A DNA stretch of 64,000 bases from Limisphaerales bacterium (lineage in GTDB: Bacteria > Verrucomicrobiota > Verrucomicrobiia > Limisphaerales > SXTU01): assembly GCA_009773355.1 (NCBI GenBank), contig WRPG01000018.1:1-64000 (forward strand), given 5' to 3'. Position numbers and translations under genes: made by a program. Shown here in pieces: positions 1-64,000 of this stretch (within the stretch, counting starts at the first letter, position 1; each line of letters begins with the position of its first letter). A model generated the notes under the pieces. It saw only the letters and a list, made by a program, of their open reading frames with translations, was not told the DNA's origin and made no database searches.

Positions 1-190
1 CGAGCCGGCGGCGGCGCAGCGCTCGGGCGAGCTGGCGCACCTGCTCCGGGTGAATCTGCGCGAGCGACTCCGCCGCGACGGTCAGCCCCTCGCTGGCCGC
101 CACGCGCGCCGGGTCCGCGAAGAACTGCTCCCGGAACGCGCGGTCGGTCGCCAGCCGGGCGACGAGTTTTTGCTGGAGGGCTAGTTCCAT
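1..190 (-). CDS. Small helical protein next to an MNIO enzyme (partial, C-terminus outside window)
   Basis: The first 63 codons are visible, beginning with MELALQQKLVARLATD and continuing with a D-P-x-x-V-A-x-x-E-G-L stretch, before the window edge cuts the gene. The ATG at 190 overlaps the last codons of the DUF692 gene, so the two are translationally coupled. The segment is alpha-helical by composition and resembles NHLP/Os1348-type leader-like domains or the small partner proteins often encoded beside DUF692 enzymes. That resemblance is by eye only. It could be a substrate, a substrate-binding partner, or an unrelated helical protein; the missing C-terminus would decide. Confidence 0.55.
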   Translation of the reverse strand, partial: MELALQQKLVARLATDRAFREQFFADPARVAASEGLTVAAESLAQIHPEQVRQLARALRRRRL

Positions 191-1041
191 CGTCGGTGTT
201 GCCTCCCGATGGCGCGGGCGCGCTCGACTTCCCAGAGCACCTCGGCCAGCGGCGGCAGGTTGTCGTCGCGTTCGAGGCAGAGGCAGCGCACGGGCGCGCG
301 GGCCACGACGGTGTCGAGCAGTTGCCAGACCGCCTCGGCCACGGGCTGGGCGTGGCTCTCGATCAGCCGGCCCTCGCGCTCGTGGCCGCCGGAGAAATGC
401 ACCTGCACCACGCGGTCGAGCGGCAGCCGGTCGAGGCACCCCGCCGGGGGCAGGCCGTGATTGGTCGCGTGCGTGAAGAGGTTGGTCACGTCCAGCAGCA
501 GCCCGCAGCCGCCAAAGCCGAGCACCTCGCTGATGAAGGCCGGCTCGTCCATCTCCGCGCCGGGCCAGACGAACGGCGAGCAGACATTCTCCAAAATCAG
601 GGGCGCGGCAATGGCCCGGCGCGTGGTGACGATGTTCTGCTTCATCACGTCCACCGCCTCCTGCGTGAACGGCAGCGGCGCGGGATGGCCGAGGTTCACC
701 CCGCCCGCGCGCGTGAAGCCGATGTGCTCGCTCCACCACGGCGGGTTCAGGCGCTTGATGAGGGAGGCGATCTTCTCCAGATAAACCTGGTCCAGTCCCT
801 CCGCGCTGCCCAGCGAGAGGTTGGTGAAGTGGGGGACCAGCGTGAAGTGCTCGCCCAGCAGCGCCAGCTCGTCCATGCGCTCCGGCGGCGCGTCGAGATA
901 GTGGTCGCCGATGATCTCGATGAAGTCCACCTCGGACTGTTTTTGCAGCAGCTCGTCCCGAAACGGCTCGCGATAGGCCAGCCCGGCTCCGATGCGCGGG
1001 AGGTTCGCCAGCAGGTTGGTGATTTCAGTCTTGCGGCCCAC
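181..1041 (-). CDS. DUF692 / multinuclear non-heme iron oxidase (MNIO, BufB/TglH-like)
   Basis: A 286-residue protein matching the usual length of the DUF692 TIM-barrel family. Members characterised so far use two or three iron ions to modify cysteine or other residues of ribosomally made peptides. Likely metal ligands in order are H71 (VPHF), H106 (SEHIGF), E151-N152 (LENV), D184 and N187 (DVTN), H191, H215 (QVHFSGGH) and E257 (LERDD). The start is GTG at 1041. The gene overlaps the downstream small gene by ten bases, which suggests a functional pair. I could not find a cysteine-rich precursor peptide in the 130 bases upstream, so the substrate may be the truncated partner or lie outside the window. 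Confidence 0.88.
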   Translation of the reverse strand: MGRKTEITNLLANLPRIGAGLAYREPFRDELLQKQSEVDFIEIIGDHYLDAPPERMDELALLGEHFTLVPHFTNLSLGSAEGLDQVYLEKIASLIKRLNPPWWSEHIGFTRAGGVNLGHPAPLPFTQEAVDVMKQNIVTTRRAIAAPLILENVCSPFVWPGAEMDEPAFISEVLGFGGCGLLLDVTNLFTHATNHGLPPAGCLDRLPLDRVVQVHFSGGHEREGRLIESHAQPVAEAVWQLLDTVVARAPVRCLCLERDDNLPPLAEVLWEVERARAIGRQHRRWN

Positions 1042-1169
1042 GAGGCGGTCAACGGCGTCCGCCGGCCGCGCCGACGCGCGACCCCGGCTGGTTTGCGGAG
1101 GAGTTCACGGCGCGAAGTCTTCTCCATCCGCGCGGCCCAAGCCAAGGAAAACTTCTCGGCCCGCCCTCT

Positions 1170-2579
1170 TCACCGCAGCCGGGGCAGGCTCGCGGCGGCG
1201 ACGGCCTGACCGTGCCGCTTGTCCTGTTCGTCGGGGACATGGAACTGGAGGCGCGCGGCGAGCGTGGGGAACTCCACCTTCAGCACGTCCTGCGCGCCAC
1301 CAATGATGACATCGCCGCCCGCACCGCTGGTGACCCGGCCCAGGATGAGCAGGTGGCTGAAGTCGTAGAAGTCCGAGTAGTGCGCCAGCGCGTAGCCGAG
1401 GCAGGTGCCGAGGGTCTCGTAAATCTTCCGCGCGCGGTGGTCGCCGGCCTCCATCAGCGACTGCACGAGCTTGAGTTTTTCCGGGAGCGGCAATTTGGGG
1501 TCAGCTTCGATGCCGGAGATGGGCAGCAGCCGTCCGACGGCTTGCTGGGAGAAGTATTGCGCGCCGACGCCGTAGTCGCCGCTCCACTCGTCGCACGCGG
1601 CGGCGGGGTTGTAGTCCACCGGTGCAAAGGCCAGTTCGCTCAACCACGTCGTGATGTTTCCGCCCGGCGTGACGTAGCCGACGGCCTGGCTCGTGCCCAT
1701 CGCGATGCCGAGCACGCCGTTCACGCCCAGCGACATCGAGCCGGCGAGCGCGGTGACTTCGCCGTCGTTGGCGACTTCCAGCGGCACGCCGTTCCAGGCC
1801 TTTTGCACTTCGAGGAAGAGGTCTTTCACCCGCGCGTTGAAGACGTCCGGCGCGACGCCCCGGAAGAGCGAGGCGACCTTCACGCGGTTGTTCACATACA
1901 CGCCCGCCGCGCTGGCCCCGATGGCGTCCACGCGCGGCAGGTGCGCGGCGGCCTTGCGGATGGAGTCCATGATGCCGTCGAAGTGATACTGCGGGTCAGG
2001 GTGGAAGTAGGGATCCCACACCGTCTCCTCGCTGAAGACGACCTTGCCGTCCTGCACCGCCGCGACCTTCCGGTCGCTCCCGCCGAGGTCGAAGCCGATG
2101 CGGCAGCCGTCGAGGTTGCGGCCGAGCGACTGCACGTTCGCCCGCTCCGGCGGCAGGCTCGCGGCGTCGCACGCGACGACTTCGATGGGCCGGTCATAAA
2201 CGCGCTCGCCGATGAGGTTCGAGTCGAAGCGGCCAGTGGCTGTGTCGCGTAAGTGGGCTTGAAGCCGCGCGGCAAGTTCCTTCGGCCCGGTGAAGTGGAA
2301 ACGCCAGCCGCCGCGCTGCCACAGGAGAAACTTCGCGAGGCGCTCTATGTGGCTGAAGTTCGCCGCCGCGAGCGCGTGGCCCTCGGGCGCAAGCTCGGTG
2401 CGGAAGTGAAAGACCGAGCCGTCGGCCTGTTCCAGCGCGAGCGTGGCCGGCACGGCCTGGCCGGTGGCGTGCACGGCGTCGCGGAAGGCGTGCGTGGCGA
2501 GGGCGGCGGGGCGGAAGGCGGGATCGAGCACCGGCGTGACGCGCGGGGCGGGCAGCGGGAGGCCGCGGTTGTTGTTCAT
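1170..2579 (-). CDS. ASKHA-superfamily sugar kinase-like protein (ROK/BadF type)
   Basis: A 469-residue protein starting at ATG 2579. Residues 1-155 form an N-terminal extension of unknown role. From about residue 158 it has an actin-like ATPase fold: phosphate-1 motif DLGGSDRK at 164-171, a central EVANDGEVTALAGS segment with the expected acidic residue, and the AMGTSQAVGY adenosine-side motif. The cysteine-rich zinc motif of typical ROK proteins is absent, so it is not a standard ROK glucokinase. It probably phosphorylates a sugar or sugar derivative, but the substrate cannot be read from the sequence. It lies upstream of the DUF692 pair on the same strand, about 130 bases away. Confidence 0.75.
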   Translation of the reverse strand: MNNNRGLPLPAPRVTPVLDPAFRPAALATHAFRDAVHATGQAVPATLALEQADGSVFHFRTELAPEGHALAAANFSHIERLAKFLLWQRGGWRFHFTGPKELAARLQAHLRDTATGRFDSNLIGERVYDRPIEVVACDAASLPPERANVQSLGRNLDGCRIGFDLGGSDRKVAAVQDGKVVFSEETVWDPYFHPDPQYHFDGIMDSIRKAAAHLPRVDAIGASAAGVYVNNRVKVASLFRGVAPDVFNARVKDLFLEVQKAWNGVPLEVANDGEVTALAGSMSLGVNGVLGIAMGTSQAVGYVTPGGNITTWLSELAFAPVDYNPAAACDEWSGDYGVGAQYFSQQAVGRLLPISGIEADPKLPLPEKLKLVQSLMEAGDHRARKIYETLGTCLGYALAHYSDFYDFSHLLILGRVTSGAGGDVIIGGAQDVLKVEFPTLAARLQFHVPDEQDKRHGQAVAAASLPRLR

Positions 2580-2747
2580 GCGCGCCGGTTGTAGCGGGCG
2601 GGCGGGCGTGGTTCAAGGACGGCGCACGCAGAACATTACTTGCCGTTGGCGGGGCAATGCAGGAAGACTCTCAGCCAAGCCTAGGCGAGTCAGCGAAGCG
2701 AAGGCGGGGCCAGTCTCCCTCGTCGGTTGAAGCGCCGGCCTGAAACT

Positions 2748-3788
2748 ATGCAAACCAACCCGAATCGCACCGCCTGGGAAGTATCCGAAGACGACTACCC
2801 CCGCCTGGGGACGCCGGCGGACAAGCTCCGCTTCATGCTTCGCTACGCCGTGCTCGCGCCCTCGAACCGCAATTCCCAGCCGTGGTTGTTCAAGGTGCGG
2901 GGCCGGACGGTGGAACTGTATGCGGACCGCACACGCTCGTTGCGCGTCACGGATCCGGCGGACCGGCAGTTGCTGATGAGTTGCGGGTGCGCGCTGTTCC
3001 ATCTGCGGGTGGCGATGTGGCACTTCGGCCATCTGGACAGCACGGTGCTGCTGCCAGCGCCGGAGGATCCCGATTTGCTCGCCCGGGTCACGCTGGGGGA
3101 GGAGGACTCGCCGACGAGCCAGCAGGAGGCGTTGTTCGCCGCGATTCCGAAGCGCCGCACCAACCGTCAGCATTTTCTGGATGACCCGCTGCCCGAGGGG
3201 CTGAAGCCCGAGCTGGTCAAGGCGGCGGCCCGGGAGCAGGCCTGGCTGTTGTTCGTGGACGGCCGCCAGCAACGCAACGCCATCGCCGATCTCATCGCGG
3301 AAGCCGAGCGGTTGCAGTGGGCGGACAAGCACTTTCGCCTGGAACTGGCCTCGTGGCTGCATTCGAACCATGACACAGCACCGGACGGCATTCCGAATTC
3401 GGCCCAGAACACCGGGGACTTGCTCTCGGTCGCCGGACCGAACGTGGTTCGCTCCTTCGATCTCGGGGAGGGGCAGGCCGCGAAGGACCGTGACATTGCC
3501 GCCTATTCTCCCGGGCTGGTGGTGCTGGGGACGGACAAGGATGAGCCGTGCGCCTGGGTGCAGGCGGGCCAGGCGCTGGCGCGCGTGCTGTTGCGCGCCC
3601 GGGTGGACGGGGTTTCGGCTTCGTATCTGGACCATCCCATTGAGGTCGCGGCCATGCGACCGAAGGTGACGGAACTAATCGGGCATGGCGGCCATGCGCA
3701 CATCATCCTCCGGTTGGGCTTTGGTCCAAACTTGAACCCGACGCCTCGTCGCACGGCGGCGGAAGTGCTGATCCGTCCGGAAAGCTGA
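2748..3788 (+). CDS. Nitroreductase-like FMN oxidoreductase (Acg-like)
   Basis: 346 residues from ATG 2748. An in-frame TTG at 2727 is possible, but neither start has a clear ribosome site. The N-terminal segment APSNRNSQPWLFKVRG is the FMN-contacting region of the nitroreductase fold and is repeated in diverged form in the second half, as in the Acg/double-domain nitroreductases. The C-terminal motif ELIGHGGHAHIILRLGFG is also typical. The family binds FMN and reduces nitro or quinone compounds, or only stores flavin; the substrate is unknown. The gene is monocistronic, diverging from the kinase-like gene and converging with the carbonic anhydrase. Confidence 0.8.
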   Translation: MQTNPNRTAWEVSEDDYPRLGTPADKLRFMLRYAVLAPSNRNSQPWLFKVRGRTVELYADRTRSLRVTDPADRQLLMSCGCALFHLRVAMWHFGHLDSTVLLPAPEDPDLLARVTLGEEDSPTSQQEALFAAIPKRRTNRQHFLDDPLPEGLKPELVKAAAREQAWLLFVDGRQQRNAIADLIAEAERLQWADKHFRLELASWLHSNHDTAPDGIPNSAQNTGDLLSVAGPNVVRSFDLGEGQAAKDRDIAAYSPGLVVLGTDKDEPCAWVQAGQALARVLLRARVDGVSASYLDHPIEVAAMRPKVTELIGHGGHAHIILRLGFGPNLNPTPRRTAAEVLIRPES

Positions 3789-3794
3789 CCGGAC

Positions 3795-4436
3795 TCAGGC
3801 GGTGGGGCGGGCGAGCGGCTCGAACTGCTTCGTTTCCGGATTGTAGGCGAACAGCTCCGCCGTCGCGATGTTGAAGAACCAGCCGTGCAGGTGCAGCGAG
3901 CCGTGGTCCAGCCGCGCCTTCACCGCCGGGTAGGCCTCGAGGTTCTCGATGGCAAAGAGCACGTTCTCCTCCGCCGCCGCGTTCGTGCGGGCGCTTCGGT
4001 CAGTGAGGTGCTGATAGCCGCTGCGAATGATGTCGCGAACGGGGGTTGCCACGCGTAGCCACGCGTCCAGGTGTGGCATCGCTTCGGGCTGGGGAAGGCC
4101 TTCGAGCAGCGCCTGCATCGCGCCGCACTGCGAGTGGCCGCACACCACGATGTCGCTCACCCCCAACGTGGTCACCGCGAACTCGACGGCGGCGGCGGTG
4201 GAGTTCGTCTCGCCCGTCACGCCGGCGGGCGGGACGATGTTGCCGACGTTCTTCACCACGAACAGATCGCCCGGCTGGCTCTGCGTGATGAGTTCCGCCA
4301 GCACGCGCGAGTCCGAGCAGGTGATGAACAGCGTGTGCGGGTTCTGCCCCTCGCGGGACAGCCGCTGGAACAGCGCCCGATACGCGCCGAACTCGTCGGA
4401 GCGAAAGCGGTGCACGCCTTCAATGAGCCGTTGCAT
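3795..4436 (-). CDS. Beta-class carbonic anhydrase
   Basis: 213 residues from ATG 4436 (MQRLIEGVHRF). An upstream ATG in frame at 4475 would add 13 Arg-rich residues and is less likely. The enzyme interconverts CO2 and bicarbonate. Zinc ligands and the catalytic dyad are visible: C and D-x-R in TCSDSR, then H and C in GHSQCGAM. The CSDSR/GHSxCG pair is diagnostic of the beta class. The length fits the family (about 200-220 residues). It ends seven bases from the convergent nitroreductase-like gene. Confidence 0.93.
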   Translation of the reverse strand: MQRLIEGVHRFRSDEFGAYRALFQRLSREGQNPHTLFITCSDSRVLAELITQSQPGDLFVVKNVGNIVPPAGVTGETNSTAAAVEFAVTTLGVSDIVVCGHSQCGAMQALLEGLPQPEAMPHLDAWLRVATPVRDIIRSGYQHLTDRSARTNAAAEENVLFAIENLEAYPAVKARLDHGSLHLHGWFFNIATAELFAYNPETKQFEPLARPTA

Positions 4437-4537
4437 GAGGCACCGACTGTGGCGGGTGCGCGCGCCACGCGCCAAGGAAAACCTTGGCCCCGGCGTTGAC
4501 GGTGTTCCGCTCGTGCCCCAAGTTGGGGCCGGAAGTT

Positions 4538-5143
4538 GTGACCACGGCGAACAAAGTCACGGTGCTGCGGATTTTGCTGGTGCCGTTCTTCTTCGTCCAG
4601 GTGCTCTACTACGAGCGCACGGGCGGGGAAGGACACCGGCTGGCCGCGGTTTTGTCCTTCGCCATCGCCGCCATCAGCGACGCCTACGACGGCTACCTCG
4701 CGCGCCGTTACAACCAGAAGAGCGAGCTGGGCACGTTGCTTGACCCGGTCGCCGACAAGCTCCTGCTCGTCTCCGCGCTGGTGCTGCTGACCTTCGACAA
4801 ACGCCCGCACCTGCCGAACCTCCCGCTCTGGCTCGCCGGCACGGTCATCGGGCGCGACGCCATCCAGGCCATCGGCTTCGCGGTGCTGCACTACACGCTC
4901 GGCGGCAAGGTGCCCGTGCGCCCGCGCCTCATCGGCAAGGCCGCGACGGTCTTGCAGATGGTCACAGTCTCGTGGGCGCTCTTGAAGTGGCCGCTGGACT
5001 GGTTGGGGCCGTTGGCGCTGGCCACCGCCGTCTGCACCGGCGTCTCCGGTGTCATCTACGTGATGGACGGCATGAAACTTCTCAGCGCCAGCCCGGACAG
5101 CGCACCGCTGCCGGGAGAACCGCCTGACCAACCAAAGCCATAG
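4538..5143 (+). CDS. pgsA: CDP-alcohol phosphatidyltransferase (PgsA-like)
   Basis: 201 residues from GTG 4538, chosen because GGAAG stands just upstream and because MTTANKVTVLRILLVPFF is the usual PgsA N-terminus. The integral membrane enzyme transfers a phosphatidyl group from CDP-diacylglycerol to an alcohol, most likely glycerol 3-phosphate in phosphatidylglycerol synthesis. The full family signature D-x2-D-G-x2-A-R-x8-G-x3-D-x3-D is present, starting at the SDAYDG segment. Several hydrophobic helices follow. The next gene (bcp) begins seven bases after the stop, so the two are probably cotranscribed. Assignment to PgsA rather than another CDP-alcohol transferase rests on general similarity. 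Confidence 0.85.
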   Translation: MTTANKVTVLRILLVPFFFVQVLYYERTGGEGHRLAAVLSFAIAAISDAYDGYLARRYNQKSELGTLLDPVADKLLLVSALVLLTFDKRPHLPNLPLWLAGTVIGRDAIQAIGFAVLHYTLGGKVPVRPRLIGKAATVLQMVTVSWALLKWPLDWLGPLALATAVCTGVSGVIYVMDGMKLLSASPDSAPLPGEPPDQPKP

Positions 5144-5150
5144 ACCACTC

Positions 5151-5621
5151 ATGCCCCACGAATTGAAGCTCAAGGAAGGCGATGTCGCCCCGGCCTTCAC
5201 TGTCCAGACCAACGGCGGCCAGACCGTCTCGCTCGCCGACTTCAAAGGCCGCCCGGTCATCCTCTACTTCTACCCCAAGGACGACACGCCCGGCTGCACG
5301 AAGGAGGCCTGCGCGTTCCGCGACGCGTTCGCGGACTTCACGGCGAAGGGCGCGGTCGTGCTCGGCGTCAGCGCGGATTCGGTCAAGTCACACGACAAGT
5401 TCATCAAGAAGTTCAAGCTGCCCTTCCCGCTGCTGGCGGACGAGGACAAGCGCGTCGTGGACGCCTATGGCGTGTGGGGCGAGAAGACCTTCATGGGCCG
5501 GCGCTACCAGGGCATCCACCGCGTCACCTTCCTGATCGGCGGCGCCGGCCGCATCCAGAAAATCTGGCCGAAGGTGAAGCCCGAGGCGCACGCGGCGGAA
5601 GTGCTGGCGGCGCTGGGGTGA
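5151..5621 (+). CDS. bcp: Thioredoxin-dependent thiol peroxidase (Bcp/PrxQ)
   Basis: 156 residues, the usual size for bacterioferritin-comigratory protein. It reduces hydrogen peroxide and organic peroxides in the cytoplasm using thioredoxin. The catalytic segment DDTPGCTKEACAFRD carries the peroxidatic cysteine C49 and the resolving cysteine C54 five residues later, the atypical 2-Cys PrxQ arrangement. The conserved GVSADSVKSH and FPLLAD segments follow. It is seven bases downstream of the pgsA-like gene. A half copy of a B-type palindrome follows its stop codon. Confidence 0.94.
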   Translation: MPHELKLKEGDVAPAFTVQTNGGQTVSLADFKGRPVILYFYPKDDTPGCTKEACAFRDAFADFTAKGAVVLGVSADSVKSHDKFIKKFKLPFPLLADEDKRVVDAYGVWGEKTFMGRRYQGIHRVTFLIGGAGRIQKIWPKVKPEAHAAEVLAALG

Positions 5622-5629
5622 GCGCGCGG

Positions 5630-5651
5630 GGAGCGCGGCATTCATGCCGCA
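5630..5651. repeat. REP-like half element, family B (B4)
   Basis: Single arm reading GGAGCGCGGCATTCATGCCG, a GGAG tag followed by a small hairpin. It matches the arms of the complete B elements at 14763 and 21057. It lies just after the bcp stop codon. Confidence 0.6.
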
Positions 5652-5785
5652 GCCGGCTCCAACCGGAAAAGTGCGCCCGAACAACCCCGGCTTTTCCACG
5701 CTTCCGCAGCCTGAAGTCCGCGCTCCGGGACATGGCCCTGGCCTTCTGACTTTCCGTCTTCGGGCCGGAGGTTAAGCTCCCGGCC

Positions 5786-6526
5786 ATGCAACCGCTCTCC
5801 CGTCGCTCGCTTGTGCTGGGGCTGTCCGTATCGGTGCTTTGTCCACCCGCGAAAACCATCGGTGCCGATTCACCCGCCGCGCGTCCGCTGCGCGTCTGCC
5901 TCGTCTCCGGCTCGCAGGACTCGAAGCCCTACCGCACCGATGACTCGCTCGCCGCGCTGGCCCGCTATCTGGAAGCCGAGCACAAGATGACCTGCACGCT
6001 GCTGACGTGGGACGCCGCGAGCGCGGGCTTCAGGGGAATCGAGCGACTGCTGGAGGCGGACGCCGCCGTCTTCTTCGTCCGGCGCAAGACGCCCAACGCG
6101 CACAACCTCGACGTGCTGCGGCGCTTCTTCGCCTCGGGCAGGGGCTTCGTGGCGCTGCGATCCACCAGCCACGCGTGGGAGAACTGGCCGGACTTCGACG
6201 CCGAGGTGCTGGGCGCGAAGTATGCCGGCGCGAAGGGCGGCAACTTCGGCAACGTGGACAAGCTCACCCGCAAGCCGCACCCGATTTGGGCCGGCACCGA
6301 GGCCTTCGACACCAAGTGCGACATCTACCGCTACGGCCCGGTCGCGCCGGACGTGCGGGTGCTGATGGAAGGCGAGAACCAGAACGGCGTCATGCCCGTC
6401 GCGTGGACGCGCGTGCATCGCGGCGCGCGGCTCTTCCACCTCGCGCTCGGTTACGCCTACGACCTGGAGCAGCCGGCCTTCCGCCGCATCGTGGCGAACG
6501 GGCTGCGCTGGGTGAGCGAGAAGTAG
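5786..6526 (+). CDS. Secreted ThuA-like domain protein
   Basis: 246 residues. The N-terminus MQPLSRRSLVLGLSVSVL has a twin-arginine-like signal and a hydrophobic stretch, so export is likely. The mature part is a ThuA-like glutamine-amidotransferase-fold domain (RVCLVSGSQDSKPY near the start, a central FVALRSTSHAWENW segment, and a late RGARLFHLALGYAYD segment). ThuA domains occur in sugar utilisation proteins and are abundant in Planctomycetota and Verrucomicrobiota, but their reaction is not settled. It converges with the PQQ gene five bases away. The second ThuA protein in this window (28388) carries a rhodanese fusion that this one lacks. Confidence 0.8.
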   Translation: MQPLSRRSLVLGLSVSVLCPPAKTIGADSPAARPLRVCLVSGSQDSKPYRTDDSLAALARYLEAEHKMTCTLLTWDAASAGFRGIERLLEADAAVFFVRRKTPNAHNLDVLRRFFASGRGFVALRSTSHAWENWPDFDAEVLGAKYAGAKGGNFGNVDKLTRKPHPIWAGTEAFDTKCDIYRYGPVAPDVRVLMEGENQNGVMPVAWTRVHRGARLFHLALGYAYDLEQPAFRRIVANGLRWVSEK

Positions 6527-6531
6527 CCGCC

Positions 6532-7803
6532 TCACTTCCCGCCGATGCAATACACCGCGCGGTCGGAGCGGAGGAAGATCTGCCCGTCGGAGACGGCGGG
6601 GCTGCCGTTGAAGGGCGTCGGGTCCAGCGCCGGATTGTGCGCGAGCAGCTTGAACTCCGGCTGCGCCCCGATGACGAACACGCCCCGGTTGCGCGTGGGG
6701 AAGTAGAGGAGGTCGCCGGACAGGATGGGCGAGGCGTAAATCTTGTCGGGGCGGGGCTGGAGCTGCTGTTCCCACACGACCTCGCCGCTCGCCGCCTTCA
6801 CGCAATAGAGCTGGGCGCGGCTGTCGTTGGCGAAGTAGAGATGGCCGCCGTGCCAGACGGGCGAGGAGACGTTCGAGCCTTTGTTCAACTGCCAGACGAC
6901 GTGCGTCGCGGTCACGTCGCCGCGCCCGCCCGCGCGCACCGCCATCGCCTGGCCGGCGGGATGGCCGAGCAGGTAGATGATGCCGTCGCGGGCGACGATG
7001 GTCGGGCACAACTCGGCGGCGTTGATGGCGCGGCAATGCCACAGCTCCCTGCCGTCGCGCGGATCGAAGGCCCGGAGCCTGCCCGCGATGGCCACGACGA
7101 GTTCGGGCCGCTCGCCACCGGCGCTCACGAGCGCGGGCGTGTTCCACGCGCGGGCCATGCCCTTCACGCTCCACGCGACTTTGCCGTCCGCCTTGCGCAG
7201 CGCGTAGAGCGTGTCGCTCTCAAACGCGGCGTTGACGATCACCAAGTCCTCGAACAGCACCGGCGACGCGCCCGTGCCCCAGTCGTGCTTGTTGGTGCCG
7301 ACGTCCGCGTGCCAGAGCGCCTTGCCCGCGTGCGTGTAGGCGAAGACGCCGTTCTTGCCCTGGAAGAAAAACACGTTCGCCCCGTCGCTGACCGGCGTGT
7401 GCGAGGCGTAGCCGCCCTGCGGCAGGTAAGGCCCGACATACGGCGTCTCCGGCAACGGCGCGGGCGCGGGATGGTCCCAGAGAATCTTCCCATCGCGGCG
7501 GTCGAGGCAGAGCGCGTGGCGCTTGAGCTGGGTCGGGTCGCCGGGATTCTGGAGGTCGCGCCCGTAGCCGCTCCAACAGGTGAGAAACACGCGGCCCTGG
7601 CTCACGATGGGACTCGACGAGCCGGGGCCGGGCAGCTCGGTGCGCCAGAGGATGTTCTCATTCGTGCTCCAGCGCAGCGGAAGCTGCGCCTCGGTCACGA
7701 CTCCGTCGCCGGTCGGGCCGCGGAAGCGCGGCCAGTCGCCGGCGAGGGCGGCGAGGGAGGAACAGAGCAGCAGGAGGGCGGGGAAGGCGGGATGAGACTT
7801 CAT
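6532..7803 (-). CDS. Secreted PQQ-like beta-propeller protein
   Basis: 423 residues from ATG 7803 (MKSHPAFPALLLLCSSLAALA, a signal peptide). The mature part is a chain of beta-propeller blades of the PQQ/BamB-like type, seen as recurring G-x-V-x-W/L-W motifs such as DGKILWDH, GKALWHAD, DGKVAWSV, DGRELWHC and SGEVVWEQ. Such proteins act in the periplasm, either as quinoprotein-like scaffolds or as binding proteins; no dehydrogenase catalytic motif is evident. It is on the same strand as the two DUF1080 genes and may form a secreted-protein group with them. Confidence 0.85.
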   Translation of the reverse strand: MKSHPAFPALLLLCSSLAALAGDWPRFRGPTGDGVVTEAQLPLRWSTNENILWRTELPGPGSSSPIVSQGRVFLTCWSGYGRDLQNPGDPTQLKRHALCLDRRDGKILWDHPAPAPLPETPYVGPYLPQGGYASHTPVSDGANVFFFQGKNGVFAYTHAGKALWHADVGTNKHDWGTGASPVLFEDLVIVNAAFESDTLYALRKADGKVAWSVKGMARAWNTPALVSAGGERPELVVAIAGRLRAFDPRDGRELWHCRAINAAELCPTIVARDGIIYLLGHPAGQAMAVRAGGRGDVTATHVVWQLNKGSNVSSPVWHGGHLYFANDSRAQLYCVKAASGEVVWEQQLQPRPDKIYASPILSGDLLYFPTRNRGVFVIGAQPEFKLLAHNPALDPTPFNGSPAVSDGQIFLRSDRAVYCIGGK

Positions 7804-7921
7804 GCGTGCAAGTGGGCGTCGGCTGCGGCCGGGAACGGAAATCTGACCCCACGGGTGGCGGGTTAATTCGTCGGGAATCCTGGCGAGGCAGGGCACGGCC
7901 TTCGGGGAGGCTCGCAGCGTC

Positions 7922-8629
7922 TTACTTGCTCACGCGGAGCTTCACGTTGCGAAACCAGCACTCGTCGTTGTGATCCGTGAGCAGGATGTGGCCGGTCACC
8001 TTCGTGCCGAAGTCGCCGATTTTGCTGAACTTGCTCTTCGCGACCGCCGCCTTCACCTCGTCGCTGCCCAACTCGTATTGGAGCACCTTCGCGCCGTTGA
8101 GCCAGTGCTGGACGGTCTGGCCCTTCACCACGATGCGCGAGTGGTTCCACTCGCCGACCGGCTTGAGCGGCTTGTCCTTGGCGGGCGGCAGCACGTCGTA
8201 GAACGCGGCGGTCTGCCGGTGCGGGCCAACCTTGCCGTCGGGATGGCCGTGGTCGTCGAGCATCTGATACTCGTGGCCGAGCGCGCCCTTGCGCGCCTCG
8301 GTGATGAAATACTTGAGGCCGTTGTTGCCCTTCTCGGCGATGCGCCACTCCCACGACAGCTCCCAGTCGGCGGTGGCCGGGATGGGCTGCTCGGTCATCA
8401 TGTCGCCTCCGCCAATCTTCGCCTGTTTCTTGAGGATGCCGTCCTCGATGATCCAGCCCGCGCCGATCTTGCCGCCCTCCTTGTAGGTGCGCCAGCCGGC
8501 GAGCGACTTGCCGTCGAAGAGCAGCTTCCAGCCGTCCTTCCGCTCGGCGGCGGTGAGCGTGTTGAGTTCGGCGGCGCTGGTGAGGGACGCGCAGGCGATG
8601 AGGGCGAGGAATGAGATGAGCGGTTTCAT
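7922..8629 (-). CDS. Secreted DUF1080 protein (3-keto-disaccharide hydrolase-like), copy 1
   Basis: 235 residues from ATG 8629, with signal peptide MKPLISFLALIACASLTSA. The mature part is a concanavalin-like DUF1080 domain: GWKLLFDGKSLAGWR at the start, WEWRIAEKGNNGLKYFI in the middle, and GHILLTDHNDECWFRNVKL at the end. Several DUF1080 proteins have been shown to cleave 3-keto-glycosides or bind glycans. It lies 30 bases downstream of a paralogue, so the pair looks like a tandem duplication that has diverged widely. Confidence 0.87.
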   Translation of the reverse strand: MKPLISFLALIACASLTSAAELNTLTAAERKDGWKLLFDGKSLAGWRTYKEGGKIGAGWIIEDGILKKQAKIGGGDMMTEQPIPATADWELSWEWRIAEKGNNGLKYFITEARKGALGHEYQMLDDHGHPDGKVGPHRQTAAFYDVLPPAKDKPLKPVGEWNHSRIVVKGQTVQHWLNGAKVLQYELGSDEVKAAVAKSKFSKIGDFGTKVTGHILLTDHNDECWFRNVKLRVSK

Positions 8630-8659
8630 GGGAAGTGAGATGAGCAATGTCGCCGTGAA

Positions 8660-9355
8660 TCAGAGCTTCCGCACCCGGATGTTCCGAATCCAAAACTCCT
8701 GACCGTGGTGCTGGAAGACGATGTGGCCCTCCGGCTCGGCCATGAAGCGCGGCTTGTCGGCGAACTTGCTCTTGGCCGCCAGCGCCTTCACCGCGTCGCT
8801 GCCCCAGGTGTATTCCACGATCTTCGCGCCGTTGAGCCAGTGCTCCACATGGTTGTTCTTGAAGACGATCTTCGCCGCGTTGAACTCGCCCACCGGCTTG
8901 AGTTTCCGCTGCTCGTTCGGCGCGTAAAGCCCGTAGAGCGCGCCGGCGGAGGTCAGCGGATTCTTGCCGTCGGGATGCTTGGAGTCGTCGAGGATCTGCA
9001 TCTCCGGGCCGGTCCACCAGGCCGGGCCTTTGTCCAGCTCGGCCACGCGATACATCACGCCGCTGTTGCCGCCGGGCGCGACCTTCCACTCCAGCTCCAG
9101 CTCGAAGTCCTTGAACTTCTCGGTGGTGATGAGGTCGGTGACCTGGCCGCCGGCTTCCTTCGGCACGGTCTTGAGCGCGCCGTGGTCGTTGATCCAGCCC
9201 TTGCTCGGGAAGCCCTCACCCTTGAAGGCGCGCAGGCCCTTGGTTTCCTTGCCGTCGAAGAGCACCTGCCACTCACCGGGCTGGTCGGCGGCGGGGGCAA
9301 GCGTGGCGGCGAAGGTGAACGCGGCCGTGAAAACGAAGGCGAATGTTCGGTTCAT
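8660..9355 (-). CDS. Secreted DUF1080 protein, copy 2
   Basis: 231 residues from ATG 9355 (MNRTFAFVFTAAFTFAATLA, signal peptide). It has the same layout as its neighbour: EWQVLFDGKETKGLRAF, ELEWKVAPGGNSGVMYRV, VEHWLNGAKIVEYTWGSD and the closing GHIVFQHHGQEFWIRNIRV. It begins the two-gene DUF1080 unit. Upstream lies a family A palindromic element (9440-9509), so any promoter must sit in the roughly 80 bases between. Confidence 0.87.
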   Translation of the reverse strand: MNRTFAFVFTAAFTFAATLAPAADQPGEWQVLFDGKETKGLRAFKGEGFPSKGWINDHGALKTVPKEAGGQVTDLITTEKFKDFELELEWKVAPGGNSGVMYRVAELDKGPAWWTGPEMQILDDSKHPDGKNPLTSAGALYGLYAPNEQRKLKPVGEFNAAKIVFKNNHVEHWLNGAKIVEYTWGSDAVKALAAKSKFADKPRFMAEPEGHIVFQHHGQEFWIRNIRVRKL

Positions 9356-9439
9356 GTTGGCAGGCAGTTGGACGTTTGCGTGCCCGGCAAGGTGACAAGA
9401 CCAGGACGCGCAGGACAAGCTGATTCCCGCAACGGTGGT

Positions 9440-9509
9440 GTAGGAGACGACGTGAGGAGTCTCTGACTTTCTTCCGGAAACAAGTGAGACTCCTCACGTC
9501 GTCTCCTAC
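9440..9509. repeat. REPIN-like palindromic element, family A (A1)
   Basis: Two arms in inverted orientation. The left begins GTAGGAGACGACGTGAGGAG and the right is its near-perfect reverse complement, separated by a short spacer (ACTTTCTTCCGG core). The GTAG tag at the outer edge of each arm is typical of REP sequences. It is intergenic here, between the DUF1080 and PfkB genes. Confidence 0.85.
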
Positions 9510-9519
9510 GGGGACCGGC

Positions 9520-10422
9520 TCAAAACCGCGCCAGCGCTTCCAGCTCCTTCACGCGCAGATCAATCGCCTGCCGCGTCGCCTTCGTGGTGGCGACCACGCC
9601 GAAGCCTTCGCAGCAGAACGACGCCGTCACGGTGCCGTGGATGATGGCGCGGCGGAGATTCTTCTCGATGTCCCCCTTCGCGCTGGCGAGGTAGCCGATC
9701 ATGCCGCCGACAAACGAATCGCCCGCGCCCGTCGGGTCCACGACCTTCCGCAGCGGATACGCCGGGGCGATGAAGAAGCCGCTCGGCCCGGACAACACCG
9801 CGCCGTGGGAACCCTTCTTGATGATGATGTATTTGGGGCCGAGCTTGTGAATCTTTTTCAGCGCGCTGAAGACGTTGTCCTCCTTGGTGAGCTGGTGCGC
9901 CTCGCTCTCGTTGAGCACGAAGGCATCCACGCGCCGCAGCAGCTTGAGCAGGTCCGGCAGCATGATGTTCATCCACAGGTCCATCGTGTCGGCCACAACG
10001 AACTTCGGCCGGCTCAACTGGTCAATCACCGCGTGCTGGATGGGCGGCGCGATGTTCGCCAGCAGCACGTAGGGCGTGGTCTCGTAATCGCCCGGCAGCT
10101 TGGGCGACCACTTCTCGATCACGCCGAGCACGGTGTTGAGCGTGCGCCGGTTGTTCATGTTGACCTCGTATTCGCCCGACCAGTGGAAGGTCTGGCCGTC
10201 CTTCACGCGCTCCAGGCCGCGCAGGCAGATGCCGTGCTTCTCGTAGAGCCGGACGTATTTCGCCGGGAAGTCGCCGCCCACCACGCCGAGCAGCTTGGTG
10301 GGGGCGAAGAAGCTGGCCGCGACCGCCGCGTGGCTGGCGGAGCCGCCGAGCAGGCGCGGGTTCTCCGCGCTGGGGGTCTTGATGGAATCGAGGGCGGTGG
10401 TGCCGACTACGAGGACGCTCAT
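9520..10422 (-). CDS. PfkB-family carbohydrate kinase
   Basis: 300 residues from ATG 10422 (MSVLVVGTTALDSIKTP). The in-frame upstream extension to 10617 has no homology-like features and is rejected. PfkB (ribokinase-like) kinases phosphorylate sugars or nucleosides with ATP in the cytoplasm. The glycine-rich LLGGSASHAAVAASFFAP substrate motif is near the N-terminus and the ATP/anion-hole signature VDPTGAGDSFVGGMIGYLA, with catalytic D, is near residue 240. The substrate cannot be predicted. Homologues of this subtype are often annotated as sugar kinase or adenosine kinase. Confidence 0.88.
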   Translation of the reverse strand: MSVLVVGTTALDSIKTPSAENPRLLGGSASHAAVAASFFAPTKLLGVVGGDFPAKYVRLYEKHGICLRGLERVKDGQTFHWSGEYEVNMNNRRTLNTVLGVIEKWSPKLPGDYETTPYVLLANIAPPIQHAVIDQLSRPKFVVADTMDLWMNIMLPDLLKLLRRVDAFVLNESEAHQLTKEDNVFSALKKIHKLGPKYIIIKKGSHGAVLSGPSGFFIAPAYPLRKVVDPTGAGDSFVGGMIGYLASAKGDIEKNLRRAIIHGTVTASFCCEGFGVVATTKATRQAIDLRVKELEALARF

Positions 10423-10637
10423 GCAGTGTTGGTAGAGTTCAGTTCGTTGCGGCGCGGACGCTACCGGCAACGGCCCGGCGGGGCAAGCGGCTTGCAGTGC
10501 CACCGTCGTCGCGCCCGCCCCTTGGCTGTTCACAGGCCTGGCCGCGTCTTTCCACTTGTCATTCCGCTTGACCCGGCTCGGGATCAAGGGCGAGCTTCGC
10601 GCCGCACAGCCAATCACTGGTCCGCGTTCCCTTCCCC

Positions 10638-11207
10638 ATGAAAACTCTCCTTCACTGCCCTCCGTTGTTTGCCGTCCTGCTCGTTGCCGGTGCTGTCTTC
10701 GCCCAGGAAAAACCCGCCAGCCTGCTGCCCGTCTTCGGCGCGGAGGGCCGTGAGTTCACCGCCAAGGCGCAGGGCGGCAAGGCCATCAAGGGCTGGCTGC
10801 CCACCGGCTGGGACGACAACTCCGAGTGGGCCACGCTGGCCGCGACTTACACCAAGCTCAAGGACGGCCCGAAGGAGGGTGTCACCGCCGTGCGCATCGA
10901 GTTGAAGGACCTCGGCGAGGGCCAGCTCCAGCTCACGAGCTACTCCGGCAAGCGCGTCTTCAAGAAGGGCGTGAAGCATGTCATCGAGGGCTGGCTGCGC
11001 GGCAGCGCGGAGTTCAAGGTCGGCGTGCGCCAGCCGGGCGACCCGTATGAGTTTTACGTCGAGCACGAGCTGTCGGGCGGCAAGGAGTGGAAGGCGTTCA
11101 AGGCCGAGTTCGCCCTCGAGGCCGACAAGGAGGCGTTCATCATGTTCGTGATGCCGGGGACCGGGACGGTGGACCTCGCGGGCGTCGTGGTGCGCGAGGT
11201 GAAGTGA
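10638..11207 (+). CDS. Secreted beta-rich protein, probable carbohydrate-binding type
   Basis: 189 residues with signal peptide MKTLLHCPPLFAVLLVAGAVFA. The mature part begins after AQEKP and is rich in beta-strand patterns, with GWLRGSAEFKVGVRQPGDPYEFY and a closing MFVMPGTGTVDLAGVVVREV. This outline is like a CBM4/9-type galactose-binding-like module found in Verrucomicrobiota and Planctomycetota exported proteins. No catalytic residues are evident. Its stop is 11 bases before the next gene, so cotranscription with the TraB-like gene is likely. Confidence 0.65.
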   Translation: MKTLLHCPPLFAVLLVAGAVFAQEKPASLLPVFGAEGREFTAKAQGGKAIKGWLPTGWDDNSEWATLAATYTKLKDGPKEGVTAVRIELKDLGEGQLQLTSYSGKRVFKKGVKHVIEGWLRGSAEFKVGVRQPGDPYEFYVEHELSGGKEWKAFKAEFALEADKEAFIMFVMPGTGTVDLAGVVVREVK

Positions 11208-11218
11208 TCAGAATTGCC

Positions 11219-12361
11219 ATGAATCCGCAGCAACACCCGGCAGCTTTTCGTGCGGCGTGCTGCGTGTTGCGTGTCAATGGCGCGGGGCTGGTTCTGCTCG
11301 CGTGGCTGGTCGGACACGGCGCGTTTGCCCAGGTGGCAGCGACCAACCGGCCGCCTTCCTCGCTCGTCCGCTTCGCTGTCGAGCCGTTCATGCGCGTGAC
11401 CAACGGCGCGACCGGCGCGGTGGAGTTGCAGGTGGCGGTGCGGAAGCTCGTGCCGACCAACGGCACCGGCCCGGTCATCTGGCTCACGGGGGCGTCGCAC
11501 ATCGGCGAGACGAATTACTACGCGCTCCTCCAGAAGCACCTCGACGCGCAGGCGCTGGTGCTCTTCGAGGGCATTCACGCCCGGGGCAAGTCCGGTGCGA
11601 CCAACGCCGCCGCTTCGGAAAAGGCCGCGACCAATCCCGCACCAGCCGCGAAAAAAGAAGCCCCCGCGCCGGAGCCGGCGGCGAAGGCGGCGGAGCGCAC
11701 GACGCTGCAAAAGGATCTGGCCGAGTCGCTGGGGCTGGTTTTCCAGCTCGAAGCCATCAACTACACGGGCAAGCATTTCCGCAACAGCGACCTCTCCGTT
11801 CAGGAGTTGAAGGAGCTGATGGACAAGGATGACGAGCCGGCCGCGCCGGACTCGCCGAAGGAGAAGCGCAAGAACGAGGCGTTCGAGCAGTTGCTCAAGG
11901 CGATGGAGGGCAACTCGCTCTTCGGCACGCTGCTCAAGGCCGGGTTCAAGCTCGTCGGCGGCAACCCGAAACTTCAGGCCATGACGAAGCTCGCGCTCAT
12001 CGAGGCGCTGGGCGGCATCCGCGGCGACATTTCCCGGATGAAAAGCCTGCCGGAGGACATGCAGCGGCTGATGGAGGTGCTCATCCAGGCGCGCAACGAC
12101 GCCGTGCTCAAAGACCTGCGGACCGAGTTGAACCGCGCCCAGCCGCCCGCCAGCATCAGCGTCTTCTACGGCGCGGGGCATATGGACGACTTGGAGCGGC
12201 GCGTGCGGCGCGAGTTTGGCTACCGTGCGGAGAGCGACGTGTGGCTGCCGGCGTTCACGGTGGATTACGTGAAGGCGGGCCTGAGCGTCATCGAGGCCAC
12301 GATCCTGCGCACGATGGTCCAACGGCAGATGCAGGAGCTGCTGCCGACGGAGAAGCCGTGA
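11219..12361 (+). CDS. Exported TraB/GumN-like protein
   Basis: 380 residues from ATG 11219. A hydrophobic segment (GLVLLAWLVGHGAFA) about 24 residues in looks like a signal peptide or anchor. The segment GPVIWLTGASHIGETNYY followed by LVLFEGIHA is the conserved glycine/glutamate pair of the TraB/PrgY/GumN family, and the late SVFYGAGHMDDLERRV is its second conserved histidine motif. The family is thought to contain metal-dependent peptidase-like proteins. An Ala/Pro/Glu-rich linker (about residues 122-160) interrupts the domain. Substrate unknown. Confidence 0.72.
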   Translation: MNPQQHPAAFRAACCVLRVNGAGLVLLAWLVGHGAFAQVAATNRPPSSLVRFAVEPFMRVTNGATGAVELQVAVRKLVPTNGTGPVIWLTGASHIGETNYYALLQKHLDAQALVLFEGIHARGKSGATNAAASEKAATNPAPAAKKEAPAPEPAAKAAERTTLQKDLAESLGLVFQLEAINYTGKHFRNSDLSVQELKELMDKDDEPAAPDSPKEKRKNEAFEQLLKAMEGNSLFGTLLKAGFKLVGGNPKLQAMTKLALIEALGGIRGDISRMKSLPEDMQRLMEVLIQARNDAVLKDLRTELNRAQPPASISVFYGAGHMDDLERRVRREFGYRAESDVWLPAFTVDYVKAGLSVIEATILRTMVQRQMQELLPTEKP

Positions 12362-12370
12362 CGGCTGTTG

Positions 12371-12507
12371 CCCGTAGCGCGGACTTGCAGTCCGCTGTTT
12401 CGCCGGCTTGCAGCCGGCAGAGCGCCCTTCACTTCCGGCAGGTTCAAACAAAGCGTGGCGTCGGCGGGTTGCAAACCCGCGAAACGGCAGGCTGCAAGCC
12501 AGCGCCA
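12371..12507. repeat. Composite REP-like hairpin cluster, family K
   Basis: A run of small hairpins after the TraB-like gene: GTAGCGCGGACTTGCAGTCC, then CGCCGGCTTGCAGCCGGC, then GGCGGGTTGCAAACCCGC, then GGCAGGCTGCAAGCC. The stems differ but all have a TTGCA apex. The first has the GTAG tag. It occupies most of the 304-base gap before 12666; I see nothing else in the rest of that gap (12508-12665) apart from room for a promoter. Confidence 0.75.
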
Positions 12508-12665
12508 CCATCAGGAGTCGTGCGGCGTGATTGGCGGGCGATTAAGCGCGGGAATGTTTCGGTTTGGCAAACTTCAGCGCGCTAACCCAACTCTGCCCTT
12601 GCCCCCGCGCCACGTTCAGGTTCCCCTTATCCCGGCAGTCCGTTCTGCCGATAACCCTCAAGCGA

Positions 12666-14102
12666 ATGGAAAGCAAAGCTGTGGACACGCATCAGAAGGC
12701 GCTTCAGGTCAACCTCGACCCGTCGAAATACGGCACGTTCGTCGAGATCGGCGCGGGGCAGGAGGTGGCGCGCTGGTTCTTCCGCGTCGGCGGCGCGGCG
12801 GGCACCATCGCCAAGACCATGTCGGCCTACGACATGACGGTGAGCGACGCGATCTACGGCCCGTGCGAGCGCTATGTCAGCCGCCAGCGGCTCACCGCGA
12901 TGCTGGAGCGCGAGTTTGGCCTGCTCATCGAGCGGCTCGGCCAGAAGCGCGGCGCGAACACCAAGTTCTTCGTCTTCGCCGACACCGTGGCCGCTAAGAG
13001 CTATTCCCGGAAGGACATGGACGCGCAGGGCTGGCTGGGCGTGCGCTTCCAAACTGAGCCGCAAGGCGAGCCGTCGCAGATCATCATCCACGCGCGCCTG
13101 CTTGACCCGGAGAATGTGCAGGAGCAGGAAGCGCTGGGCATCATCGGCGTGAACCTCGTCCACGCCGCGCTCTACCTGCACCACGACCCGGCGGCGCTGC
13201 TCGACGCGCTGCTCGACAACCTCACCGCCGAGCGCGTCGAAGTGGACATGGTCAAGCTCACCGGCCCGGCCTTCGCGGGCGTGGACAACCGCGTGGTGGC
13301 GCTCCAGCTCGTGCAGCGCGGGCTGACCAAGGCGGCGATGTTCCTCGCCAATGGCGAGGTCGTGCAGCCCGCCGACGTGCTCTACAAGAAGTCCATCATG
13401 GTCGAGCGCGGCAGCTTCCGCCCCGTGATCAACACGACGCTCGACATGCTGGAGTGCGCCACCAGCCTGTTCGTGCAGGAGCCGAAGGTGCAGGGCGAGG
13501 AGGTCACGGTCTTGATGGAGATGACCTTGAAGAACCTCATTGACGGCGACCGCATTGACCCCAAGGACTTCCTCGACCGCGTGGACATCCTCGGCGCGCT
13601 CGGGAAGAACGTGTTGATCTCGAACTACGGCGAATACCACCGGCTCGCCGCCTACCTGTTCCGCCACACGAAGAAGATGATCGGCATCGTCATGGGTGTG
13701 CCGACGCTGCGGGAGATTTTTGAGGAGAAGTATTACGTGGACCTCGAGGGCGGCATCCTGGAGAGCTTTGGCCGGCTGTTCAAAAACGACCTCAAGCTCT
13801 ACGTTTATCCGTTGCGCGAGGCCAAGACCGGCGCGCTCATCACGGCGGGCAACCTGCGCGTCGCGCCGAATCTCCGGCACCTCTACGCCTACCTCGTCGA
13901 GAACCGGCTCATCGAGAGCCTGCGCGATTTCGACGAGCGCTGCCTGCCGATCTTCTCCCGCGACGTGCTGGCGAAAATCCGCGCGGGCGACCCCGCCTGG
14001 GAGGCGATGGTCCCGCCCACCGTCGCGCAGATGATCAAGGAACGCCGGCTGTTCAACTACGGGGCCGACGCGAAGCCCTCCGCGCCAGCGCCCCTAGCCT
14101 GA
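12666..14102 (+). CDS. Conserved protein of unknown function, 478 residues
   Basis: The start ATG 12666 gives MESKAVDTHQKALQVNLD, the conserved N-terminus as I recall it. The protein is soluble, without signal or membrane segments. Strongly ordered segments include GTFVEIGAGQEVARWFFRVG, AGTIAKTMSAYDMTVSD, YVSRQRLTAMLEREF and a late NYGEYHRLAAYLFRHTKKM. Relatives are widespread in diverse bacteria and often carry misleading labels such as TonB-dependent receptor or nucleotide adenylyltransferase. No barrel, plug or HxGH nucleotidyltransferase motif is visible. I cannot assign a function. A long inverted repeat follows its stop codon. Confidence 0.8.
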   Translation: MESKAVDTHQKALQVNLDPSKYGTFVEIGAGQEVARWFFRVGGAAGTIAKTMSAYDMTVSDAIYGPCERYVSRQRLTAMLEREFGLLIERLGQKRGANTKFFVFADTVAAKSYSRKDMDAQGWLGVRFQTEPQGEPSQIIIHARLLDPENVQEQEALGIIGVNLVHAALYLHHDPAALLDALLDNLTAERVEVDMVKLTGPAFAGVDNRVVALQLVQRGLTKAAMFLANGEVVQPADVLYKKSIMVERGSFRPVINTTLDMLECATSLFVQEPKVQGEEVTVLMEMTLKNLIDGDRIDPKDFLDRVDILGALGKNVLISNYGEYHRLAAYLFRHTKKMIGIVMGVPTLREIFEEKYYVDLEGGILESFGRLFKNDLKLYVYPLREAKTGALITAGNLRVAPNLRHLYAYLVENRLIESLRDFDERCLPIFSRDVLAKIRAGDPAWEAMVPPTVAQMIKERRLFNYGADAKPSAPAPLA

Positions 14103-14112
14103 CGCCGGGCCT

Positions 14113-14312
14113 TGGGTGGCACCCGCGTCTCGCGGGTCGTTTTCGGCGACTCGCCGAAAACCCAGCGTGCGGGAGTCCGAACGGCTTCGGTTGTGGAGGT
14201 GTCCCGTGCTCGCGCCAGCGCAAAGACGCGTTGGCAACCTGCGCGCCCGGCATCGCCCGCCATTGTTTCCGGCGGGACTCCGGAAACGACCCGCGAGACG
14301 CGGGTGCCACCC
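14113..14312. repeat. Long inverted repeat, family L (200 bp REPIN-like)
   Basis: Left arm starts GGTGGCACCCGCGTCTCGCG and runs about 28 bases before a second small palindrome (CGGCGACTCGCCG). The right arm is the exact complement, ending at 14312. Each arm contains its own hairpin (ACCCGCG-TCT-CGCGGGT). The internal 110 bases show no gene. It lies between the convergent 478-residue gene and crcB and could fold as a double terminator. Confidence 0.85.
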
Positions 14313-14318
14313 GAAGCT

Positions 14319-14705
14319 TCAGCGGGTGAAGAGTTCGCCCGCACGGAAGCCAAGCCAGACCGCCGCGAGACAGAGCACCACGGAGAGCAGGACATTCCAC
14401 CCAGCCGCCGGCCAGTGCCCGTCGCGCACGAGCTGGAGCGTTTGCAGACTGAAGGCGGAGAAGGTCGTGTAGCCGCCGCAAATGCCCGCCATGAGGAAGG
14501 CCCGCCCATGCTCGCTGCCCCACCAGCCCGTGGACGGCTGCGCGACGGCGGCGAACACACCGATGAGGAACGAACCGCTGACATTGACGAACAGCGTGCC
14601 CAGCGGAAACGCCTTGCCGGCGAGCGAAGTCACCCACTCCGCCAGCCCGTAACGCAGCATCCCGCCCAGCGCGCTGCCGAGGCCGATCCAGAGGTAGATT
14701 CGCAT
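14319..14705 (-). CDS. crcB: Fluoride ion channel CrcB/Fluc
   Basis: 128 residues with four hydrophobic helices, the standard size. The channel exports fluoride across the inner membrane as a dual-topology dimer. Conserved motifs are GGMLRYGL near the N-terminus, LGTLFVNVSGSFLIG in helix 2 with the pore asparagine, and GICGGYTTFSAFSLQTLQL in helix 3 with the break residues and phenylalanines. A B-type palindrome sits just upstream of the start, and I find no fluoride riboswitch consensus there. Confidence 0.95.
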   Translation of the reverse strand: MRIYLWIGLGSALGGMLRYGLAEWVTSLAGKAFPLGTLFVNVSGSFLIGVFAAVAQPSTGWWGSEHGRAFLMAGICGGYTTFSAFSLQTLQLVRDGHWPAAGWNVLLSVVLCLAAVWLGFRAGELFTR

Positions 14706-14762
14706 GGCGGGAAGCTAGGAATGTCCGCGCGTGTCGGAAAGCATGAAAGCGTCCCGGGCATT

Positions 14763-14851
14763 GGGAGCGCGGCCTTCAGGCCGCAGCAAGCAGCGGGAAT
14801 TCGAGAGCGATGTTCGCGCCACCACCATCTGCGGCGTGAACGCCGCGCTCC
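14763..14851. repeat. REPIN-like palindromic element, family B (B1)
   Basis: Left arm GGAGCGCGGCCTTCAGGCCG with its CAG tail; right arm CTGCGGCGTGAACGCCGCGC ending in CTCC. Each arm is a hairpin with a GGAG tag at the outer edge. The element ends one base before the stop codon of the zinc ribbon gene. Confidence 0.85.
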
Positions 14852-14852
14852 G

Positions 14853-15164
14853 TCAATGCCAGCGCAATCCCAATGACAAGATCGCGAAGTAGCTGAATGC
14901 CAATGCGAGGCCCACCGCCACCAGCCACCAGAGCCGGCTCACGCCCTTCATCTTCGTCTTGTTTTCGCGCTGTCCGCCGAACTCCTCCTTCACGAACTCG
15001 TCGTAGTTGAACTCGTCTTCCGGGATGCCCAATCGGTCGGCGGTGCGCTGCGAGTCCGCGCGGTCGTTCCAGCCGGTCTTATCATCGGCCCCGCACTCGG
15101 GACAAGCCAGCGCGCCGCGCGGCACGTCCGCGCCGCAGTTGGGGCAGTTTTCCGGCGCGCTCAT
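14853..15164 (-). CDS. Zinc ribbon protein with C-terminal membrane helix
   Basis: 103 residues from ATG 15164. Residues 1-30 form a double CxxC zinc ribbon (CPNCGADVPRGALACPECG). A short charged region follows, and a single hydrophobic helix (LWWLVAVGLALAFSYFAILS) stands near the C-terminus. The architecture suggests a tail-anchored protein with a cytoplasmic zinc ribbon; function unknown. Its ATG overlaps the TGA of the upstream epimerase gene by three bases, so the two are coupled. Confidence 0.8.
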   Translation of the reverse strand: MSAPENCPNCGADVPRGALACPECGADDKTGWNDRADSQRTADRLGIPEDEFNYDEFVKEEFGGQRENKTKMKGVSRLWWLVAVGLALAFSYFAILSLGLRWH

Positions 15165-16114
15165 TTCCGCGCGGCGATGAACCACTCCACGAACTTCGGG
15201 ATGCCCGCTTCGATCTTCACCGACGGGTTGTAGCCGAGCTTCGCCCGGGCCTTCGAGATGTCCGCGTAGGTGATGGGCACGTCTCCGGGCTGGGGTGGCT
15301 GGCGATCAATGTTCGCGGTCCTGCCGAGAGACTTCTCCAGCAGCGAGATGAGGTAGTCCAGGCGCACGGTCTGCGACTCGCCGAGGTTGAAGATGTCGAA
15401 GCCGAATTCCTGTCGCGTGCAGGCCATGACGCCGTCCACCGTGTCGGTCACGTAGGTGTAATCGCGCGCGGTCGAGCCGTCGCCGAAGACGGGGATGGAT
15501 TTCCCCGCGCTGATGAGCGACGCGAACTTGTGGATCGCCAGGTCGGGCCGCTGGCGCGGGCCATAGACCGTGAAGAAGCGCAGCATGGCGATGTCCATGC
15601 CGTAAACATGGTGGTAGGTGTGGCCGAGCGCCTCGCACGCGAGCTTGCTGGCGGCGTAGGGCGAGATGGCGCTGAAGATCGGGTCCGCCTCGCTGAACGG
15701 CACCTTCGCGTTCACGCCATAGACCGACGAGCTGCTGGCGATGGTGATTTTGCGCACCTTCCGCGCGCGCGCGGCTTCGAGCAAGTTCACCGTGCCCTCG
15801 ACGTTCACGCGCTGATAGAGCGCGGGCTGTTGCAAACTGGGTCGCACACCCGCGCGTGCCGCGAGGTGGATGACCTGGTCGAACTGCGCGGAGGCGAAGG
15901 CTTCTTCCACCGCCGCCCCGTCGGTCAGGTCGCCATGAACGAACGTGAACGGCAGCGCGAGCGACTGGAGGCTGCGGAGGTTCGCCTGCTTGAGCGCTGG
16001 CGCGTAGAAGTCGTTCAAGTCATCGAACGCGCAGACGGAATGGCCCTCGCGCAAAAGGCGCTCGCAGACATGGGAACCAATGAAGCCAGCGCCGCCGGTG
16101 ACGAGGAAGTTCAT
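15161..16114 (-). CDS. NAD-dependent nucleotide-sugar epimerase (UDP-glucuronate 4-epimerase-like)
   Basis: 317 residues, an extended short-chain dehydrogenase. The NAD motif GGAGFIGSHVCERLL is at residues 7-21 and the catalytic Y-x3-K is in ISPYAASKLACE with an upstream SSSSVYG serine. The early segment DDLNDFYAPALKQANL matches the UDP-glucuronate 4-epimerase (CapI-like) branch more than plain GalE. It would make UDP-galacturonate or a related sugar for surface polysaccharide. It is first in a coupled pair with the zinc ribbon gene. Confidence 0.85.
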   Translation of the reverse strand: MNFLVTGGAGFIGSHVCERLLREGHSVCAFDDLNDFYAPALKQANLRSLQSLALPFTFVHGDLTDGAAVEEAFASAQFDQVIHLAARAGVRPSLQQPALYQRVNVEGTVNLLEAARARKVRKITIASSSSVYGVNAKVPFSEADPIFSAISPYAASKLACEALGHTYHHVYGMDIAMLRFFTVYGPRQRPDLAIHKFASLISAGKSIPVFGDGSTARDYTYVTDTVDGVMACTRQEFGFDIFNLGESQTVRLDYLISLLEKSLGRTANIDRQPPQPGDVPITYADISKARAKLGYNPSVKIEAGIPKFVEWFIAARK

Positions 16115-16139
16115 GGGGGCGGAGATTAGTGGACGGTGG

Positions 16140-16229
16140 GTAAAACGTAAAACGTAATGCGTAATGCGTAAGAGCCAAACTCGTCCCCACGCCCTTCGGC
16201 CCTTACGTTTTACGCATTACGCATTACGC
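16140..16229. repeat. Word-type inverted repeat, family E (E1)
   Basis: Left arm is a string of related words (GTAAAAC, GTAAAAC, GTAATGC, GTAATGC, GTAAG); the right arm is the inverted copy starting CTTACGTTTTACGCATTACG. The spacer is about 28 bases. It is intergenic between fabG and the epimerase, two bases from the fabG stop codon. The same words recur inside all four YfhO genes. Confidence 0.85.
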
Positions 16230-16230
16230 C

Positions 16231-16974
16231 CTACATCACCATCCCGCCATCCACCGCGAGCACCTGGCCCGTGATGTAGCGCGCGGCGGGGCTGGCGAGG
16301 AAGACGGCGGCGTTCGCGATGTCGTCGGGCTGGCCGAGGGTGCCGAGAGGAATCTGCTTCACGACCTCCGCCTTCATCTCGTCCTTGAGCACGGCGGTCA
16401 TGTCCGTCTCGATGAAGCCGGGGGCGAGGACGTTCGCCGTGATGCCGCGCGAGGCGAGTTCCTTCGCGACGGACTTGGTGAAGCCGATGAGGCCGGCCTT
16501 GCTCGCCGCGTAGTTCGCCTGTCCGGCGTTGCCGATGAGGCCGATGACCGACGCGACGTTGATGATGCGCCCAGAGCGCTGCTTGAGGAACGCGCGCGTG
16601 AAGGCCTTGGTGAAGAGGAACGCGCCCTTGAGGTTCGTGTTGATGACCGCGTCCCAGTCCGCGTCGCTCATGCGCATGAGCAGGCCGTCGCGGGTCACGC
16701 CGGCGTTGTTGACGAGGATGTCCACCTTGCCGGCGTCCTTGAGGATCGCCTCGGCGGCGGTGCTCACGGCGGCGCTGTCGGCCACATCCACGGCCAAGGC
16801 CCACGCCTTGCGGCCGAGTGTCCGCACCTCGGCGGCGACCTTCTCGGAATTCTCCTGCGTGCGCGACACGCACACGACGTCCGCGCCCTCGGCGGCGAAC
16901 TTCAACGCGATGGCGCGACCGATTCCGCGGCCCGCGCCGGTGACGACCGCAACTTGTCCAGCCAGTGAACTCAT
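16231..16974 (-). CDS. fabG: 3-oxoacyl-[ACP] reductase FabG
   Basis: 247 residues, classical short-chain dehydrogenase of fatty-acid synthesis that reduces 3-oxoacyl-ACP with NADPH. Motifs: TGAGRGIGRAIALKFA at residues 12-27, NNAG in DILVNNAGVTRDGLL, catalytic S in NVASVIG and Y-x3-K in YAASKAGL, and the FabG-type ending GQVLAVDGGMVM. The start overlaps the end of the upstream membrane hydrolase gene by four bases. No other fab genes are nearby, so a role outside fatty-acid synthesis cannot be excluded. Confidence 0.93.
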   Translation of the reverse strand: MSSLAGQVAVVTGAGRGIGRAIALKFAAEGADVVCVSRTQENSEKVAAEVRTLGRKAWALAVDVADSAAVSTAAEAILKDAGKVDILVNNAGVTRDGLLMRMSDADWDAVINTNLKGAFLFTKAFTRAFLKQRSGRIINVASVIGLIGNAGQANYAASKAGLIGFTKSVAKELASRGITANVLAPGFIETDMTAVLKDEMKAEVVKQIPLGTLGQPDDIANAAVFLASPAARYITGQVLAVDGGMVM

Positions 16975-18116
16975 AGGGCGGGATTTGTCGGCGGGGGCGG
17001 AGGCGAAGTCAATTCACGAGTGGGTCGAACCGCCAGACTGCGATACTCCGGGTTCGCACCGGTGATTTCCGCCCACAACTCCGCGAAGGAAATGCGCCGG
17101 TCGCGCGAGCGGTTCACCCATTCCACCTCCGTTGGCGCGCCGGGCGCGGTGAAACGGATGCCCCAGATCGGGTCGAACGCTTTCGCCGACAGCGAATACC
17201 TCATGTCGCCGATAACCGTCACGTCGCCAGGCGCGCGGGCGATCCAACCGTCGGAGAAGTGCATGAAGCGCTCGAAGGAACGCTGCGGGCCGTTGCGTGC
17301 GCCCTCGACGGGCGAGAGATCGCGCTGCGTCACCAGCGGCAAAGAGTTACCCTCCCGCACCGTCACCGTGCCGCCCCACGGCACCCGCAAGCGGTCGCTG
17401 TAAATGCGTCCGTCGTGCAGGTAGAGCGAACGCCAGACGAGATGATTGCCCAGCGTCGGCATCGCCTCGGTGCGTTCGATGCGGTGGCCGCGCACTCGGG
17501 CCAGCTCCGCCTGCGCCGCGTGCGCGCGGGACTTCTGCACTGCGCCCAGCGTCATGTAGGCCGCGCAAAATCCCAGCGCGGCCCAGGTCCAGCGGTGCAG
17601 GCCGATTCCGCGTTCCGCGCTTCGCGTTCCGCGTTCACTCGAAGCCTCCTCACGTCGGCTGATACGGGAGGAAATGACGTTCGTCACCAAGCCCACCAGC
17701 AGCGCGAACGTGAAGATCGGGTCAATGATGGAGATGAAGTCCCAGCCGAACCGTTGCTGGCTGAACGGCACGAGGAACTGCGTCCCGTAGCTGGTGCAGG
17801 CGTCCAGCAGGATGTGCGACCAGCACGCGGCCAGTCCGCATAGAAACAGCGTCGTCCGCTGCTCTTTGAACGCCGCACGGAAGAACCACGGCAGCGCGGC
17901 GGCAAAGGCAATCACCGGCGAAAAGGCGAACGAGTGCGTGAAGTGCCGGTGCAGCTCGACGTTCAGCAGCGGGTCCGATGCGCTGTGGATGAGAAAATCC
18001 ACGTCCGGCAACTCGGCGGCCACGATGCCCACGACTGTCGCGCGCCAGCCGAGCTGCCGCCCGAAGGCGACTTGTCCGAGGGCCGCGCCGAGCAGCGCGT
18101 GCGAGAGCGTGTCCAT
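16971..18116 (-). CDS. Membrane-bound metal-dependent hydrolase (YdjM/DUF457-like)
   Basis: 381 residues. The N-terminus MDTLSHALLGAALGQ carries the family histidine motif (D-x2-S/T-H). Further histidines follow in ELPDVDFLIH and HRHFTHSFAFSP, then in WSHILLDACTSYG. Five or so hydrophobic segments indicate an inner-membrane protein. The family is phospholipase/metal-hydrolase-like with no proven substrate. Around residues 150-165 the protein passes through an in-frame half A element and the repeated ERGTRSAERG words, which look inserted. The stop overlaps the fabG start. Confidence 0.82.
   Translation of the reverse strand: MDTLSHALLGAALGQVAFGRQLGWRATVVGIVAAELPDVDFLIHSASDPLLNVELHRHFTHSFAFSPVIAFAAALPWFFRAAFKEQRTTLFLCGLAACWSHILLDACTSYGTQFLVPFSQQRFGWDFISIIDPIFTFALLVGLVTNVISSRISRREEASSERGTRSAERGIGLHRWTWAALGFCAAYMTLGAVQKSRAHAAQAELARVRGHRIERTEAMPTLGNHLVWRSLYLHDGRIYSDRLRVPWGGTVTVREGNSLPLVTQRDLSPVEGARNGPQRSFERFMHFSDGWIARAPGDVTVIGDMRYSLSAKAFDPIWGIRFTAPGAPTEVEWVNRSRDRRISFAELWAEITGANPEYRSLAVRPTRELTSPPPPPTNPAL
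17644..17665. repeat. Half REP element, family A variant, in frame inside a CDS (A6)
   Basis: Single arm GCCTCCTCACGTCGGCTGAT ending in AC, complementary to the GTAGCAGCCGACGTGAGGAG variant. On the minus strand it encodes the SRISRREEASS part of the membrane hydrolase, next to a GCGGAACGCG-type word repeat. Confidence 0.65.
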
Positions 18117-18166
18117 GCGCCGGGGATTTCAGCCGATTCGCGGGATGGACGGAAGCCGGAAGGAAG

Positions 18167-18238
18167 AGTGATTAGTAACTAGTGAGTAGTCCCGAACAGC
18201 GTCCACGCACCCGACTAATCACTAACCACTAATTACTT
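18167..18238. repeat. Word-type inverted repeat, family I (I1)
   Basis: Left arm AGTGATTAGTAACTAGTGAG plus TAGTC; right arm GACTAATCACTAACCACTAA plus TTAC. It occupies most of the divergent gap between the membrane hydrolase and the HEAT gene. The same words recur at 27389, 48831, 58117 and 62981. Confidence 0.8.
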
Positions 18239-18299
18239 CCCCAACCTCCCAAAGTCACCCTTCCCGCCTCCGCCGGGCTTCGCTACCCTCCGCGCACCG

Positions 18300-19433
18300 A
18301 TGGGCTTTTACACGCTTATCCACTGGGTGTCGCTCGGGCTGGCGGGGGCCACGCTCGCCATCCTGTCCGTGGTGGTCGTGCGCCAGTCGTTCCGCAACCG
18401 CCGCACGAAGCGCGACGCGGCCCGCCGCCAGTCGCTCATGGCGCTGGCCTTGGAATACATCGAGGAGCCGGAGTTCCTCCCCGCGTTCAAGGCCCAGCTC
18501 AAGCCGGAGGACCAGCGGCTGCTCGTCGAGCTGTTCGCCGAGCTGCTGCCCAAGGTGCGCGGCGACTACGCCGAGAAGGTCGTGCATCTCATGCGCGAGA
18601 TGGGCCTGCGCGACCGCTGCCTCGCGCAACTCCACTCGCCCAAGTGGTGGAAGCGCGCGGACGCCGCCGCCGTGCTGGGCTGGTTCAAGGAGCCGCAGGT
18701 CGTTGCCGCGCTCGAACGCGCGCTCGACGACCCGCAGGTCGTGGTGCGCCTGGAATCCGCCCGCGCGCTGGCGCAGCTCAAGGCGGTGCAATCCGTCGCC
18801 GGACTCGTCGCGCGCCTCGCGGTCGTGGACGCCACGCACTCGCTGGGCGTGCAGGAGATTTTCCGCTCGCTCGGCCCCGGCGCGGTGACGGAGCTAATGG
18901 GCGTGCTCGAGAGCGACGTGCCCGAGCATGTCAAGATTCTCGCCGCCGACGCGCTCGGCCACATCGGCGACCCGCGCGCCGTGCCCGCGCTGCTGAAGCT
19001 GTTTCACACGCCCGGCCGGGCGGAAAGTGACACCATCCAGGAGCACAAGGCCCGGCGGGGCCGGGCTTACGCCGACCGCAGCCAGCCGGCCAACGCCTCG
19101 GTTGCGCTGCGGCTGGCCGTCGTGAAGGCGCTCAGCGTGCTCGTGGACCCGCGCGCGCTCAACGCCATCCTCGCCGCGCTGGAGGACCCCATCTGGGAAG
19201 TGCGCGCCCAGGCCGCGCACTGCGCCAGCCAGCTCGGCTCGGAGGCCGCGATCCCCAAGCTGGAAACGCTCCTGCACGACGAGCATTGGTGGGTGCGTTT
19301 CCACGCGGCGGAGGCGCTCTTCAAGCTGGGCGAGGCCGGCGTGCAGGCGCTGCTCAAGGCCGCGCGCAGCACCTCCGCGCGCGCGGCGGACATCGCAGGC
19401 GGGCTGCTGCGGGAGAAGGGGGTGGCCGTGTGA
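18300..19433 (+). CDS. Membrane-anchored HEAT-repeat protein
   Basis: 377 residues. One N-terminal hydrophobic helix (LIHWVSLGLAGATLAILSVVVV) is followed by basic residues, giving a membrane anchor with a cytoplasmic body. From about residue 110 there are HEAT/PBS-lyase-type repeats such as WWKRADAAAVLGWFKEPQVV, VVRLESARALAQL, HVKILAADALGHIGDPRAV and WEVRAQAAHCASQLGSEAAI. Around residues 237-260 a charged insertion encoded by a GCCCGG/CCGGGC palindrome interrupts the pattern. It probably acts as a scaffold; it precedes a glycosyltransferase gene on the same strand. Confidence 0.83.
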   Translation: MGFYTLIHWVSLGLAGATLAILSVVVVRQSFRNRRTKRDAARRQSLMALALEYIEEPEFLPAFKAQLKPEDQRLLVELFAELLPKVRGDYAEKVVHLMREMGLRDRCLAQLHSPKWWKRADAAAVLGWFKEPQVVAALERALDDPQVVVRLESARALAQLKAVQSVAGLVARLAVVDATHSLGVQEIFRSLGPGAVTELMGVLESDVPEHVKILAADALGHIGDPRAVPALLKLFHTPGRAESDTIQEHKARRGRAYADRSQPANASVALRLAVVKALSVLVDPRALNAILAALEDPIWEVRAQAAHCASQLGSEAAIPKLETLLHDEHWWVRFHAAEALFKLGEAGVQALLKAARSTSARAADIAGGLLREKGVAV

Positions 19434-19434
19434 T

Positions 19435-19578
19435 GAAATCCCAAACCCCAAGCTCCAAGCTCCAGAGAAGCTCCAAACACCAAGCTCCAAGCCAGCACCG
19501 TGTCGGCCTGGCAAGACGCCCCGTTGGTATTTGGAGCTTGGTGTTTCTTTGGAACTTGGAGCTTGGGTTTTGGAGCTT
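19435..19578. repeat. Word-type inverted repeat, family F (F1)
   Basis: Left arm built from CCAAGCTCCAAG words; right arm built from TTGGAGCTTGG words, in inverted orientation around a spacer of roughly 50 bases. It fills the gap between the HEAT gene stop and the glycosyltransferase ATG, and the second arm ends six bases before that ATG, where a ribosome site would be expected. Confidence 0.85.
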
Positions 19579-19584
19579 CCCCGC

Positions 19585-21000
19585 ATGAGCTTGCTCTGGG
19601 CCATCGTGAAGTTCCTCAACGGCTGCGTCCTCGCGCTGCTGCTGGTGCAGAGCGTCATCTACCTCTGGCAGCTCGTCGTCGCCTTCCTCGAACTGCGCCA
19701 CCATCGCCGCCACGCCTCGCGCGCGGACCCGTGGTGGATGCTCACCAGCGGCGTCGCGCTGCCCATCTCCATCCTCGTGCCGGCGCACAACGAGGAGGAG
19801 ACCATCGTCGAGAACGTGCGCTCCATGCTCGCCCTGCATTACCCGGACTTCGAGGTCATCGTCGTCAACGACGGCTCCAAGGACCGCACCCTCGCGGTGC
19901 TCATCGAGGCGCTGGGCCTGCTGAAGATCGAGCGCGTCTGGCACGCGGACGTGCCGCACCAGGAAATCCGCGGCCTCTACGGCAGCCCGCGCCATCCGCG
20001 CCTGCTCGTGGTTGACAAGGTCAACGGCGGCAAGTCCGACGCGCTCAACGCGGGCATCAACCTCTCGCGCTTCCCGCTCTTTTGCGCCGTGGACGCCGAC
20101 TCGCTGCTCGACCACGACTCGTTGCTGCAGGTGATGCGGCCCTTCATCGAGGAGCCGGAGGAGATGGTCGCGGTGGGCGGGCGCATTTGCGTCGTCAACG
20201 GCTGCACCGTGCGCGCCGGGCAGGTCACGGACGTGGCGCTGCCCACGCGCCCGCTGCCGCTGCTCCAGAGCATCGAATACATCCGCGCCTTCCTCATCGC
20301 GCGCCTCGCGTGGAGCCGGCTGGATGCGATGCTCATCATCTCCGGCGCGTTCGGCCTCTTCAAACGCAGCGCCGCCGTGAAGGTCGGTGGCTACAGCCAC
20401 GACACGGTGGGCGAGGACATGGAAATTGTGGTGAAGCTCCACCGCCACTTCCGCGAGCGCAACGTGCAGTATCAGATGCGCTTCGTCGCCGACTCAGTCT
20501 GCTGGACTCAAGCACCCGAGACGCTCGGCGTCCTGCGCCGCCAACGGACCCGCTGGCAGCGCGGCATGATGCAGTCGCTCGCCAAGCACCGCGCGATGGT
20601 CTTCAACCCCAAGTATGGTCCCGCCGGCACGCTGGGCATGGGCTATTTCTTCCTCTTCGACATTGTCGGCCCCGTCATCGAATTCACCGGTCTGCTGCTC
20701 ATTCCGCTGTCCTTCTACATGGGCGTGATCACCACCGACTTCTTCCTCGCGTGGCTGGCGCTGACCTTCACCTACGGCGTCTTCCTCAGCGCCAGCTCGC
20801 TGCTGCTGGAGATGATGGTCACGCGCAGCACGCGCGCGCGCGACCTGGCGCTGCTGACGATGAGTTCCGTGCTGGAGAACTTCGGCTACCGGCAGCTCAA
20901 CAACCTCTGGCGGCTGGAGGGCATCTGGCAGTTCCTCACCGGCAAGCAGGGCTGGGGCGCGATGCAGCGGACGAAGTTCCGCAAGTCCGTCGGGCAATGA
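19585..21000 (+). CDS. Membrane glycosyltransferase, family 2
   Basis: 471 residues from ATG 19585; the in-frame upstream codons belong to the F1 repeat. One N-terminal helix is followed by a GT-A domain: ISILVPAHNEEETIVENV, VIVVNDGSKD, the DAD metal motif in FCAVDADSLLD, GEDMEIVVKLHRH, and the acceptor motif RRQRTRWQRGMMQ (QxxRW-like) near residue 315. Three or four C-terminal helices complete a processive polysaccharide synthase layout. It probably makes or extends an exported polysaccharide. Product unknown. Confidence 0.88.
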   Translation: MSLLWAIVKFLNGCVLALLLVQSVIYLWQLVVAFLELRHHRRHASRADPWWMLTSGVALPISILVPAHNEEETIVENVRSMLALHYPDFEVIVVNDGSKDRTLAVLIEALGLLKIERVWHADVPHQEIRGLYGSPRHPRLLVVDKVNGGKSDALNAGINLSRFPLFCAVDADSLLDHDSLLQVMRPFIEEPEEMVAVGGRICVVNGCTVRAGQVTDVALPTRPLPLLQSIEYIRAFLIARLAWSRLDAMLIISGAFGLFKRSAAVKVGGYSHDTVGEDMEIVVKLHRHFRERNVQYQMRFVADSVCWTQAPETLGVLRRQRTRWQRGMMQSLAKHRAMVFNPKYGPAGTLGMGYFFLFDIVGPVIEFTGLLLIPLSFYMGVITTDFFLAWLALTFTYGVFLSASSLLLEMMVTRSTRARDLALLTMSSVLENFGYRQLNNLWRLEGIWQFLTGKQGWGAMQRTKFRKSVGQ

Positions 21001-21056
21001 ACGACGTGGCACGGGGAGTCTCGTCCTGCCGGAAGCCCACGGACCATCGCGCGCGA

Positions 21057-21161
21057 GGAGCGCGGCCTTCAGGCCGCAGAATCGTTCCTTCGCCCGGCGG
21101 GTTCTGGTGCATGGGACGCGTTTGTGCGCCTTGACCTTCTGCGGCGTGAACGCCGCGCTCC
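21057..21161. repeat. REPIN-like palindromic element, family B (B2)
   Basis: Left arm GGAGCGCGGCCTTCAGGCCG; right arm CTGCGGCGTGAACGCCGCGC plus TCC. The spacer is about 55 bases. It lies between the convergent glycosyltransferase and outer-membrane protein genes. Confidence 0.85.
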
Positions 21162-21173
21162 ACTGACACGTTG

Positions 21174-22412
21174 TCAGTTCCCGAACACCCCACGAAACAA
21201 GCGTTGCAGCCCGCGCGACTTGTCGGGGCTGACCTCCGGCTCCGCCGCCTTCCGCCGCGTGCGCCGCGCTTCGAGGTCGTATTGCGCGACCAGCCCGACC
21301 GTGTGCGCGCCCCGGCCGCCCGTGCGAATCGCGTCCACGCCGTAGGCGTAGCCCAGCGTGATTTCCCAGACCCGGTCCGACGACGCGTAGCCCAGCCCGC
21401 CGCCCACGCCCGTGTGCCAGTCGCCGGGCTGCGACATCCCGCCGACGTAGTCCACCACCGCCGTCGCCGCGAAGCCCGTCAGGCTCCACCGCTTCCGCGC
21501 GTCCAAGGGCAGCGTGTAAAGCCCGCCCAGCAGCGCGAACTGCCGCGCCGTGATTTCCTGGAAGTAATAACCCGGCAGGCTCAACGGAAACTCCGCGCCC
21601 AGCGGCAGCGCCGCGCCCAGCTTGTAGCCGCTCAACCGGTCCGCGTTCAGGCTCGTGCCCGAGGTGAGGCTCACCGAGAAGTAATCCCCGCGCTCCGGCA
21701 TCGTGTAGGCCAGCAGCGCGCGGCCCCAGAACCGGTGCGCCTGCGCCTCGGTTGCCCGGTCGCCCGCCAGCCCGTAGCGCCCGCTGTTCGCGCGGAACTC
21801 GCCCTCATGCCACGCCGACAGCTCCATCGCCACGCTGGGGGTCAGCAACGGCTCGCGCCCGCCCCAGCGCAGGCCCGTGCGCGCGCGCAGCGACCCCGTT
21901 TCCGCCGGGAGCGTGAAGCCCGCCGCCGTGCGGCTGTTCCGGTCGTATTCCGTGTAATGCCCCGCCAGCCGCATCACGCCGTTGAGCGGGATCTGCGCCC
22001 CCGGATTGAACAGGTGATAAACGCTCGCGCTCACCTCGCCCCCATGCCCGTTGAACGACTCCTCCTTGATGAACTTCCCGCCGCGCACCTCCGATTGGCT
22101 GTCCGCGAACCCGCCGCCCGCCGCGCCGAACGCCAGATGCGTCTGCGGCCCCAGCGCCTCGCGGAAGGCCAGCTCCGCGTCCAGATACACCGGCGCCACC
22201 GCCAGCCGCAGCGTCTGCCCCGCGCGCGGCCAGTCGGGCAGGTTCAGGTAGTAATACGCATACGCCGCCACCGGCCCGAGACCCTGGAGCGACTGGTTGT
22301 AGCCGAGCTGGAAGAGCTGCCGCTTCTCCGGGTCCACCTGCGCGTGACACATTCCTGCCACGAAGACACCGGCGCAGAGGAGGATGTGGAACAGACGCCT
22401 TGGGCAGTTCAC
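21174..22412 (-). CDS. Outer-membrane beta-barrel protein, unknown function
   Basis: 412 residues with signal peptide (RRLFHILLCAGVFVAGMCHA) and cleavage before QVDPEKR. The mature part is rich in alternating aromatic/polar strands such as LGPVAAYAYYYLNLPDW, WGRALLAYTMPERGDYFSVS, VGGGLGYASSDRVWEITLGY and a late AHTVGLVAQYDLEARR, as in transmembrane barrels. The last about 25 residues are charged instead of ending in an aromatic, which is unusual for a barrel. No specific family recognised. It stands alone between two convergent or tandem neighbours. Confidence 0.7.
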   Translation of the reverse strand: MNCPRRLFHILLCAGVFVAGMCHAQVDPEKRQLFQLGYNQSLQGLGPVAAYAYYYLNLPDWPRAGQTLRLAVAPVYLDAELAFREALGPQTHLAFGAAGGGFADSQSEVRGGKFIKEESFNGHGGEVSASVYHLFNPGAQIPLNGVMRLAGHYTEYDRNSRTAAGFTLPAETGSLRARTGLRWGGREPLLTPSVAMELSAWHEGEFRANSGRYGLAGDRATEAQAHRFWGRALLAYTMPERGDYFSVSLTSGTSLNADRLSGYKLGAALPLGAEFPLSLPGYYFQEITARQFALLGGLYTLPLDARKRWSLTGFAATAVVDYVGGMSQPGDWHTGVGGGLGYASSDRVWEITLGYAYGVDAIRTGGRGAHTVGLVAQYDLEARRTRRKAAEPEVSPDKSRGLQRLFRGVFGN

Positions 22413-22481
22413 GCGCTTTGGTGTAGGGCAACGCGGGTGTGCGCGGCAAGTGGAAAGACCCGGCGGAATGACAACGGGGCG

Positions 22482-23156
22482 CTACGCCGCCAGCCACCAG
22501 CCGCCCACCGCCACCGCCGTCACCGAGCAGCACGCCATCATCCGCTGATACGCCTGCGCGCTGCTGGCCGCCAAACTCCGTGCCGACAGGCCGACCAGCG
22601 AGGAAAACACCACCATCGCCGCCACCGTCCCGACGCCATACGCGCTGAGATACCACACCGCCCCGGTCATCGTCGGAAACGCCAGCGCCGGCAGCACGCC
22701 GAGGAAGTGCGAGCTGCCCGCCACGCCATGCAGGGTGCCGACCGCAAACGCCGCGTGCGTGTGCCGGTGCTCGGTGCCGCGCTCATGCGAATGCGCTGCG
22801 GCCCCGTCGTGCGCGTGGATGTGGACGTGCCGCCGCCCGTCGTGCTCGTGCTCGTGCGTGTGGAGGCGTCCGGTCAACGCGCGCCGCGCGCCCCACAGGC
22901 CGATGCCGATGAGCACCACGCCCACGAGCCGCTCGCTCCACGAGGAGATTGCGTCCAGCGGCAGCCAGTCGCGCAGCAGCAGCGAGAGCAGGCCGATGAA
23001 CAGCACGCCGCCCGCGTGACCGACGCCCCAACGCAGGCCGACCTCCCACGCCTTCCGCCGCGATTCCGCCGCGAAGGGCGCGACCGCCGCCAAGTGGTCC
23101 GGCCCGGAGACGACGTGAATCGCCCCCGCAACCAGGCCAGTAACAACGGAAATCAT
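22482..23156 (-). CDS. Nickel/cobalt transporter-like membrane protein (NiCoT/UreH-type)
   Basis: 224 residues from ATG 23156 (MISVVTGLVAGAIHVVSGPD). Helix 1 carries H-x3-G-P-D-H in IHVVSGPDHLAAVAPF, the metal-binding motif of Ni/Co permeases, and a second segment RWGVGHAGGVLF follows. A histidine-rich cytoplasmic loop (alternating H with E, D, R; about residues 100-130) precedes AVGTLHGVAGSSHFLGVLPA. It would move Ni2+, Co2+ or a similar cation across the inner membrane. No urease, hydrogenase or cobalamin genes are nearby to show which. Confidence 0.83.
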   Translation of the reverse strand: MISVVTGLVAGAIHVVSGPDHLAAVAPFAAESRRKAWEVGLRWGVGHAGGVLFIGLLSLLLRDWLPLDAISSWSERLVGVVLIGIGLWGARRALTGRLHTHEHEHDGRRHVHIHAHDGAAAHSHERGTEHRHTHAAFAVGTLHGVAGSSHFLGVLPALAFPTMTGAVWYLSAYGVGTVAAMVVFSSLVGLSARSLAASSAQAYQRMMACCSVTAVAVGGWWLAA

Positions 23157-23241
23157 GTGGTGGTGCCGGAGCGCCGGCTCCAACGGGCCGCGAGCGTAGG
23201 AACGCGACCAGTTGAAGTAAAGGAGAGCTTTGCCGGCCCGC

Positions 23242-24492
23242 TCAAGGCTCACGGGCCGCGCGCTCCACGGCATCCACCACCGCCGCGACCGGGAGCGAGT
23301 TCAGGCACCGGAAGTCAATCGGGCATTCGCGCAGGAAACACGGAGCACACGCCGCCTCGCCGCGCAGGATCGTGTGGCGGGTGCCGCCCGGCAGGCCGGG
23401 ACCGGTCAGCGCCGGCGACGTGCTGCCGAACAAGGCGACGACCCGAGTGCCCACGGCGGCGGCGACGTGCATCGGCCCCGTGTCGTTGGTGAGCACGACC
23501 CGGCAGGCGCGGAGCGCCGCGCAGAGTTCGCGGAGCGAGGTGCGGCCCGCGAGCTTCACAACGCTGGCTGCCGGCGCGGTGTCGAGCGCGGCGGCGATCT
23601 CGTCCGCCAGCGCGCCGTCCGCCGGGCCGCCGAAGATGACGAAGGCGCAGTTGAGCCGCGCCCGCAGTTCCCTCGCCGTCGCCACGAACCGTTCGGCCGG
23701 CCAGCGCTTGGCCGGGCCGTATTCCGCGCCGGCATTCAGGCCGATGAGCACGCCGTCGGGCAGATGAAACTTCGCCTTCACCGCCGCGACCTCGGCATCG
23801 GTGACGGCGATGAACGGCGCGAGCGGTTCCGCATTCGCGCCGAGCGCGGCAGCGAGATGGAGGTAGTGGAAGAGGTGGTGACTCGCCCGGAGCGCGGCGT
23901 TCACGCCGCTTCCGCGTCCGTCTTGCACAGCGGCTTGAAGCGGCCTGAAGGCCGCGCTCCCGTCCGCGTCCGCCACCAGCCGCCGCACTTCCTCCGCCGT
24001 CCGCTTCCGCATCTTCACCACGTCCGTGCGCCAAGGGACTGCGTCGGTGAGCAGCCAGTTCCGCCAGCTTCCCGCGTAGCCGATGCGCCGGGGAATTCCC
24101 GCCAGCCGCGCTTCCAGCCCGGTGCGGATGGAGTTGGGCAGCACGAGCGCGGCGTCGAAGCCAGCCGCGCGTGCCGGCGACTTGCGGTCGCCGTCTGCGG
24201 GGTGCGGCTCAGACGGCGACGGCAAGTCGCTGGCACGGCGCAGCCGGCGCGCGATGCTGAACACACCTTCCCTCGGTGCGAAGGTGATGACTTCATCCAC
24301 CGCCGGATGTCCCGTCCACAACCCCGCCAGCTTCGCGTGCGTGAGCAGCGTGATGTGGGTTTCCGGCAGCGCCTCGCGCAGCCGCAGCAGCGCGGGCGTG
24401 GTCATCACGGCGTCGCCAAGCCAGTTCACGCCGCGCACGAGAAGGCGGCGAGGATGGAGGATAGAGGATAGAGGATAGAGGGGCGTCGTCAT
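23242..24492 (-). CDS. waaF: Lipopolysaccharide heptosyltransferase (GT9, WaaF-like) with in-frame repeats
   Basis: 416 residues, about 65-70 longer than usual GT9 enzymes. It adds heptose to the LPS inner core from ADP-heptose on the cytoplasmic side. Conserved parts: LLVRGVNWLGDAVMTTPAL, IGLNAGAEYGPAKRWP, and the nucleotide-binding LTNDTGPMHVAAAVGTRVVALFGST near residue 345. The surplus comes from repeats: residues 86-107 are a family C element and 178-201 a family B element, both in frame, and residues 2-15 come from the H words. The start overlaps the acyltransferase stop (ATGA). The WaaF versus WaaC assignment is by similarity only. Confidence 0.88.
   Translation of the reverse strand: MTTPLYPLSSILHPRRLLVRGVNWLGDAVMTTPALLRLREALPETHITLLTHAKLAGLWTGHPAVDEVITFAPREGVFSIARRLRRASDLPSPSEPHPADGDRKSPARAAGFDAALVLPNSIRTGLEARLAGIPRRIGYAGSWRNWLLTDAVPWRTDVVKMRKRTAEEVRRLVADADGSAAFRPLQAAVQDGRGSGVNAALRASHHLFHYLHLAAALGANAEPLAPFIAVTDAEVAAVKAKFHLPDGVLIGLNAGAEYGPAKRWPAERFVATARELRARLNCAFVIFGGPADGALADEIAAALDTAPAASVVKLAGRTSLRELCAALRACRVVLTNDTGPMHVAAAVGTRVVALFGSTSPALTGPGLPGGTRHTILRGEAACAPCFLRECPIDFRCLNSLPVAAVVDAVERAAREP
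23889..23960. repeat. REPIN-like element, family B, in frame inside waaF (B3)
   Basis: Arms GGAGCGCGGCGTTCACGCCG and CGGCCTGAAGGCCGCGCTCC, complete with both outer GGAG/CTCC tags. It encodes waaF residues 178-201 (SAAFRPLQAA and GSGVNAALRA) without breaking the frame; the element length is a multiple of three. Confidence 0.85.
24171..24236. repeat. REPIN-like element, family C, in frame inside waaF (C2)
   Basis: Left arm GTGCCGGCGACTTGCGGTCG plus CCGTCTG; right arm CAGACGGCGACGGCAAGTCG plus CTGGCAC. It matches the intergenic C1 element at 61160. It encodes waaF residues 86-107. Confidence 0.85.
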
Positions 24493-24532
24493 GCTGCTTG
24501 GCTATCTTCTATCTTCTCTCCTCTATCCTCTT
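24452..24532. repeat. Word-type inverted repeat, family H, at a gene junction
   Basis: Left arm of AGGATAG/AGGATGG words (GAGGATAGAGGATAGAGG), right arm CTATCTTCTATCTTCTCTCC. It straddles the ATGA overlap of waaF and the acyltransferase gene, so one arm encodes the WaaF N-terminus (PLYPLSSILHP) and the other the acyltransferase C-terminus (KEDRGEKIEDSQ). Confidence 0.82.
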
Positions 24533-25418
24533 TCCCTCCCCGCCACTTCCCTTCCTTCCACCGGTTGTGAACCCAGAACCAGTTGGCCGGGTCGCGGCGG
24601 ATGGCGGTCTCGAAGGTGCGGTTGATGTCCCGCGCGATGTCCTCGACCGGGCGCGGCTGGGCGTCGAGGCGCGTCGGAATCTCGCCGCCCAGCTCGATGC
24701 GCCAGCGACCCGGGGCCGTGCGGTGGCAGATGGCCGTGAAAAGCCGGCAGCCATAGCGCTGGGCCAGCACCGGCGCAGCCAGGCTCGTCGAGCAATCGCG
24801 CCCGAGGAACGGCAGCCGCGCCCCCCGGTCGCCCGCGTGCTGGTCTGCGAGCAGGCCGAGCATGAGGCCGGGCTGCCCCAGCGCGGCCTTGAGCGCGGCG
24901 GCGTCCCGACGCCGCTCGAAGTAGCGCGCGCCGGACCCGGCCCGGAGCGATCGCATGAGCGCGTCCACGCCCGGCTGGCGCAGGCCGCGATAGGTCGTGG
25001 CCATCTGGTAGCCGGGCAGGAAGAGGTTCGTCCGCGCGTATAGCTCGAAGTTGCCGAAGTGCCCGATGGCCACGACCACGCTGGGCCGCACGCCATTGGC
25101 GGCCGGCGGGAACAGCTCCATCCCGGTGCAATCCAGCACGGCGCGGATGGCCTCCGCGTCCATGCCGGCGGTCTTCACCGCGCAGGCGAAGCTCTCGCCG
25201 ATGCGCTCGAAGTTCTCGCGGGCCAAAGCGCGGACTTCGGCGGCGGACTTCTCCGGGAAACACTCCGCGAGGTTCCGCCGGGCGACCTTGCGATGCCGCC
25301 CATCCAGCCAATACGCCGCGCCGCCGAACACGCGCCCCAGCCATGCCACGGTCGCGAGCGGCAGCGCCCGCAAGCAAGCGATAACGAGGCGGGCGACGAG
25401 GGTGAGGAATGCGTCCAT
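24489..25418 (-). CDS. Lipid A acyltransferase (LpxL/HtrB-like)
   Basis: 309 residues from ATG 25418 (MDAFLTLVARLVIACLRALP). It transfers a secondary acyl chain onto lipid A at the inner membrane. One N-terminal helix anchors it. The catalytic H-x4-E is in IGHFGNFELYA, a second segment is LADQHAGDRGARLPFLGR, and the final NWFWVHNRWKEGKW matches the family ending. The last about 13 residues after WRGG come from the H repeat. It lies between waaF and an HNH cassette that separates it from lpxK. Confidence 0.9.
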   Translation of the reverse strand: MDAFLTLVARLVIACLRALPLATVAWLGRVFGGAAYWLDGRHRKVARRNLAECFPEKSAAEVRALARENFERIGESFACAVKTAGMDAEAIRAVLDCTGMELFPPAANGVRPSVVVAIGHFGNFELYARTNLFLPGYQMATTYRGLRQPGVDALMRSLRAGSGARYFERRRDAAALKAALGQPGLMLGLLADQHAGDRGARLPFLGRDCSTSLAAPVLAQRYGCRLFTAICHRTAPGRWRIELGGEIPTRLDAQPRPVEDIARDINRTFETAIRRDPANWFWVHNRWKEGKWRGGKEDRGEKIEDSQAA

Positions 25419-25419
25419 C

Positions 25420-25466
25420 ACTTGAAGCAAATCTGCCGGACGCAGTCCTGGAAGTCCTTCGCGCCG
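25420..25466. repeat. 47-bp direct repeat, left copy (duplicated lpxK 3' end)
   Basis: Starts ACTTGAAGCAAATCTGCCGG and matches 26183-26229 at 46 of 47 positions. Here it is non-coding, two bases upstream of the acyltransferase ATG. The right copy is the true end of lpxK. Confidence 0.9.
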
Positions 25467-25482
25467 AGATGGGTTCGCTGAT

Positions 25483-25899
25483 TCACTGAGCAGGCGGCGG
25501 ATGGCGGTGCCGGTGGGTTTCTTCCTCCCGGATGGCCAGCGCGAGCGGCCGGTTCATTCGCAAAGCGGCAATCGTCGCCCGCCCAACCGGCGTCAAGCCC
25601 GTGACATGCAGCCCGTCCCATGCGAAATGCACCAGCCAGGCGTCACGTCGCGGATGAAACAGACGCACCAGTTTTCCCGTTGCCGGGTCCACGGTTTCTT
25701 CACGAGCACCCTTCCGCAAGGAGCAGGAAACACGGGCCAAAGCCAGATTCTCCAGCGCCGTCGAACCGCTGGCCGCGACTGGGGTGACATGATCCACATG
25801 AAAGCGTGCCTCCTGTCCGGCTTGGGAAAGCCCGCAATACTCGCAGCGGCCGCCAGCCCGGTCCACGACCTGCCGCCGCAGACTGGCCGGGATGGTCAT
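25483..25899 (-). CDS. HNH endonuclease (small, free-standing)
   Basis: 138 residues. The HNH fold is clear: CEYCGLSQAG with CxxC, HVDHVTPVAASGSTALENLA with the catalytic D-H and the N of HNH, and CSLRKGAREETVDPATG, where one cysteine of the second zinc pair is replaced by serine or valine. Small HNH proteins of this kind are abundant in cyanobacteria, Planctomycetota and Verrucomicrobiota. The rest (LFHPRRDAWLVHFAWDG, LTPVGRATIAALRMN) is a conserved tail of that subgroup. The start overlaps the stop of the 74-residue gene (ATGA). It could be a homing-type nuclease for its own cassette or a DNA-damage/defence protein. Confidence 0.88.
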   Translation of the reverse strand: MTIPASLRRQVVDRAGGRCEYCGLSQAGQEARFHVDHVTPVAASGSTALENLALARVSCSLRKGAREETVDPATGKLVRLFHPRRDAWLVHFAWDGLHVTGLTPVGRATIAALRMNRPLALAIREEETHRHRHPPPAQ

Positions 25900-26120
25900 G
25901 CTGCAAGTCCGCCCAACCGCTCCGCGCGTGCGCGCAGGACGGACAGCAGCTCCGCCAAATCCACCAACCCCTCCGCCTCGCGCCGCTCGTCGTCGGTGAG
26001 CGGCCTGCCGGCATCCTGCTGGTCCAGCAACTGGGTCAGCCGGTGCTGCACACCGGCCGGGAGCCGCATCCGGGCAAGTTCATCCGGCACTTCCAATTCG
26101 AGATGCACTGCTTGTGGCAT
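25896..26120 (-). CDS. Small partner protein of the HNH nuclease (74 residues)
   Basis: Starts MPQAVHLELEVPDELARMRL, with no cysteines and a helical, charged body containing LLDQQDAGRPLTDDERREAE followed by GLVDLAELLSVLRARAERLG. I recognise this as the small protein often encoded just upstream of such HNH genes, but its role is unknown; antitoxin-like or DNA-binding functions are possible. It is translationally coupled to the HNH gene. About 60 bases separate its start from the end of lpxK. Confidence 0.75.
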   Translation of the reverse strand: MPQAVHLELEVPDELARMRLPAGVQHRLTQLLDQQDAGRPLTDDERREAEGLVDLAELLSVLRARAERLGGLAA

Positions 26121-26180
26121 GGTTGGAAACTAACGGAATGCCTGCGCCGAGACAATCGGTGTTTTGCGCCTGGCCCGCGC

Positions 26181-27353
26181 CTACTTGAAGCAAATCTGCC
26201 GCACGCAGTCCTGGAAGTCCTTCGCGCCGGAGAGGATTTTGATTTCCACGCGCATGAAGCAGATGGGCAGGTCGCGCCGGTCAATCTTCGGGAAGCGCAC
26301 GGCGTCCTTCTGCGTGGTCACGATGATCTCGGCCTGGCGCTTCTTGGCACGGTTGATGGCGTTGAGCACTTCCTGCTGCGTGAAGCGGTGGTGGTCGGCG
26401 AAGCGCTTGGAATACACCAGCTCCGCGCCCTGCTTCACCAGGCTGCTCTCGAAGCTCTCCGGCTGCGCGATGCCGCTGAAGCTCGCGACCTTCTTGCCCT
26501 TGAGAAAGCTCAGGTCCATCCGCTCGCCCGTGAACACGTCCTCGAAGTAAAGCGGGTGGTGGACGCACTCGACGACGCTCGCCTTCGGGTTGTGCTTGGC
26601 GATGCGGGCGCGGAGCCGCGCGGTGTCGCCGTCGCTCTTGGTGAGGAAGATGACGCTGGCGCGGTCGAGGTGCGAGGGCGGCTCGCGCAAGGTGCCGCGC
26701 GGGAGCAGGTGCTCGTTGCCGAAGGGCTGCTGGCAATCCACGAGAACGATGTCCTTCCGGCGACCGCGCAGGTTCCAATACTGGTAGCCGTCGTCGAGCA
26801 GCAGCGTGTCGCAGCCGAACTTCGCGATGGCGTAGCGGCCCGCCTTCACGCGGTCCTTGTCCACCAGCACGACCACGTCCTTCAAGTTGCTCGCGAGCAT
26901 GTATGGCTCGTCGCCGGCGGTCTCGGAATTGAGCAGCAAATTCTTCCCGTCGGAGACGACGCGCGGCGGCGTGGTGTCCTCGCGGAGCAGGAGCTTGTTC
27001 AACAGGCGCGGACCGAGCGGGCCGGGGTTCGAGCGATAGCCGCGCGAGAGGATGGCGACCTTGCGGCCCGAGTCGGTCAGCTCGCGCGCGAACTTCTCCA
27101 CCACCGGCGTCTTGCCCGTGCCGCCAACGGTGACGTTGCCGACGGCGATGACCTGCACGCCGAGCGTGGCGTCGCGCAGGATGCGGACGTTGTAGAGGAA
27201 GAGGCGGAGCTTCACGGCGAGCGTGAAGATCTTGGAGAGCGCGAGCAGCGTGGTGCGCAGGAGGGCGGCGCGCTTGCCCCGGCGCTGCTCGAAGATGACT
27301 TCGAGCACGAAGGTCTCGGCGTCTTCCGTCCAGTTGCGGAGCGTCTCGCGCAT
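26181..27353 (-). CDS. lpxK: Tetraacyldisaccharide 4'-kinase LpxK
   Basis: 390 residues. It phosphorylates the 4' position of the lipid A disaccharide precursor at the inner membrane. The P-loop is [18 protein letters not shown] at about residues 72-89, followed by [14 protein letters not shown] and the [20 protein letters not shown] Walker B-like segment. A membrane-associated helix lies in the first 60 residues. The start at 27353 is ATG, and [15 protein letters not shown] is a plausible N-terminus. The final 15 residues overlap the direct repeat, which leaves the reading frame intact. Confidence 0.93.
26183..26229. repeat. 47-bp direct repeat, right copy (lpxK 3' end)
   Basis: Starts ACTTGAAGCAAATCTGCCGC. 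It encodes the last residues of LpxK ([15 protein letters not shown]) and two bases of its stop codon. It pairs with 25420-25466. Confidence 0.9.
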
Positions 27354-27388
27354 GTGGCGCGGATGCTGCCAGCACGAGCCGGGAGGGG

Positions 27389-27465
27389 AAAGTGATTAGA
27401 TTAGTCGGGCATCGCCGATTTGAGCACTCAAAGGTCTCGCACCAACCACTAATTACCAATTACTT
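27389..27465. repeat. Word-type inverted repeat, family I (I2)
   Basis: Left arm AAGTGATTAGATTAGTCGGG, right arm ACCAACCACTAATTACCAAT plus TACTT. It fills the gap between lpxI and lpxK. Its right end runs into the lpxI stop codon at 27460. Confidence 0.75.
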
Positions 27466-28290
27466 TTCCCCCTCGACCGTGACCACCGACAAGCCGTGCT
27501 GCCGGACGAGCTTCTCCATCACGTCCTGCTCCAGCAGCAGCGTGCGGCCGACTTCAAAGGCGAGCACGCGGACGCCGCCGGCGGCGCAGGCCTCGAGCGT
27601 GCGCGGGCCGACGCAGGGAATGTCGAACCGGAGATCGTGCTGCTCCTTGGCCACCTTCACGGCGACCGCGCCGCCGGCCTTGCCGGCGAGTTCGCCACCA
27701 CGCGCAAGCGCCTTGTCCGTGCCCTCGAAACCCTCGACCGCGAGCACGGTGCCGCCCTTGACCACGACGGTCTGGCCGATTTCGAGCCGGGAAACCTCCT
27801 TCGCGATGCGGAAGCCGAAGCGCACATCCGCCGTCTCCTCGTCGCTCAGTTGCTTGCCGAGGGCAAAGCCCGGCCCGGCCATGAGCGGCTGCAGCCACGG
27901 CACGGCGGAGATGAGTTCCACGCCGTCCTTGCGCAGCTCGTCCGCGATGCCGCCGAAGATGGTGTGGGCGTTCTTCTCCTTGAGCCGCATGAGGAGCGCG
28001 ACCGCGCGGAGGTCGGGGCGGAGGTCGAACAAGTTCTTGGGCGCGATCTGCCCGGCCATGACGCAGTGCTTCACGCCGCGTTCCGCAAACGCCGCGATCA
28101 ACTTGCCAAGCTGCCCCACGCGCAGCCAGACGATCTCGTCCACGAGCTTCGCCAGTGCGGGGTCGGTCTCGCCCTCGAAGGCGACGGCGACGAGGCGCGC
28201 GACGCCCATCGCGCGGGCCTGCTTCGCGAGCAGGAACGGCAGCGTGCGGTTGCCGGCAATGAGGCCGAGCGTCTGGATGGCGGCGGACAC
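27460..28290 (-). CDS. lpxI: UDP-2,3-diacylglucosamine pyrophosphatase LpxI
   Basis: 276 residues. It hydrolyses UDP-2,3-diacylglucosamine to lipid X and UMP in the cytoplasm; LpxI replaces LpxH in many bacteria. Family features are LGLIAGNRTLPFLLAKQARA at the N-terminus, the VGQLGKLIAAFAERGVKHCV segment, and the C-terminal DLRFDIPCVGPRTLEACAAG followed by LAFEVGRTLLLEQ. It is the first gene of the minus-strand lipid A group lpxI-lpxK-lpxL-like-waaF. Confidence 0.93.
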   Translation of the reverse strand: MSAAIQTLGLIAGNRTLPFLLAKQARAMGVARLVAVAFEGETDPALAKLVDEIVWLRVGQLGKLIAAFAERGVKHCVMAGQIAPKNLFDLRPDLRAVALLMRLKEKNAHTIFGGIADELRKDGVELISAVPWLQPLMAGPGFALGKQLSDEETADVRFGFRIAKEVSRLEIGQTVVVKGGTVLAVEGFEGTDKALARGGELAGKAGGAVAVKVAKEQHDLRFDIPCVGPRTLEACAAGGVRVLAFEVGRTLLLEQDVMEKLVRQHGLSVVTVEGEK

Positions 28291-28387
28291 GGACGGCAGC
28301 GTAGCGGGGCGGCGGCGTGTTGTCAGGAGCGGAATGGCCGGCCGCTTGCCGCTCGACAGGCCGCCGCGCCGCGCCTATGACTGCGCC

Positions 28388-29479
28388 ATGCTCAACACTG
28401 CCTTCCGCTGCGGCTTGGGGATCGCCCTGACCGTCCTGATTTGCGCCAGCGCCTCCGCCGCGCCCGCGAAGCCCCCGACCATCGTGCTCGTCAGCGGCGA
28501 GTTCGAATACAAGTCCGCCGAGACGCTGCCCGTGCTTCGCAAGCAACTGGAGGCGAAGCTGGGCGCGAAGTGCGTCTATCTTGCGCGGCCCGCCGACCCG
28601 AAGGCGCAGACCATCGCCGGGCTGGAGGCGCTCGACACCGCCGACCTCGCCATCATCTTCATCCGCCGCATGACGCTGCCGGAGGAGCAGCTCGCGCACT
28701 TCAAGAAGTTCGCCGCGTCGGGCAAGCCGAGCATCGGCCTGCGCACGGCGAGCCACGCGTTCGAGAACTGGAAGGAGTGGGACCGCGACGTGCTGGGCGG
28801 CAATTACCAGAACCATCACAACAACAAGCTCGCCACGACCGTGCGCGTGGTGCCGGAGGCGGCGGGGCACCCGATCCTCAAGGGCGTGGCCAAGGAGTTC
28901 GCCAGCCCCGGCTCGCTCTACCGGAACAGTCCGCTGCCGTCCGGCTCGAAGGTGTTGCTGATGGGCAGCGTCGAGGGCAAGCCCGCCGAACCGGTCGCGT
29001 GGACCCATGATTATCAAGGCACGCCGGTCTTCTACACCTCGCTCGGCCATCCCGAGGAGTTTGGCACCGAGGCGTTCGACCGGCTGCTCTTGAACGCGGT
29101 GCAATGGGCGCTCGCCCAGCCAGTGCGGAAGACCGAAGCGGCAGGCGCCGCAGAGCCGGTGGGCTTCCGGCGCGTGGGCGTGGCGGACTTCGACAAACTC
29201 TGGCGGGAAAAGAGATACACCGTGCTCGACGTGCGCACGGCGGACGAGTTCAAGGACGGCCACATCCCTGGCGCGGTGAACCTCGACGTGCTGGACGACA
29301 GCTTCGAGAAGAAGGTGGCCGCGCTGGACAAGTCCAAGACCTACCTCGTCCACTGCGCCGCCGGCCGCCGCAGCGCCACCGCGGCGGCGGAGATGAAAAA
29401 GCTCGGCTTCAAGTCGGTGGTGGACCTCGCGCCCGGCTTCAACGGCTGGAAGGCGGCGGGCAAGCCGGTGGAGAAATAG
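28388..29479 (+). CDS. Exported ThuA-like domain fused to a rhodanese domain
   Basis: 363 residues from ATG 28388, with signal peptide MLNTAFRCGLGIALTVLICA. Residues about 27-235 are a ThuA-like domain (IVLVSGEFEYKSAETLPVL, IGLRTASHAFENWKEWD, VFYTSLGHPEEFGTEAF). Residues about 255-360 are a rhodanese domain (RYTVLDVRTADEFKDGHIPG) with an active-site loop HCAAGRRSATAA, where C is the sulphur-accepting residue and the C-x5-R shape is intact. A short linker joins them. Fusion suggests the rhodanese acts with the ThuA domain in the periplasm; the reaction is unknown. The antisense open frames here are ignored. Confidence 0.85.
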   Translation: MLNTAFRCGLGIALTVLICASASAAPAKPPTIVLVSGEFEYKSAETLPVLRKQLEAKLGAKCVYLARPADPKAQTIAGLEALDTADLAIIFIRRMTLPEEQLAHFKKFAASGKPSIGLRTASHAFENWKEWDRDVLGGNYQNHHNNKLATTVRVVPEAAGHPILKGVAKEFASPGSLYRNSPLPSGSKVLLMGSVEGKPAEPVAWTHDYQGTPVFYTSLGHPEEFGTEAFDRLLLNAVQWALAQPVRKTEAAGAAEPVGFRRVGVADFDKLWREKRYTVLDVRTADEFKDGHIPGAVNLDVLDDSFEKKVAALDKSKTYLVHCAAGRRSATAAAEMKKLGFKSVVDLAPGFNGWKAAGKPVEK

Positions 29480-29484
29480 CGCCG

Positions 29485-30456
29485 CTATTCCGAGCTGGCG
29501 TATTTCTGGATCAGCAGGTGGCTGCGCGCCGCCGTGAGTTCCATGATGAACTGGTCGTAGCTCTGGTAGCGGTCGTCCGGGTTCTTGGCCATCGCGCAGC
29601 AGATCGCCTCGTTGGTCTTCTCCTGAATCTCCGGCAGCTCCTCGATGGGCGGCTTGAGCGGCTGCTCGACGTGCGCGAGCGCAACCTCGTTGACCGTCGG
29701 AGCCTCGAAGGGAACGTGCCCGGTGAGCGCGTGATACAGCGTGCCCGCGAGCGAATACATGTCCGAGCGGAAGTCCTCCGTGTGAATCGAAATGCGCTCG
29801 GGCGCGATGTAGTAGGGCGTGCCGAAGACGCCCGCGTCGGGGTCGCGCCCGCCCTCGGAGCTTTGGGCGAGGCCGAAGTCCACCAGCTTCGGCTCGGGCG
29901 GCTCGTCGTTGTTGAAGAGGATGTTGCCCGGCTTGATGTCGAGGTGCAGCAGCCCGTGGCGGTTGGCGCAGTCGAGCGCGGAGGCGATCTTGATGCCCAC
30001 GTCGAGCACGAGCAGCTCGTCCACGCGGCCGTTGTCCTCGATGCGCCCGTCGAAGGTGCCGTTGTCCGCCAGCTCCATGACGAGGTATTTCTGCCCCTCC
30101 GCCTCGTCGAAGGCGTAGATGTGGATGATGTTCGAGTGGTTCAGCCCGGCGCAGGCGCGCGCCTCGCGCTTGAAGGCCTCGACCTGGATCAGGTCGGCGG
30201 CCATCTCCGGCTTCATCAGCTTCACCGCCACCTCACGGTTGAGGTTCAAGTCGTAGGAGCGGAAGACCGTGCCCATGCCGCCGGAGGCGATGACGCCGCG
30301 CAGCTCGAACTGCCGCAGCTTGACGGTGATCATCACCGGACCACCGCACTTGTTGCAGGGCTGGGTCTCGAACGGCGGGAGGTCGCTGGGAATGAAGTTT
30401 TTTGCGGCACACCGACCGCAAGACACCATTTTCAGTGATTTTTTGCCTTCGCTCAT
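29485..30456 (-). CDS. Ser/Thr protein kinase with N-terminal zinc ribbon
   Basis: 323 residues from ATG 30456. Residues 10-40 form a two-CxxC zinc ribbon (CGRCAAKNF ... CNKCGGPV). The kinase domain follows: VIASGGMGTVFRSYD, VAVKL with the lysine, HLDIKPGNILFNN with catalytic D and N (HRD replaced by HLD), DFGLAQ, GTPYYIAPERISI and DMYSLAGTLYHALTG. There is no transmembrane helix, and the protein ends soon after the kinase lobe, so it is a cytoplasmic Hanks-type kinase. Its targets are unknown. The divergent waaA gene starts 135 bases away. Confidence 0.9.
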   Translation of the reverse strand: MSEGKKSLKMVSCGRCAAKNFIPSDLPPFETQPCNKCGGPVMITVKLRQFELRGVIASGGMGTVFRSYDLNLNREVAVKLMKPEMAADLIQVEAFKREARACAGLNHSNIIHIYAFDEAEGQKYLVMELADNGTFDGRIEDNGRVDELLVLDVGIKIASALDCANRHGLLHLDIKPGNILFNNDEPPEPKLVDFGLAQSSEGGRDPDAGVFGTPYYIAPERISIHTEDFRSDMYSLAGTLYHALTGHVPFEAPTVNEVALAHVEQPLKPPIEELPEIQEKTNEAICCAMAKNPDDRYQSYDQFIMELTAARSHLLIQKYASSE

Positions 30457-30591
30457 TCCCGTGGACTTCTGAAGCGAGGTTAGCACTGGAGCCAACAGGC
30501 TCAAGACAAGATTCCACCGGACGCGGCAGTTCGTTAAGCGCCCGCTTTTAAGCTTGGTAACGACCGGCCCTTTTGTTTCAACCTGCGGCCC

Positions 30592-31890
30592 GTGCGGCTG
30601 CTCTACAACCTGCTCTTCCCGGTCTTCTTCCTGGTGAGCGCGCCGTATTACTTCTGGAAGATGTGGCGGCGCGGCGGCTGGCGCGGCGGCTTCGGCGAGC
30701 GGTTTGGCCGGATCGAGGCGGGCAAACTCCAGCCGCTCGCCGGCGCGAAGGTGCTCTGGCTGCACGCCGTGAGCGTCGGGGAGGTCGGCGTGTGCGCGCA
30801 GCTCGTCGCCACCCTGAAGCCGCGGCTGCCCGGCTGGAAGTTCGTCGTCTCGACCACCACCACCACCGGCATGGGCGAGATGGAGAAGAAACTTCCCGCC
30901 GACGTGACGCGCATTTACTACCCGGTGGACTTTCCGTGGGCCGTGCGCCGCACCCTCCGCGCCCTCCATCCGACGGCCCTTGTGCTGGTCGAGGCGGAAC
31001 TCTGGCCCAACCTCCTCTGGCAGGCGCAGGCAGCCGGGCTGCCGGTCTGCCTCGCCAACGCGCGCATCTCAGACCGGTCCTTCCCCCGCTATCGCCGCGC
31101 CGCGTTCCTGTTCCGCGATCTGTTCCAGTCCTTCGCCGGCGTGGGCGCGCAAAACCAGCCCGACGCCGCGCGCCTGGCCGAGCTGGGCTGCCGGGCCGGG
31201 GCGGTGCTCGTCACCGGCAACGTGAAGTTCGATGCCGTCAAGCCCCCCGACCCCGTGAAGGTCAACGCCCCCGCGCTGCTGCGCCAGCTCGGCGTGGCGG
31301 AGGACGTCCCGGTGCTCGTGGCCGGCAGCACCCACGCCGGCGAGGAGGTTCTGCTCGCGCGAATGGTCCTCCGGCTCCGCGAGCGCTTCCCGAGCCTGTT
31401 CCTCGTGCTGGTGCCGCGCCACTTCGAGCGCACGAAAGCCGTGGTCGAGGAACTTCGTTCCACCGGCATCCGCTTCGCGCTCCGCACCGAACTGGCCGAA
31501 GGGAAGCCCTTCACCCCCGGCGCGGTGGACTGCCTGCTCGTCAACACCACCGGCGAGCTGATGAGCTTCTACACGCGCGCCACCGTCGCCTTCGTCGGCA
31601 AGAGCCTCACCGCGAAGGGCGGGCAAAACCCCATCGAGCCGGGCGCGCTGGGCAAGGCGATGGTCTTCGGCCCGCACATGGAAAACTTCCGGCCCATCGC
31701 CGCTGACTTCGTTGCGAGCGATGGGGCCGTGCAAGTGTCCGACGCCCCCGCGCTGGAAGCCGCCTTCGCCACGCTGCTCGCTGACTCCGCCCGCCGTGAG
31801 CAGTTGGGAGCCAACGCGCTGCGGGTGGTGCAAAGAAACCAGGGAGCCGCCGAGCGGACGGCGGAGATGATTACGGCCAGGGTGTTTTGA
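30592..31890 (+). CDS. waaA: 3-deoxy-D-manno-octulosonic acid (Kdo) transferase WaaA
   Basis: 432 residues from GTG 30592. It transfers Kdo from CMP-Kdo to lipid A. An N-terminal membrane helix (LLYNLLFPVFFLVSAPYYF) is followed by the GT30 domain with VLWLHAVSVGEVGVCAQLV, STTTTTGMGEMEKKL and VEAELWPNLLWQAQAAG, then VAGSTHAGEE, where the GT-B C-terminal lobe begins, and a late GKAMVFGPHMENFRPIA. It lies apart from the lpxI-waaF group but serves the same pathway. Confidence 0.95.
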   Translation: MRLLYNLLFPVFFLVSAPYYFWKMWRRGGWRGGFGERFGRIEAGKLQPLAGAKVLWLHAVSVGEVGVCAQLVATLKPRLPGWKFVVSTTTTTGMGEMEKKLPADVTRIYYPVDFPWAVRRTLRALHPTALVLVEAELWPNLLWQAQAAGLPVCLANARISDRSFPRYRRAAFLFRDLFQSFAGVGAQNQPDAARLAELGCRAGAVLVTGNVKFDAVKPPDPVKVNAPALLRQLGVAEDVPVLVAGSTHAGEEVLLARMVLRLRERFPSLFLVLVPRHFERTKAVVEELRSTGIRFALRTELAEGKPFTPGAVDCLLVNTTGELMSFYTRATVAFVGKSLTAKGGQNPIEPGALGKAMVFGPHMENFRPIAADFVASDGAVQVSDAPALEAAFATLLADSARREQLGANALRVVQRNQGAAERTAEMITARVF

Positions 31891-31916
31891 ACCAAGCGGG
31901 GCGAAACCGCTGACGG

Positions 31917-33323
31917 CTAAACCAGCTCCCGGATCGGTTCGCCGTGTTCCACGACAAAGCGCGGGCGGCGCTGATGATCCTCGTAAGTCACATCCACGGG
32001 CACGCCCATGTGGTGGAAGATCGTCGCCGCCAGGTCGCCCGGCGTGAGGGCGCGCTCGGCGATTTGCCCGCCATCGCGGTCAGTCCCGCCGATGACCTGT
32101 CCGTGACGGAAGCCGCCGCCGGCGAGCGTGATGGAGGATACGTAAGGCCAGTGGTTGCGCCCGTCCGTGCTGCCCTGCGTGCCGATTTGAGGAGAGCGAC
32201 CGAACTCGCCCATCGCGATGACCAGCACGTCGTCGAGCAGGCCGCGCTCGCCAAGGTCGGTGACGAGCGTGGTGAAGAGGTGGTCGAACACCGGCAGCAG
32301 CGGGCGCAGGCCGCTCCAGATGCCGCCGTAGGGCGGGATGTTGTCGCCGTGCGTGTCCCAGGTGCCGGAGGCGGAATGGTTGCTGAGGTCGAGCGTGACG
32401 AAGCTTACGCCGCGCTCGACCAGCCGCCGCGCGAGGAGCGCCTTGCGACACCAGTCGTGCGGGCCGTAGCGGTCCACGATGCGCGGCGATTCCTGGCCGA
32501 GGTCAAAGGCCGCCTGTGCCTGCCCGCCCGCCACGAGGTCGAAGGCCTGCTGGCCGAAGCGGTCGAGCGCCTCGATGGAGCCGGAGTTGTCCACGTCGCG
32601 GCGTAGCGCGTCCATCTGCTGCGCGAGGGTCTGGCGCGAACGCACGCGGTCCATCGTGAGTTCGCCGGGGAGTTGAAAGAGCTGGCTGACGTTGTCGCCG
32701 ATGAAGGGGTTGTATTTCTGGCCGAGGTAGCCGGACCACGCGAAGTGCGTGCGGTCGCGGACATTGAGATGCACGGCGGGCGGCATCCCGGGCTGGTTCG
32801 CGCCGCGATGCTTGGCGACAATGGAGGCGAAGCCGGGATACATCTTCGCCTCGGGGTTCGTGCGCGGCTCGGCGCGGACGTTGGCGGTCTGCATCACCAT
32901 GTTCGGCTGGTGGTTGCTGCCGCGGCAGTCCATGGAGCGGATGATGGTGAGCTTGTCCATCAGCGCGGCCTGCTTGGGCAGATGCTCGCAGAGGTGAACG
33001 CCCGGCAGCTTGGTGGGAATGGTCTTGAACGGCCCGCGATAGCCGGGCGGCGCGTCGGGCTTCGGATCCCACATGTCCACATGGCTGGGACCGCCGGCCA
33101 TCCAGAGGAGGATGACGGACTTGTTGCTGCCCATCGCGCGGCCGGCGGCGGCGGCTTGCGCCCGGATGCGAAGGAGATCTGGCAACGTCAGCCCGCCGAG
33201 GCCCGCGAGGCTGGCCTTGAGCATTGAGCGGCGGCTGGAGACGTTCAACCCCTCGCGCACGCGCGGGTTCAGCGCGGTGAACGCGTGGCGGTGCGTGCTG
33301 GCGTGGGCGAGATCAGCGGGCAT
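31917..33323 (-). CDS. DUF1501 exported protein
   Basis: 468 residues from ATG 33323. An N-terminal twin-arginine-like signal (SSRRSMLKASLAGLGGLTLP) suggests Tat export. The body matches the alkaline-phosphatase-fold DUF1501 family: VILLWMAGGPSHVDMWDPKP with a metal-binding D and H, SGTWDTHGDNIPP, and LLDDVLVIAMGEFGRSPQIG. In Planctomycetota and Verrucomicrobiota these genes often sit beside large cytochrome-type DUF1549/DUF1553 genes; here it is alone. Probable sulfatase/phosphatase-like hydrolase; substrate unknown. Confidence 0.88.
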   Translation of the reverse strand: MPADLAHASTHRHAFTALNPRVREGLNVSSRRSMLKASLAGLGGLTLPDLLRIRAQAAAAGRAMGSNKSVILLWMAGGPSHVDMWDPKPDAPPGYRGPFKTIPTKLPGVHLCEHLPKQAALMDKLTIIRSMDCRGSNHQPNMVMQTANVRAEPRTNPEAKMYPGFASIVAKHRGANQPGMPPAVHLNVRDRTHFAWSGYLGQKYNPFIGDNVSQLFQLPGELTMDRVRSRQTLAQQMDALRRDVDNSGSIEALDRFGQQAFDLVAGGQAQAAFDLGQESPRIVDRYGPHDWCRKALLARRLVERGVSFVTLDLSNHSASGTWDTHGDNIPPYGGIWSGLRPLLPVFDHLFTTLVTDLGERGLLDDVLVIAMGEFGRSPQIGTQGSTDGRNHWPYVSSITLAGGGFRHGQVIGGTDRDGGQIAERALTPGDLAATIFHHMGVPVDVTYEDHQRRPRFVVEHGEPIRELV

Positions 33324-33379
33324 GGTGCGAACGTAGAAAGGCCGACGCGACGGGCCAAAGGAGAATTCAGGGCGACAGG

Positions 33380-33440
33380 TTTGGTGTCCACGCTTTAGCG
33401 TGCGGGAGCGTTCAGACACCCTGAAGGGTGGACACCAAAC
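33380..33440. repeat. REP-like palindrome, family M
   Basis: Left arm TTTGGTGTCCACGCTTTAGC with the CACGC-TTTA-GCGTG hairpin; right arm ends GGTGGACACCAAAC. It lies between the divergent DUF1501 and ROK genes. It carries a GGTGTC-type tag, not GTAG. Confidence 0.7.
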
Positions 33441-33493
33441 AGAAGCGCTCCTTTTCTCGTGCAATCCCCTCGCCCCGCCGCTGAAATCCCCGC

Positions 33494-34417
33494 GTGCAAC
33501 GCACCTTTCTCGGCATCGAAATCGGCGGCACCAAGCTGCAACTGGTGACGGGCGATGCGGACGCGCGCATCACGCAACGGCGGCGCTTCACGGTGGACAA
33601 GGCGCGCGGCGGCGCAGGCATCCGCGCGCAGATCGCCGGCGCGCTGCCGGAGCTGATGGATGTCGCCCAGCCGGCCGCCATCGGCGTCGGCTTCGGCGGC
33701 CCGGTGGATTCCACGACCGGGCAAATCTGCTGCTCGCACCAGATTGAAGGCTGGTCGGAATTTCCGCTCGGCGAATGGCTGCGTGGACAGAGCGGCCTGC
33801 CCGTGACCGTGGACAACGACGCGAACACGGCGGCGCTCGGCGAAGCCAAATGCGGTGCGGGCAAGGACTGCAACCCCGTCTTCTATGTCACGCTCGGCAG
33901 CGGCGTGGGCGGCGGGTTGGTCGTGGACGGGCGCATCTACCACGGCACGAAGCCCGGCGAGGCGGAAATCGGCCATGTGCGATTGGACAAATCCGGCGTC
34001 ATCGTCGAGCACCGCTGCTCCGGCTGGGCCGTGGACCGGAAAATCCGCGAGGCCTGCCGGCGCGAGCCGTGGAGTCCGCTCTCGCAACTCACCGCCGACG
34101 CCGACCACGGCGAGGCCCGCGCGCTCGCTCCCGCGCTGGCGCAAGGCGACGCACTCGCGCAGCGCATCCTCGACGAGGTCGCCGATGACCTCGCGTTTGG
34201 CTTGTCGCATGTCACCCAGCTCATGCACCCCGAGGTTATCGTCCTCGGTGGAGGCCTCTCGCTCGTGGGCGAGTCGCTGCGCGCCGCCGTGGCGACGGCG
34301 CTGCGACGCTACGTGATGGAAGCCTTCGCCCCCGGCCCGCGCGTGGCGCTGGCGGGGCTGGGCGAGGACGCCGTGACGGTCGGGGCGTTGCTGCTGGCGC
34401 AGGGAGCCTCCAAATGA
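33494..34417 (+). CDS. ROK-family sugar kinase
   Basis: 307 residues from GTG 33494. The phosphate-1 motif GIEIGGTKLQLVTGD is at the N-terminus, followed by VDNDANTAALGEAKCGAG and TLGSGVGGGLVVDGRIYHG, the ROK signature. The usual zinc-binding cluster C-x-C-G-x2-G-C-x-E is missing; the segment at the expected place reads EHRCSGWAVDRKI with one cysteine. It likely phosphorylates glucose or another hexose in the cytoplasm, but the loss of the zinc site makes the substrate uncertain. It is followed by cinA on the same strand. Confidence 0.85.
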   Translation: MQRTFLGIEIGGTKLQLVTGDADARITQRRRFTVDKARGGAGIRAQIAGALPELMDVAQPAAIGVGFGGPVDSTTGQICCSHQIEGWSEFPLGEWLRGQSGLPVTVDNDANTAALGEAKCGAGKDCNPVFYVTLGSGVGGGLVVDGRIYHGTKPGEAEIGHVRLDKSGVIVEHRCSGWAVDRKIREACRREPWSPLSQLTADADHGEARALAPALAQGDALAQRILDEVADDLAFGLSHVTQLMHPEVIVLGGGLSLVGESLRAAVATALRRYVMEAFAPGPRVALAGLGEDAVTVGALLLAQGASK

Positions 34418-34420
34418 TTT

Positions 34421-34486
34421 GCCGCGAAAGAACGCAAAGGTCGCAAAGAGTTTTCTCCTCTGTGCGCTTTGTGTTCTTTCGCGGCT
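34421..34486. repeat. Inverted repeat, family N
   Basis: Arms GCCGCGAAAGAACGCAAAGG and GCTTTGTGTTCTTTCGCGGC around a short purine/pyrimidine spacer. It lies between the ROK gene and cinA, 12 bases before the cinA ATG. Confidence 0.75.
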
Positions 34487-34498
34487 GATTCTTCCCCC

Positions 34499-35782
34499 AT
34501 GAACATCGAACTCATCAACACCGGCAGCGAGCTGATGCTCGGGCGCGTTCTGAACACGCACCAGCAGTGGCTCTGCCGCCAGCTCGCGGACCTTGGCTAT
34601 GTCGTCACGCGGCAGGTCGCCGTGGCGGACACGGCGGACGACATCGAGCGCGCCGTTCGCGAGGCGCTGGGCCGCGCGGACTTCATCATCACCACCGGCG
34701 GCCTCGGCCCGACCTCCGACGACATCACGCGCGACCGCATCGCCGCGTTGCTCGGGCGCAAGCTGCACGAAGACCCGGCCATCGTCGCGCATGTGGAGTC
34801 CTTCTTCGCCCAGCGCAACCGCCCCATGCCCGCCAGCACGCGCGTGCAGGCGATGGTGCCCGACGGCGCGCTCGTGCTTGCCAACGCCCACGGCACCGCG
34901 CCGGGCCTGGCTCTGCACGTCAGCCCAAATCCGTTCCGGCCCGAAGGCAAGCCAAGCTGGCTCGTGATGCTCCCCGGCCCACCGCGCGAGTTGCGCCCGA
35001 TGTTCACCAACCAAGTCACGCCGCTGCTGAAGGAAAGGCTCCCCCTCGACGCTGACTTCGTCTGCCGCACGCTGCGGACGGTGGGCATCGGCGAATCGTA
35101 TCTGGAGGAGCGCATCGCCGGCCCGCTCAAGCCGCTCACGGACGCTGGCCTCGAACTTGGCTACTGCGCGCACACCGGCGCAGTGGACGTGCGCTTCGTC
35201 GCTCGCGGCTGCGGCGCGGACGCGGACGTGGCCGAAGCCGCGCGCATCGTTCACGAGCTGGCCGGCGAACACATCTTCGGCGAGGGCGACGACGAGTTGG
35301 AGCAAGTGCTTGTCCGCCGGCTCACCGAGCGCAAGCAAACCCTCGCGTTGGCCGAGTCCTGCACCGGCGGCTTCATCGCGAACCGCATCACGAGTGTTCC
35401 CGGCGCGTCCGCTGTCTTCCTCGCCGGGCTGGTGACTTACAGCAACGCGGCCAAGGAACACTTCCTCGGCGTGCGCGCGGCGACGCTCGCAGCACACGGC
35501 GCGGTGAGCGAGCCGGTTGCCCGCGAGATGGCGGAAGGCGCACGTGCGAAGACCGGCGCGGACTTCGCCCTTGCGGTGACGGGCATCGCCGGACCCGGCG
35601 GCGGCACGCCGGAGAAGCCGGTGGGCACGGTCTTCATCGCGCTGGCCTCCGCAGCGGGCACCAAGGTCATCAACCCGGTCAACCGCTACGACCGCGAGAC
35701 ATTCAAGTATCTGACTTCGCTCCAGGCGCTGGAGCTGTTGCGGAGGGCGATGAAGCGAGCAGGTGAGAAAGTGGGAGAGTGA
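34499..35782 (+). CDS. cinA: CinA-like protein (nicotinamide-nucleotide amidase/COG1058 fusion)
   Basis: 427 residues from ATG 34499 (MNIELINTGSELMLGRVLNT). The N-terminal MoCF-like/COG1058 domain has the family GSEL and GGLGPTSDDITRD motifs and hydrolyses ADP-ribose-type substrates in homologues. The C-terminal domain (from about residue 270) has LALAESCTGGFIANRIT with the catalytic Ser-Cys region and TGIAGPGGGTPEKPVGTVFI, the NMN deamidase part. The last ten residues (KRAGEKVGE region) and the stop codon are encoded by the G1 repeat. Confidence 0.93.
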   Translation: MNIELINTGSELMLGRVLNTHQQWLCRQLADLGYVVTRQVAVADTADDIERAVREALGRADFIITTGGLGPTSDDITRDRIAALLGRKLHEDPAIVAHVESFFAQRNRPMPASTRVQAMVPDGALVLANAHGTAPGLALHVSPNPFRPEGKPSWLVMLPGPPRELRPMFTNQVTPLLKERLPLDADFVCRTLRTVGIGESYLEERIAGPLKPLTDAGLELGYCAHTGAVDVRFVARGCGADADVAEAARIVHELAGEHIFGEGDDELEQVLVRRLTERKQTLALAESCTGGFIANRITSVPGASAVFLAGLVTYSNAAKEHFLGVRAATLAAHGAVSEPVAREMAEGARAKTGADFALAVTGIAGPGGGTPEKPVGTVFIALASAAGTKVINPVNRYDRETFKYLTSLQALELLRRAMKRAGEKVGE

Positions 35783-35851
35783 GCAAGTGAGGCGGAGCTG
35801 CGGAAGTCGAAGCGCTTCCCCACCAGCTCACTTTCCCGCCTGCTCACCTGC
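35758..35851. repeat. Word-type inverted repeat, family G, at the cinA 3' end (G1)
   Basis: Left arm GAGCAGGTGAGAAAGTGGGA plus GAGTGAGC; right arm CTCACTTTCCCGCCTGCTCA plus CC. The left arm supplies the cinA stop codon. The same element occurs at the end of sthA (52804). Confidence 0.85.
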
Positions 35852-35865
35852 CTTCCTCTTGGTTG

Positions 35866-35903
35866 GAAAATAAAACACCCGCCGGCTTGCGCGGGCGGGT
35901 GTT
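35866..35903 (-). terminator. Rho-independent terminator of the ferredoxin gene
   Basis: Read on the minus strand, a stem ACACCCGCC...GGCGGGTGT with loop around GCGCAAGCC is followed by TTTTATTTT. It starts 20 bases after the ferredoxin stop codon. Its core is identical to that of the rpsI terminator at 61237-61271. Confidence 0.9.
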
Positions 35904-35922
35904 CGCTGAAATTGGAGTGGGC

Positions 35923-36153
35923 CTAGCCGTTGTCGCCGATGGCTTCCACGGGGCAGCCTTCCTTGGCCTCTTTGCACTGGGCCTCTTCCTCGGGCGTCTC
36001 GGGCTGCTTTTTCACGTAGGAGTAGCCGCCGTCGTCGTAGCGGGTGAAATTCTCCGGGGCGGTTTCGCGGCACAGGTCGCAGTCAATGCACTGGTTGTCC
36101 ACGTAGTATTTACCGGTGACGTTGTTTTCGTATTTGTTAGCGATGTCGGCCAT
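35923..36153 (-). CDS. Ferredoxin, single-cluster [4Fe-4S]/[3Fe-4S] type
   Basis: 76 residues from ATG 36153 (MADIANKYENNVTG); the longer in-frame reading to 36237 is not supported. Cluster cysteines are in CIDCDLCRE (C-x2-C-x2-C), with the distal C-P in EGCPVEAIGDNG; one extra cysteine (EAQCKEAKEG) lies between. Only one half of the usual 2[4Fe-4S] duplication is present. It is a small electron carrier with no obvious partner next to it. A strong terminator follows. Confidence 0.92.
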   Translation of the reverse strand: MADIANKYENNVTGKYYVDNQCIDCDLCRETAPENFTRYDDGGYSYVKKQPETPEEEAQCKEAKEGCPVEAIGDNG

Positions 36154-36292
36154 AAAGTGTCGTCGTTTGAACGGCGGAGTTATGCGGAACGACCCGCTGG
36201 TTGGCAAGCCCCTTCTCCACGTTTCAATTTCGCTCACGCAAGCGGGCAGTTGGATGAACGAAACTTAACGCCAGACCGGCCGGATGCCATGC

Positions 36293-36853
36293 TCAGTTCC
36301 AGTTCAAATCCTCCGGCTGCTCGCTCAACAGCCGGTATTGCCAGCCCTTCTGGCGGACGAGTTTCACCCAAAGCTGCTTGTCCTCCTCGCCGAAGACGAG
36401 TTCCACCGAGGCGGGATGCGTGAGCCACGCGCCGCGCTTCATCTCATCGTCGAGCTGGCCGGGGGACCAGCCGGCATAACCGGCAAAGACCTTGAGCTTC
36501 TGCGTGGGCGAGAAGGAGCCACCTAGCTCGACCAGGTCGTCGAGCGAATGGTCGAGGTTGAGGTTCGGCAGCACGCTCGCCTCGGGCAGGAAGATGTCGG
36601 AGTGCAGAAAGCTCATCGCCTGTGGCTGCACGGGGCCGCCGAGGAAGAGCGGCTGGTCCTTGAGCGTGTCGGGCAGGTCGGCCACGAGCGCCTCGCCGAC
36701 CTTCTTGTCGGTCGGGCGGTTGACGATAAGGCCGAACGCGCCCTCGGGGTCGTGCTGGCAGATGAGGACGACGCTGCGATGGAAGTAGGAACCGGCGAGC
36801 TTGCCGCCATCGAGGAGGAACTGGCCTTTCAATGATTTGAACTTCGCCGGCAT
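36293..36853 (-). CDS. YqgE/AlgH family protein
   Basis: 186 residues, the standard AlgH length. Family landmarks: KGQFLLDGGKLAGSYFHRSV at the N-terminus, VVLICQHDPEGAFGLIVNRP, LFLGGPVQPQAMSFLHSD and VFAGYAGWSPGQLDDEMKRG. The cytoplasmic family is widespread and of undefined biochemical role, linked to alginate regulation in Pseudomonas. It is separated from the ferredoxin gene by 140 bases and its start diverges from a small lipoprotein gene 63 bases away. Confidence 0.93.
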   Translation of the reverse strand: MPAKFKSLKGQFLLDGGKLAGSYFHRSVVLICQHDPEGAFGLIVNRPTDKKVGEALVADLPDTLKDQPLFLGGPVQPQAMSFLHSDIFLPEASVLPNLNLDHSLDDLVELGGSFSPTQKLKVFAGYAGWSPGQLDDEMKRGAWLTHPASVELVFGEEDKQLWVKLVRQKGWQYRLLSEQPEDLNWN

Positions 36854-36916
36854 CGGAACCTCGCGGCCAATCTGCTACACGCTTGCGGGACTGACAACCC
36901 CGTTTATGCTCCCGGC

Positions 36917-37036
36917 ATGAAACCGCTGCTGCTGCTCGCCCTCCTCGCCGTCGTCCTCGTTGCCACCGGCTGCCAGACCGACAAGGGCAGCCGCGAGTTC
37001 ATCCCCGGCAAGGGCTGGGTGCCGATGCGGAAGTGA
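36917..37036 (+). CDS. Small lipoprotein, 39 residues
   Basis: ATG 36917 opens MKPLLLLALLAVVLVATGCQ, a signal peptide ending in the lipobox LVATGC with a cysteine at position 19, followed by a short charged tail (TDKGSREFIPGKGWVPMRK). The mature peptide would be 21 residues. Very short lipoproteins with this shape are common in Verrucomicrobiota, with no known function. The gene is isolated, diverging from algH-like and converging with the next gene. Confidence 0.72.
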   Translation: MKPLLLLALLAVVLVATGCQTDKGSREFIPGKGWVPMRK

Positions 37037-37071
37037 GCTGGCGCAGAACAAGCAGCCTGAAATCACGGATG

Positions 37072-37416
37072 TCAGTAGGCTCCCTTTTGGGGAACCGTTC
37101 CGTCTTCTGCCGGACATTTGCCATGCACGAGGACGTTGTCGTTACGTAGAAGTGGGTCCAAGTCCCAAACGTGGATCGCGTCTCCCGCCTTGGCATTCTG
37201 CTGGAGGTATTCGATGAAGTCGTCGTAGTCATCAATAACCTTCCGCTCAGGACTGCGGCTCCCACGGTAAAACCAAAGTTCCACTAAGATCGGTCCCGTC
37301 TTGTCCAGGACTTGGCGGATTGTTTGGAGCTTTCGCTCGTCGGTGATTTTCTCTCCGTCCTTAGTCCAGAGGTCGTTTTCGCTCCGCCAGACAGTCTTGA
37401 AGGTCAGAGCGTTCAT
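37072..37416 (-). CDS. Hypothetical protein, 114 residues
   Basis: Starts MNALTFKTVWRSENDLWTKD; soluble, acidic, no signal. Segments such as LVELWFYRGSRSPERKVIDD and YLQQNAKAGDAIHVWDLDPL look like a folded alpha/beta domain. I do not recognise the family. Its base composition is lower in GC than the neighbours, so recent acquisition is possible but not shown. Confidence 0.6.
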   Translation of the reverse strand: MNALTFKTVWRSENDLWTKDGEKITDERKLQTIRQVLDKTGPILVELWFYRGSRSPERKVIDDYDDFIEYLQQNAKAGDAIHVWDLDPLLRNDNVLVHGKCPAEDGTVPQKGAY

Positions 37417-37464
37417 CCACTTTATCTGAGGAAACCACGCGGACTTTCCAAAACGACACGGACG

Positions 37465-37671
37465 CTACTTTGAACGCCGGGGTCGGTTCATCGAGAGGAT
37501 GCTCAGGCCGCGGAAGCAGTTGCCGGAGCCGCCGGTGATGACGCGTTTGACGGGTTCACCGGTCTTCGGGTCGTGCGTGAGCGCCGCGTCCTTCATGCTC
37601 TGCTGAATCTCGAAGCGACGCGGCTTCTGCTTCGGGTTCTTGGGAATCGTCTCGTAGATGTAAAGGGCCAT
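37465..37671 (-). CDS. FmdB-like small protein without zinc cysteines
   Basis: 68 residues beginning MALYIYETIPKNPKQKPRRF and containing HDPKTGEPVKRVITGGSG. The order Y-x-Y-E ... P-V-K/R-R-V-I-x-G-G matches FmdB-family zinc ribbon proteins, but the two CxxC pairs are gone (one lone cysteine near the end). Verrucomicrobial homologues with this shape are known to me only from memory. It may bind another partner in place of zinc. Confidence 0.65.
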   Translation of the reverse strand: MALYIYETIPKNPKQKPRRFEIQQSMKDAALTHDPKTGEPVKRVITGGSGNCFRGLSILSMNRPRRSK

Positions 37672-37694
37672 AGACTGAATGGTTGTCGTCTGAA

Positions 37695-37913
37695 ATGGAC
37701 ACCGGAGCCGGGGGCACGTTCAAGCAGTTTCTCAACGCCGTGGCGAAACTGGTAGCTCGACATTCCAATGTCGAGTCTGAGTCGCCTCGGCCATTGTCTC
37801 GACAATGGAATGTCGAGCTACTCTGTGGCGTGTTCCTGCTGCGCCCGATGAAACGGAAAAACCGCCGACAGCTCGCGCTTCCGGCGGTTTCAAATTCCGC
37901 GTTCCGCGTTTAG
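37695..37913 (+). CDS. Possible small gene interrupted by a D element
   Basis: A start at ATG 37695 gives [20 protein letters not shown], a helical opening like that of small conserved proteins of this phylum. The frame then runs through a complete family D palindrome and continues into low-quality sequence, ending at 37913 inside the ilvC terminator region. A different frame after the element ([11 protein letters not shown]) may be the original continuation, which would make this a gene broken by the insertion. Low confidence. Confidence 0.35.
37752..37821. repeat. REPIN-like palindromic element, family D (D1)
   Basis: Arms GTAGCTCGACATTCCAATGT plus CGAG, and the inverted TGGAATGTCGAGCTAC. 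Each arm is a hairpin (CTCGACATT...AATGTCGAG) with the GTAG tag at its outer end. Confidence 0.9.
37856..37890 (-). terminator. Rho-independent terminator of ilvC (possibly bidirectional)
   Basis: Minus-strand reading gives AAACCGCC, a short loop region GGAAGCGCGAGCTGTC, then GGCGGTTTTTCCG. It begins about 20 bases after the ilvC stop codon. The opposite strand has a short T-run too, so it may serve both directions. Confidence 0.85.
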
Positions 37914-38932
37914 TAGGCCGCCTGCACGCCCTTGATCGAGCGCTTGGGCATCCACGGCATCAGGCCGCGCAGCCGCTCGCCGGTCTTCTCGATGAGGTGC
38001 TGCTCGTCCTTCTTGAGCAGGGCGTTGTATTTCTTGTAGCCGCCCTTGTATTCCTTCACCCACTCGCGGGCGAACTTGCCGGTCTGGATATCTTTCAGCG
38101 CCTTCTCCATCCGCTTCTTCACGGACTTGTCGATGATCTTCGGGCCGACGGTCACGTCGCCCCACTTGGCGGTTTCGGAGATGGAGAAGCGCATCCCGGC
38201 GATGCCCTTTTCGTTCATCAGGTCCACGATGAGCTTCAACTCGTGCAGGCACTCGAAGTAAGCCATCTCGGGGGAGTAGCCCGCCTCGACCAGCACCTCG
38301 AAGCCGGCCTTCACCAGCGCGGTGCAACCGCCGCACAGGACGGTCTGCTCGCCGAACAGATCGGTCTCGGTCTCTTCCTTGAAGTTGGTCTCAATGACGC
38401 CGGCGCGGGCGCCGCCGATGCCCTTGGCCCAGGCGAGCGCGATCTTCTTGGCCGCGTTGCCGCCCTGATAAACCGCGATGAGCGCGGGCACGCCTTTGCC
38501 TTCGGTGTATTGACGGCGGACGATGTGGCCGGGGCCTTTCGGCGCGACCATGATCACGTTCACGTTCTTCGGCGGCACGACGGTCTTGAAGTGGATGGCG
38601 AAGCCGTGGCTGAAGAGGATGGTCTTGCCCTTGGTGAGGTTGGGCGCGATGTCCTTCTCGTAGGCGGCGGCCTGCTTGGTGTCCGGCAGCGCGACCATGA
38701 TGACATCGGCGCGGCGCACGGCGTCGGCGGTGGGCACGACCTCGAAGCCCTTCTCGCGGGCGACCGCGATGGACTTGGAGCCTTCGTAGAGGCCAATGAT
38801 GACGTTGCAGCCGCTGTCCTTGAGGTTCAGCGCGTGGGCGTGGCCTTGGGAGCCGAAGCCGAGGACGGCGAGGGTTTTGTTCTTGAGCACGCCGAGATCG
38901 GCGTCTTTGTCGGAATAGACTTTAGCGGGCAT
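37910..38932 (-). CDS. ilvC: Ketol-acid reductoisomerase IlvC (class I)
   Basis: 340 residues from ATG 38932 ([20 protein letters not shown]); the longer GTG frame upstream belongs to another gene in a different frame. It converts acetolactate to dihydroxy-isovalerate with NADPH in valine, leucine and isoleucine synthesis. Motifs: [18 protein letters not shown], the NADPH P-loop; [20 protein letters not shown]; and the C-terminal metal ligands in [16 protein letters not shown] and [13 protein letters not shown]. The length is typical of class I. It lies downstream of ilvN with one small gene between. Confidence 0.96.
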
Positions 38933-38964
38933 GATGTGTGTTTGATTGTGAGTCGAAAGTAGGA

Positions 38965-39144
38965 CTAGGAAAGATGCTTGGGTCGGCGTGTGATTAGGAA
39001 GTAAATGACATAGAACCACCCGAGAAGCGCATGGAGGATGGCCCAGCCGATTGATTCGTTGCGCGACCACGAAGCAACCACCGCCAAGGTGGCTCCCATG
39101 CCGAAACCCGTCTGTGCCGCTTGAAATTGGACTTGGGGATCCAT
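38965..39144 (-). CDS. Small membrane protein, 59 residues, between ilvN and ilvC
   Basis: ATG 39144 opens [20 protein letters not shown]. Two hydrophobic segments follow: [13 protein letters not shown] and [20 protein letters not shown], ending in a basic tail (TRRPKHLS). The stop is TAG at 38965-38967. The gene begins nine bases after the ilvN stop and ends 32 bases before ilvC, so it is part of the ilv operon. Helix 2 with [16 protein letters not shown] resembles a widespread small membrane protein family whose function is not known to me. Confidence 0.72.
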
Positions 39145-39153
39145 TGCTGAGAA

Positions 39154-39627
39154 CTACTTCCGGGGCAGGGCCACCTTGCCCGTGCGCGTGAGGTCGAGCA
39201 CGCCGAAGGTCTGCATGAGCACGAGGAACTTCTCCACCTTGCTCTCGTTGCCGGTGATCTCGATGGTGAGGCTCTTGGGCTGCACGTCCACGATCTTGGC
39301 GCGGAAGATGTCGGTGATCTGCATCACCTCGGCGCGGGTCTTCGAGTCCACGCTCACCTTCACCAGCACCAGCTCGCGGTCAATGTATTCGCCGTCGCGG
39401 AAATCAATGACCTTGAGCACCTCGACCAGCTTGTTGAGCTGCTTGACGATCTGCTCCAGCGTGGCGTCGTCGCCGCGCGTGACGATGGTCATGCGCGAGA
39501 CGCTGGCGTCCTGCGTGGGCGCGACGTTGAGCGTGTCAATGTTGTAGCCGCGCCCCGAGAAGAGGCCGGCCACGCGCGTGAGCACGCCGAACTTGTTTTC
39601 CACCAGCACCGAAATCGTGTGTCGCAT
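39154..39627 (-). CDS. ilvN: Acetolactate synthase small subunit IlvN
   Basis: 157 residues from ATG 39627 ([20 protein letters not shown]). It is the regulatory subunit that stabilises and feedback-inhibits acetolactate synthase. An ACT domain with [20 protein letters not shown] binds valine in homologues, and the C-terminal half ([20 protein letters not shown]) is the ACT-like second domain. It starts the group ilvN-small gene-ilvC. The large subunit ilvB, usually upstream, is not in the window. Confidence 0.95.
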
Positions 39628-39794
39628 ACGGCAGGCGGCTGAACTTTCACCGCCAAAGGGCGCGCAATGTAACAAGCACGCCGGGCCGGTCAATCTTGGT
39701 TTTGGGCGATTGGGGTAGGCGTGGCTGGCGGCTCGGGAAAGCTGTTGCCGCGACATGGCGGCTGGCGTCTGATTCGACCAACACGCCCTTGGCC

Positions 39795-41159
39795 ATGCAC
39801 ACTGTGATCCGCCTCGCCCTTGCCGCCCTTTCGTTTGCGGCTGCCACGCTCTTCGCCGCCCCGCCGCCCAACCTCGTCCTCTTCCTCGCCGACGACCTCG
39901 GCTGGGCCGACGTGCCGTGGCACGGCTCGCCCTACGCCATGCCGCATTTGGCGAAGCTCGCGCGGGAGGGCGTTCGGCTGGAGGCGCACTATGTCCATCC
40001 GATGTGCAGCCCCACGCGCGCGGCGCTCCTGAGCGGGCGTTACGCCAGCCGCTTCGGCGTCACGGCGGCGCAGAACCAGCGCGCCTACCCGTGGGATACT
40101 GTCACGCTCGCCCGCGCTCTGAAATCCGCCGGCTACGCCACCGCGCTCACCGGCAAGTGGCATCTCGGCTCCAAGCCGGAGGAAGGCCCGCAGAAGTTTG
40201 GCTTCGACCACGGCTACGGCTCGCTCGCCGGCGGTGTCACGTCCCACACGCACCGCTACAAGGAAGGCGAGTTCAGCGTCACCTGGCACCGCAACGGGAA
40301 ACTCATCGAGGAGGAAGGCCACGTCACCGACCTCATTGCGCGCGAGGCCGTGCGCTGGCTCGACGCGCGCGAGCCGGGCAAGCCCTTCTTCCTCTACGTC
40401 CCCTTCACCGCCATCCACGTCCCCATCGCCGAGCCGGAGAAATGGCTGCAAGCCAACGCCCACCTCGCCGACCCCGCGCAACGCCTCCGCGCCGCCAGCG
40501 CCTCGCACATGGACGACGCCATCGGCCAGGTGCTTGCCGCGCTTGACCGCAAGCAGCTCCGTGCCAGCACCCTCGTCCTCTTCCTCAGCGACAACGGCGC
40601 GCACGGCCCCAGCCCGAACCAGGGCGGCCCGTATCCCGGCGACTTCGGCCCGTTCCGCGTTGGCAACGACAACCTCCCGCTGCGCGGCCACAAGAGCGGT
40701 GTCTACGAAGGCGGCATCCGCACGCCGGGCATCGCCCATTGGCCCGGCAAGCTCGCCCCCGGCGAAGTCCACATTCCAATGCACGCCGTGGACTGGATGC
40801 CCACGCTCTGCGCGCTGGCCGGCGCGAAGCCAGCGGGAGACCTGAAGTGGGACGGCGCGAACATCTGGCCGCTGCTCACGCGCGCGGAGCAGTCGCCCGC
40901 GCCGCGCACGATTTACTCCGCCGGCACCGGCTTCCGTTCCGCCGCGGTGCGACATGGCGATTGGAAGCTCATCGTGAACCACGCCGCCGCAGGCAAGAAG
41001 GGCACGAAACAACCGCCCGCCGAGGAACTCTTCAACCTCGCCACCGACCCCGGCGAAACCAAGAACCTCGCCGCTGAAAAGCCCGAAGTGCTCGCGGACA
41101 TGAAGCGCCGCCTCGCCGAAGTTTCCGCCCGCGACAAGGACGCGGTGGCGAAGGATTGA
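39795..41159 (+). CDS. Exported sulfatase (alkaline phosphatase superfamily)
   Basis: 454 residues from ATG 39795, with signal peptide MHTVIRLALAALSFAAATLF. Sulfatase features: LFLADDLGWADVPWHGSPYA with metal-binding aspartates, the formylglycine motif C-S-P-T-R in HPMCSPTRAALLSGRYASRF, GKWHLGSKPEEGPQKFG, and LVLFLSDNGAHGPSPN. The cysteine needs the FGE or anaerobic maturase, which is not in the window. It likely removes sulfate from a polysaccharide. It ends one base before a D element. Confidence 0.93.
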   Translation: MHTVIRLALAALSFAAATLFAAPPPNLVLFLADDLGWADVPWHGSPYAMPHLAKLAREGVRLEAHYVHPMCSPTRAALLSGRYASRFGVTAAQNQRAYPWDTVTLARALKSAGYATALTGKWHLGSKPEEGPQKFGFDHGYGSLAGGVTSHTHRYKEGEFSVTWHRNGKLIEEEGHVTDLIAREAVRWLDAREPGKPFFLYVPFTAIHVPIAEPEKWLQANAHLADPAQRLRAASASHMDDAIGQVLAALDRKQLRASTLVLFLSDNGAHGPSPNQGGPYPGDFGPFRVGNDNLPLRGHKSGVYEGGIRTPGIAHWPGKLAPGEVHIPMHAVDWMPTLCALAGAKPAGDLKWDGANIWPLLTRAEQSPAPRTIYSAGTGFRSAAVRHGDWKLIVNHAAAGKKGTKQPPAEELFNLATDPGETKNLAAEKPEVLADMKRRLAEVSARDKDAVAKD

Positions 41160-41234
41160 GTAGCTCGACATTCCAATGTCGAGTCATGGGCGTTGTCGCG
41201 CGGGGCGGTTCTCGACATTGGAATGTCGAGCTAC
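41160..41234. repeat. REPIN-like palindromic element, family D (D2)
   Basis: Arms GTAGCTCGACATTCCAATGT and the inverted ACATTGGAATGTCGAGCTAC. It begins at the base right after the sulfatase TGA, so it may act as the 3' hairpin of that transcript. Confidence 0.9.
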
Positions 41235-41391
41235 GTCTCACGCGGAGCGCGACGCCGCTTTCGTCCGCACAACTGCCTCACGAATTTCGCAGCCTCCCCG
41301 CCCGCTCGAAAGCGCCGTCGCCGCTGCGCTCTGCCGGCGCAGTCCAAGACGCGCCCGTGGGCGGGAGACTCCTGTCCCCGCAGTAGCCGAC

Positions 41392-43806
41392 TCAGGAAGA
41401 GCCGCGTCGCCAAAGGACGACGCAGCCCAGCAGCGTGAGCGCCGAGATGCCTGCGCCGATGCGGAAAGGCCAGTCCACGTAGTCGAGGCGGACGGTGCTC
41501 TTGCCGGCGGGGATGGGGATGGCTTGGAAGGTGTGGTTGGCTCGGAGCACGGGCGCGGTTTGGCCGTTCACCGTCGCGCGCCAACTTGGGTAGAAGTTCT
41601 GCGCGATGACAATTCCATGTGCTGCATTCGCCTCAGCCAACACTTCAATGTTCATTGGGCTGAACCTGCTGACCCGCACAGCCCCGGTCAGGAACGGTGC
41701 TTCTGGCCGGCTGAAGTCAAACTTCATCTCATAACTCTCCGGTGTGGTCGGTGTGGCTATGAAGGAAAGCTGGCGCGGGTTCCAGTCTGGCTCCGAAGTT
41801 TTTTTGAAGCCGTGCGATGGGCTTGTCTCTTCAACTACGGCGGCAGGCAAGCTCACCAGCGGCATCGCCGTCTCTCGCCGTTCCCACTGCATCAACTCGC
41901 CGGGCTTCGTCGTGTGCGTCACGCCGAGGAAGTCCATGAGGTTCGCGGGCGCGGGGTTCGTGGTGCCGTAGAGGAAATACTCCACGTCGTTCCACTCGCG
42001 CGTCACGAGCGTGGACGCGCCGTTCACCTTGGGCAGGCCGTCGAGCAGGTTCAGGTTGCCCCAGAACGCCAGCCGCTGGCCGATGAAGTCGTCGTAGAAC
42101 TTCGGCACCATCCGCGTGTGCAGTGCGAGTTCGGCCTGCGGACTGAGCATGATGCGCGACTCGCCGAGCTTCGGCGCGGGCGTGAGCGCGCCCTTGCTGG
42201 CGTGGTAGGCGGTGGCGAGACCCGGCTCGAAGGCGGAGGCGGGGATGGTGGCAAGCAACGCTGGGTTCTTGCGCCACCCGGCCGTCGCGATGATGGCGAG
42301 AAACAACAGTGTGGCCATAGTTCTGCGCCGTGGCAGCGGTGAAAGCAGCGCCACATTCAGCACCAACAGCGCGACCATCCAACTGGTCAGTCCTGTAGCG
42401 GAGCCGGGCGTTCGGGTGCCGACGGAGAATGGCCAGAGCCACCGTTGCACCGACACGACGATGCCGAGCCAGAGGATTAGCCCAATCGGGTGGTCAAATT
42501 TCGCGGCTGCTAGCAGCGCCCTGACTCGGTCGTAGAACTTGTCGAGCGAGTCCATCGCTCCGTCAGTTCGCGGGTTCGCTTCCGCGCGGAGCCGCTCGGC
42601 GATGGGGACAAGCACAGACATTCCCCACGCCGCCAGCAACGGCACGGTGAAGGCCGCGAGCAGCAGCGCCTTCACCGGGAAGCGCACCACGCCCAGCGGC
42701 AGCACCTCGCGCAGCCAGCGCCAGAGCACAAAGTTGTCGCCCATCGCCAGCAGCACGGCCAGCAGCGTCGTCGCGCCGAGCAGCTTCACCTCCGGTGTCC
42801 GCACGCGCCACGCCGCCAGCAGCGCCAGCGTCAGCGGGACGATGCCGAGATAGACCGACGGGAAGAACGACTGCCCGATCATCACGAACACGCCCTGCTC
42901 GGTCTGGAAGTTCATGAACAGCGGGAAGAACAGGTTCACCCAGCCCCAGCCCGGCAGCGACCAGAACGTGTTGACCGCGTCCCCGCTGCGCTGCGACAGC
43001 GAGAGGAGTTGGAAGAAGGGGAGGAGCTGCGCGGCGCATAGGCCGGTGATGAGGGCGATGGTGGACGTAATACGTAATGCGTAATTCGTAAGAAAACCTC
43101 GGCTTACGTTTTCCGTTTTACGCTTTACGGCGGCGTCCATCACCGCCAAGGCCGTGAGAAGCGCCCACGTCAGCAAAATGATTTCCGGCGCACCGGTGAG
43201 CATCTGCATCGCGCCGGCCAGCGCGGCGAGGACGACGCTTCGCCCGCCTTCCTGCCACGAGCGCCGCACCGCCAGCATCACCCACGGCATCCAGCCGAGC
43301 GCGACGAGGTAGTTCGGGTAGATGACGCAGCCCAGCACCAGCCCGCTGAAGACGAACGCCACGCCCGCCACCGCCGCGCCGAAGCGGCTGCCCGTCCACC
43401 GTTCCGCCAACGCGCGCATCCCCATCCCGCCGAGGAACAGGTGCGCCACGCAGAAGAACCCCAGCGACCACGGCAGCGGCAACAGCAGGTAAATCAGCGC
43501 GCCGGGGTAGAGGCAGAGCGTGTTCCACTGAGCGAGGAAGGGCGCGCCGCAGTTCACGTAGGGATTCCACAGCGGGAAGAAGTCGCCGCTCCAGAAACAC
43601 TCGCGGTGGAAGTGCGCGAACGGGTAGCCGAGGAACCCGTAGTCGCGATAGAAGAACGCCTCGTCGCCGAAGAGCACGCGCCAGAAGGTGGCGGCCAGCA
43701 GCGCGGCGAGGATGAGGGCGAAGCGGCCGGGCGTGAGCCAAGCGTCTGCCGCGCCGAGGTCCGGGGTCTGGGGTCTGGGGTCTGGAGTTGAGGTGTCGGA
43801 AGTCAC
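41392..43806 (-). CDS. YfhO-like membrane protein, paralogue 1 of 4
   Basis: 804 residues from GTG 43806. About a dozen hydrophobic helices are followed by a soluble, beta-rich C-terminal domain (from about residue 560) and a final helix. The segment YPFAHFHRECFWSGDFFPLW followed by NPYVNCGAPFLAQWNTLC (about residues 60-100) is the conserved family signature. YfhO-type proteins are predicted GT-C glycosyltransferases acting from lipid-linked sugars; no activity is proved for this subgroup. Residues 226-247 come from an E element; residues 2-16 from TCTGGGG words. Confidence 0.85.
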   Translation of the reverse strand: MTSDTSTPDPRPQTPDLGAADAWLTPGRFALILAALLAATFWRVLFGDEAFFYRDYGFLGYPFAHFHRECFWSGDFFPLWNPYVNCGAPFLAQWNTLCLYPGALIYLLLPLPWSLGFFCVAHLFLGGMGMRALAERWTGSRFGAAVAGVAFVFSGLVLGCVIYPNYLVALGWMPWVMLAVRRSWQEGGRSVVLAALAGAMQMLTGAPEIILLTWALLTALAVMDAAVKRKTENVSRGFLTNYALRITSTIALITGLCAAQLLPFFQLLSLSQRSGDAVNTFWSLPGWGWVNLFFPLFMNFQTEQGVFVMIGQSFFPSVYLGIVPLTLALLAAWRVRTPEVKLLGATTLLAVLLAMGDNFVLWRWLREVLPLGVVRFPVKALLLAAFTVPLLAAWGMSVLVPIAERLRAEANPRTDGAMDSLDKFYDRVRALLAAAKFDHPIGLILWLGIVVSVQRWLWPFSVGTRTPGSATGLTSWMVALLVLNVALLSPLPRRRTMATLLFLAIIATAGWRKNPALLATIPASAFEPGLATAYHASKGALTPAPKLGESRIMLSPQAELALHTRMVPKFYDDFIGQRLAFWGNLNLLDGLPKVNGASTLVTREWNDVEYFLYGTTNPAPANLMDFLGVTHTTKPGELMQWERRETAMPLVSLPAAVVEETSPSHGFKKTSEPDWNPRQLSFIATPTTPESYEMKFDFSRPEAPFLTGAVRVSRFSPMNIEVLAEANAAHGIVIAQNFYPSWRATVNGQTAPVLRANHTFQAIPIPAGKSTVRLDYVDWPFRIGAGISALTLLGCVVLWRRGSS
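43066..43129. repeat. Word-type inverted repeat, family E, in frame inside yfhO paralogue 1 (E2)
   Basis: Arms CGTAATACGTAATGCGTAAT plus TCGTAAG and CTTACGTTTTCCGTTTTACG. It encodes residues about 226-247 of the protein (KRKTENVSRGFLTNYALRIT). The same insertion is found at the homologous site in the other three paralogues. Confidence 0.88.
43763..43792. repeat. TCTGGGG word repeat, family Q (Q1)
   Basis: Tandem GGTCTGGGGTCTGGGGTCTG words inside the 5' end of yfhO paralogue 1, encoding its N-terminal TPDPRPQTPDL. Also seen at 46347 and 58712. Confidence 0.75.
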
Positions 43807-43834
43807 GCGGGCTTTGTCTTTGTAGGAGACGACG

Positions 43835-46396
<2,562 letters not shown>

Positions 46397-46411
46397 GATG
46401 CTTTCGTGGGC

Positions 46412-46481
46412 GTAGGTGACGACGTTAGGAGTCTCTGACTTTCTCCTCGGTTGAAGTGAGACTCCTCACGTCGTCTGCTAC
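46412..46481. repeat. REPIN-like palindromic element, family A (A3)
   Basis: Arms GTAGGTGACGACGTTAGGAG plus TCTC and GACTCCTCACGTCGTCTGCT plus AC. It straddles the stop codon of yfhO paralogue 3, encoding its last residues (ADDVRSLTSTEEKVRDS). Confidence 0.88.
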
Positions 46482-48782
46482 GGGGGTTGGTCTTGCTCGC
46501 CACCACAGCACACCGCAGATGACGAGGCCAAGCGCGGACAGGGCGACGCCGAGTTGGAAGCGGCGGTCCACATACTCCAGCCGCACCGTGCTCCGGCCTG
46601 CGGAGATGGGCACAGCCTGGAAGGCGTGGTTCGCGCGGAGGATGGTTGCGAGCTGGCCGTTCACGGTGACTCGCCACGGATGATAGAACGCTTGGGCGAT
46701 GACGACCAGCGTGGGTGCGGAGGATTCCAGTTCACACTCGATGCGGTGGGCGGTCCAATTCGCAGACAAGACTTTAGCCGTAGCCGCGTTGGAGGCAGGC
46801 ACCTGCGCCTTGTCCCACGGATGAATGAAGACTGTTTCGGCGGGGTTCCAGTTCGGGCCGGCCATCGCGGGCAGGGAGACTTCTGCGGCGGCGAACTCGG
46901 GGCGTTGCCCGGCGGTGATGAGCGGGAGCGCAGTGTCGCGGCGGTGCCACTTGAAGATGTTCGTCGGCGAGCTGACGTGCGCGATGCCGAGGAAGTCGGC
47001 GAGCGGGCCGGGCAGCGAGTTGGTGCCGCCGGACAGAAAGAGGCGCGCCTCGACCTCCTGCTGCTCGCGCAAGTAGAGGCTGAAGATCCCGTCGGTCTTG
47101 GCGAGGCCGTCGAGGAGATTGAGATTGTCATAAAGCCCGATGCGCTGGAGGAGCAGCGTCTCGTCGAGCTTCGGCAGCATCTTGCTTTTGAACTCCATCA
47201 GCGCCTGCCAGGTGAGTGACGCACGGGCAGCGCCGTCGCGCGGCGCGGGGGCGAGCGCCTGCAAGTCCGGCTGGCCGGGCTGGAGGTAGGCTGGGGCGAC
47301 GGTCGGCGTGAGATCGGGCAAGTGGGAGCGCAAGTCCGCGAAGACCAGTCCAAGCACGGCGAGGCTCCAGAGGAAATTGCGAGTGCGCGTCTCCGCGTTC
47401 CGCAAGCCCAGCACGGCGGCAACGGTGAAGATGAGGAAGACACCACCTGCCGTGGCGCTGTAAAACAGGAGCAGCAGCGTCTCCAGACCTTCGCCAGCCA
47501 GCGGGTTGAGCCAGCCAAGCATGGCGATGAGCGCGACGACGGCGGCCAGCACGGCGGCGATGGCGCGCAGGCGATGGCGGGCCATGCGGGCGCGGGTTTC
47601 GTCCACGGTAGCAGCCGACGCGAGGAGGCGCTGACCCTCATTTGGCGTTTCGGGTTTGGAGCTTGAGGTTTCGGCGTCGCGGAACAGTTCCTTCAGCGCG
47701 AAGGCGGCGAGCATCGGCAGGATGAAGGTGAGCGGAATGACGAACTTCACCGGGTAGCGCATGACGCCGAGCGGCAGCACGCGCTCGAACAGGGAGTAGA
47801 GGAATCCGTTCTTGCCCAGCGCCAGCACGAGGCAGATCGCACCGAGCAAGGACAACACGCGTGAACGCCGGTCTGAGACCCGCAGCACGGCGAGCAAGGC
47901 CAGTGCAAGCACACCAGCCCCGGCGTAGTAGGATGAGGTCCAGTTCTGCCCGCTGTGCAACGGCACGCCCGGCGAGGTGAGAATGCAGCGGAACAGCGGC
48001 ACGAGGTAGTTCGCGAAGCCCCATGCCGGCAGCGACCACACGGAGTCGCCGAAGCCAGCGTCGCGCTGCGAGTGACGGAGGAGGTCGAGGAAGGGGAGGA
48101 GCTGGGCGGCGGAGAGGAGGGAGACGAGGGCGGCGATGCCCGTAAAACGTAATGCGTAATGCGTAAGGGGCGCTGGGCTTGCGGTTTCCGTTTTGCGTTT
48201 TACGCAGTCAGCGGCCAGCAACGCGCCGCAGATGAGCCAGGTGAACACGATGACTTCCGGCGCACCTGTGAGCATCTGAAGCGCGCCGACGAGCGCGGCC
48301 ACGACGAGCTTTCTTCCGCCTTTGCGCACGCTGCTCTCCACCGTCAGCACCACCCACGGGAGCAGGCCGAACGCGGCGATGTTGTTCGGCCACATGAGCG
48401 ATTGCTGCATCAGGCCGTGGAACGCGTAGGCCACGCCCGCGACGGCGGCGGCGAAGTTCATGCCTGTCCAACGCCGCGCGACAGCATACGCACCGAGGCC
48501 GCCGAGCCAGAGGTGCAGCAGCATGAACGCGCCCAGCGACCACGGCAGCGGCAGCAGCAGGTAACAGAGCGAGCCGGGGTAGAGCGTCATCGTGTTCCAT
48601 TGCGCGAGGAAGGGCAGGCCGCAGTTGTTGAGCGGGTTCCAGAGCGGCAGCTCGCCGCGCCAGAAACACTCGCGGTGGTAGTGCGCGATGGGGTAGCCGA
48701 AGACACTGAAGTCGCGCAGGATGAAGGTCGCCGAGCCGAGCAGCACGTCGGGCCACGACGCAAAGATGAGCGCTGCGAGCAA
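46425..48782 (-). CDS. YfhO-like membrane protein, paralogue 3 of 4 (N-terminus altered by a repeat)
   Basis: 785 residues from TTG 48782. An upstream in-frame CTG just after a repeat-borne stop codon would add about 15 codons (LNTPALNLFTPPRF), matching the FTPGRF segment of the other copies. No ATG or GTG fits, so the 5' end seems to have been replaced by an I-type repeat. Signature HYHRECFWRGELPLWNPLNN is intact. It carries an E element (residues 193-214) and, in the variable linker, an F-like word stretch plus half A element (about residues 366-392). Its last residues come from A3. Confidence 0.8.
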   Translation of the reverse strand: MLAALIFASWPDVLLGSATFILRDFSVFGYPIAHYHRECFWRGELPLWNPLNNCGLPFLAQWNTMTLYPGSLCYLLLPLPWSLGAFMLLHLWLGGLGAYAVARRWTGMNFAAAVAGVAYAFHGLMQQSLMWPNNIAAFGLLPWVVLTVESSVRKGGRKLVVAALVGALQMLTGAPEVIVFTWLICGALLAADCVKRKTETASPAPLTHYALRFTGIAALVSLLSAAQLLPFLDLLRHSQRDAGFGDSVWSLPAWGFANYLVPLFRCILTSPGVPLHSGQNWTSSYYAGAGVLALALLAVLRVSDRRSRVLSLLGAICLVLALGKNGFLYSLFERVLPLGVMRYPVKFVIPLTFILPMLAAFALKELFRDAETSSSKPETPNEGQRLLASAATVDETRARMARHRLRAIAAVLAAVVALIAMLGWLNPLAGEGLETLLLLFYSATAGGVFLIFTVAAVLGLRNAETRTRNFLWSLAVLGLVFADLRSHLPDLTPTVAPAYLQPGQPDLQALAPAPRDGAARASLTWQALMEFKSKMLPKLDETLLLQRIGLYDNLNLLDGLAKTDGIFSLYLREQQEVEARLFLSGGTNSLPGPLADFLGIAHVSSPTNIFKWHRRDTALPLITAGQRPEFAAAEVSLPAMAGPNWNPAETVFIHPWDKAQVPASNAATAKVLSANWTAHRIECELESSAPTLVVIAQAFYHPWRVTVNGQLATILRANHAFQAVPISAGRSTVRLEYVDRRFQLGVALSALGLVICGVLWWRARPTPVADDVRSLTSTEEKVRDS
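47608..47633. repeat. Half REP element, family A variant, in frame (A7)
   Basis: Single arm GTAGCAGCCGACGCGAGGAG plus GCGCTG, next to a TTTGGAGCTTGAGG word stretch. It encodes part of the variable linker of yfhO paralogue 3 (EGQRLLASAATVD). Confidence 0.7.
48141..48204. repeat. Word-type inverted repeat, family E, in frame inside yfhO paralogue 3 (E4)
   Basis: Arms CGTAAAACGTAATGCGTAAT plus GCGTAAG and the inverted GGTTTCCGTTTTGCGTTTTA plus CG. It encodes residues 193-214 (KRKTETASPAPLTHYALRF region). Confidence 0.88.
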
Positions 48783-48830
48783 TGCGGCGAAGCGCGGGGG
48801 CGTGAACAGGTTGAGGGCGGGAGTGTTCAG

Positions 48831-48864
48831 TAGTCAGTGTTCAGTTATCAGTGGGCGACGAGCG
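48831..48864. repeat. Word-type repeat, family I, at the yfhO 3/4 junction (I3)
   Basis: Contains AGTAGTCAGTGTTCAGTTAT plus CAGTGG. On the minus strand it holds the stop codon of paralogue 4 (encoding PLITEH) and abuts the proposed CTG start of paralogue 3. Confidence 0.75.
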
Positions 48865-51272
48865 CGCAGCAGGCCGAAAAGCACAAGGGCGAGCGTGGTG
48901 AGCGAGAATGCTGCGCCAAGTCGGAAGGCGTGGTCCACGTAGCGGAGTTCGATGGTGTGTCGGCCTGCACTGACTTCAATGGCTTGGAAGGCGTGGTTCG
49001 CGCGGCGGATGGGCAGCTCGCGCTCGCCCTCGAAGGCTTTCCACGGATGATAGTAAGTCTGCGCGATGACGACCCACACGGGTGCGTTGGCTTCGACCTC
49101 GATGCTGAGGGATTCGCGTGCCCAGCGCGTGGACAAGACGGTCGCGCGCGTGATGGCGCTGGCGTTGGTGGCGCGGGAGATGGCGAGCAGTTCCTTCGGC
49201 AGGAAGACGATTCCCGCGGGGTCGTAGCCTGTGTCCACAAGCTCGCGCAGGGTGTTCGTGGCGTCGGTGAAGACCGGCTCCATGCCGGCGGTGACGAGGG
49301 GAAGCGCGTTGGTGCGGTGCGTCCAGGTGAAGAGCGTTTCGCTGGATGAAATGCGCGTGATGCCGAGGAAGTCCGCGAAGCGCTCGGGGAATGGGCGGTC
49401 GTGGCCGTAGAGGAGCCACCAAGTGTCGGATAGCTCGCGCGGGAATTGTGAGAAGAAGCCGTTGGCCTTGGGCACGCCATCGAGGAGGTTCCAGTTCGCG
49501 AAGAGCGCGCGGCGGGCACCGATGCAGTAGTTCAACGCGTCGGGGTTGTGCGCGTGCGCCATGAAGCCCTCCATCTCGCGGCTGACCATCGCGCGGCCTT
49601 CGCCGAGGCGCGGCATGGCGGTGGAGAACTTCGCGACGCCCGGCTCGTAGGCTTGAGTGATGACGGTGGGGTTCTGGCGCGGGGCGTGGGTGAGGATGTT
49701 AAAAGCGATGACAGCGAGGAGGACGAGTCGGGCGATGATGCTGGCTGTTTTTGAGGTGACGCGTTCGATGAAAATCCAGGCGGCAAAGACGAGGCCGAGA
49801 CTGAAAACTTGAAGACAGGCGCTTACTGTCACTCGCATTGCGAGATCGAGTGAATCCGAATCCGCTCCCAACGAATGCAGGGAGCTGCGGAATTCAGGCT
49901 CCACGATGAAGTAGATGCAAAAGAGGAACCCACCACCGATGACCCCGAAATCTCGAAGAGCGATGAGATAAGAATGGTTACGTGCAACCGCTGGCTCGGC
50001 TACAGCAGTCTCCGCCTCTGTCGTCGTGGGGTTTTTGCCCTCACCCCGGCCCTCTCCCCCAGCGGGGGCGAGGGAGTGGACATGCCGGGTCGGAGACCGG
50101 CGCTCCGCCAAGGCCATCGCCGCCAGGAACGGCAGCACCATCAGCGGCAGCAGCACATACTTGATCGGGAAGCGGATGAAGCCGAGCGGCGGACAGAGGG
50201 CCTTCAGCCAGTCGAGCAGGAAGGCGTTGTGTCCCATCGCGAGCCAGACGCCGAGCAGGGCGACGACTGCGAGCAGCCAGACCCGCGGCTCGCGTCGCCG
50301 CCACACCGCGAGGGCGGCGAGTGCGAGGATGCCGATGCCGGGGTAGTAGCTGGAGGTCCACTGCTGGTCGAGGTGCGTGAAGACACCGAGCCGGTCCGGG
50401 GTCATGCGGAAGAGCGGAACGAAGAAGTTCGCCCAGCCCCAGAGCGGCATGGCGTAGAGGTTGTCATCGAAGCCGGCGGTGCGATGCGAGTGGCGGAGCA
50501 AATCCAAGAACGGCAGAAGTTGCGCGGCAGAGAGGAGGGTGACGAGGAGGGCGAGGGACGTAAAACGTAATGCGTAATGCGTAAGGGGGACTTGGCTTAC
50601 GTTTTCCGTTTCCCGTTTTAGGCACTCAAGCAACACGAATGCTGCGGCGATGGCCCAGGTGAACAAAATGACTTCCGGTGCCCCCGCGAGCATCTGCATC
50701 GCGCCGACGAGCGCGGCAAGGAGGACGGTTCTTCCACCTTCCTTGCACGCGCGCTCGACGAGCAGCCACAGCCACGGTGCCCAGGCGAGCGCGGCGACGT
50801 TGTTCGGCCACATGACGGCGTGGAGGGTGAAGCCGTTGAAGGCGAAGGCCAGGCCAGCGACGCTCGCGGCGAAGCGGTTGCCGGTCCAGTGGTGCGCGAG
50901 GCGATACGCGCCCGCGCCCGCCAGCAGCAGGTGGGCGAGGCTGAACCAGCCCAGCGCCCACGGCATCGGGCCGAGCAGGTAGATGAGCGCGCCGGGGTAG
51001 AGGCACATGGTGTTCCACTGCGCGAGGTGCGGGAGACCACAGGAGTTGTAGGGATTCCAGAGCGGGATTTCCCCGCGCCAGAAGCATTCGCGGTGGTAGT
51101 GCGCGAGCGGGTAGGCGAAGTGGCCAAAGTCGCGGTAGTAAAACGTGTGGCTGCCGAGGACGACCTCTGGAAACGCGGCGAAGAGGCACATCGCCATCAA
51201 CACGAGGAACCGCCCCGGCGTGAACCAATCGTCCGCAGTCGCGGCGGAGGGTTGGTTCACAGCGAGAGTCAT
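48834..51272 (-). CDS. YfhO-like membrane protein, paralogue 4 of 4
   Basis: 812 residues from ATG 51272, the only copy with a clean ATG start and no Q words at the N-terminus. It is upstream-most, so it heads the four-gene array. Signature HYHRECFWRGEIPLWNPYNS and CGLPHLAQWNTMC. E element at residues 218-238 (LKRETENVSQVPLTHYALRF). In the variable linker (about 399-412) a different, family P repeat encodes SLAPAGGEGRGEGKN. The stop codon lies in the I3 repeat. Intervals between the four genes are 28-51 bases, so they form one transcript. Confidence 0.87.
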   Translation of the reverse strand: MTLAVNQPSAATADDWFTPGRFLVLMAMCLFAAFPEVVLGSHTFYYRDFGHFAYPLAHYHRECFWRGEIPLWNPYNSCGLPHLAQWNTMCLYPGALIYLLGPMPWALGWFSLAHLLLAGAGAYRLAHHWTGNRFAASVAGLAFAFNGFTLHAVMWPNNVAALAWAPWLWLLVERACKEGGRTVLLAALVGAMQMLAGAPEVILFTWAIAAAFVLLECLKRETENVSQVPLTHYALRFTSLALLVTLLSAAQLLPFLDLLRHSHRTAGFDDNLYAMPLWGWANFFVPLFRMTPDRLGVFTHLDQQWTSSYYPGIGILALAALAVWRRREPRVWLLAVVALLGVWLAMGHNAFLLDWLKALCPPLGFIRFPIKYVLLPLMVLPFLAAMALAERRSPTRHVHSLAPAGGEGRGEGKNPTTTEAETAVAEPAVARNHSYLIALRDFGVIGGGFLFCIYFIVEPEFRSSLHSLGADSDSLDLAMRVTVSACLQVFSLGLVFAAWIFIERVTSKTASIIARLVLLAVIAFNILTHAPRQNPTVITQAYEPGVAKFSTAMPRLGEGRAMVSREMEGFMAHAHNPDALNYCIGARRALFANWNLLDGVPKANGFFSQFPRELSDTWWLLYGHDRPFPERFADFLGITRISSSETLFTWTHRTNALPLVTAGMEPVFTDATNTLRELVDTGYDPAGIVFLPKELLAISRATNASAITRATVLSTRWARESLSIEVEANAPVWVVIAQTYYHPWKAFEGERELPIRRANHAFQAIEVSAGRHTIELRYVDHAFRLGAAFSLTTLALVLFGLLRARRPLITEH
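50038..50078. repeat. Palindromic repeat, family P, in frame inside yfhO paralogue 4
   Basis: CCCTCACCCCGGCCCTCTCC followed by CCCAGCGGGGGCGAGGGAG, an imperfect hairpin. This CTCACCCCGGCCCTCTCCCC type is one I recall as a common repeat of several phyla. It encodes LAPAGGEGRGEG. Confidence 0.75.
50559..50621. repeat. Word-type inverted repeat, family E, in frame inside yfhO paralogue 4 (E5)
   Basis: Arms CGTAAAACGTAATGCGTAAT plus GCGTAAG and CTTACGTTTTCCGTTTCCCG plus TTTTA. It encodes residues 218-238. Confidence 0.88.
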
Positions 51273-51402
51273 GGGAGGAATTGTTGCGGACGGGCGCGAT
51301 GGCCCAAAGGAAAAACTGCGCCCATTTCAGGCTTCCGCCGGTCGCCGCACCGGACTAGGTTTTGCCCGCACTCACCAGAATCGTCCTGAACCCAGCACTC
51401 CC

Positions 51403-52812
51403 ATGGACGCAAAACATTACGACCTCGTGGTCATCGGCTCCGGGCCGGCCGGCGAGAAGGGCGCGGCGCAGGCGGCTTACTTCGGCCGGAAGGTCGCGCT
51501 CATCGAGAAGGAGCCGGCACTCGGCGGTGCGGCGGCGAACACCGGCACGCTGCCGTCCAAGACGCTGCGCGAGACGGCGCTCTATCTCTCCGGCTTCCGC
51601 CAGCGCGGCCTGCACGCGGTCCACTTCAGCCTCAAGGAGCAGATCACACCGCGCGATTTCCTCTATCGCGAGCGGCTCGTGGTGCAGACCGAGCGAGCGC
51701 GCATCGTGGACAACCTCAAGCGCCACAACGTGGACCTCTACACCGGCTTCGCGTCGTTCGTGGACGCGCACACGGTCGCGGTCGCGCCGCGGCACTCGCC
51801 CTCGGCGCACTTGCACGCGGACAAAATCCTCATCGCCACCGGCTCGCATCCGTTTCATCCGGCGAACTTCCCGTTCCACGACTCGCGCGTGTATGACTCG
51901 GACACCATCCTGAACATCCGCGAAATCCCGGCGACGATGCTCGTGGCCGGCGGCGGCGTCATCGGCTGCGAATACGCCTGCATGTTCGCGGCGCTGGGCA
52001 TCAAGGTCACGCTCGTCGAGGGCCGCGACCGGCTGCTGGGCTTCATTGACGCCGAGGTGTCGCACGCGCTGGCCGACGGGATGCGCGCGGTGGGCGTGGA
52101 GTTTTACATGAACGACGGCATCGAGCAGATCGAGACGGGCGAGGTGATCACCGCGAAGCTCAAGTCCGGCAAGGTGCTCAAGACGCATTCGCTCCTCGCC
52201 GCCACGGGCCGCTCCGGCAACACGCAGAACATGGGCCTCGAAGCCATCGGCCTTCAGCCCGACTCGCGCGGCAACCTCAAGGTCAACGCCAGCTTCCAGA
52301 CGGCCCTGCCGCACATCTACGCGGTCGGCGACGTGGTGGGCTTCCCCGCGCTGGCGGCGACCTCGATGGAGCAGGCGCGCGTGGCGATGGTCCACGCCTT
52401 CGACCTGAAATACAAAAGCGGCGTCGCGAACATCCTGCCCTACGGCATCTACACGATCCCCGAGGTCTCGATGGCGGGCGAGACCGAGGAGTCGCTGGCG
52501 AAGGCGGGCGTGCCCTACGTGGTGGGCCGCGCCCGCTATGCGCAGAACGCGCGCGGCCAGATCATCGGCGACAAGGACGGCTTCCTGAAACTGCTCTTCC
52601 GCGAGGAGGACATGAAGCTGCTGGGCGTCGTCGTCATCGGCGAGCAGGCGAGCGAGCTGGTCCATGTGGGACTCACCGCGCTGCTCACGCAATCGGGCGC
52701 GGACCTGTTCATCCAGACCTGCTTCAACTACCCGACGCTGACGGAACTCTACAAATACGCGACGTATGACGCGTTGGGACAAAAGGCGAAGCGGAGGAAG
52801 GCGGGAAAGTGA
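51403..52812 (+). CDS. sthA: Soluble NAD(P) transhydrogenase SthA-like
   Basis: 469 residues from ATG 51403. It belongs to the flavoprotein disulfide reductase fold and would interconvert NADPH and NADH. FAD motif YDLVVIGSGPAGEKGAAQAA at 6-25, NAD motif MLVAGGGVIGCEYACMFAAL, and HIYAVGDVVGFPALAATSME. The redox-disulfide site is replaced by GGAAANTGTLPSKTLRE with no cysteine, as expected for transhydrogenases rather than lipoamide dehydrogenases. The C-terminal H-x4-E acid-base pair is also missing. The stop codon and last residues lie in the G2 repeat. Confidence 0.9.
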   Translation: MDAKHYDLVVIGSGPAGEKGAAQAAYFGRKVALIEKEPALGGAAANTGTLPSKTLRETALYLSGFRQRGLHAVHFSLKEQITPRDFLYRERLVVQTERARIVDNLKRHNVDLYTGFASFVDAHTVAVAPRHSPSAHLHADKILIATGSHPFHPANFPFHDSRVYDSDTILNIREIPATMLVAGGGVIGCEYACMFAALGIKVTLVEGRDRLLGFIDAEVSHALADGMRAVGVEFYMNDGIEQIETGEVITAKLKSGKVLKTHSLLAATGRSGNTQNMGLEAIGLQPDSRGNLKVNASFQTALPHIYAVGDVVGFPALAATSMEQARVAMVHAFDLKYKSGVANILPYGIYTIPEVSMAGETEESLAKAGVPYVVGRARYAQNARGQIIGDKDGFLKLLFREEDMKLLGVVVIGEQASELVHVGLTALLTQSGADLFIQTCFNYPTLTELYKYATYDALGQKAKRRKAGK

Positions 52813-52896
52813 GCAGGTGAGAAAGTGGGAAAGTGAGGAGAGCAACTGCCACCCTCTCGCTTTCCCACTTTCCCACTTTCCCACCTTCTCACCTGC
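52804..52896. repeat. Word-type inverted repeat, family G, at the sthA 3' end (G2)
   Basis: Left arm GGAAAGTGAGCAGGTGAGAA plus AGTGGG; right arm CTTTCCCACTTTCCCACCTT plus CTCACCTGCTC. It supplies the sthA stop codon and sits between convergent genes. Confidence 0.88.
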
Positions 52897-52902
52897 TCCG
52901 CG

Positions 52903-54429
52903 TCACTCCGGCAGTTCCTTGTCCTTCGTCTCCGGCCCCAGCCAGATGATGAAGATGCCGATGACGTAGATCGCCGCCATCACGGAGCCGGCTTTCGGGA
53001 AGCTGCCATCGAAGGCCTTCATCAGCGTGGCCGTTTGCAGGCCGCCGATGGCCGCGACGATGCGCCCGAAGTTGAACGAGAAGCCCTGCCCGGTCGCGCG
53101 CACCGCCGTGGGGAACAACTCGGGGAAGTAGAGCGGGAAGAAGCCATAGAACGACGCGGTGATCCCGCCCGCCAGGAACGCCGCGACGAGGAAGCCGGTG
53201 CCGAAGGTGGAGTTGGCGTTGTAGAACCACAGCGCCGACACGATGGAGCCGACGCACATGACCGTGTAGGTGATGCGCCGCCCAAACCGGCCCGCCGCCA
53301 CCGCCGCCGCGATGGTCGCCACGATTGCCCCGACTGCCGTGGCGATCTGGGTCTTTTCCTTCGCGTAGTATTTCACTTCCTTCGTGTTTGGCTGGAGCTG
53401 GTCGGCCCAGCCCGGCGCCCATTGGATGGAACCCCACGTGCCCAGCAGCGCCACGCTCGCCAAGCCCGCGCCCAGCAACATGCTCTTGACGATCTTCCCT
53501 TGTGACTCGGGTTGGAGCGAACCCGCCGCAGTTGCGCGCGCGAGGTATTGGCGGACCGGATACAGGTAGCCCAACAGCGCCACCACCAACCCGACGAGCG
53601 TGATCAACGTGGCCACCGCGCCGCTGATGTTCGCCGCCGCCGGTGACCACACGTAAATGATGCCCAGCGCCGCGCCGCACCCGATGAACACGCCAATCAG
53701 ATCCGCATTGCTCCAGTGCGAGGTCGCGCCTTTGGCCTTCTCCTCCTCCCACTTCTCCGACTCAGGAACAAACAGGCGGATGAAGAAAATCAGCAGTGCC
53801 GGGAACGCGCCGCTGATCATCAGGAAGCGCCACGCAGAGTTCGCCAGCAACTTCGCCGTCGTCGCGTCCGAGAGGCCGATGCTCTTGAGCAGGCCCTCCA
53901 CACCGCCGATGAAGCCCGAGAGGCTCATGCTCAACAGCGCGACCAACAGGAAGCCCACATTCGCCGCCGCTCCGATGAGACCGGCGATGAACGCGCGCGA
54001 CTTGCCCGGCCAAATCTCATTCACCAGCGCCACGCCCAGCGACCACTCGCCGCCCATGCCCAGCGACGCGATGAACCGCAGCACCGCGATGTGCCACGCC
54101 TCCGTCGCGAACCCGCACAGGCCCGTGAAGATGGCGTAGGTGAAGATGCTCAACGACATCGCCCGCACGCGGCCGATCTTGTCGCCCAGCCAGCCGAAGA
54201 GGACACCGCCAGTCGCAGCTCCCACGAGGAACACCGCGATGATGATGCCGAACCACATGCCGGTGTTCTTCGCGCCTTCCGCCCCGAGCAAATCTCCTAG
54301 CGCTGGCTTGCCGATGAGCGGGAAGAGGCCCATCTCGAAGCCGTCAAACATCCACCCCAGCAGCGCGGCGAGCAGGGTCATGTATTTGGCGCCTTGGGTG
54401 GCGGGCGGGCGGGCGGTTTCAGTGCTCAT
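52903..54429 (-). CDS. MFS transporter (sugar or organic-acid:H+ symporter type)
   Basis: 508 residues from ATG 54429 (MSTETARPPATQGAKYMTLL). Twelve hydrophobic segments. The MFS loop signature is GWLGDKIGRVRAMSLSIFTY after helix 2, with a second, weaker copy (GRFGRRITYTVM) in the C-terminal half. RFIASLGMGGEWSLGVALVN is typical of the metabolite:H+ symporter branch that includes aromatic-acid carriers. A large central insertion (about residues 300-365) contains two extra hydrophobic segments. Substrate unknown. Confidence 0.85.
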   Translation of the reverse strand: MSTETARPPATQGAKYMTLLAALLGWMFDGFEMGLFPLIGKPALGDLLGAEGAKNTGMWFGIIIAVFLVGAATGGVLFGWLGDKIGRVRAMSLSIFTYAIFTGLCGFATEAWHIAVLRFIASLGMGGEWSLGVALVNEIWPGKSRAFIAGLIGAAANVGFLLVALLSMSLSGFIGGVEGLLKSIGLSDATTAKLLANSAWRFLMISGAFPALLIFFIRLFVPESEKWEEEKAKGATSHWSNADLIGVFIGCGAALGIIYVWSPAAANISGAVATLITLVGLVVALLGYLYPVRQYLARATAAGSLQPESQGKIVKSMLLGAGLASVALLGTWGSIQWAPGWADQLQPNTKEVKYYAKEKTQIATAVGAIVATIAAAVAAGRFGRRITYTVMCVGSIVSALWFYNANSTFGTGFLVAAFLAGGITASFYGFFPLYFPELFPTAVRATGQGFSFNFGRIVAAIGGLQTATLMKAFDGSFPKAGSVMAAIYVIGIFIIWLGPETKDKELPE

Positions 54430-54545
54430 GCAGTTCGTTCGTTTGGCTGGCCCGGCATTGCTAAAGACAAAGCGGGGACGGGTCAACCCATTTGGCCGGA
54501 AAAGCATTTGCCAGCCCCGCGCCGCCGCAACTACGCTGCCCGCCT

Positions 54546-54842
54546 ATGTTTTCGCACGTTGTGATTTTCTGGACCGACCCCGCGAACCCGCAGGCTCCCG
54601 ACGCGCTCGTGGCCGGCGCGAAACAGCACCTCGCGCCCATCCCCGGCGTGCTGCACTTCCACGTCGGCAAGATGGTGGGCAGCCACCGCCCCGTGGTGGA
54701 CCAGAGTTATCAGGTCGCGCTGAACCTCGTCTTCCCGAGCAAGCAGGCGCAGGACGACTACCAGGTGCATCCCGACCACCTCAAGTTCATCGAGCAGTGC
54801 AAGCAGCTCTGGACCAAGGTGACGGTCTACGACTTCGCCTGA
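54546..54842 (+). CDS. Dabb-family (stress-responsive alpha/beta barrel) protein
   Basis: 98 residues from ATG 54546. MFSHVVIFWTDPANPQAPDA, LAPIPGVLHFHVGKMVGSH, YQVALNLVFPSKQAQDDYQV and HPDHLKFIEQC are the standard landmarks of the ferredoxin-like Dabb fold, which dimerises. Roles in the family are diverse (stress proteins, monooxygenase-like, polyketide cyclases). The gene is monocistronic, with an O-type palindrome after the stop. Confidence 0.88.
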   Translation: MFSHVVIFWTDPANPQAPDALVAGAKQHLAPIPGVLHFHVGKMVGSHRPVVDQSYQVALNLVFPSKQAQDDYQVHPDHLKFIEQCKQLWTKVTVYDFA

Positions 54843-54855
54843 GCAGTGGCGTGAG

Positions 54856-54935
54856 GGGGACACTCCTGTCTCCCAGTCAAGCGGAGGGTGAACGCTGGCG
54901 GCGGGGAACCGTGGCACGGGGGACAGGAGTGTCCC
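54856..54935. repeat. Inverted repeat, family O
   Basis: Arms GGGGACACTCCTGTCTCCC and GGGGGACAGGAGTGTCCCC around about 45 bases. It lies between the convergent Dabb and coaB genes. A half copy (GGGAGACTCCTGTCCCCGC) occurs near 41363. Confidence 0.8.
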
Positions 54936-54937
54936 CG

Positions 54938-55579
54938 TTACGAAGCTTCCAGCCACCGCGCCAGCCAGTCCGCCAGAGCCGCGTTGTCCACGCAAGTGTG
55001 CGCGCCCGCCGGAGTGCAGCACGCGAAGCCGTCTCCGTAAGCCGCGCCGTTCAGCACGCAGGCGTCCGTGCCGCACTCCGCCAATTGCGCGAACGCCTTC
55101 CCAAACGCATCCGCCCGGCTGCCGGCCAGCTCATACTTCCACCCCACGATCCGCGCCTGAGGAAACCACCCGCGCAACTGCGGCAGCACCTTCGTCGCGG
55201 GCGCGAGCACCAGTTTCAGCCGGCCTTCACGCGACGAGAACTTGGGCGACGCGATGACCTCGCCTCGTTCGTTCAGCACGCGCTCGACCCGGAAGTCACA
55301 CAGCGCCGCTGCGTGCAGCACTGCATCCCAACCACCTTCACCCGCCAGCGACATGAGCTTCGCCGCGAGGTCGTCATTCGTGGAGAAAGGCAGGACGCGC
55401 CGGGCTTGCACCGGGTCAGGACACGTCGCCTGCTCCCCCTTGAGACAGGCCACGTCCCAGCCGCGCGTGGCGAAGGCGTTGCTCAACGCGATGCCCAGCC
55501 GGCCCGTCGAGAAATTCGTGACGCGCCGCGCCGCATCAATCGGCTCGTAGCTTGGTCCGCAGGTCACCAGCACCTTCAT
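54938..55579 (-). CDS. Phosphopantothenate-cysteine ligase-type protein (stand-alone CoaB domain)
   Basis: 213 residues from ATG 55579. MKVLVTCGPSYEPIDAARRV and TNFSTGRLGIALSNAFATRG are the CoaB nucleotide-binding motifs, and the ASPKFSSREGRLKLVLAPAT and GWKYELAG segments also fit. The enzyme joins cysteine to phosphopantothenate in coenzyme A synthesis. The usual CoaC decarboxylase half (Dfp fusion) is absent, so a separate CoaC must exist elsewhere. The gene faces away from the NIPSNAP gene. Confidence 0.87.
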   Translation of the reverse strand: MKVLVTCGPSYEPIDAARRVTNFSTGRLGIALSNAFATRGWDVACLKGEQATCPDPVQARRVLPFSTNDDLAAKLMSLAGEGGWDAVLHAAALCDFRVERVLNERGEVIASPKFSSREGRLKLVLAPATKVLPQLRGWFPQARIVGWKYELAGSRADAFGKAFAQLAECGTDACVLNGAAYGDGFACCTPAGAHTCVDNAALADWLARWLEAS

Positions 55580-55665
55580 CGTGCGCCTGCTGTAACAAAC
55601 CCCGCCCGCCCCCGCCAGAAAAGTCCTTGCCTCGCCGCCGGCCTGCGCCACCATCCACCGCACAC

Positions 55666-56442
55666 ATGAAAACGCTCCTGTCACTTCTGGCCTTGCTGGT
55701 TGCCGCCACCGTCGTTCCTGCCGCCCAGGACACCCGCTGCTTCGAGATGCGCGTCTATTACGCTCCCGAGGGCAAGCTCGACGCGCTCCACAAGCGCTTC
55801 CGCGACCACACTCTCAAGCTCTTCGCGAAGCACGGCATCGAGAACCTCGGCTACTTCGTGCCCGTCGGCGCCAACCCGGAGCGCAAGCTGATCTACTTCC
55901 TCGCCTACCCGAGCCTCGCCGCCCGCCACGCATCCTGGAAGGCCTTCATGGCCGACCCCGACTGGCAGAAGGCCTACAAGGCGTCCGAGGTGGACGGCAA
56001 GCTCGTCGCCAAGGTCGAATCCGCCTACCTCGGCGCGACGGATTATTCGCCGCTGGCGAAAGCCGGGACCGTAGGCAGCCGCGTTTTTGAACTGCGCACC
56101 TACACCACCGAGCCGGGCCGCCTCCCGAACCTGAACGCCCGCTTCCGCGACCACACCGTCAAGCTGTTCGAGCGGCACGGCATGGCGAACCTCGCCTATT
56201 GGACTCCCCTGGCCGACCAGAAGGGCGCGGCCAGCCCGCCCGACGTGAACAACACGCTCATCTATCTCCTGGCGCATCAGAGCCAGGACGCCGCGAAGGC
56301 CTCCTTTGGCGCCTTCGGCAAAGATCCCGCCTGGCAGGCCGCGCGCAAGGCCTCCGAGGAAAAGGCCGGCGGCTCGCTGACCATCAAGGGCGGCGTGAAG
56401 TCCGTTTTCCTCGTGCCGACGGATTACTCGCCCTGGAAGTAG
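55666..56442 (+). CDS. Exported NIPSNAP-family protein (two domains)
   Basis: 258 residues with signal peptide MKTLLSLLALLVAATVVPAA. The mature part has two NIPSNAP-like ferredoxin-fold domains in tandem: CFEMRVYYAPEGKLDALHKR and VFELRTYTTEPGRLPNLNAR, each followed by FRDHTLKLFAKHGIENLGYF or the parallel FRDHTVKLFERHGMANLAYW. The near-identical halves suggest internal duplication. The function is unknown in bacteria. A J-type palindrome follows the stop codon. Confidence 0.88.
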   Translation: MKTLLSLLALLVAATVVPAAQDTRCFEMRVYYAPEGKLDALHKRFRDHTLKLFAKHGIENLGYFVPVGANPERKLIYFLAYPSLAARHASWKAFMADPDWQKAYKASEVDGKLVAKVESAYLGATDYSPLAKAGTVGSRVFELRTYTTEPGRLPNLNARFRDHTVKLFERHGMANLAYWTPLADQKGAASPPDVNNTLIYLLAHQSQDAAKASFGAFGKDPAWQAARKASEEKAGGSLTIKGGVKSVFLVPTDYSPWK

Positions 56443-56543
56443 CCGTGCCGGCGGCTTCCAGCCGCCGTCCGAAGTGTCCAGCAGGACGAAGGTTTTCCGC
56501 GCTTTCCACGCGTCCCGACGGCGGTTGCAAACCGCCGGCACGG
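56443..56543. repeat. REP-like palindromic pair, family J
   Basis: Arms GTGCCGGCGGCTTCCAGCCG plus CCG and GGCGGTTGCAAACCGCCGGC plus AC, each with its own hairpin (apices TTCCA and TTGCAAA). The middle includes GTCCAGCAGGAC. It lies between the convergent NIPSNAP and ABC permease genes. Confidence 0.82.
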
Positions 56544-56546
56544 CCT

Positions 56547-59500
56547 TCACTGATTCCGCAGTGCGTCGAGCAACTGCCCGCGCAGCGCGGAGACCGTCGC
56601 CAGCCACGTCCACACCAGGCCACTCACCAGCACACCGCCAAGCGTCAGCGCGAGCGCGGCCACGGGCAAATCCCCCGCGCCCAGCACCGACGGCAGCACC
56701 GCCACACCCGCCGCCACCACGCCGCTCAACAAGCCCAGCAGCAGCAGCGCCGCGTGCTCGCTCAGGACGAGCCAGCGCAGCGCCTTTGCGCGGAAACCTA
56801 GCGCGAGCAGCAGCGCCAGCTCGCCACGCCGCTCCAAAACATTGCGCAGCACCACCACGCCGAGGCCCGCGCTGCCCAGCAGCAGGCCGAGGCCGCCGAG
56901 GATTTGGAACGTGCCGAGGTAGGTGTTCTGCACCGCGTTGAGCTGCGCCATGCGCCGCGTCGCGGGCGTGAGTTCGAGGCCGAAGTCGCGCAGCGCGCGC
57001 GTGAGCGTGGCGGACACGTCGGCGACGCGGTTGGTCGGCGCGTCCACGAGGAACCAGCGGTAGCCGGCCTCGCTCGGGAAGCGCGCGGTGAACTCGTCCT
57101 CCGCGATGATGAGGTTGCCTTGCAGAATGGAGTTCGCCACCGCGCCCACGAGCCGCAACCGCACCGGCCGGCCGCGCTCATCCGGCTCGAGATACTCGAT
57201 GATGTCGCCGACCTTCTTGCCCATCGCCCAGAGGATGGAGTTTTGGTCGGCGATGGCGGGAATGACTTCGCCGGTGCCGGGTCGTGGAAGGTCTCCCCCG
57301 GTCGCGAACAAGCGCGCGCGCTCATCGCTAGCTTGGGCAATTCCCTTGTTCAATTCGAGGAAATCCAACCACCTCCAGCCGATGCTCCCGCCTTCCCATT
57401 CCTTTGCGAAAGTGAATGCCTTCCGCTGTCTGAGCAGTTCCATTTTCACTCCCAGCAACCTCGGCTTCTGCGCGCGGTTCAAGTTCAAGCAGCTCGCGTC
57501 GTCGCCATCACGCACGCGGAAGGGCACCACGCTCACGCCGTCGAGCGCCTTCTCGTCCAGCCCCAGCGCCTCGCGGCCCGCTTTCGTGTTCAAGTCCTGC
57601 ACCACTGGCAGCGTGCTCTCGCCCAGCAGCGCGAAGCCGCCGGTGCCGGAGCTGCGCTTCGTCGCGTTCGCATTCTCGTCCAGCCGGAACACGCCGATGG
57701 ACAGCACCAGAAAGCTGCCGCACGCGAGCATCGTGACCGTCGCGAGGCTGCGCGAGCGGCGACGCGTGGTGTTACGGATGCCGAGGCTGGCGAGGTTCAG
57801 CGCCGCCGCCGCCTCGCTCCGCTCCAGCCGCGTGAGCAACGCCGCCGTGAACGCCAGCGCCGCGATGAGCAGCAACGCCCCCGCCCCAAAGAACGCTCCC
57901 GCATTCGCCGTCTGCCCCGTGGCCACCGCCCAGCCGAGGAGCGAGAGCGCGAGGAGCAGGCAAGCGCCGCCCAGTAGCGCGACATTCCGATGTCGCGACC
58001 CGCCGCGCCCCTTCGCCGCCGCCAGCTTCCCGCCTTCCGCTACCTCCGACTCGACATTGGAATGTCGAGCTACCTCTGTCGGTGCTCCGCCTGCCCCACT
58101 CTCACCCCTCGCCGACTGACCACTGATTACTGAAAACTGATTACTGCCCACTTCCTCCCCCCCTCCCGCCAGCAGCACCCGCGCCGGCTGACGCACCTGT
58201 TTCCGCAGCGCCAGCCACAGGCTGAACACCGCCACCAGCACCGCGCCCGCGAACCCGCCCGCCAGCGTGGCTGGCTCCGCGTGGAAGCGCAGGTCGCTCG
58301 TGCCCACGGCGTCGCGCCAGACGGTCGAGAGGCCGTGCAGCATCGCGCGCGCATACCAAACCGCGCCGACCGCCCCGAGCGCCGCGCCCAGCACCGCGAG
58401 ACCCGCGCCCTCGCCGAGCAGAAGCCGCCGCACTTGTTTCGGAGTGAAGCCCAGCGCCAGCAGCGTGCCGACTTCCTTCGCGCGCTGCTCGACGCCGAAC
58501 TGGAACAGCAGCGCCACCAGCACGCACGCCGCCACGATGAGGAAGAAGCTGAACCCGATGAACAACCCACCGAAGTCCTGCCCCTCGCGGCTCGCCTTGA
58601 GCGCCTGTTCGCGCACCGGCTGGAAGACGAGGCCGAAGTCGGCGGGCTTGAGCGCGGCGAGGAGGGATTTTTTCAATTCCGCCTTGTAGGTGACGACGTG
58701 AGGAGTCTCTAACTTTGGGGTCTGGGGTCTGGGGTCTGGGGTCTGGGGAGAAGTGAGCCTCCTCACGTCGGCACCTACGGGGAAACGAATGGCCGTCGTG
58801 TCCCCAAATCGGTTGCCCCACATCTTGCGCCCGGCGCTCAGGCTCACGAAGGCTTTCGGCGTGCCGCGCCATAGCTTCCAGTAATCGTCGTCCACGAGCT
58901 TGCGGTGCGTGAGCGGGAAGCCGGCGTCCCAGTCGCCGATGCGCTCGGCCTTCGCGATGCCGGGGAAGTCGGGCATCAGCGTGCGGTCGGCCCACGGCAT
59001 CTGCATGGGCACGACGGAGCGGACGCGGAAGCGGTTCGTGGCCTCGGTGAGCCGCGCGCCGGAGTCGGGCAGGAAGTAGGACAGCTCCAACTCGCCGCCC
59101 GGCTTGAGCTGCAACTGGTCCGCGAGCCACTGGTTCAGGACGATCTCGTCGTCGCGCAAGTCGGCGGGCACGAGCGGCGCACCAGCGGCGGTGACCATCG
59201 GGTAGGCGGTGGCGTTGGTGCCCGAGCGCAGCAGCGTGGCGAGGTAGGTGAGGACGGGCTGCGCGTTGGTGTCCACCGCCAGCGCGGCGCGAACGGCGGG
59301 TGGGTCGAGGAAGATGCGGTCGGTGCGGAGTTCGAGGGCGGAGGAGTTGGTGAGGGGGCGGAGGTCGAGTTGGGCGTCGGCGAGCCGCCATTCCGTCTGA
59401 AGCTGTCCCGGTAAGCCGGGAAAAGCTGAAGGCAAACCTCGGACAGTGTTCAGCAGCAACCTGCCACTCTCAGAATCTTCCAAGAGGACTTCGTCTCTTG

Positions 59501-60272
59501 GTGCGCTAGCCTCTCGGAGTCCAATCCGCGTCATCCATTCCTTAACCTTGTCTCCAGCGACTTGAAATGCTGTCGGCGGCAGCCAACCGGAACGCACATG
59601 AATGCGGTCAACCAATGCTAAACTGGCTTTCTTTTCAGCTCCAGTTCGCTGGGAGAGAAGTGCCAACGGCACAAACGCATTGAACGGCGCGACTTGGTTC
59701 GCCTGCAAACTGAAGCGCCCAAGCTGCTCGTTCCCGACGACCGCGTGAACCCGCAGCCGCAGCGCGACCGACTGGCCGTCGCGCGTGGTGAGCGCCACGT
59801 CCTGCGAGAGCGCGGAAACCTTGTTGATGCGGAGCAGAACTTCGTCGCCCGGCTTGGCGGCGAGTTGGTCGGCGAGCGCCTGGTTCAGCACGACGGAGTC
59901 CGGCGGAACCGTCGCGAAGGGCGGGGCTTTCTCCGCGAGCTTCCAGAAGTCCTCGTCCACGCCGAGGACGTGGATGCGGTTCGCGCGGCGCGCGCCGTCG
60001 GCGGAGTTCGCCGTGCCGGGCAGTGAGAGGACGGGCGCGGCCTTGAGATTTGTGGCCAGTTCGGCGCGGAAGAGCCGGTCGCCGGTGGCCATCGCCGCCT
60101 CGATTTTGCCGAGCCTTGCCAGCGCCATGTCGCGCAGGCTGCCGCGCACGGAGTCGCCCACCAGCAGCGCGCCGATGAGGATGGCGCTGCCCAGCGTCGC
60201 GCCCAGCAGCACGCCCAGATGCGAGCGCGCGTGGAAGCGCAGGCTGCGGAGGATGAGCGTCCCAAGTGTCAT
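56547..60272 (-). CDS. ABC transporter permease, FtsX/MacB-like, with repeat insertions
   Basis: 1241 residues from ATG 60272 (MTLGTLILRSLRFHARSHLG). The start is set by a signal-like first helix (LGATLGSAILIGALLVGDSV); the longer frame upstream is the F2 repeat and another gene. Two FtsX domains are visible (helices about 550-690 and 1085-1235) around large MacB-like periplasmic parts, as in lipoprotein or lipid exporters. Residues 499-529, 709-719 and 734-767 are encoded by A, I and D elements in frame. It works with the ATPase encoded just upstream. Confidence 0.88.
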   Translation of the reverse strand: MTLGTLILRSLRFHARSHLGVLLGATLGSAILIGALLVGDSVRGSLRDMALARLGKIEAAMATGDRLFRAELATNLKAAPVLSLPGTANSADGARRANRIHVLGVDEDFWKLAEKAPPFATVPPDSVVLNQALADQLAAKPGDEVLLRINKVSALSQDVALTTRDGQSVALRLRVHAVVGNEQLGRFSLQANQVAPFNAFVPLALLSQRTGAEKKASLALVDRIHVRSGWLPPTAFQVAGDKVKEWMTRIGLREASAPRDEVLLEDSESGRLLLNTVRGLPSAFPGLPGQLQTEWRLADAQLDLRPLTNSSALELRTDRIFLDPPAVRAALAVDTNAQPVLTYLATLLRSGTNATAYPMVTAAGAPLVPADLRDDEIVLNQWLADQLQLKPGGELELSYFLPDSGARLTEATNRFRVRSVVPMQMPWADRTLMPDFPGIAKAERIGDWDAGFPLTHRKLVDDDYWKLWRGTPKAFVSLSAGRKMWGNRFGDTTAIRFPVGADVRRLTSPQTPDPRPQTPKLETPHVVTYKAELKKSLLAALKPADFGLVFQPVREQALKASREGQDFGGLFIGFSFFLIVAACVLVALLFQFGVEQRAKEVGTLLALGFTPKQVRRLLLGEGAGLAVLGAALGAVGAVWYARAMLHGLSTVWRDAVGTSDLRFHAEPATLAGGFAGAVLVAVFSLWLALRKQVRQPARVLLAGGGEEVGSNQFSVISGQSARGESGAGGAPTEVARHSNVESEVAEGGKLAAAKGRGGSRHRNVALLGGACLLLALSLLGWAVATGQTANAGAFFGAGALLLIAALAFTAALLTRLERSEAAAALNLASLGIRNTTRRRSRSLATVTMLACGSFLVLSIGVFRLDENANATKRSSGTGGFALLGESTLPVVQDLNTKAGREALGLDEKALDGVSVVPFRVRDGDDASCLNLNRAQKPRLLGVKMELLRQRKAFTFAKEWEGGSIGWRWLDFLELNKGIAQASDERARLFATGGDLPRPGTGEVIPAIADQNSILWAMGKKVGDIIEYLEPDERGRPVRLRLVGAVANSILQGNLIIAEDEFTARFPSEAGYRWFLVDAPTNRVADVSATLTRALRDFGLELTPATRRMAQLNAVQNTYLGTFQILGGLGLLLGSAGLGVVVLRNVLERRGELALLLALGFRAKALRWLVLSEHAALLLLGLLSGVVAAGVAVLPSVLGAGDLPVAALALTLGGVLVSGLVWTWLATVSALRGQLLDALRNQ
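57974..58073. repeat. REPIN-like element, family D, in frame inside the ABC permease (D3)
   Basis: Arms GTAGCGCGACATTCCGATGT plus CGC and CTCGACATTGGAATGTCGAG plus CTAC. It encodes residues 734-767 ([12 protein letters not shown] ... GGSRHRNVALLGG). The two arms have diverged (CGCGACATT versus CTCGACATT). Confidence 0.88.
58117..58146. repeat. Word-type repeat, family I, in frame inside the ABC permease (I4)
   Basis: CTGACCACTGATTACTGAAA plus ACTGATTACTG. It encodes SNQFSVISGQS. Together with the D3 element 43 bases away it makes a composite insertion in one linker. Confidence 0.75.
58686..58778. repeat. REPIN-like element, family A, in frame inside the ABC permease (A4)
   Basis: Arms GTAGGTGACGACGTGAGGAG plus TCTC and GAGCCTCCTCACGTCGGCAC plus CTAC. 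A TCTGGGG word run (58716-58750) lies between them. It encodes residues 499-529 (GADVRRLTSPQTPDPRPQTP). Confidence 0.88.
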
Positions 60273-60273
60273 A

Positions 60274-60411
60274 AGCTCCAAATCCCAAGTTCCAAGTTCC
60301 AAAGAAATCCCAAACTCCAAGCTCCAATGGTCCAAGACCACCCGACGCGCTCGGGTTTGGAGCTTGGGGTTTGGAGCTTGTTTGGGATTTGGAACTTGGT
60401 CATTGGAGCTT
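60274..60411. repeat. Word-type inverted repeat, family F, between the ABC genes (F2)
   Basis: Arms of CCAAGTTCCAAGTTCC and CCAAACTCCAAGCTCC words against inverted TTTGGAGCTTGGGG and TTGGAACTTGG words. It fills the space between the ATPase and permease genes; the right end supplies the ATPase stop codon and last residues (AKLQ). Confidence 0.88.
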
Positions 60412-61101
60412 TGCCTCCAGCACGCCGTCGCGCAGCTCCAAGACTCTTCCCATTCGTTTCGCCAGTTCCGGGGCATGGGTGACGACGATGAGGGCGGTGC
60501 CCTGCTCGCGGTTGAGGTCGAGGAGGAGCGACGCGAGCGCGTCGGCGGTGGCGCGGTCGAGCGCGCCGGTGGGTTCGTCGGCGAGGAGGAGCTTGGGCTG
60601 GTTGATGAGCGCGCGGACGACGGCGCAGCGCTGGCGCTCACCGCCGGAGAGCTGGCCGGGGCGGTAGTTCATGCGCTCGCTGAGGCCGACGCGGGTGAGG
60701 AGTTGCTTGGCGCGGTCCATTGCTTGCGCGCGACTGGCGGTGTCACCGGAGGCGAGCGTGGGGACGAGGACATTCTCCAACACGGTGCATTGCGGCAGCA
60801 GGTGGTGCGATTGGAAGATGAAGCCAATCTGCCGGTTGCGCGTGGCGGCAAGGGCGAGTTCGTCGAGGGTGTCGAGGCGCTGGCCGTCGAGGACGAGTTC
60901 GCCGGAGTCGGGGAGGTCGAGCGTGCCGATGAGGTTCAGCAGCGTGCTCTTGCCGCAGCCGCTCGGCCCGACGATGGCGACGGTCTCGCCGCGCGCGACC
61001 TCCAGCGAGAGACCGCGCAGCACGGGCAGATCGCCGCCCGCCGCGCCGGGGTAGCGCTTGGTGACGTTCGCGAGTCGGAGCAAAGGAGCGGGCGCGGACA
61101 T
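60400..61101 (-). CDS. ABC transporter ATP-binding protein (LolD/MacB type)
   Basis: 233 residues from ATG 61101. Walker A VGPSGCGKSTLLNLIG, the signature LSGGERQRCAVVRALINQ, and Walker B PKLLLADEPTGALD are all intact; the H-loop is VVTHAPELAKRM. The spacing and the EPTGALD ending are typical of the LolD/MacB/FtsE branch, which pairs with FtsX-type permeases. The next gene encodes exactly that. The last residues come from the F2 repeat. The word-type repeat family S precedes the start. Confidence 0.94.
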   Translation of the reverse strand: MSAPAPLLRLANVTKRYPGAAGGDLPVLRGLSLEVARGETVAIVGPSGCGKSTLLNLIGTLDLPDSGELVLDGQRLDTLDELALAATRNRQIGFIFQSHHLLPQCTVLENVLVPTLASGDTASRAQAMDRAKQLLTRVGLSERMNYRPGQLSGGERQRCAVVRALINQPKLLLADEPTGALDRATADALASLLLDLNREQGTALIVVTHAPELAKRMGRVLELRDGVLEAKLQ

Positions 61102-61108
61102 GGGGGGA

Positions 61109-61160
61109 GTGTGAAGGGTGAGGGGTGAGGAGTGAAGAGTGAAGAGTGAAGAGTGAAGAG
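61109..61160. repeat. Tandem word repeat, family S
   Basis: GTGAAGA/AGTGAAG words repeated about six times (AGTGAAGAGTGAAGAGTGAA) just upstream of the ATPase start. One arm only; no inverted partner is seen nearby. Confidence 0.8.
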
Positions 61161-61226
61161 TGCCGGCGACTTGCAGTCGCCGTCTGCGAGCCTCGAACCG
61201 GAGCGGCGACTGCAAGTCGCCGGCAC
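61160..61226. repeat. REPIN-like palindromic element, family C (C1)
   Basis: Arms GTGCCGGCGACTTGCAGTCG plus CCG and CGGCGACTGCAAGTCGCCGG plus CAC. Both arms carry a CGACTTGCAGTCG-type hairpin. It abuts the S repeat directly. Confidence 0.88.
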
Positions 61227-61236
61227 GGGCTTCGGC

Positions 61237-61271
61237 AAAGAAAAACCCCGCCGGCTTGCGCGGGCGGGGTT
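61237..61271 (-). terminator. Rho-independent terminator of the rplM-rpsI unit
   Basis: Minus-strand stem ACCCCGCC...GGCGGGGT with loop around GCGCAAGCC, followed by TTTTTCTTT. It starts about 20 bases after the rpsI stop. Its core equals the ferredoxin terminator at 35866-35903. Confidence 0.92.
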
Positions 61272-61292
61272 CTTGGAAAACTTGCTTGGCGA

Positions 61293-61688
61293 TTAGCGCT
61301 TGCTGAACTGGAAGCGCTTGCGGGCGCCGGGCTGGCCATACTTCTTGCGCTCGCGCATGCGCGGGTCGCGGGTCAGCAGGCCCTCGGCCTTGAGCGCGGG
61401 GCGCATCGCGGCGTCCACGGTGAGCAGCGCGCGGGCAATCCCGTGGCGGACGGCACCGGCCTGGCCGTTGGGACCGCCGCCCTGCACGTTGACACGCACG
61501 TCAAACTTGGCGGAAGAATCGGTGACCTTGAGCGGCTGCGCCACGGCAGCGCGCTGGTCTTCGGTGAGGAAGTATTTCTCCATCGGGCGACCGTTGATGG
61601 TGATCTTGCCCGAACCGGAGGCGAGGCGAACGCGGGCGACGGCCGTCTTGCGGCGTCCTGTTCCGAGATGTTCCTGAGTGGCGGCCAT
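61293..61688 (-). CDS. rpsI: Ribosomal protein S9
   Basis: 131 residues, typical S9 size. [20 protein letters not shown] begins the family pattern GRRKTA-ARV; the conserved [20 protein letters not shown] and C-terminal [20 protein letters not shown] with the final SKR follow. The basic tail reaches the decoding centre. It is the second gene of the rplM-rpsI pair, 21 bases after rplM, with a strong terminator. Confidence 0.98.
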
Positions 61689-61709
61689 GTGTTGAATCGT
61701 GTTGGAAAA

Positions 61710-62153
61710 CTACTTCTTCTTGATGACGAGGGGCGCGGGAAGCTGGGCGGCGTGCGGGTGCTTGTCGCCGGCATAGACCTTGAGCTTGGTGTTCAGGCTG
61801 CGACCGAGGCGGCCCTTGGGGAGCATGCCCTTGACGGCGTGCTCGATGAGCAGTTCGGGCTTGCGGGCGCGGCGGTGGGCGACAGTCTCGTATTTCTCGC
61901 CGCCCTTCCAGCCGGAGTAGGACATGAACGTCTTGTCCTCCTCCTTCTTGCCGGTGAGGACGACCTTCGCGGCGTTGATGACGACGACGAAGTCGCCGGT
62001 GTCGAGGTGCGGGGTGAAAGTGGGGCGGTGCTTGCCGCGGATGACCATCGCGACTTTGGCGGCGAGGCGACCGAGGACGACGCCACTGGCGTCCACGACG
62101 TGCCACTTGCGGTTGTCCAGCGAGGCTTGGGCGTTCGGCAAAAATGTTTTCAT
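61710..62153 (-). CDS. rplM: Ribosomal protein L13
   Basis: 147 residues from ATG 62153. Landmarks: [40 protein letters not shown], and [20 protein letters not shown]. It is an early assembly protein of the large subunit and regulates its own operon in some bacteria, but I see no leader hairpin in the upstream 165 bases. It is the first gene of the conserved L13-S9 operon, divergent from the next gene. Confidence 0.97.
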
Positions 62154-62318
62154 TACAGTTTCCCCGTAAGGGAGCGCAGAAAGTAGCAAACGGCTCCTTG
62201 CCGTCAATAGCTCATTTCCCGCCGGGACGCGCCGGGGTTTTCCTTGCGGCACGCAGGGCCTTCCCAAACACTTCCCGCCGATGACCGCGCGCCTTGTTGC
62301 AGTCCCCGCCCCGCTCCC

Positions 62319-64000
62319 GTGACCGTCCTGATTCTCTTCTTCTGCTCCGGCGCAACGGCGCTGATCTATGAAGTCCTGTGGTCGAAGCATCTCGCCTTGA
62401 TGCTGGGCAGCACGGTGCAGGCGCAGACGGTGGTGCTGGCGGTGTTCATGGGCGGGCTGGCGCTGGGCAACCGGATTTTCGGCCGGCGTGCGGACGCGGC
62501 GGCGAACCCGCTCGCGCTCTACGGGAAGCTGGAGATCGCCATCGGGATCTACGCGTTCGTCTTTCACCTCCTGCATCAGGCGGCGGACAAACTCTTCATC
62601 AGCACGGGCACGCCCTTGCTGGACAAGCCGCTGGGGCTGCTCGCGTTGAAGGCCGTCCTCAGTGTCGCCCTGCTGCTCGGCCCGACGATCCTCATGGGCG
62701 GCACGCTGCCGCTCATCGCCGCGTGGCTGAACCGGCGCGGCACCGACGCGGGCCGGCTCTCGGCGCGCTTCTACTCGGTGAACAGCCTCGGCGCGGTCGG
62801 CGGCGCGTGGCTTGCGGGCTTCGTGCTCGTGCAGGCGATGGGCATGACGGCGTCGCTGCAACTCACGGCGATGGTGAACGTCGCCCTCGGACTTGTCGCG
62901 CTTGGCCTGGCGCGCAAGAGCCAACTGCCTGCTGCTCCCCATGCCTCCGCTCAAACCACCGCCTCCGACTTCCCACTAGCTACTAATCACTCCTCCCTCC
63001 CCACCGCTCTCGTCGCCCTCACCGGTGCGATTTCCATGGGCCTCGAAGTCCTCGCGGCCCGGTCGCTCGTCCTCATCTTCGGCGCGTCGCTCCAATCATT
63101 TGCCATCGTGCTGATGTCCTTCATCCTCGGCATCGGTCTGGGCGGGGCGGTGATGGCGTCGCCGCGCACGCGCTTCTGGGCGCGCGAGACGGCCACGACA
63201 GCGCTCCTGCTCGGCGCTGCGGCGTGGATCGGGCTGCTGGTCGCGGGCTTCGAGCAGTGGGTGGATTTCTATCGCTGGGTGAAAACCGGCATCGCCCGAA
63301 CCGAGACGGGCTATTCGTTCCACCAAGCTTTCTCCGCTGCGCTGTCACTCGTGGTGCTGGGCATCCCGGCGGGGCTGCTGGGAGCGGTGCTGCCGTTGTG
63401 GATTCGCGACCTGCCGCAGAGCGGGCCGGAACTGGGGCGCGGCGTGGGCCGGCTGCTGACGTGGAACACCCTCGGCGCGGTGGCGGGCACGCTGATCACC
63501 GGCTTCGTGCTGATGCCGAAGCTCGGTTTGCGCGGCGCGTTCCTCGCGCTGGCGCTGGGCTTGTGCGTCGCGGCCTGGCTGCTGGGCAGGAAGTTCCAAC
63601 GGGCGACGCTGCAATTCACCGCCATGACCGTGGGCGCGGCGTTGCTGCTGATCGGCGCGCTGGGCGGGGACACCTGGCGGCATCTGCTGGCCGCCGGCGT
63701 TTTCCGCCTGCGCGAGACGGAGTTCAACGCGGGCTATCTCAAGCACCGCCAGCAGCACGTCAAGCTCCACTTCTACGAGGACGCCGCCGATGCCTCGGTC
63801 GCCGTGGATCAAGGCGACGGCGTGGGCAGCAGCGACCAGGTCGTGCTGCGCATCAACGGCAAGGCCGACGCCTCCTCGTTCGGCGATCTGGCGACGCAAT
63901 ATCTGCTCGCGCACCTGCCAATGCTCGCGCGTCCCGAGAGCAAGGACATCTTCGTGCTCGGCTTCGGCAGCGGCGTGACAGCGGGCGCGCTGCTCGGCCA
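62319..64000 (+). CDS. Fused membrane/spermidine synthase-like protein (partial, 3' end outside window)
   Basis: 560 codons are visible from GTG 62319 ([20 protein letters not shown]); the ATG at 62281 hits a stop after 13 codons. The first about 470 residues are a multi-helix membrane domain with repeated [19 protein letters not shown]-type and [20 protein letters not shown] segments. The C-terminal part ([45 protein letters not shown]) is a spermidine-synthase-like methyltransferase-fold domain, cut by the window end. An in-frame family I stretch ([13 protein letters not shown]) lies near residue 222. Polyamine or membrane-lipid-linked function is unproved. Confidence 0.88.

Follow-up and report, generated by a model that had tools for sequence, protein, structure and literature searches.

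The window analysed here, that is, the whole stretch of 64,000 nucleotides, contains a heptosyltransferase gene, waaF, which is entered twice, each time in frame, by a member of a different family of dispersed palindromic repeats. We interpret both segments as REPIN-like mobile elements that occupy tolerant loops of the protein, are translated along with it, and are kept as near-harmless passengers, the same loops having been reused by other REP families in related species; we assign this reading a probability of about 85%. The elements are called REPIN-like because the GTAG or GTGG tag is absent, though the REPIN architecture is present. We refer to the two families as CGTGC and GGAG; these are the C and B elements, respectively, of a first-pass annotation of the same DNA.

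Two repeat elements in frame within waaF

The waaF product is 416 amino acids long and matches Pfam family PF01075 (E=7.6e-37). Its nearest relative in the PDB, by sequence and by fold alike (fold search E=9.7e-24), is 1psw, the E. coli heptosyltransferase II, and these matches give it a GT9 domain and a GT-B fold. The first-pass annotation had placed two different repeats in frame inside this gene, with intact GT9 motifs on either side. The repeats are indeed located there, within the slightly refined limits of Table 1; the frame is kept, and the invariant GT9 positions are present in an alignment of homologues. It had also described the protein as 65-70 residues longer than usual GT9 enzymes. 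The product does exceed E. coli WaaF (1psw, 348 residues) by 68 residues, but the two elements supply only some 47.

Table 1. Coordinates of waaF and of repeat elements in the window.
Feature	Position	Strand	Basis and remarks
waaF-type heptosyltransferase gene (GT9), host of both elements	23242..24492	-	ORF; PF01075; 1psw best PDB match
CGTGC-family inverted REP doublet, 68 nt, codons 86-108, peptide RASDLPSPSEPHPADGDRKSPAR	24170..24237		nhmmer family; rare among 110 homologues; same nucleotide position in G002
GGAG-family inverted REP doublet, 72 nt, codons 178-202, peptide GSAAFRPLQAAVQDGRGSGVNAALR	23889..23960		nhmmer family; orthologous copies in G003, G008, G009
CGTGC-family copy, intergenic	61160..61227		nhmmer
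CGTGC-family copy, 99-nt length class, intergenic	56444..56542		nhmmer
GGAG-family copy, intergenic	14764..14851		nhmmer
GGAG-family copy	21057..21161		nhmmer
GGAG-family copy	5630..5726		nhmmer
GTAG-family (A) REPIN, in frame in FtsX-domain gene 56547-60272	58684..58780		
GTAG-family (D) REPIN, in frame in FtsX-domain gene 56547-60272	57973..58073		
GTAG-family (A) REPIN, in frame in ORF 43835-46396	45076..45173		

Short tandem repeats of the GGATAGA type lie between waaF and the next gene (24452-24540). The longest waaF ORF takes its first residues, YPLSSILHP, from these repeats, and the true start may be downstream.

Insertions of selfish DNA often mark pseudogenes, and waaF, together with the other element-bearing genes discussed below, could be read as decaying. 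The frame is open, however, and the GT9 invariant positions are kept. Identity at codon positions 1, 2 and 3 between waaF of the source genome (G000) and that of the relative G009 is 0.84, 0.90 and 0.64: the element-bearing gene is under strong purifying selection. Moreover, mnmE and uvrA, both of them housekeeping genes, are among the hosts, and decay is therefore extremely improbable. No second waaF ortholog free of inserts was found in the genome, where this is the only waaF-type copy detected.

The first site contains the CGTGC element, whose plus-strand ends are CGTGCCGGCGACTTGC...GCAAGTCGCTGGCACG. The corresponding segment is 16-18 residues long in 98 of 110 WaaF homologues (a 17-residue turn in 83 of them) and 34-40 residues long in only 8. 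Among the relatives, the DNA of site 1 is unfilled in G001, G003-G006 and G008-G010; G002 carries the CGTGC element at the identical nucleotide position, and G007 carries another element, of the CCCTCTCCC...GGGAGAGGG type. The segment is thus an insertion into a site that is normally empty among the 110 homologues. At this turn, three more distant homologues (L088, L095, L096) have an insert of yet another, unrelated kind, which is GRGPEILRGAEGKFHAAP-like.

The second site is a loop of variable length among relatives. The GGAG element (plus-strand ends GGAGCGCGGCGTTCACGCCGC...GCGGCCTGAAGGCCGCGCTCC) occupies it in G000, G003, G008 and G009; an E-type GGAG-CCGG palindrome does so in G001, G005 and G010; and a GTAG-GGACGCGC palindrome, scored by pattern only and not by nhmmer profile, does so in G002 and G007. 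That is, 9 of 11 genomes have some REP-type palindrome at site 2, of three types in all. Since the spacers of the GGAG copies in G000, G003 and G009 are related (15/30, 15/30 and 23/30 pairwise), one old GGAG insertion is favoured there. The earlier expectation that an alignment would reveal insertions unique to this protein stands only in part: they are insertions, and palindromic, but relatives share them. Nor did we see, in any relative, the same peptides conserved without the palindromes; relatives that have the segments have the palindromes too.

The source genome is a metagenome-assembled draft of 6.16 Mb in 162 contigs, and its best-matching named waaF homologues belong to Verrucomicrobiota MAGs as well, many of them tagged Limisphaerales or subdivision 3. 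An artefact of assembly or binning might thus be suspected, but orthologous inserts at the same positions in the separate genomes G002, G003, G008 and G009 reduce its probability almost to nil.

An AlphaFold2 model built from 42 sequences has a mean pLDDT of 88 and a pTM of 0.89, with both inserts at about 50-65. The first insert sits between helix 77-87 and strand 114-117, and the second follows helix 166-176. Both segments are thus predicted to be low-confidence surface loops within a confident fold, which agrees with the surface position suggested for them in the first-pass annotation.

Repeat families and their other host genes

Searching the whole genome for the elements yielded 69 matches, with E-values down to 2e-15 for other copies, and dinucleotide-shuffled sequence gave zero family matches; the elements are therefore not chance palindromes. 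In the 810 kb of this genome that were counted, there are 49 places for the CGTGC family, 14 for GGAG, and 37 and 17 for two further families, A and D. A fifth family, E, with a GGAG tag and a different stem, was added after this count. Both waaF families are dispersed, genus-wide repeats with many copies. Each of the two elements, like its family consensus, consists of two REP palindromes in inverted orientation, with conserved arms and variable spacers across the 49 and 14 places. With the tags (CC)CGTG and GGAG, the waaF families fall outside the GTAG/GTGG definition of a REP; families A and D have GTAG. Across unrelated families, element lengths fall into two classes, of about 68-75 and 94-99 nt (e.g. 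24170-24237 and 56444-56542). Elsewhere in the window, a tandem array of paralogous ORFs, each about 800 residues long, has family A elements both inside the ORFs and at their boundaries (41391-48782).

Elements of these families are depleted in genes and yet common there. In an unselected 400-kb sample scored for all five families, 8 of 37 elements lie wholly in ORFs, compared with 83% of the DNA that is coding; 13 more cross an ORF end and 16 are intergenic. The elements thus lie mainly outside genes, as REPINs do. Extrapolating from 37 and 8 per 400 kb, we estimate that the genome has some 570 elements of the five families, about 120 of them wholly in reading frames. Over 1.21 Mb, with ORFs called by a simple codon-usage gene caller, 53 of 168 elements are wholly in ORFs.

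Hosts supported by Pfam include a UvrD-type helicase (six elements), uvrA (three), mnmE and two MFS transporters, as well as a GH31 enzyme, an MBOAT protein and an FAD oxidoreductase. A single Pfam domain spans the insert in the helicase, in MnmE, in the two MFS proteins and in the FAD oxidoreductase, and the reading frame is preserved in every Pfam-supported host. A strict rule that element length be a multiple of three was considered and rejected: in-ORF copies occur in all three length classes, so that small flanking changes must contribute to the frame. In one UvrA (L067:144-3620, residues 1018-1068), a peptide that is itself conserved in relatives, TTVDDIRAWAKERK, lies between two single A-type REPs.

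The preserved frame bears upon the question of whether the segments reach the protein at all. They form strong hairpins in the strand, and one might propose on that ground, the only one in its favour, that RNA splicing or translational bypassing removes them. Frame preservation in all Pfam-supported hosts would then be needless. Furthermore, among five pairs of same-strand neighbours separated by an element, none was found to be a gene split by a frame-breaking insertion: four pairs matched unrelated families, and in the fifth a partner had no match. We consider removal highly improbable. Conversely, the preserved frame and the purifying selection on the host suggest that the inserts are translated.

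Persistence of the inserts and reuse of their sites

According to our preferred reading, a pair of REP hairpins, facing opposite ways across a variable spacer, forms a miniature mobile unit, moved most likely by single-strand transposition of the IS200/RAYT type, as we infer for both waaF families. Such units have landed in two WaaF loops that tolerate extra residues. The arms are stop-free in every frame, and a net insert length that is a multiple of three would have kept the gene open, so that each element would add some 23-25 disordered residues to the protein. Persistence would follow from doing little harm rather than from any usefulness of the peptide; the inserts would be nearly neutral, and copies out of frame or at intolerant sites would be purged by selection. 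In related species, the same loops have taken up other REP families. Of all this, the data show the insertions, their family membership, their frame, their position in loops and the reuse of the sites; the mode of mobilisation, the translation and the near-neutrality are the interpretive part.

Candidate mobilising genes are present. The genome has three RAYT-like genes, bracketed by families D, A and E, respectively. In the last of these (L077:8653-10452), an ORF for a 4-hydroxyproline epimerase runs in frame into the RAYT (599 residues), with E-type GGAG REPINs on both sides. RAYTs bracketed by GGAG-tagged REPINs occur in six genomes; loci of this kind in several genomes of the order are L172, L227, L229, L230, L231 and L235. 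The GGAG family of waaF itself adjoins only a broken RAYT copy, in G006, and for the CGTGC family no adjoining RAYT was found.

Between G000 and G009, the arms of the GGAG element of waaF are identical at 42 of 42 nucleotides, whereas identity is 15/30 in the spacer and 0.65 at fourfold sites. A mismatch-free run of 21 nt, such as the left GGAG arm forms, is seen in only one of 1159 windows of the gene. These sequences offer a lead, namely that the GGAG arms may be conserved more than expected of a neutral passenger, and this counts against the passenger view. They would fit a domesticated element, retained for use either of the arms in mRNA or DNA (as a hairpin or a protein binding site) or of the peptide, as would the frequency with which REP-type palindromes fill site 2. 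Three unrelated families with unrelated peptides alternate at that site, however, and neither the CGTGC element of waaF (G000-G002) nor the A element of uvrA has any excess of conservation over its own gene. Moreover, elements are identified through their arms, so that such a comparison favours cases in which the arms are conserved, and homogenisation between copies would look alike. On balance, domestication seems unlikely.

Reuse of sites extends beyond waaF. At least two families occur at 6 of the 15 element sites of waaF, uvrA and the helicase among relatives, a count to be read with the tendency of the aligner to stack inserts in mind. In the helicase, for example, the loop at residues 472-504 is occupied by family A in three genomes (G000, G002, G005), by CGTGC in G004 and by family E in G001. 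By permutation, 2.6 multi-family sites are expected under uniform placement (18 of 2000 trials reach 6) and 3.4 when inserts are confined to variable columns (76 of 2000). Most of this reuse can be put down to a few variable, tolerant loops, and a targeting mechanism is only weakly supported. It is conceivable, though we would not expect it, that certain loops of housekeeping proteins in this lineage are exchange sites, at which one REPIN family replaces another by conversion or by targeting of existing REPs, with GGAG-tagged, RAYT-linked REPs among the players; the proteins of the lineage would then contain translated selfish peptides that can be swapped. A tree of the genus built from waaF, lpxL and lpxK has poor resolution, and gains and losses of inserts are not countable on it.

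REPs have mostly been treated as extragenic, and the present genome has many in reading frames, including those of genes for DNA repair and tRNA modification. Since one and the same loop may be filled, empty or differently filled within the genus, the uptake, retention and exchange of selfish peptides by proteins can be measured there. There is also a warning for annotation: peptides such as RAGDLQSPS...GDCKSPAR are transposon-derived.

Relation to known repeat systems

The first-pass annotation compared the waaF segments with the palindromic elements of Rickettsia, though in another phylum and with other sequences. A first case outside Rickettsia is not supported: in-frame intragenic REPs have been known since 2013 in many species of several phyla, with most intragenic GTAG repeats in Opitutus terrae, itself a verrucomicrobium (Di Nocera et al. 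2013, PMC3733652). The same study lists uvrA among the hosts, and reports that recB of two Xanthomonas species has different REPs at about one and the same site. The comparison with Rickettsia is apt in part. The elements described here resemble the Rickettsia elements as palindromic selfish DNA in frame in unrelated genes (PMC10969869), but their anatomy is that of REP doublets (REPINs). The Rickettsia elements are about 150 bp long and rickettsial (PMC10969869), and CGTC-tagged (PMC3733652), whereas the elements here are mostly 68-107 nt long with other tags; their published descriptions set the two apart.

The resemblance to REPINs (Bertels and Rainey 2011, PMC3116915) is close: inverted REP doublets with conserved ends and a less conserved spacer, forming a hairpin and present in many dispersed copies. 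Those REPINs were described as extragenic, however, and the waaF families differ from them in tag. As in the RAYT/TnpA-REP systems (PMC2817692, PMC8266576), RAYT genes bracketed by REPINs are found in the genome and in its order, several of those in the order being bracketed by GGAG-tagged hairpins rather than by the GTAG or GTGG types of these studies.

The nearest precedent is the set of intragenic GTAG REPs of Opitutus terrae, in the same phylum, which are likewise small palindromes or dimers in ORFs, contribute 20-30 residues, and sometimes occur twice in one gene (PMC3733652). The waaF families are tagged CGTGC and GGAG, unlike the GTAG and CGTC repeats of that study. In-frame REPs as such being already known, what the present analysis adds is the tags, the density, and, beyond Di Nocera et al. 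(PMC3733652), a turnover of unrelated families at fixed loops traced across a genus.
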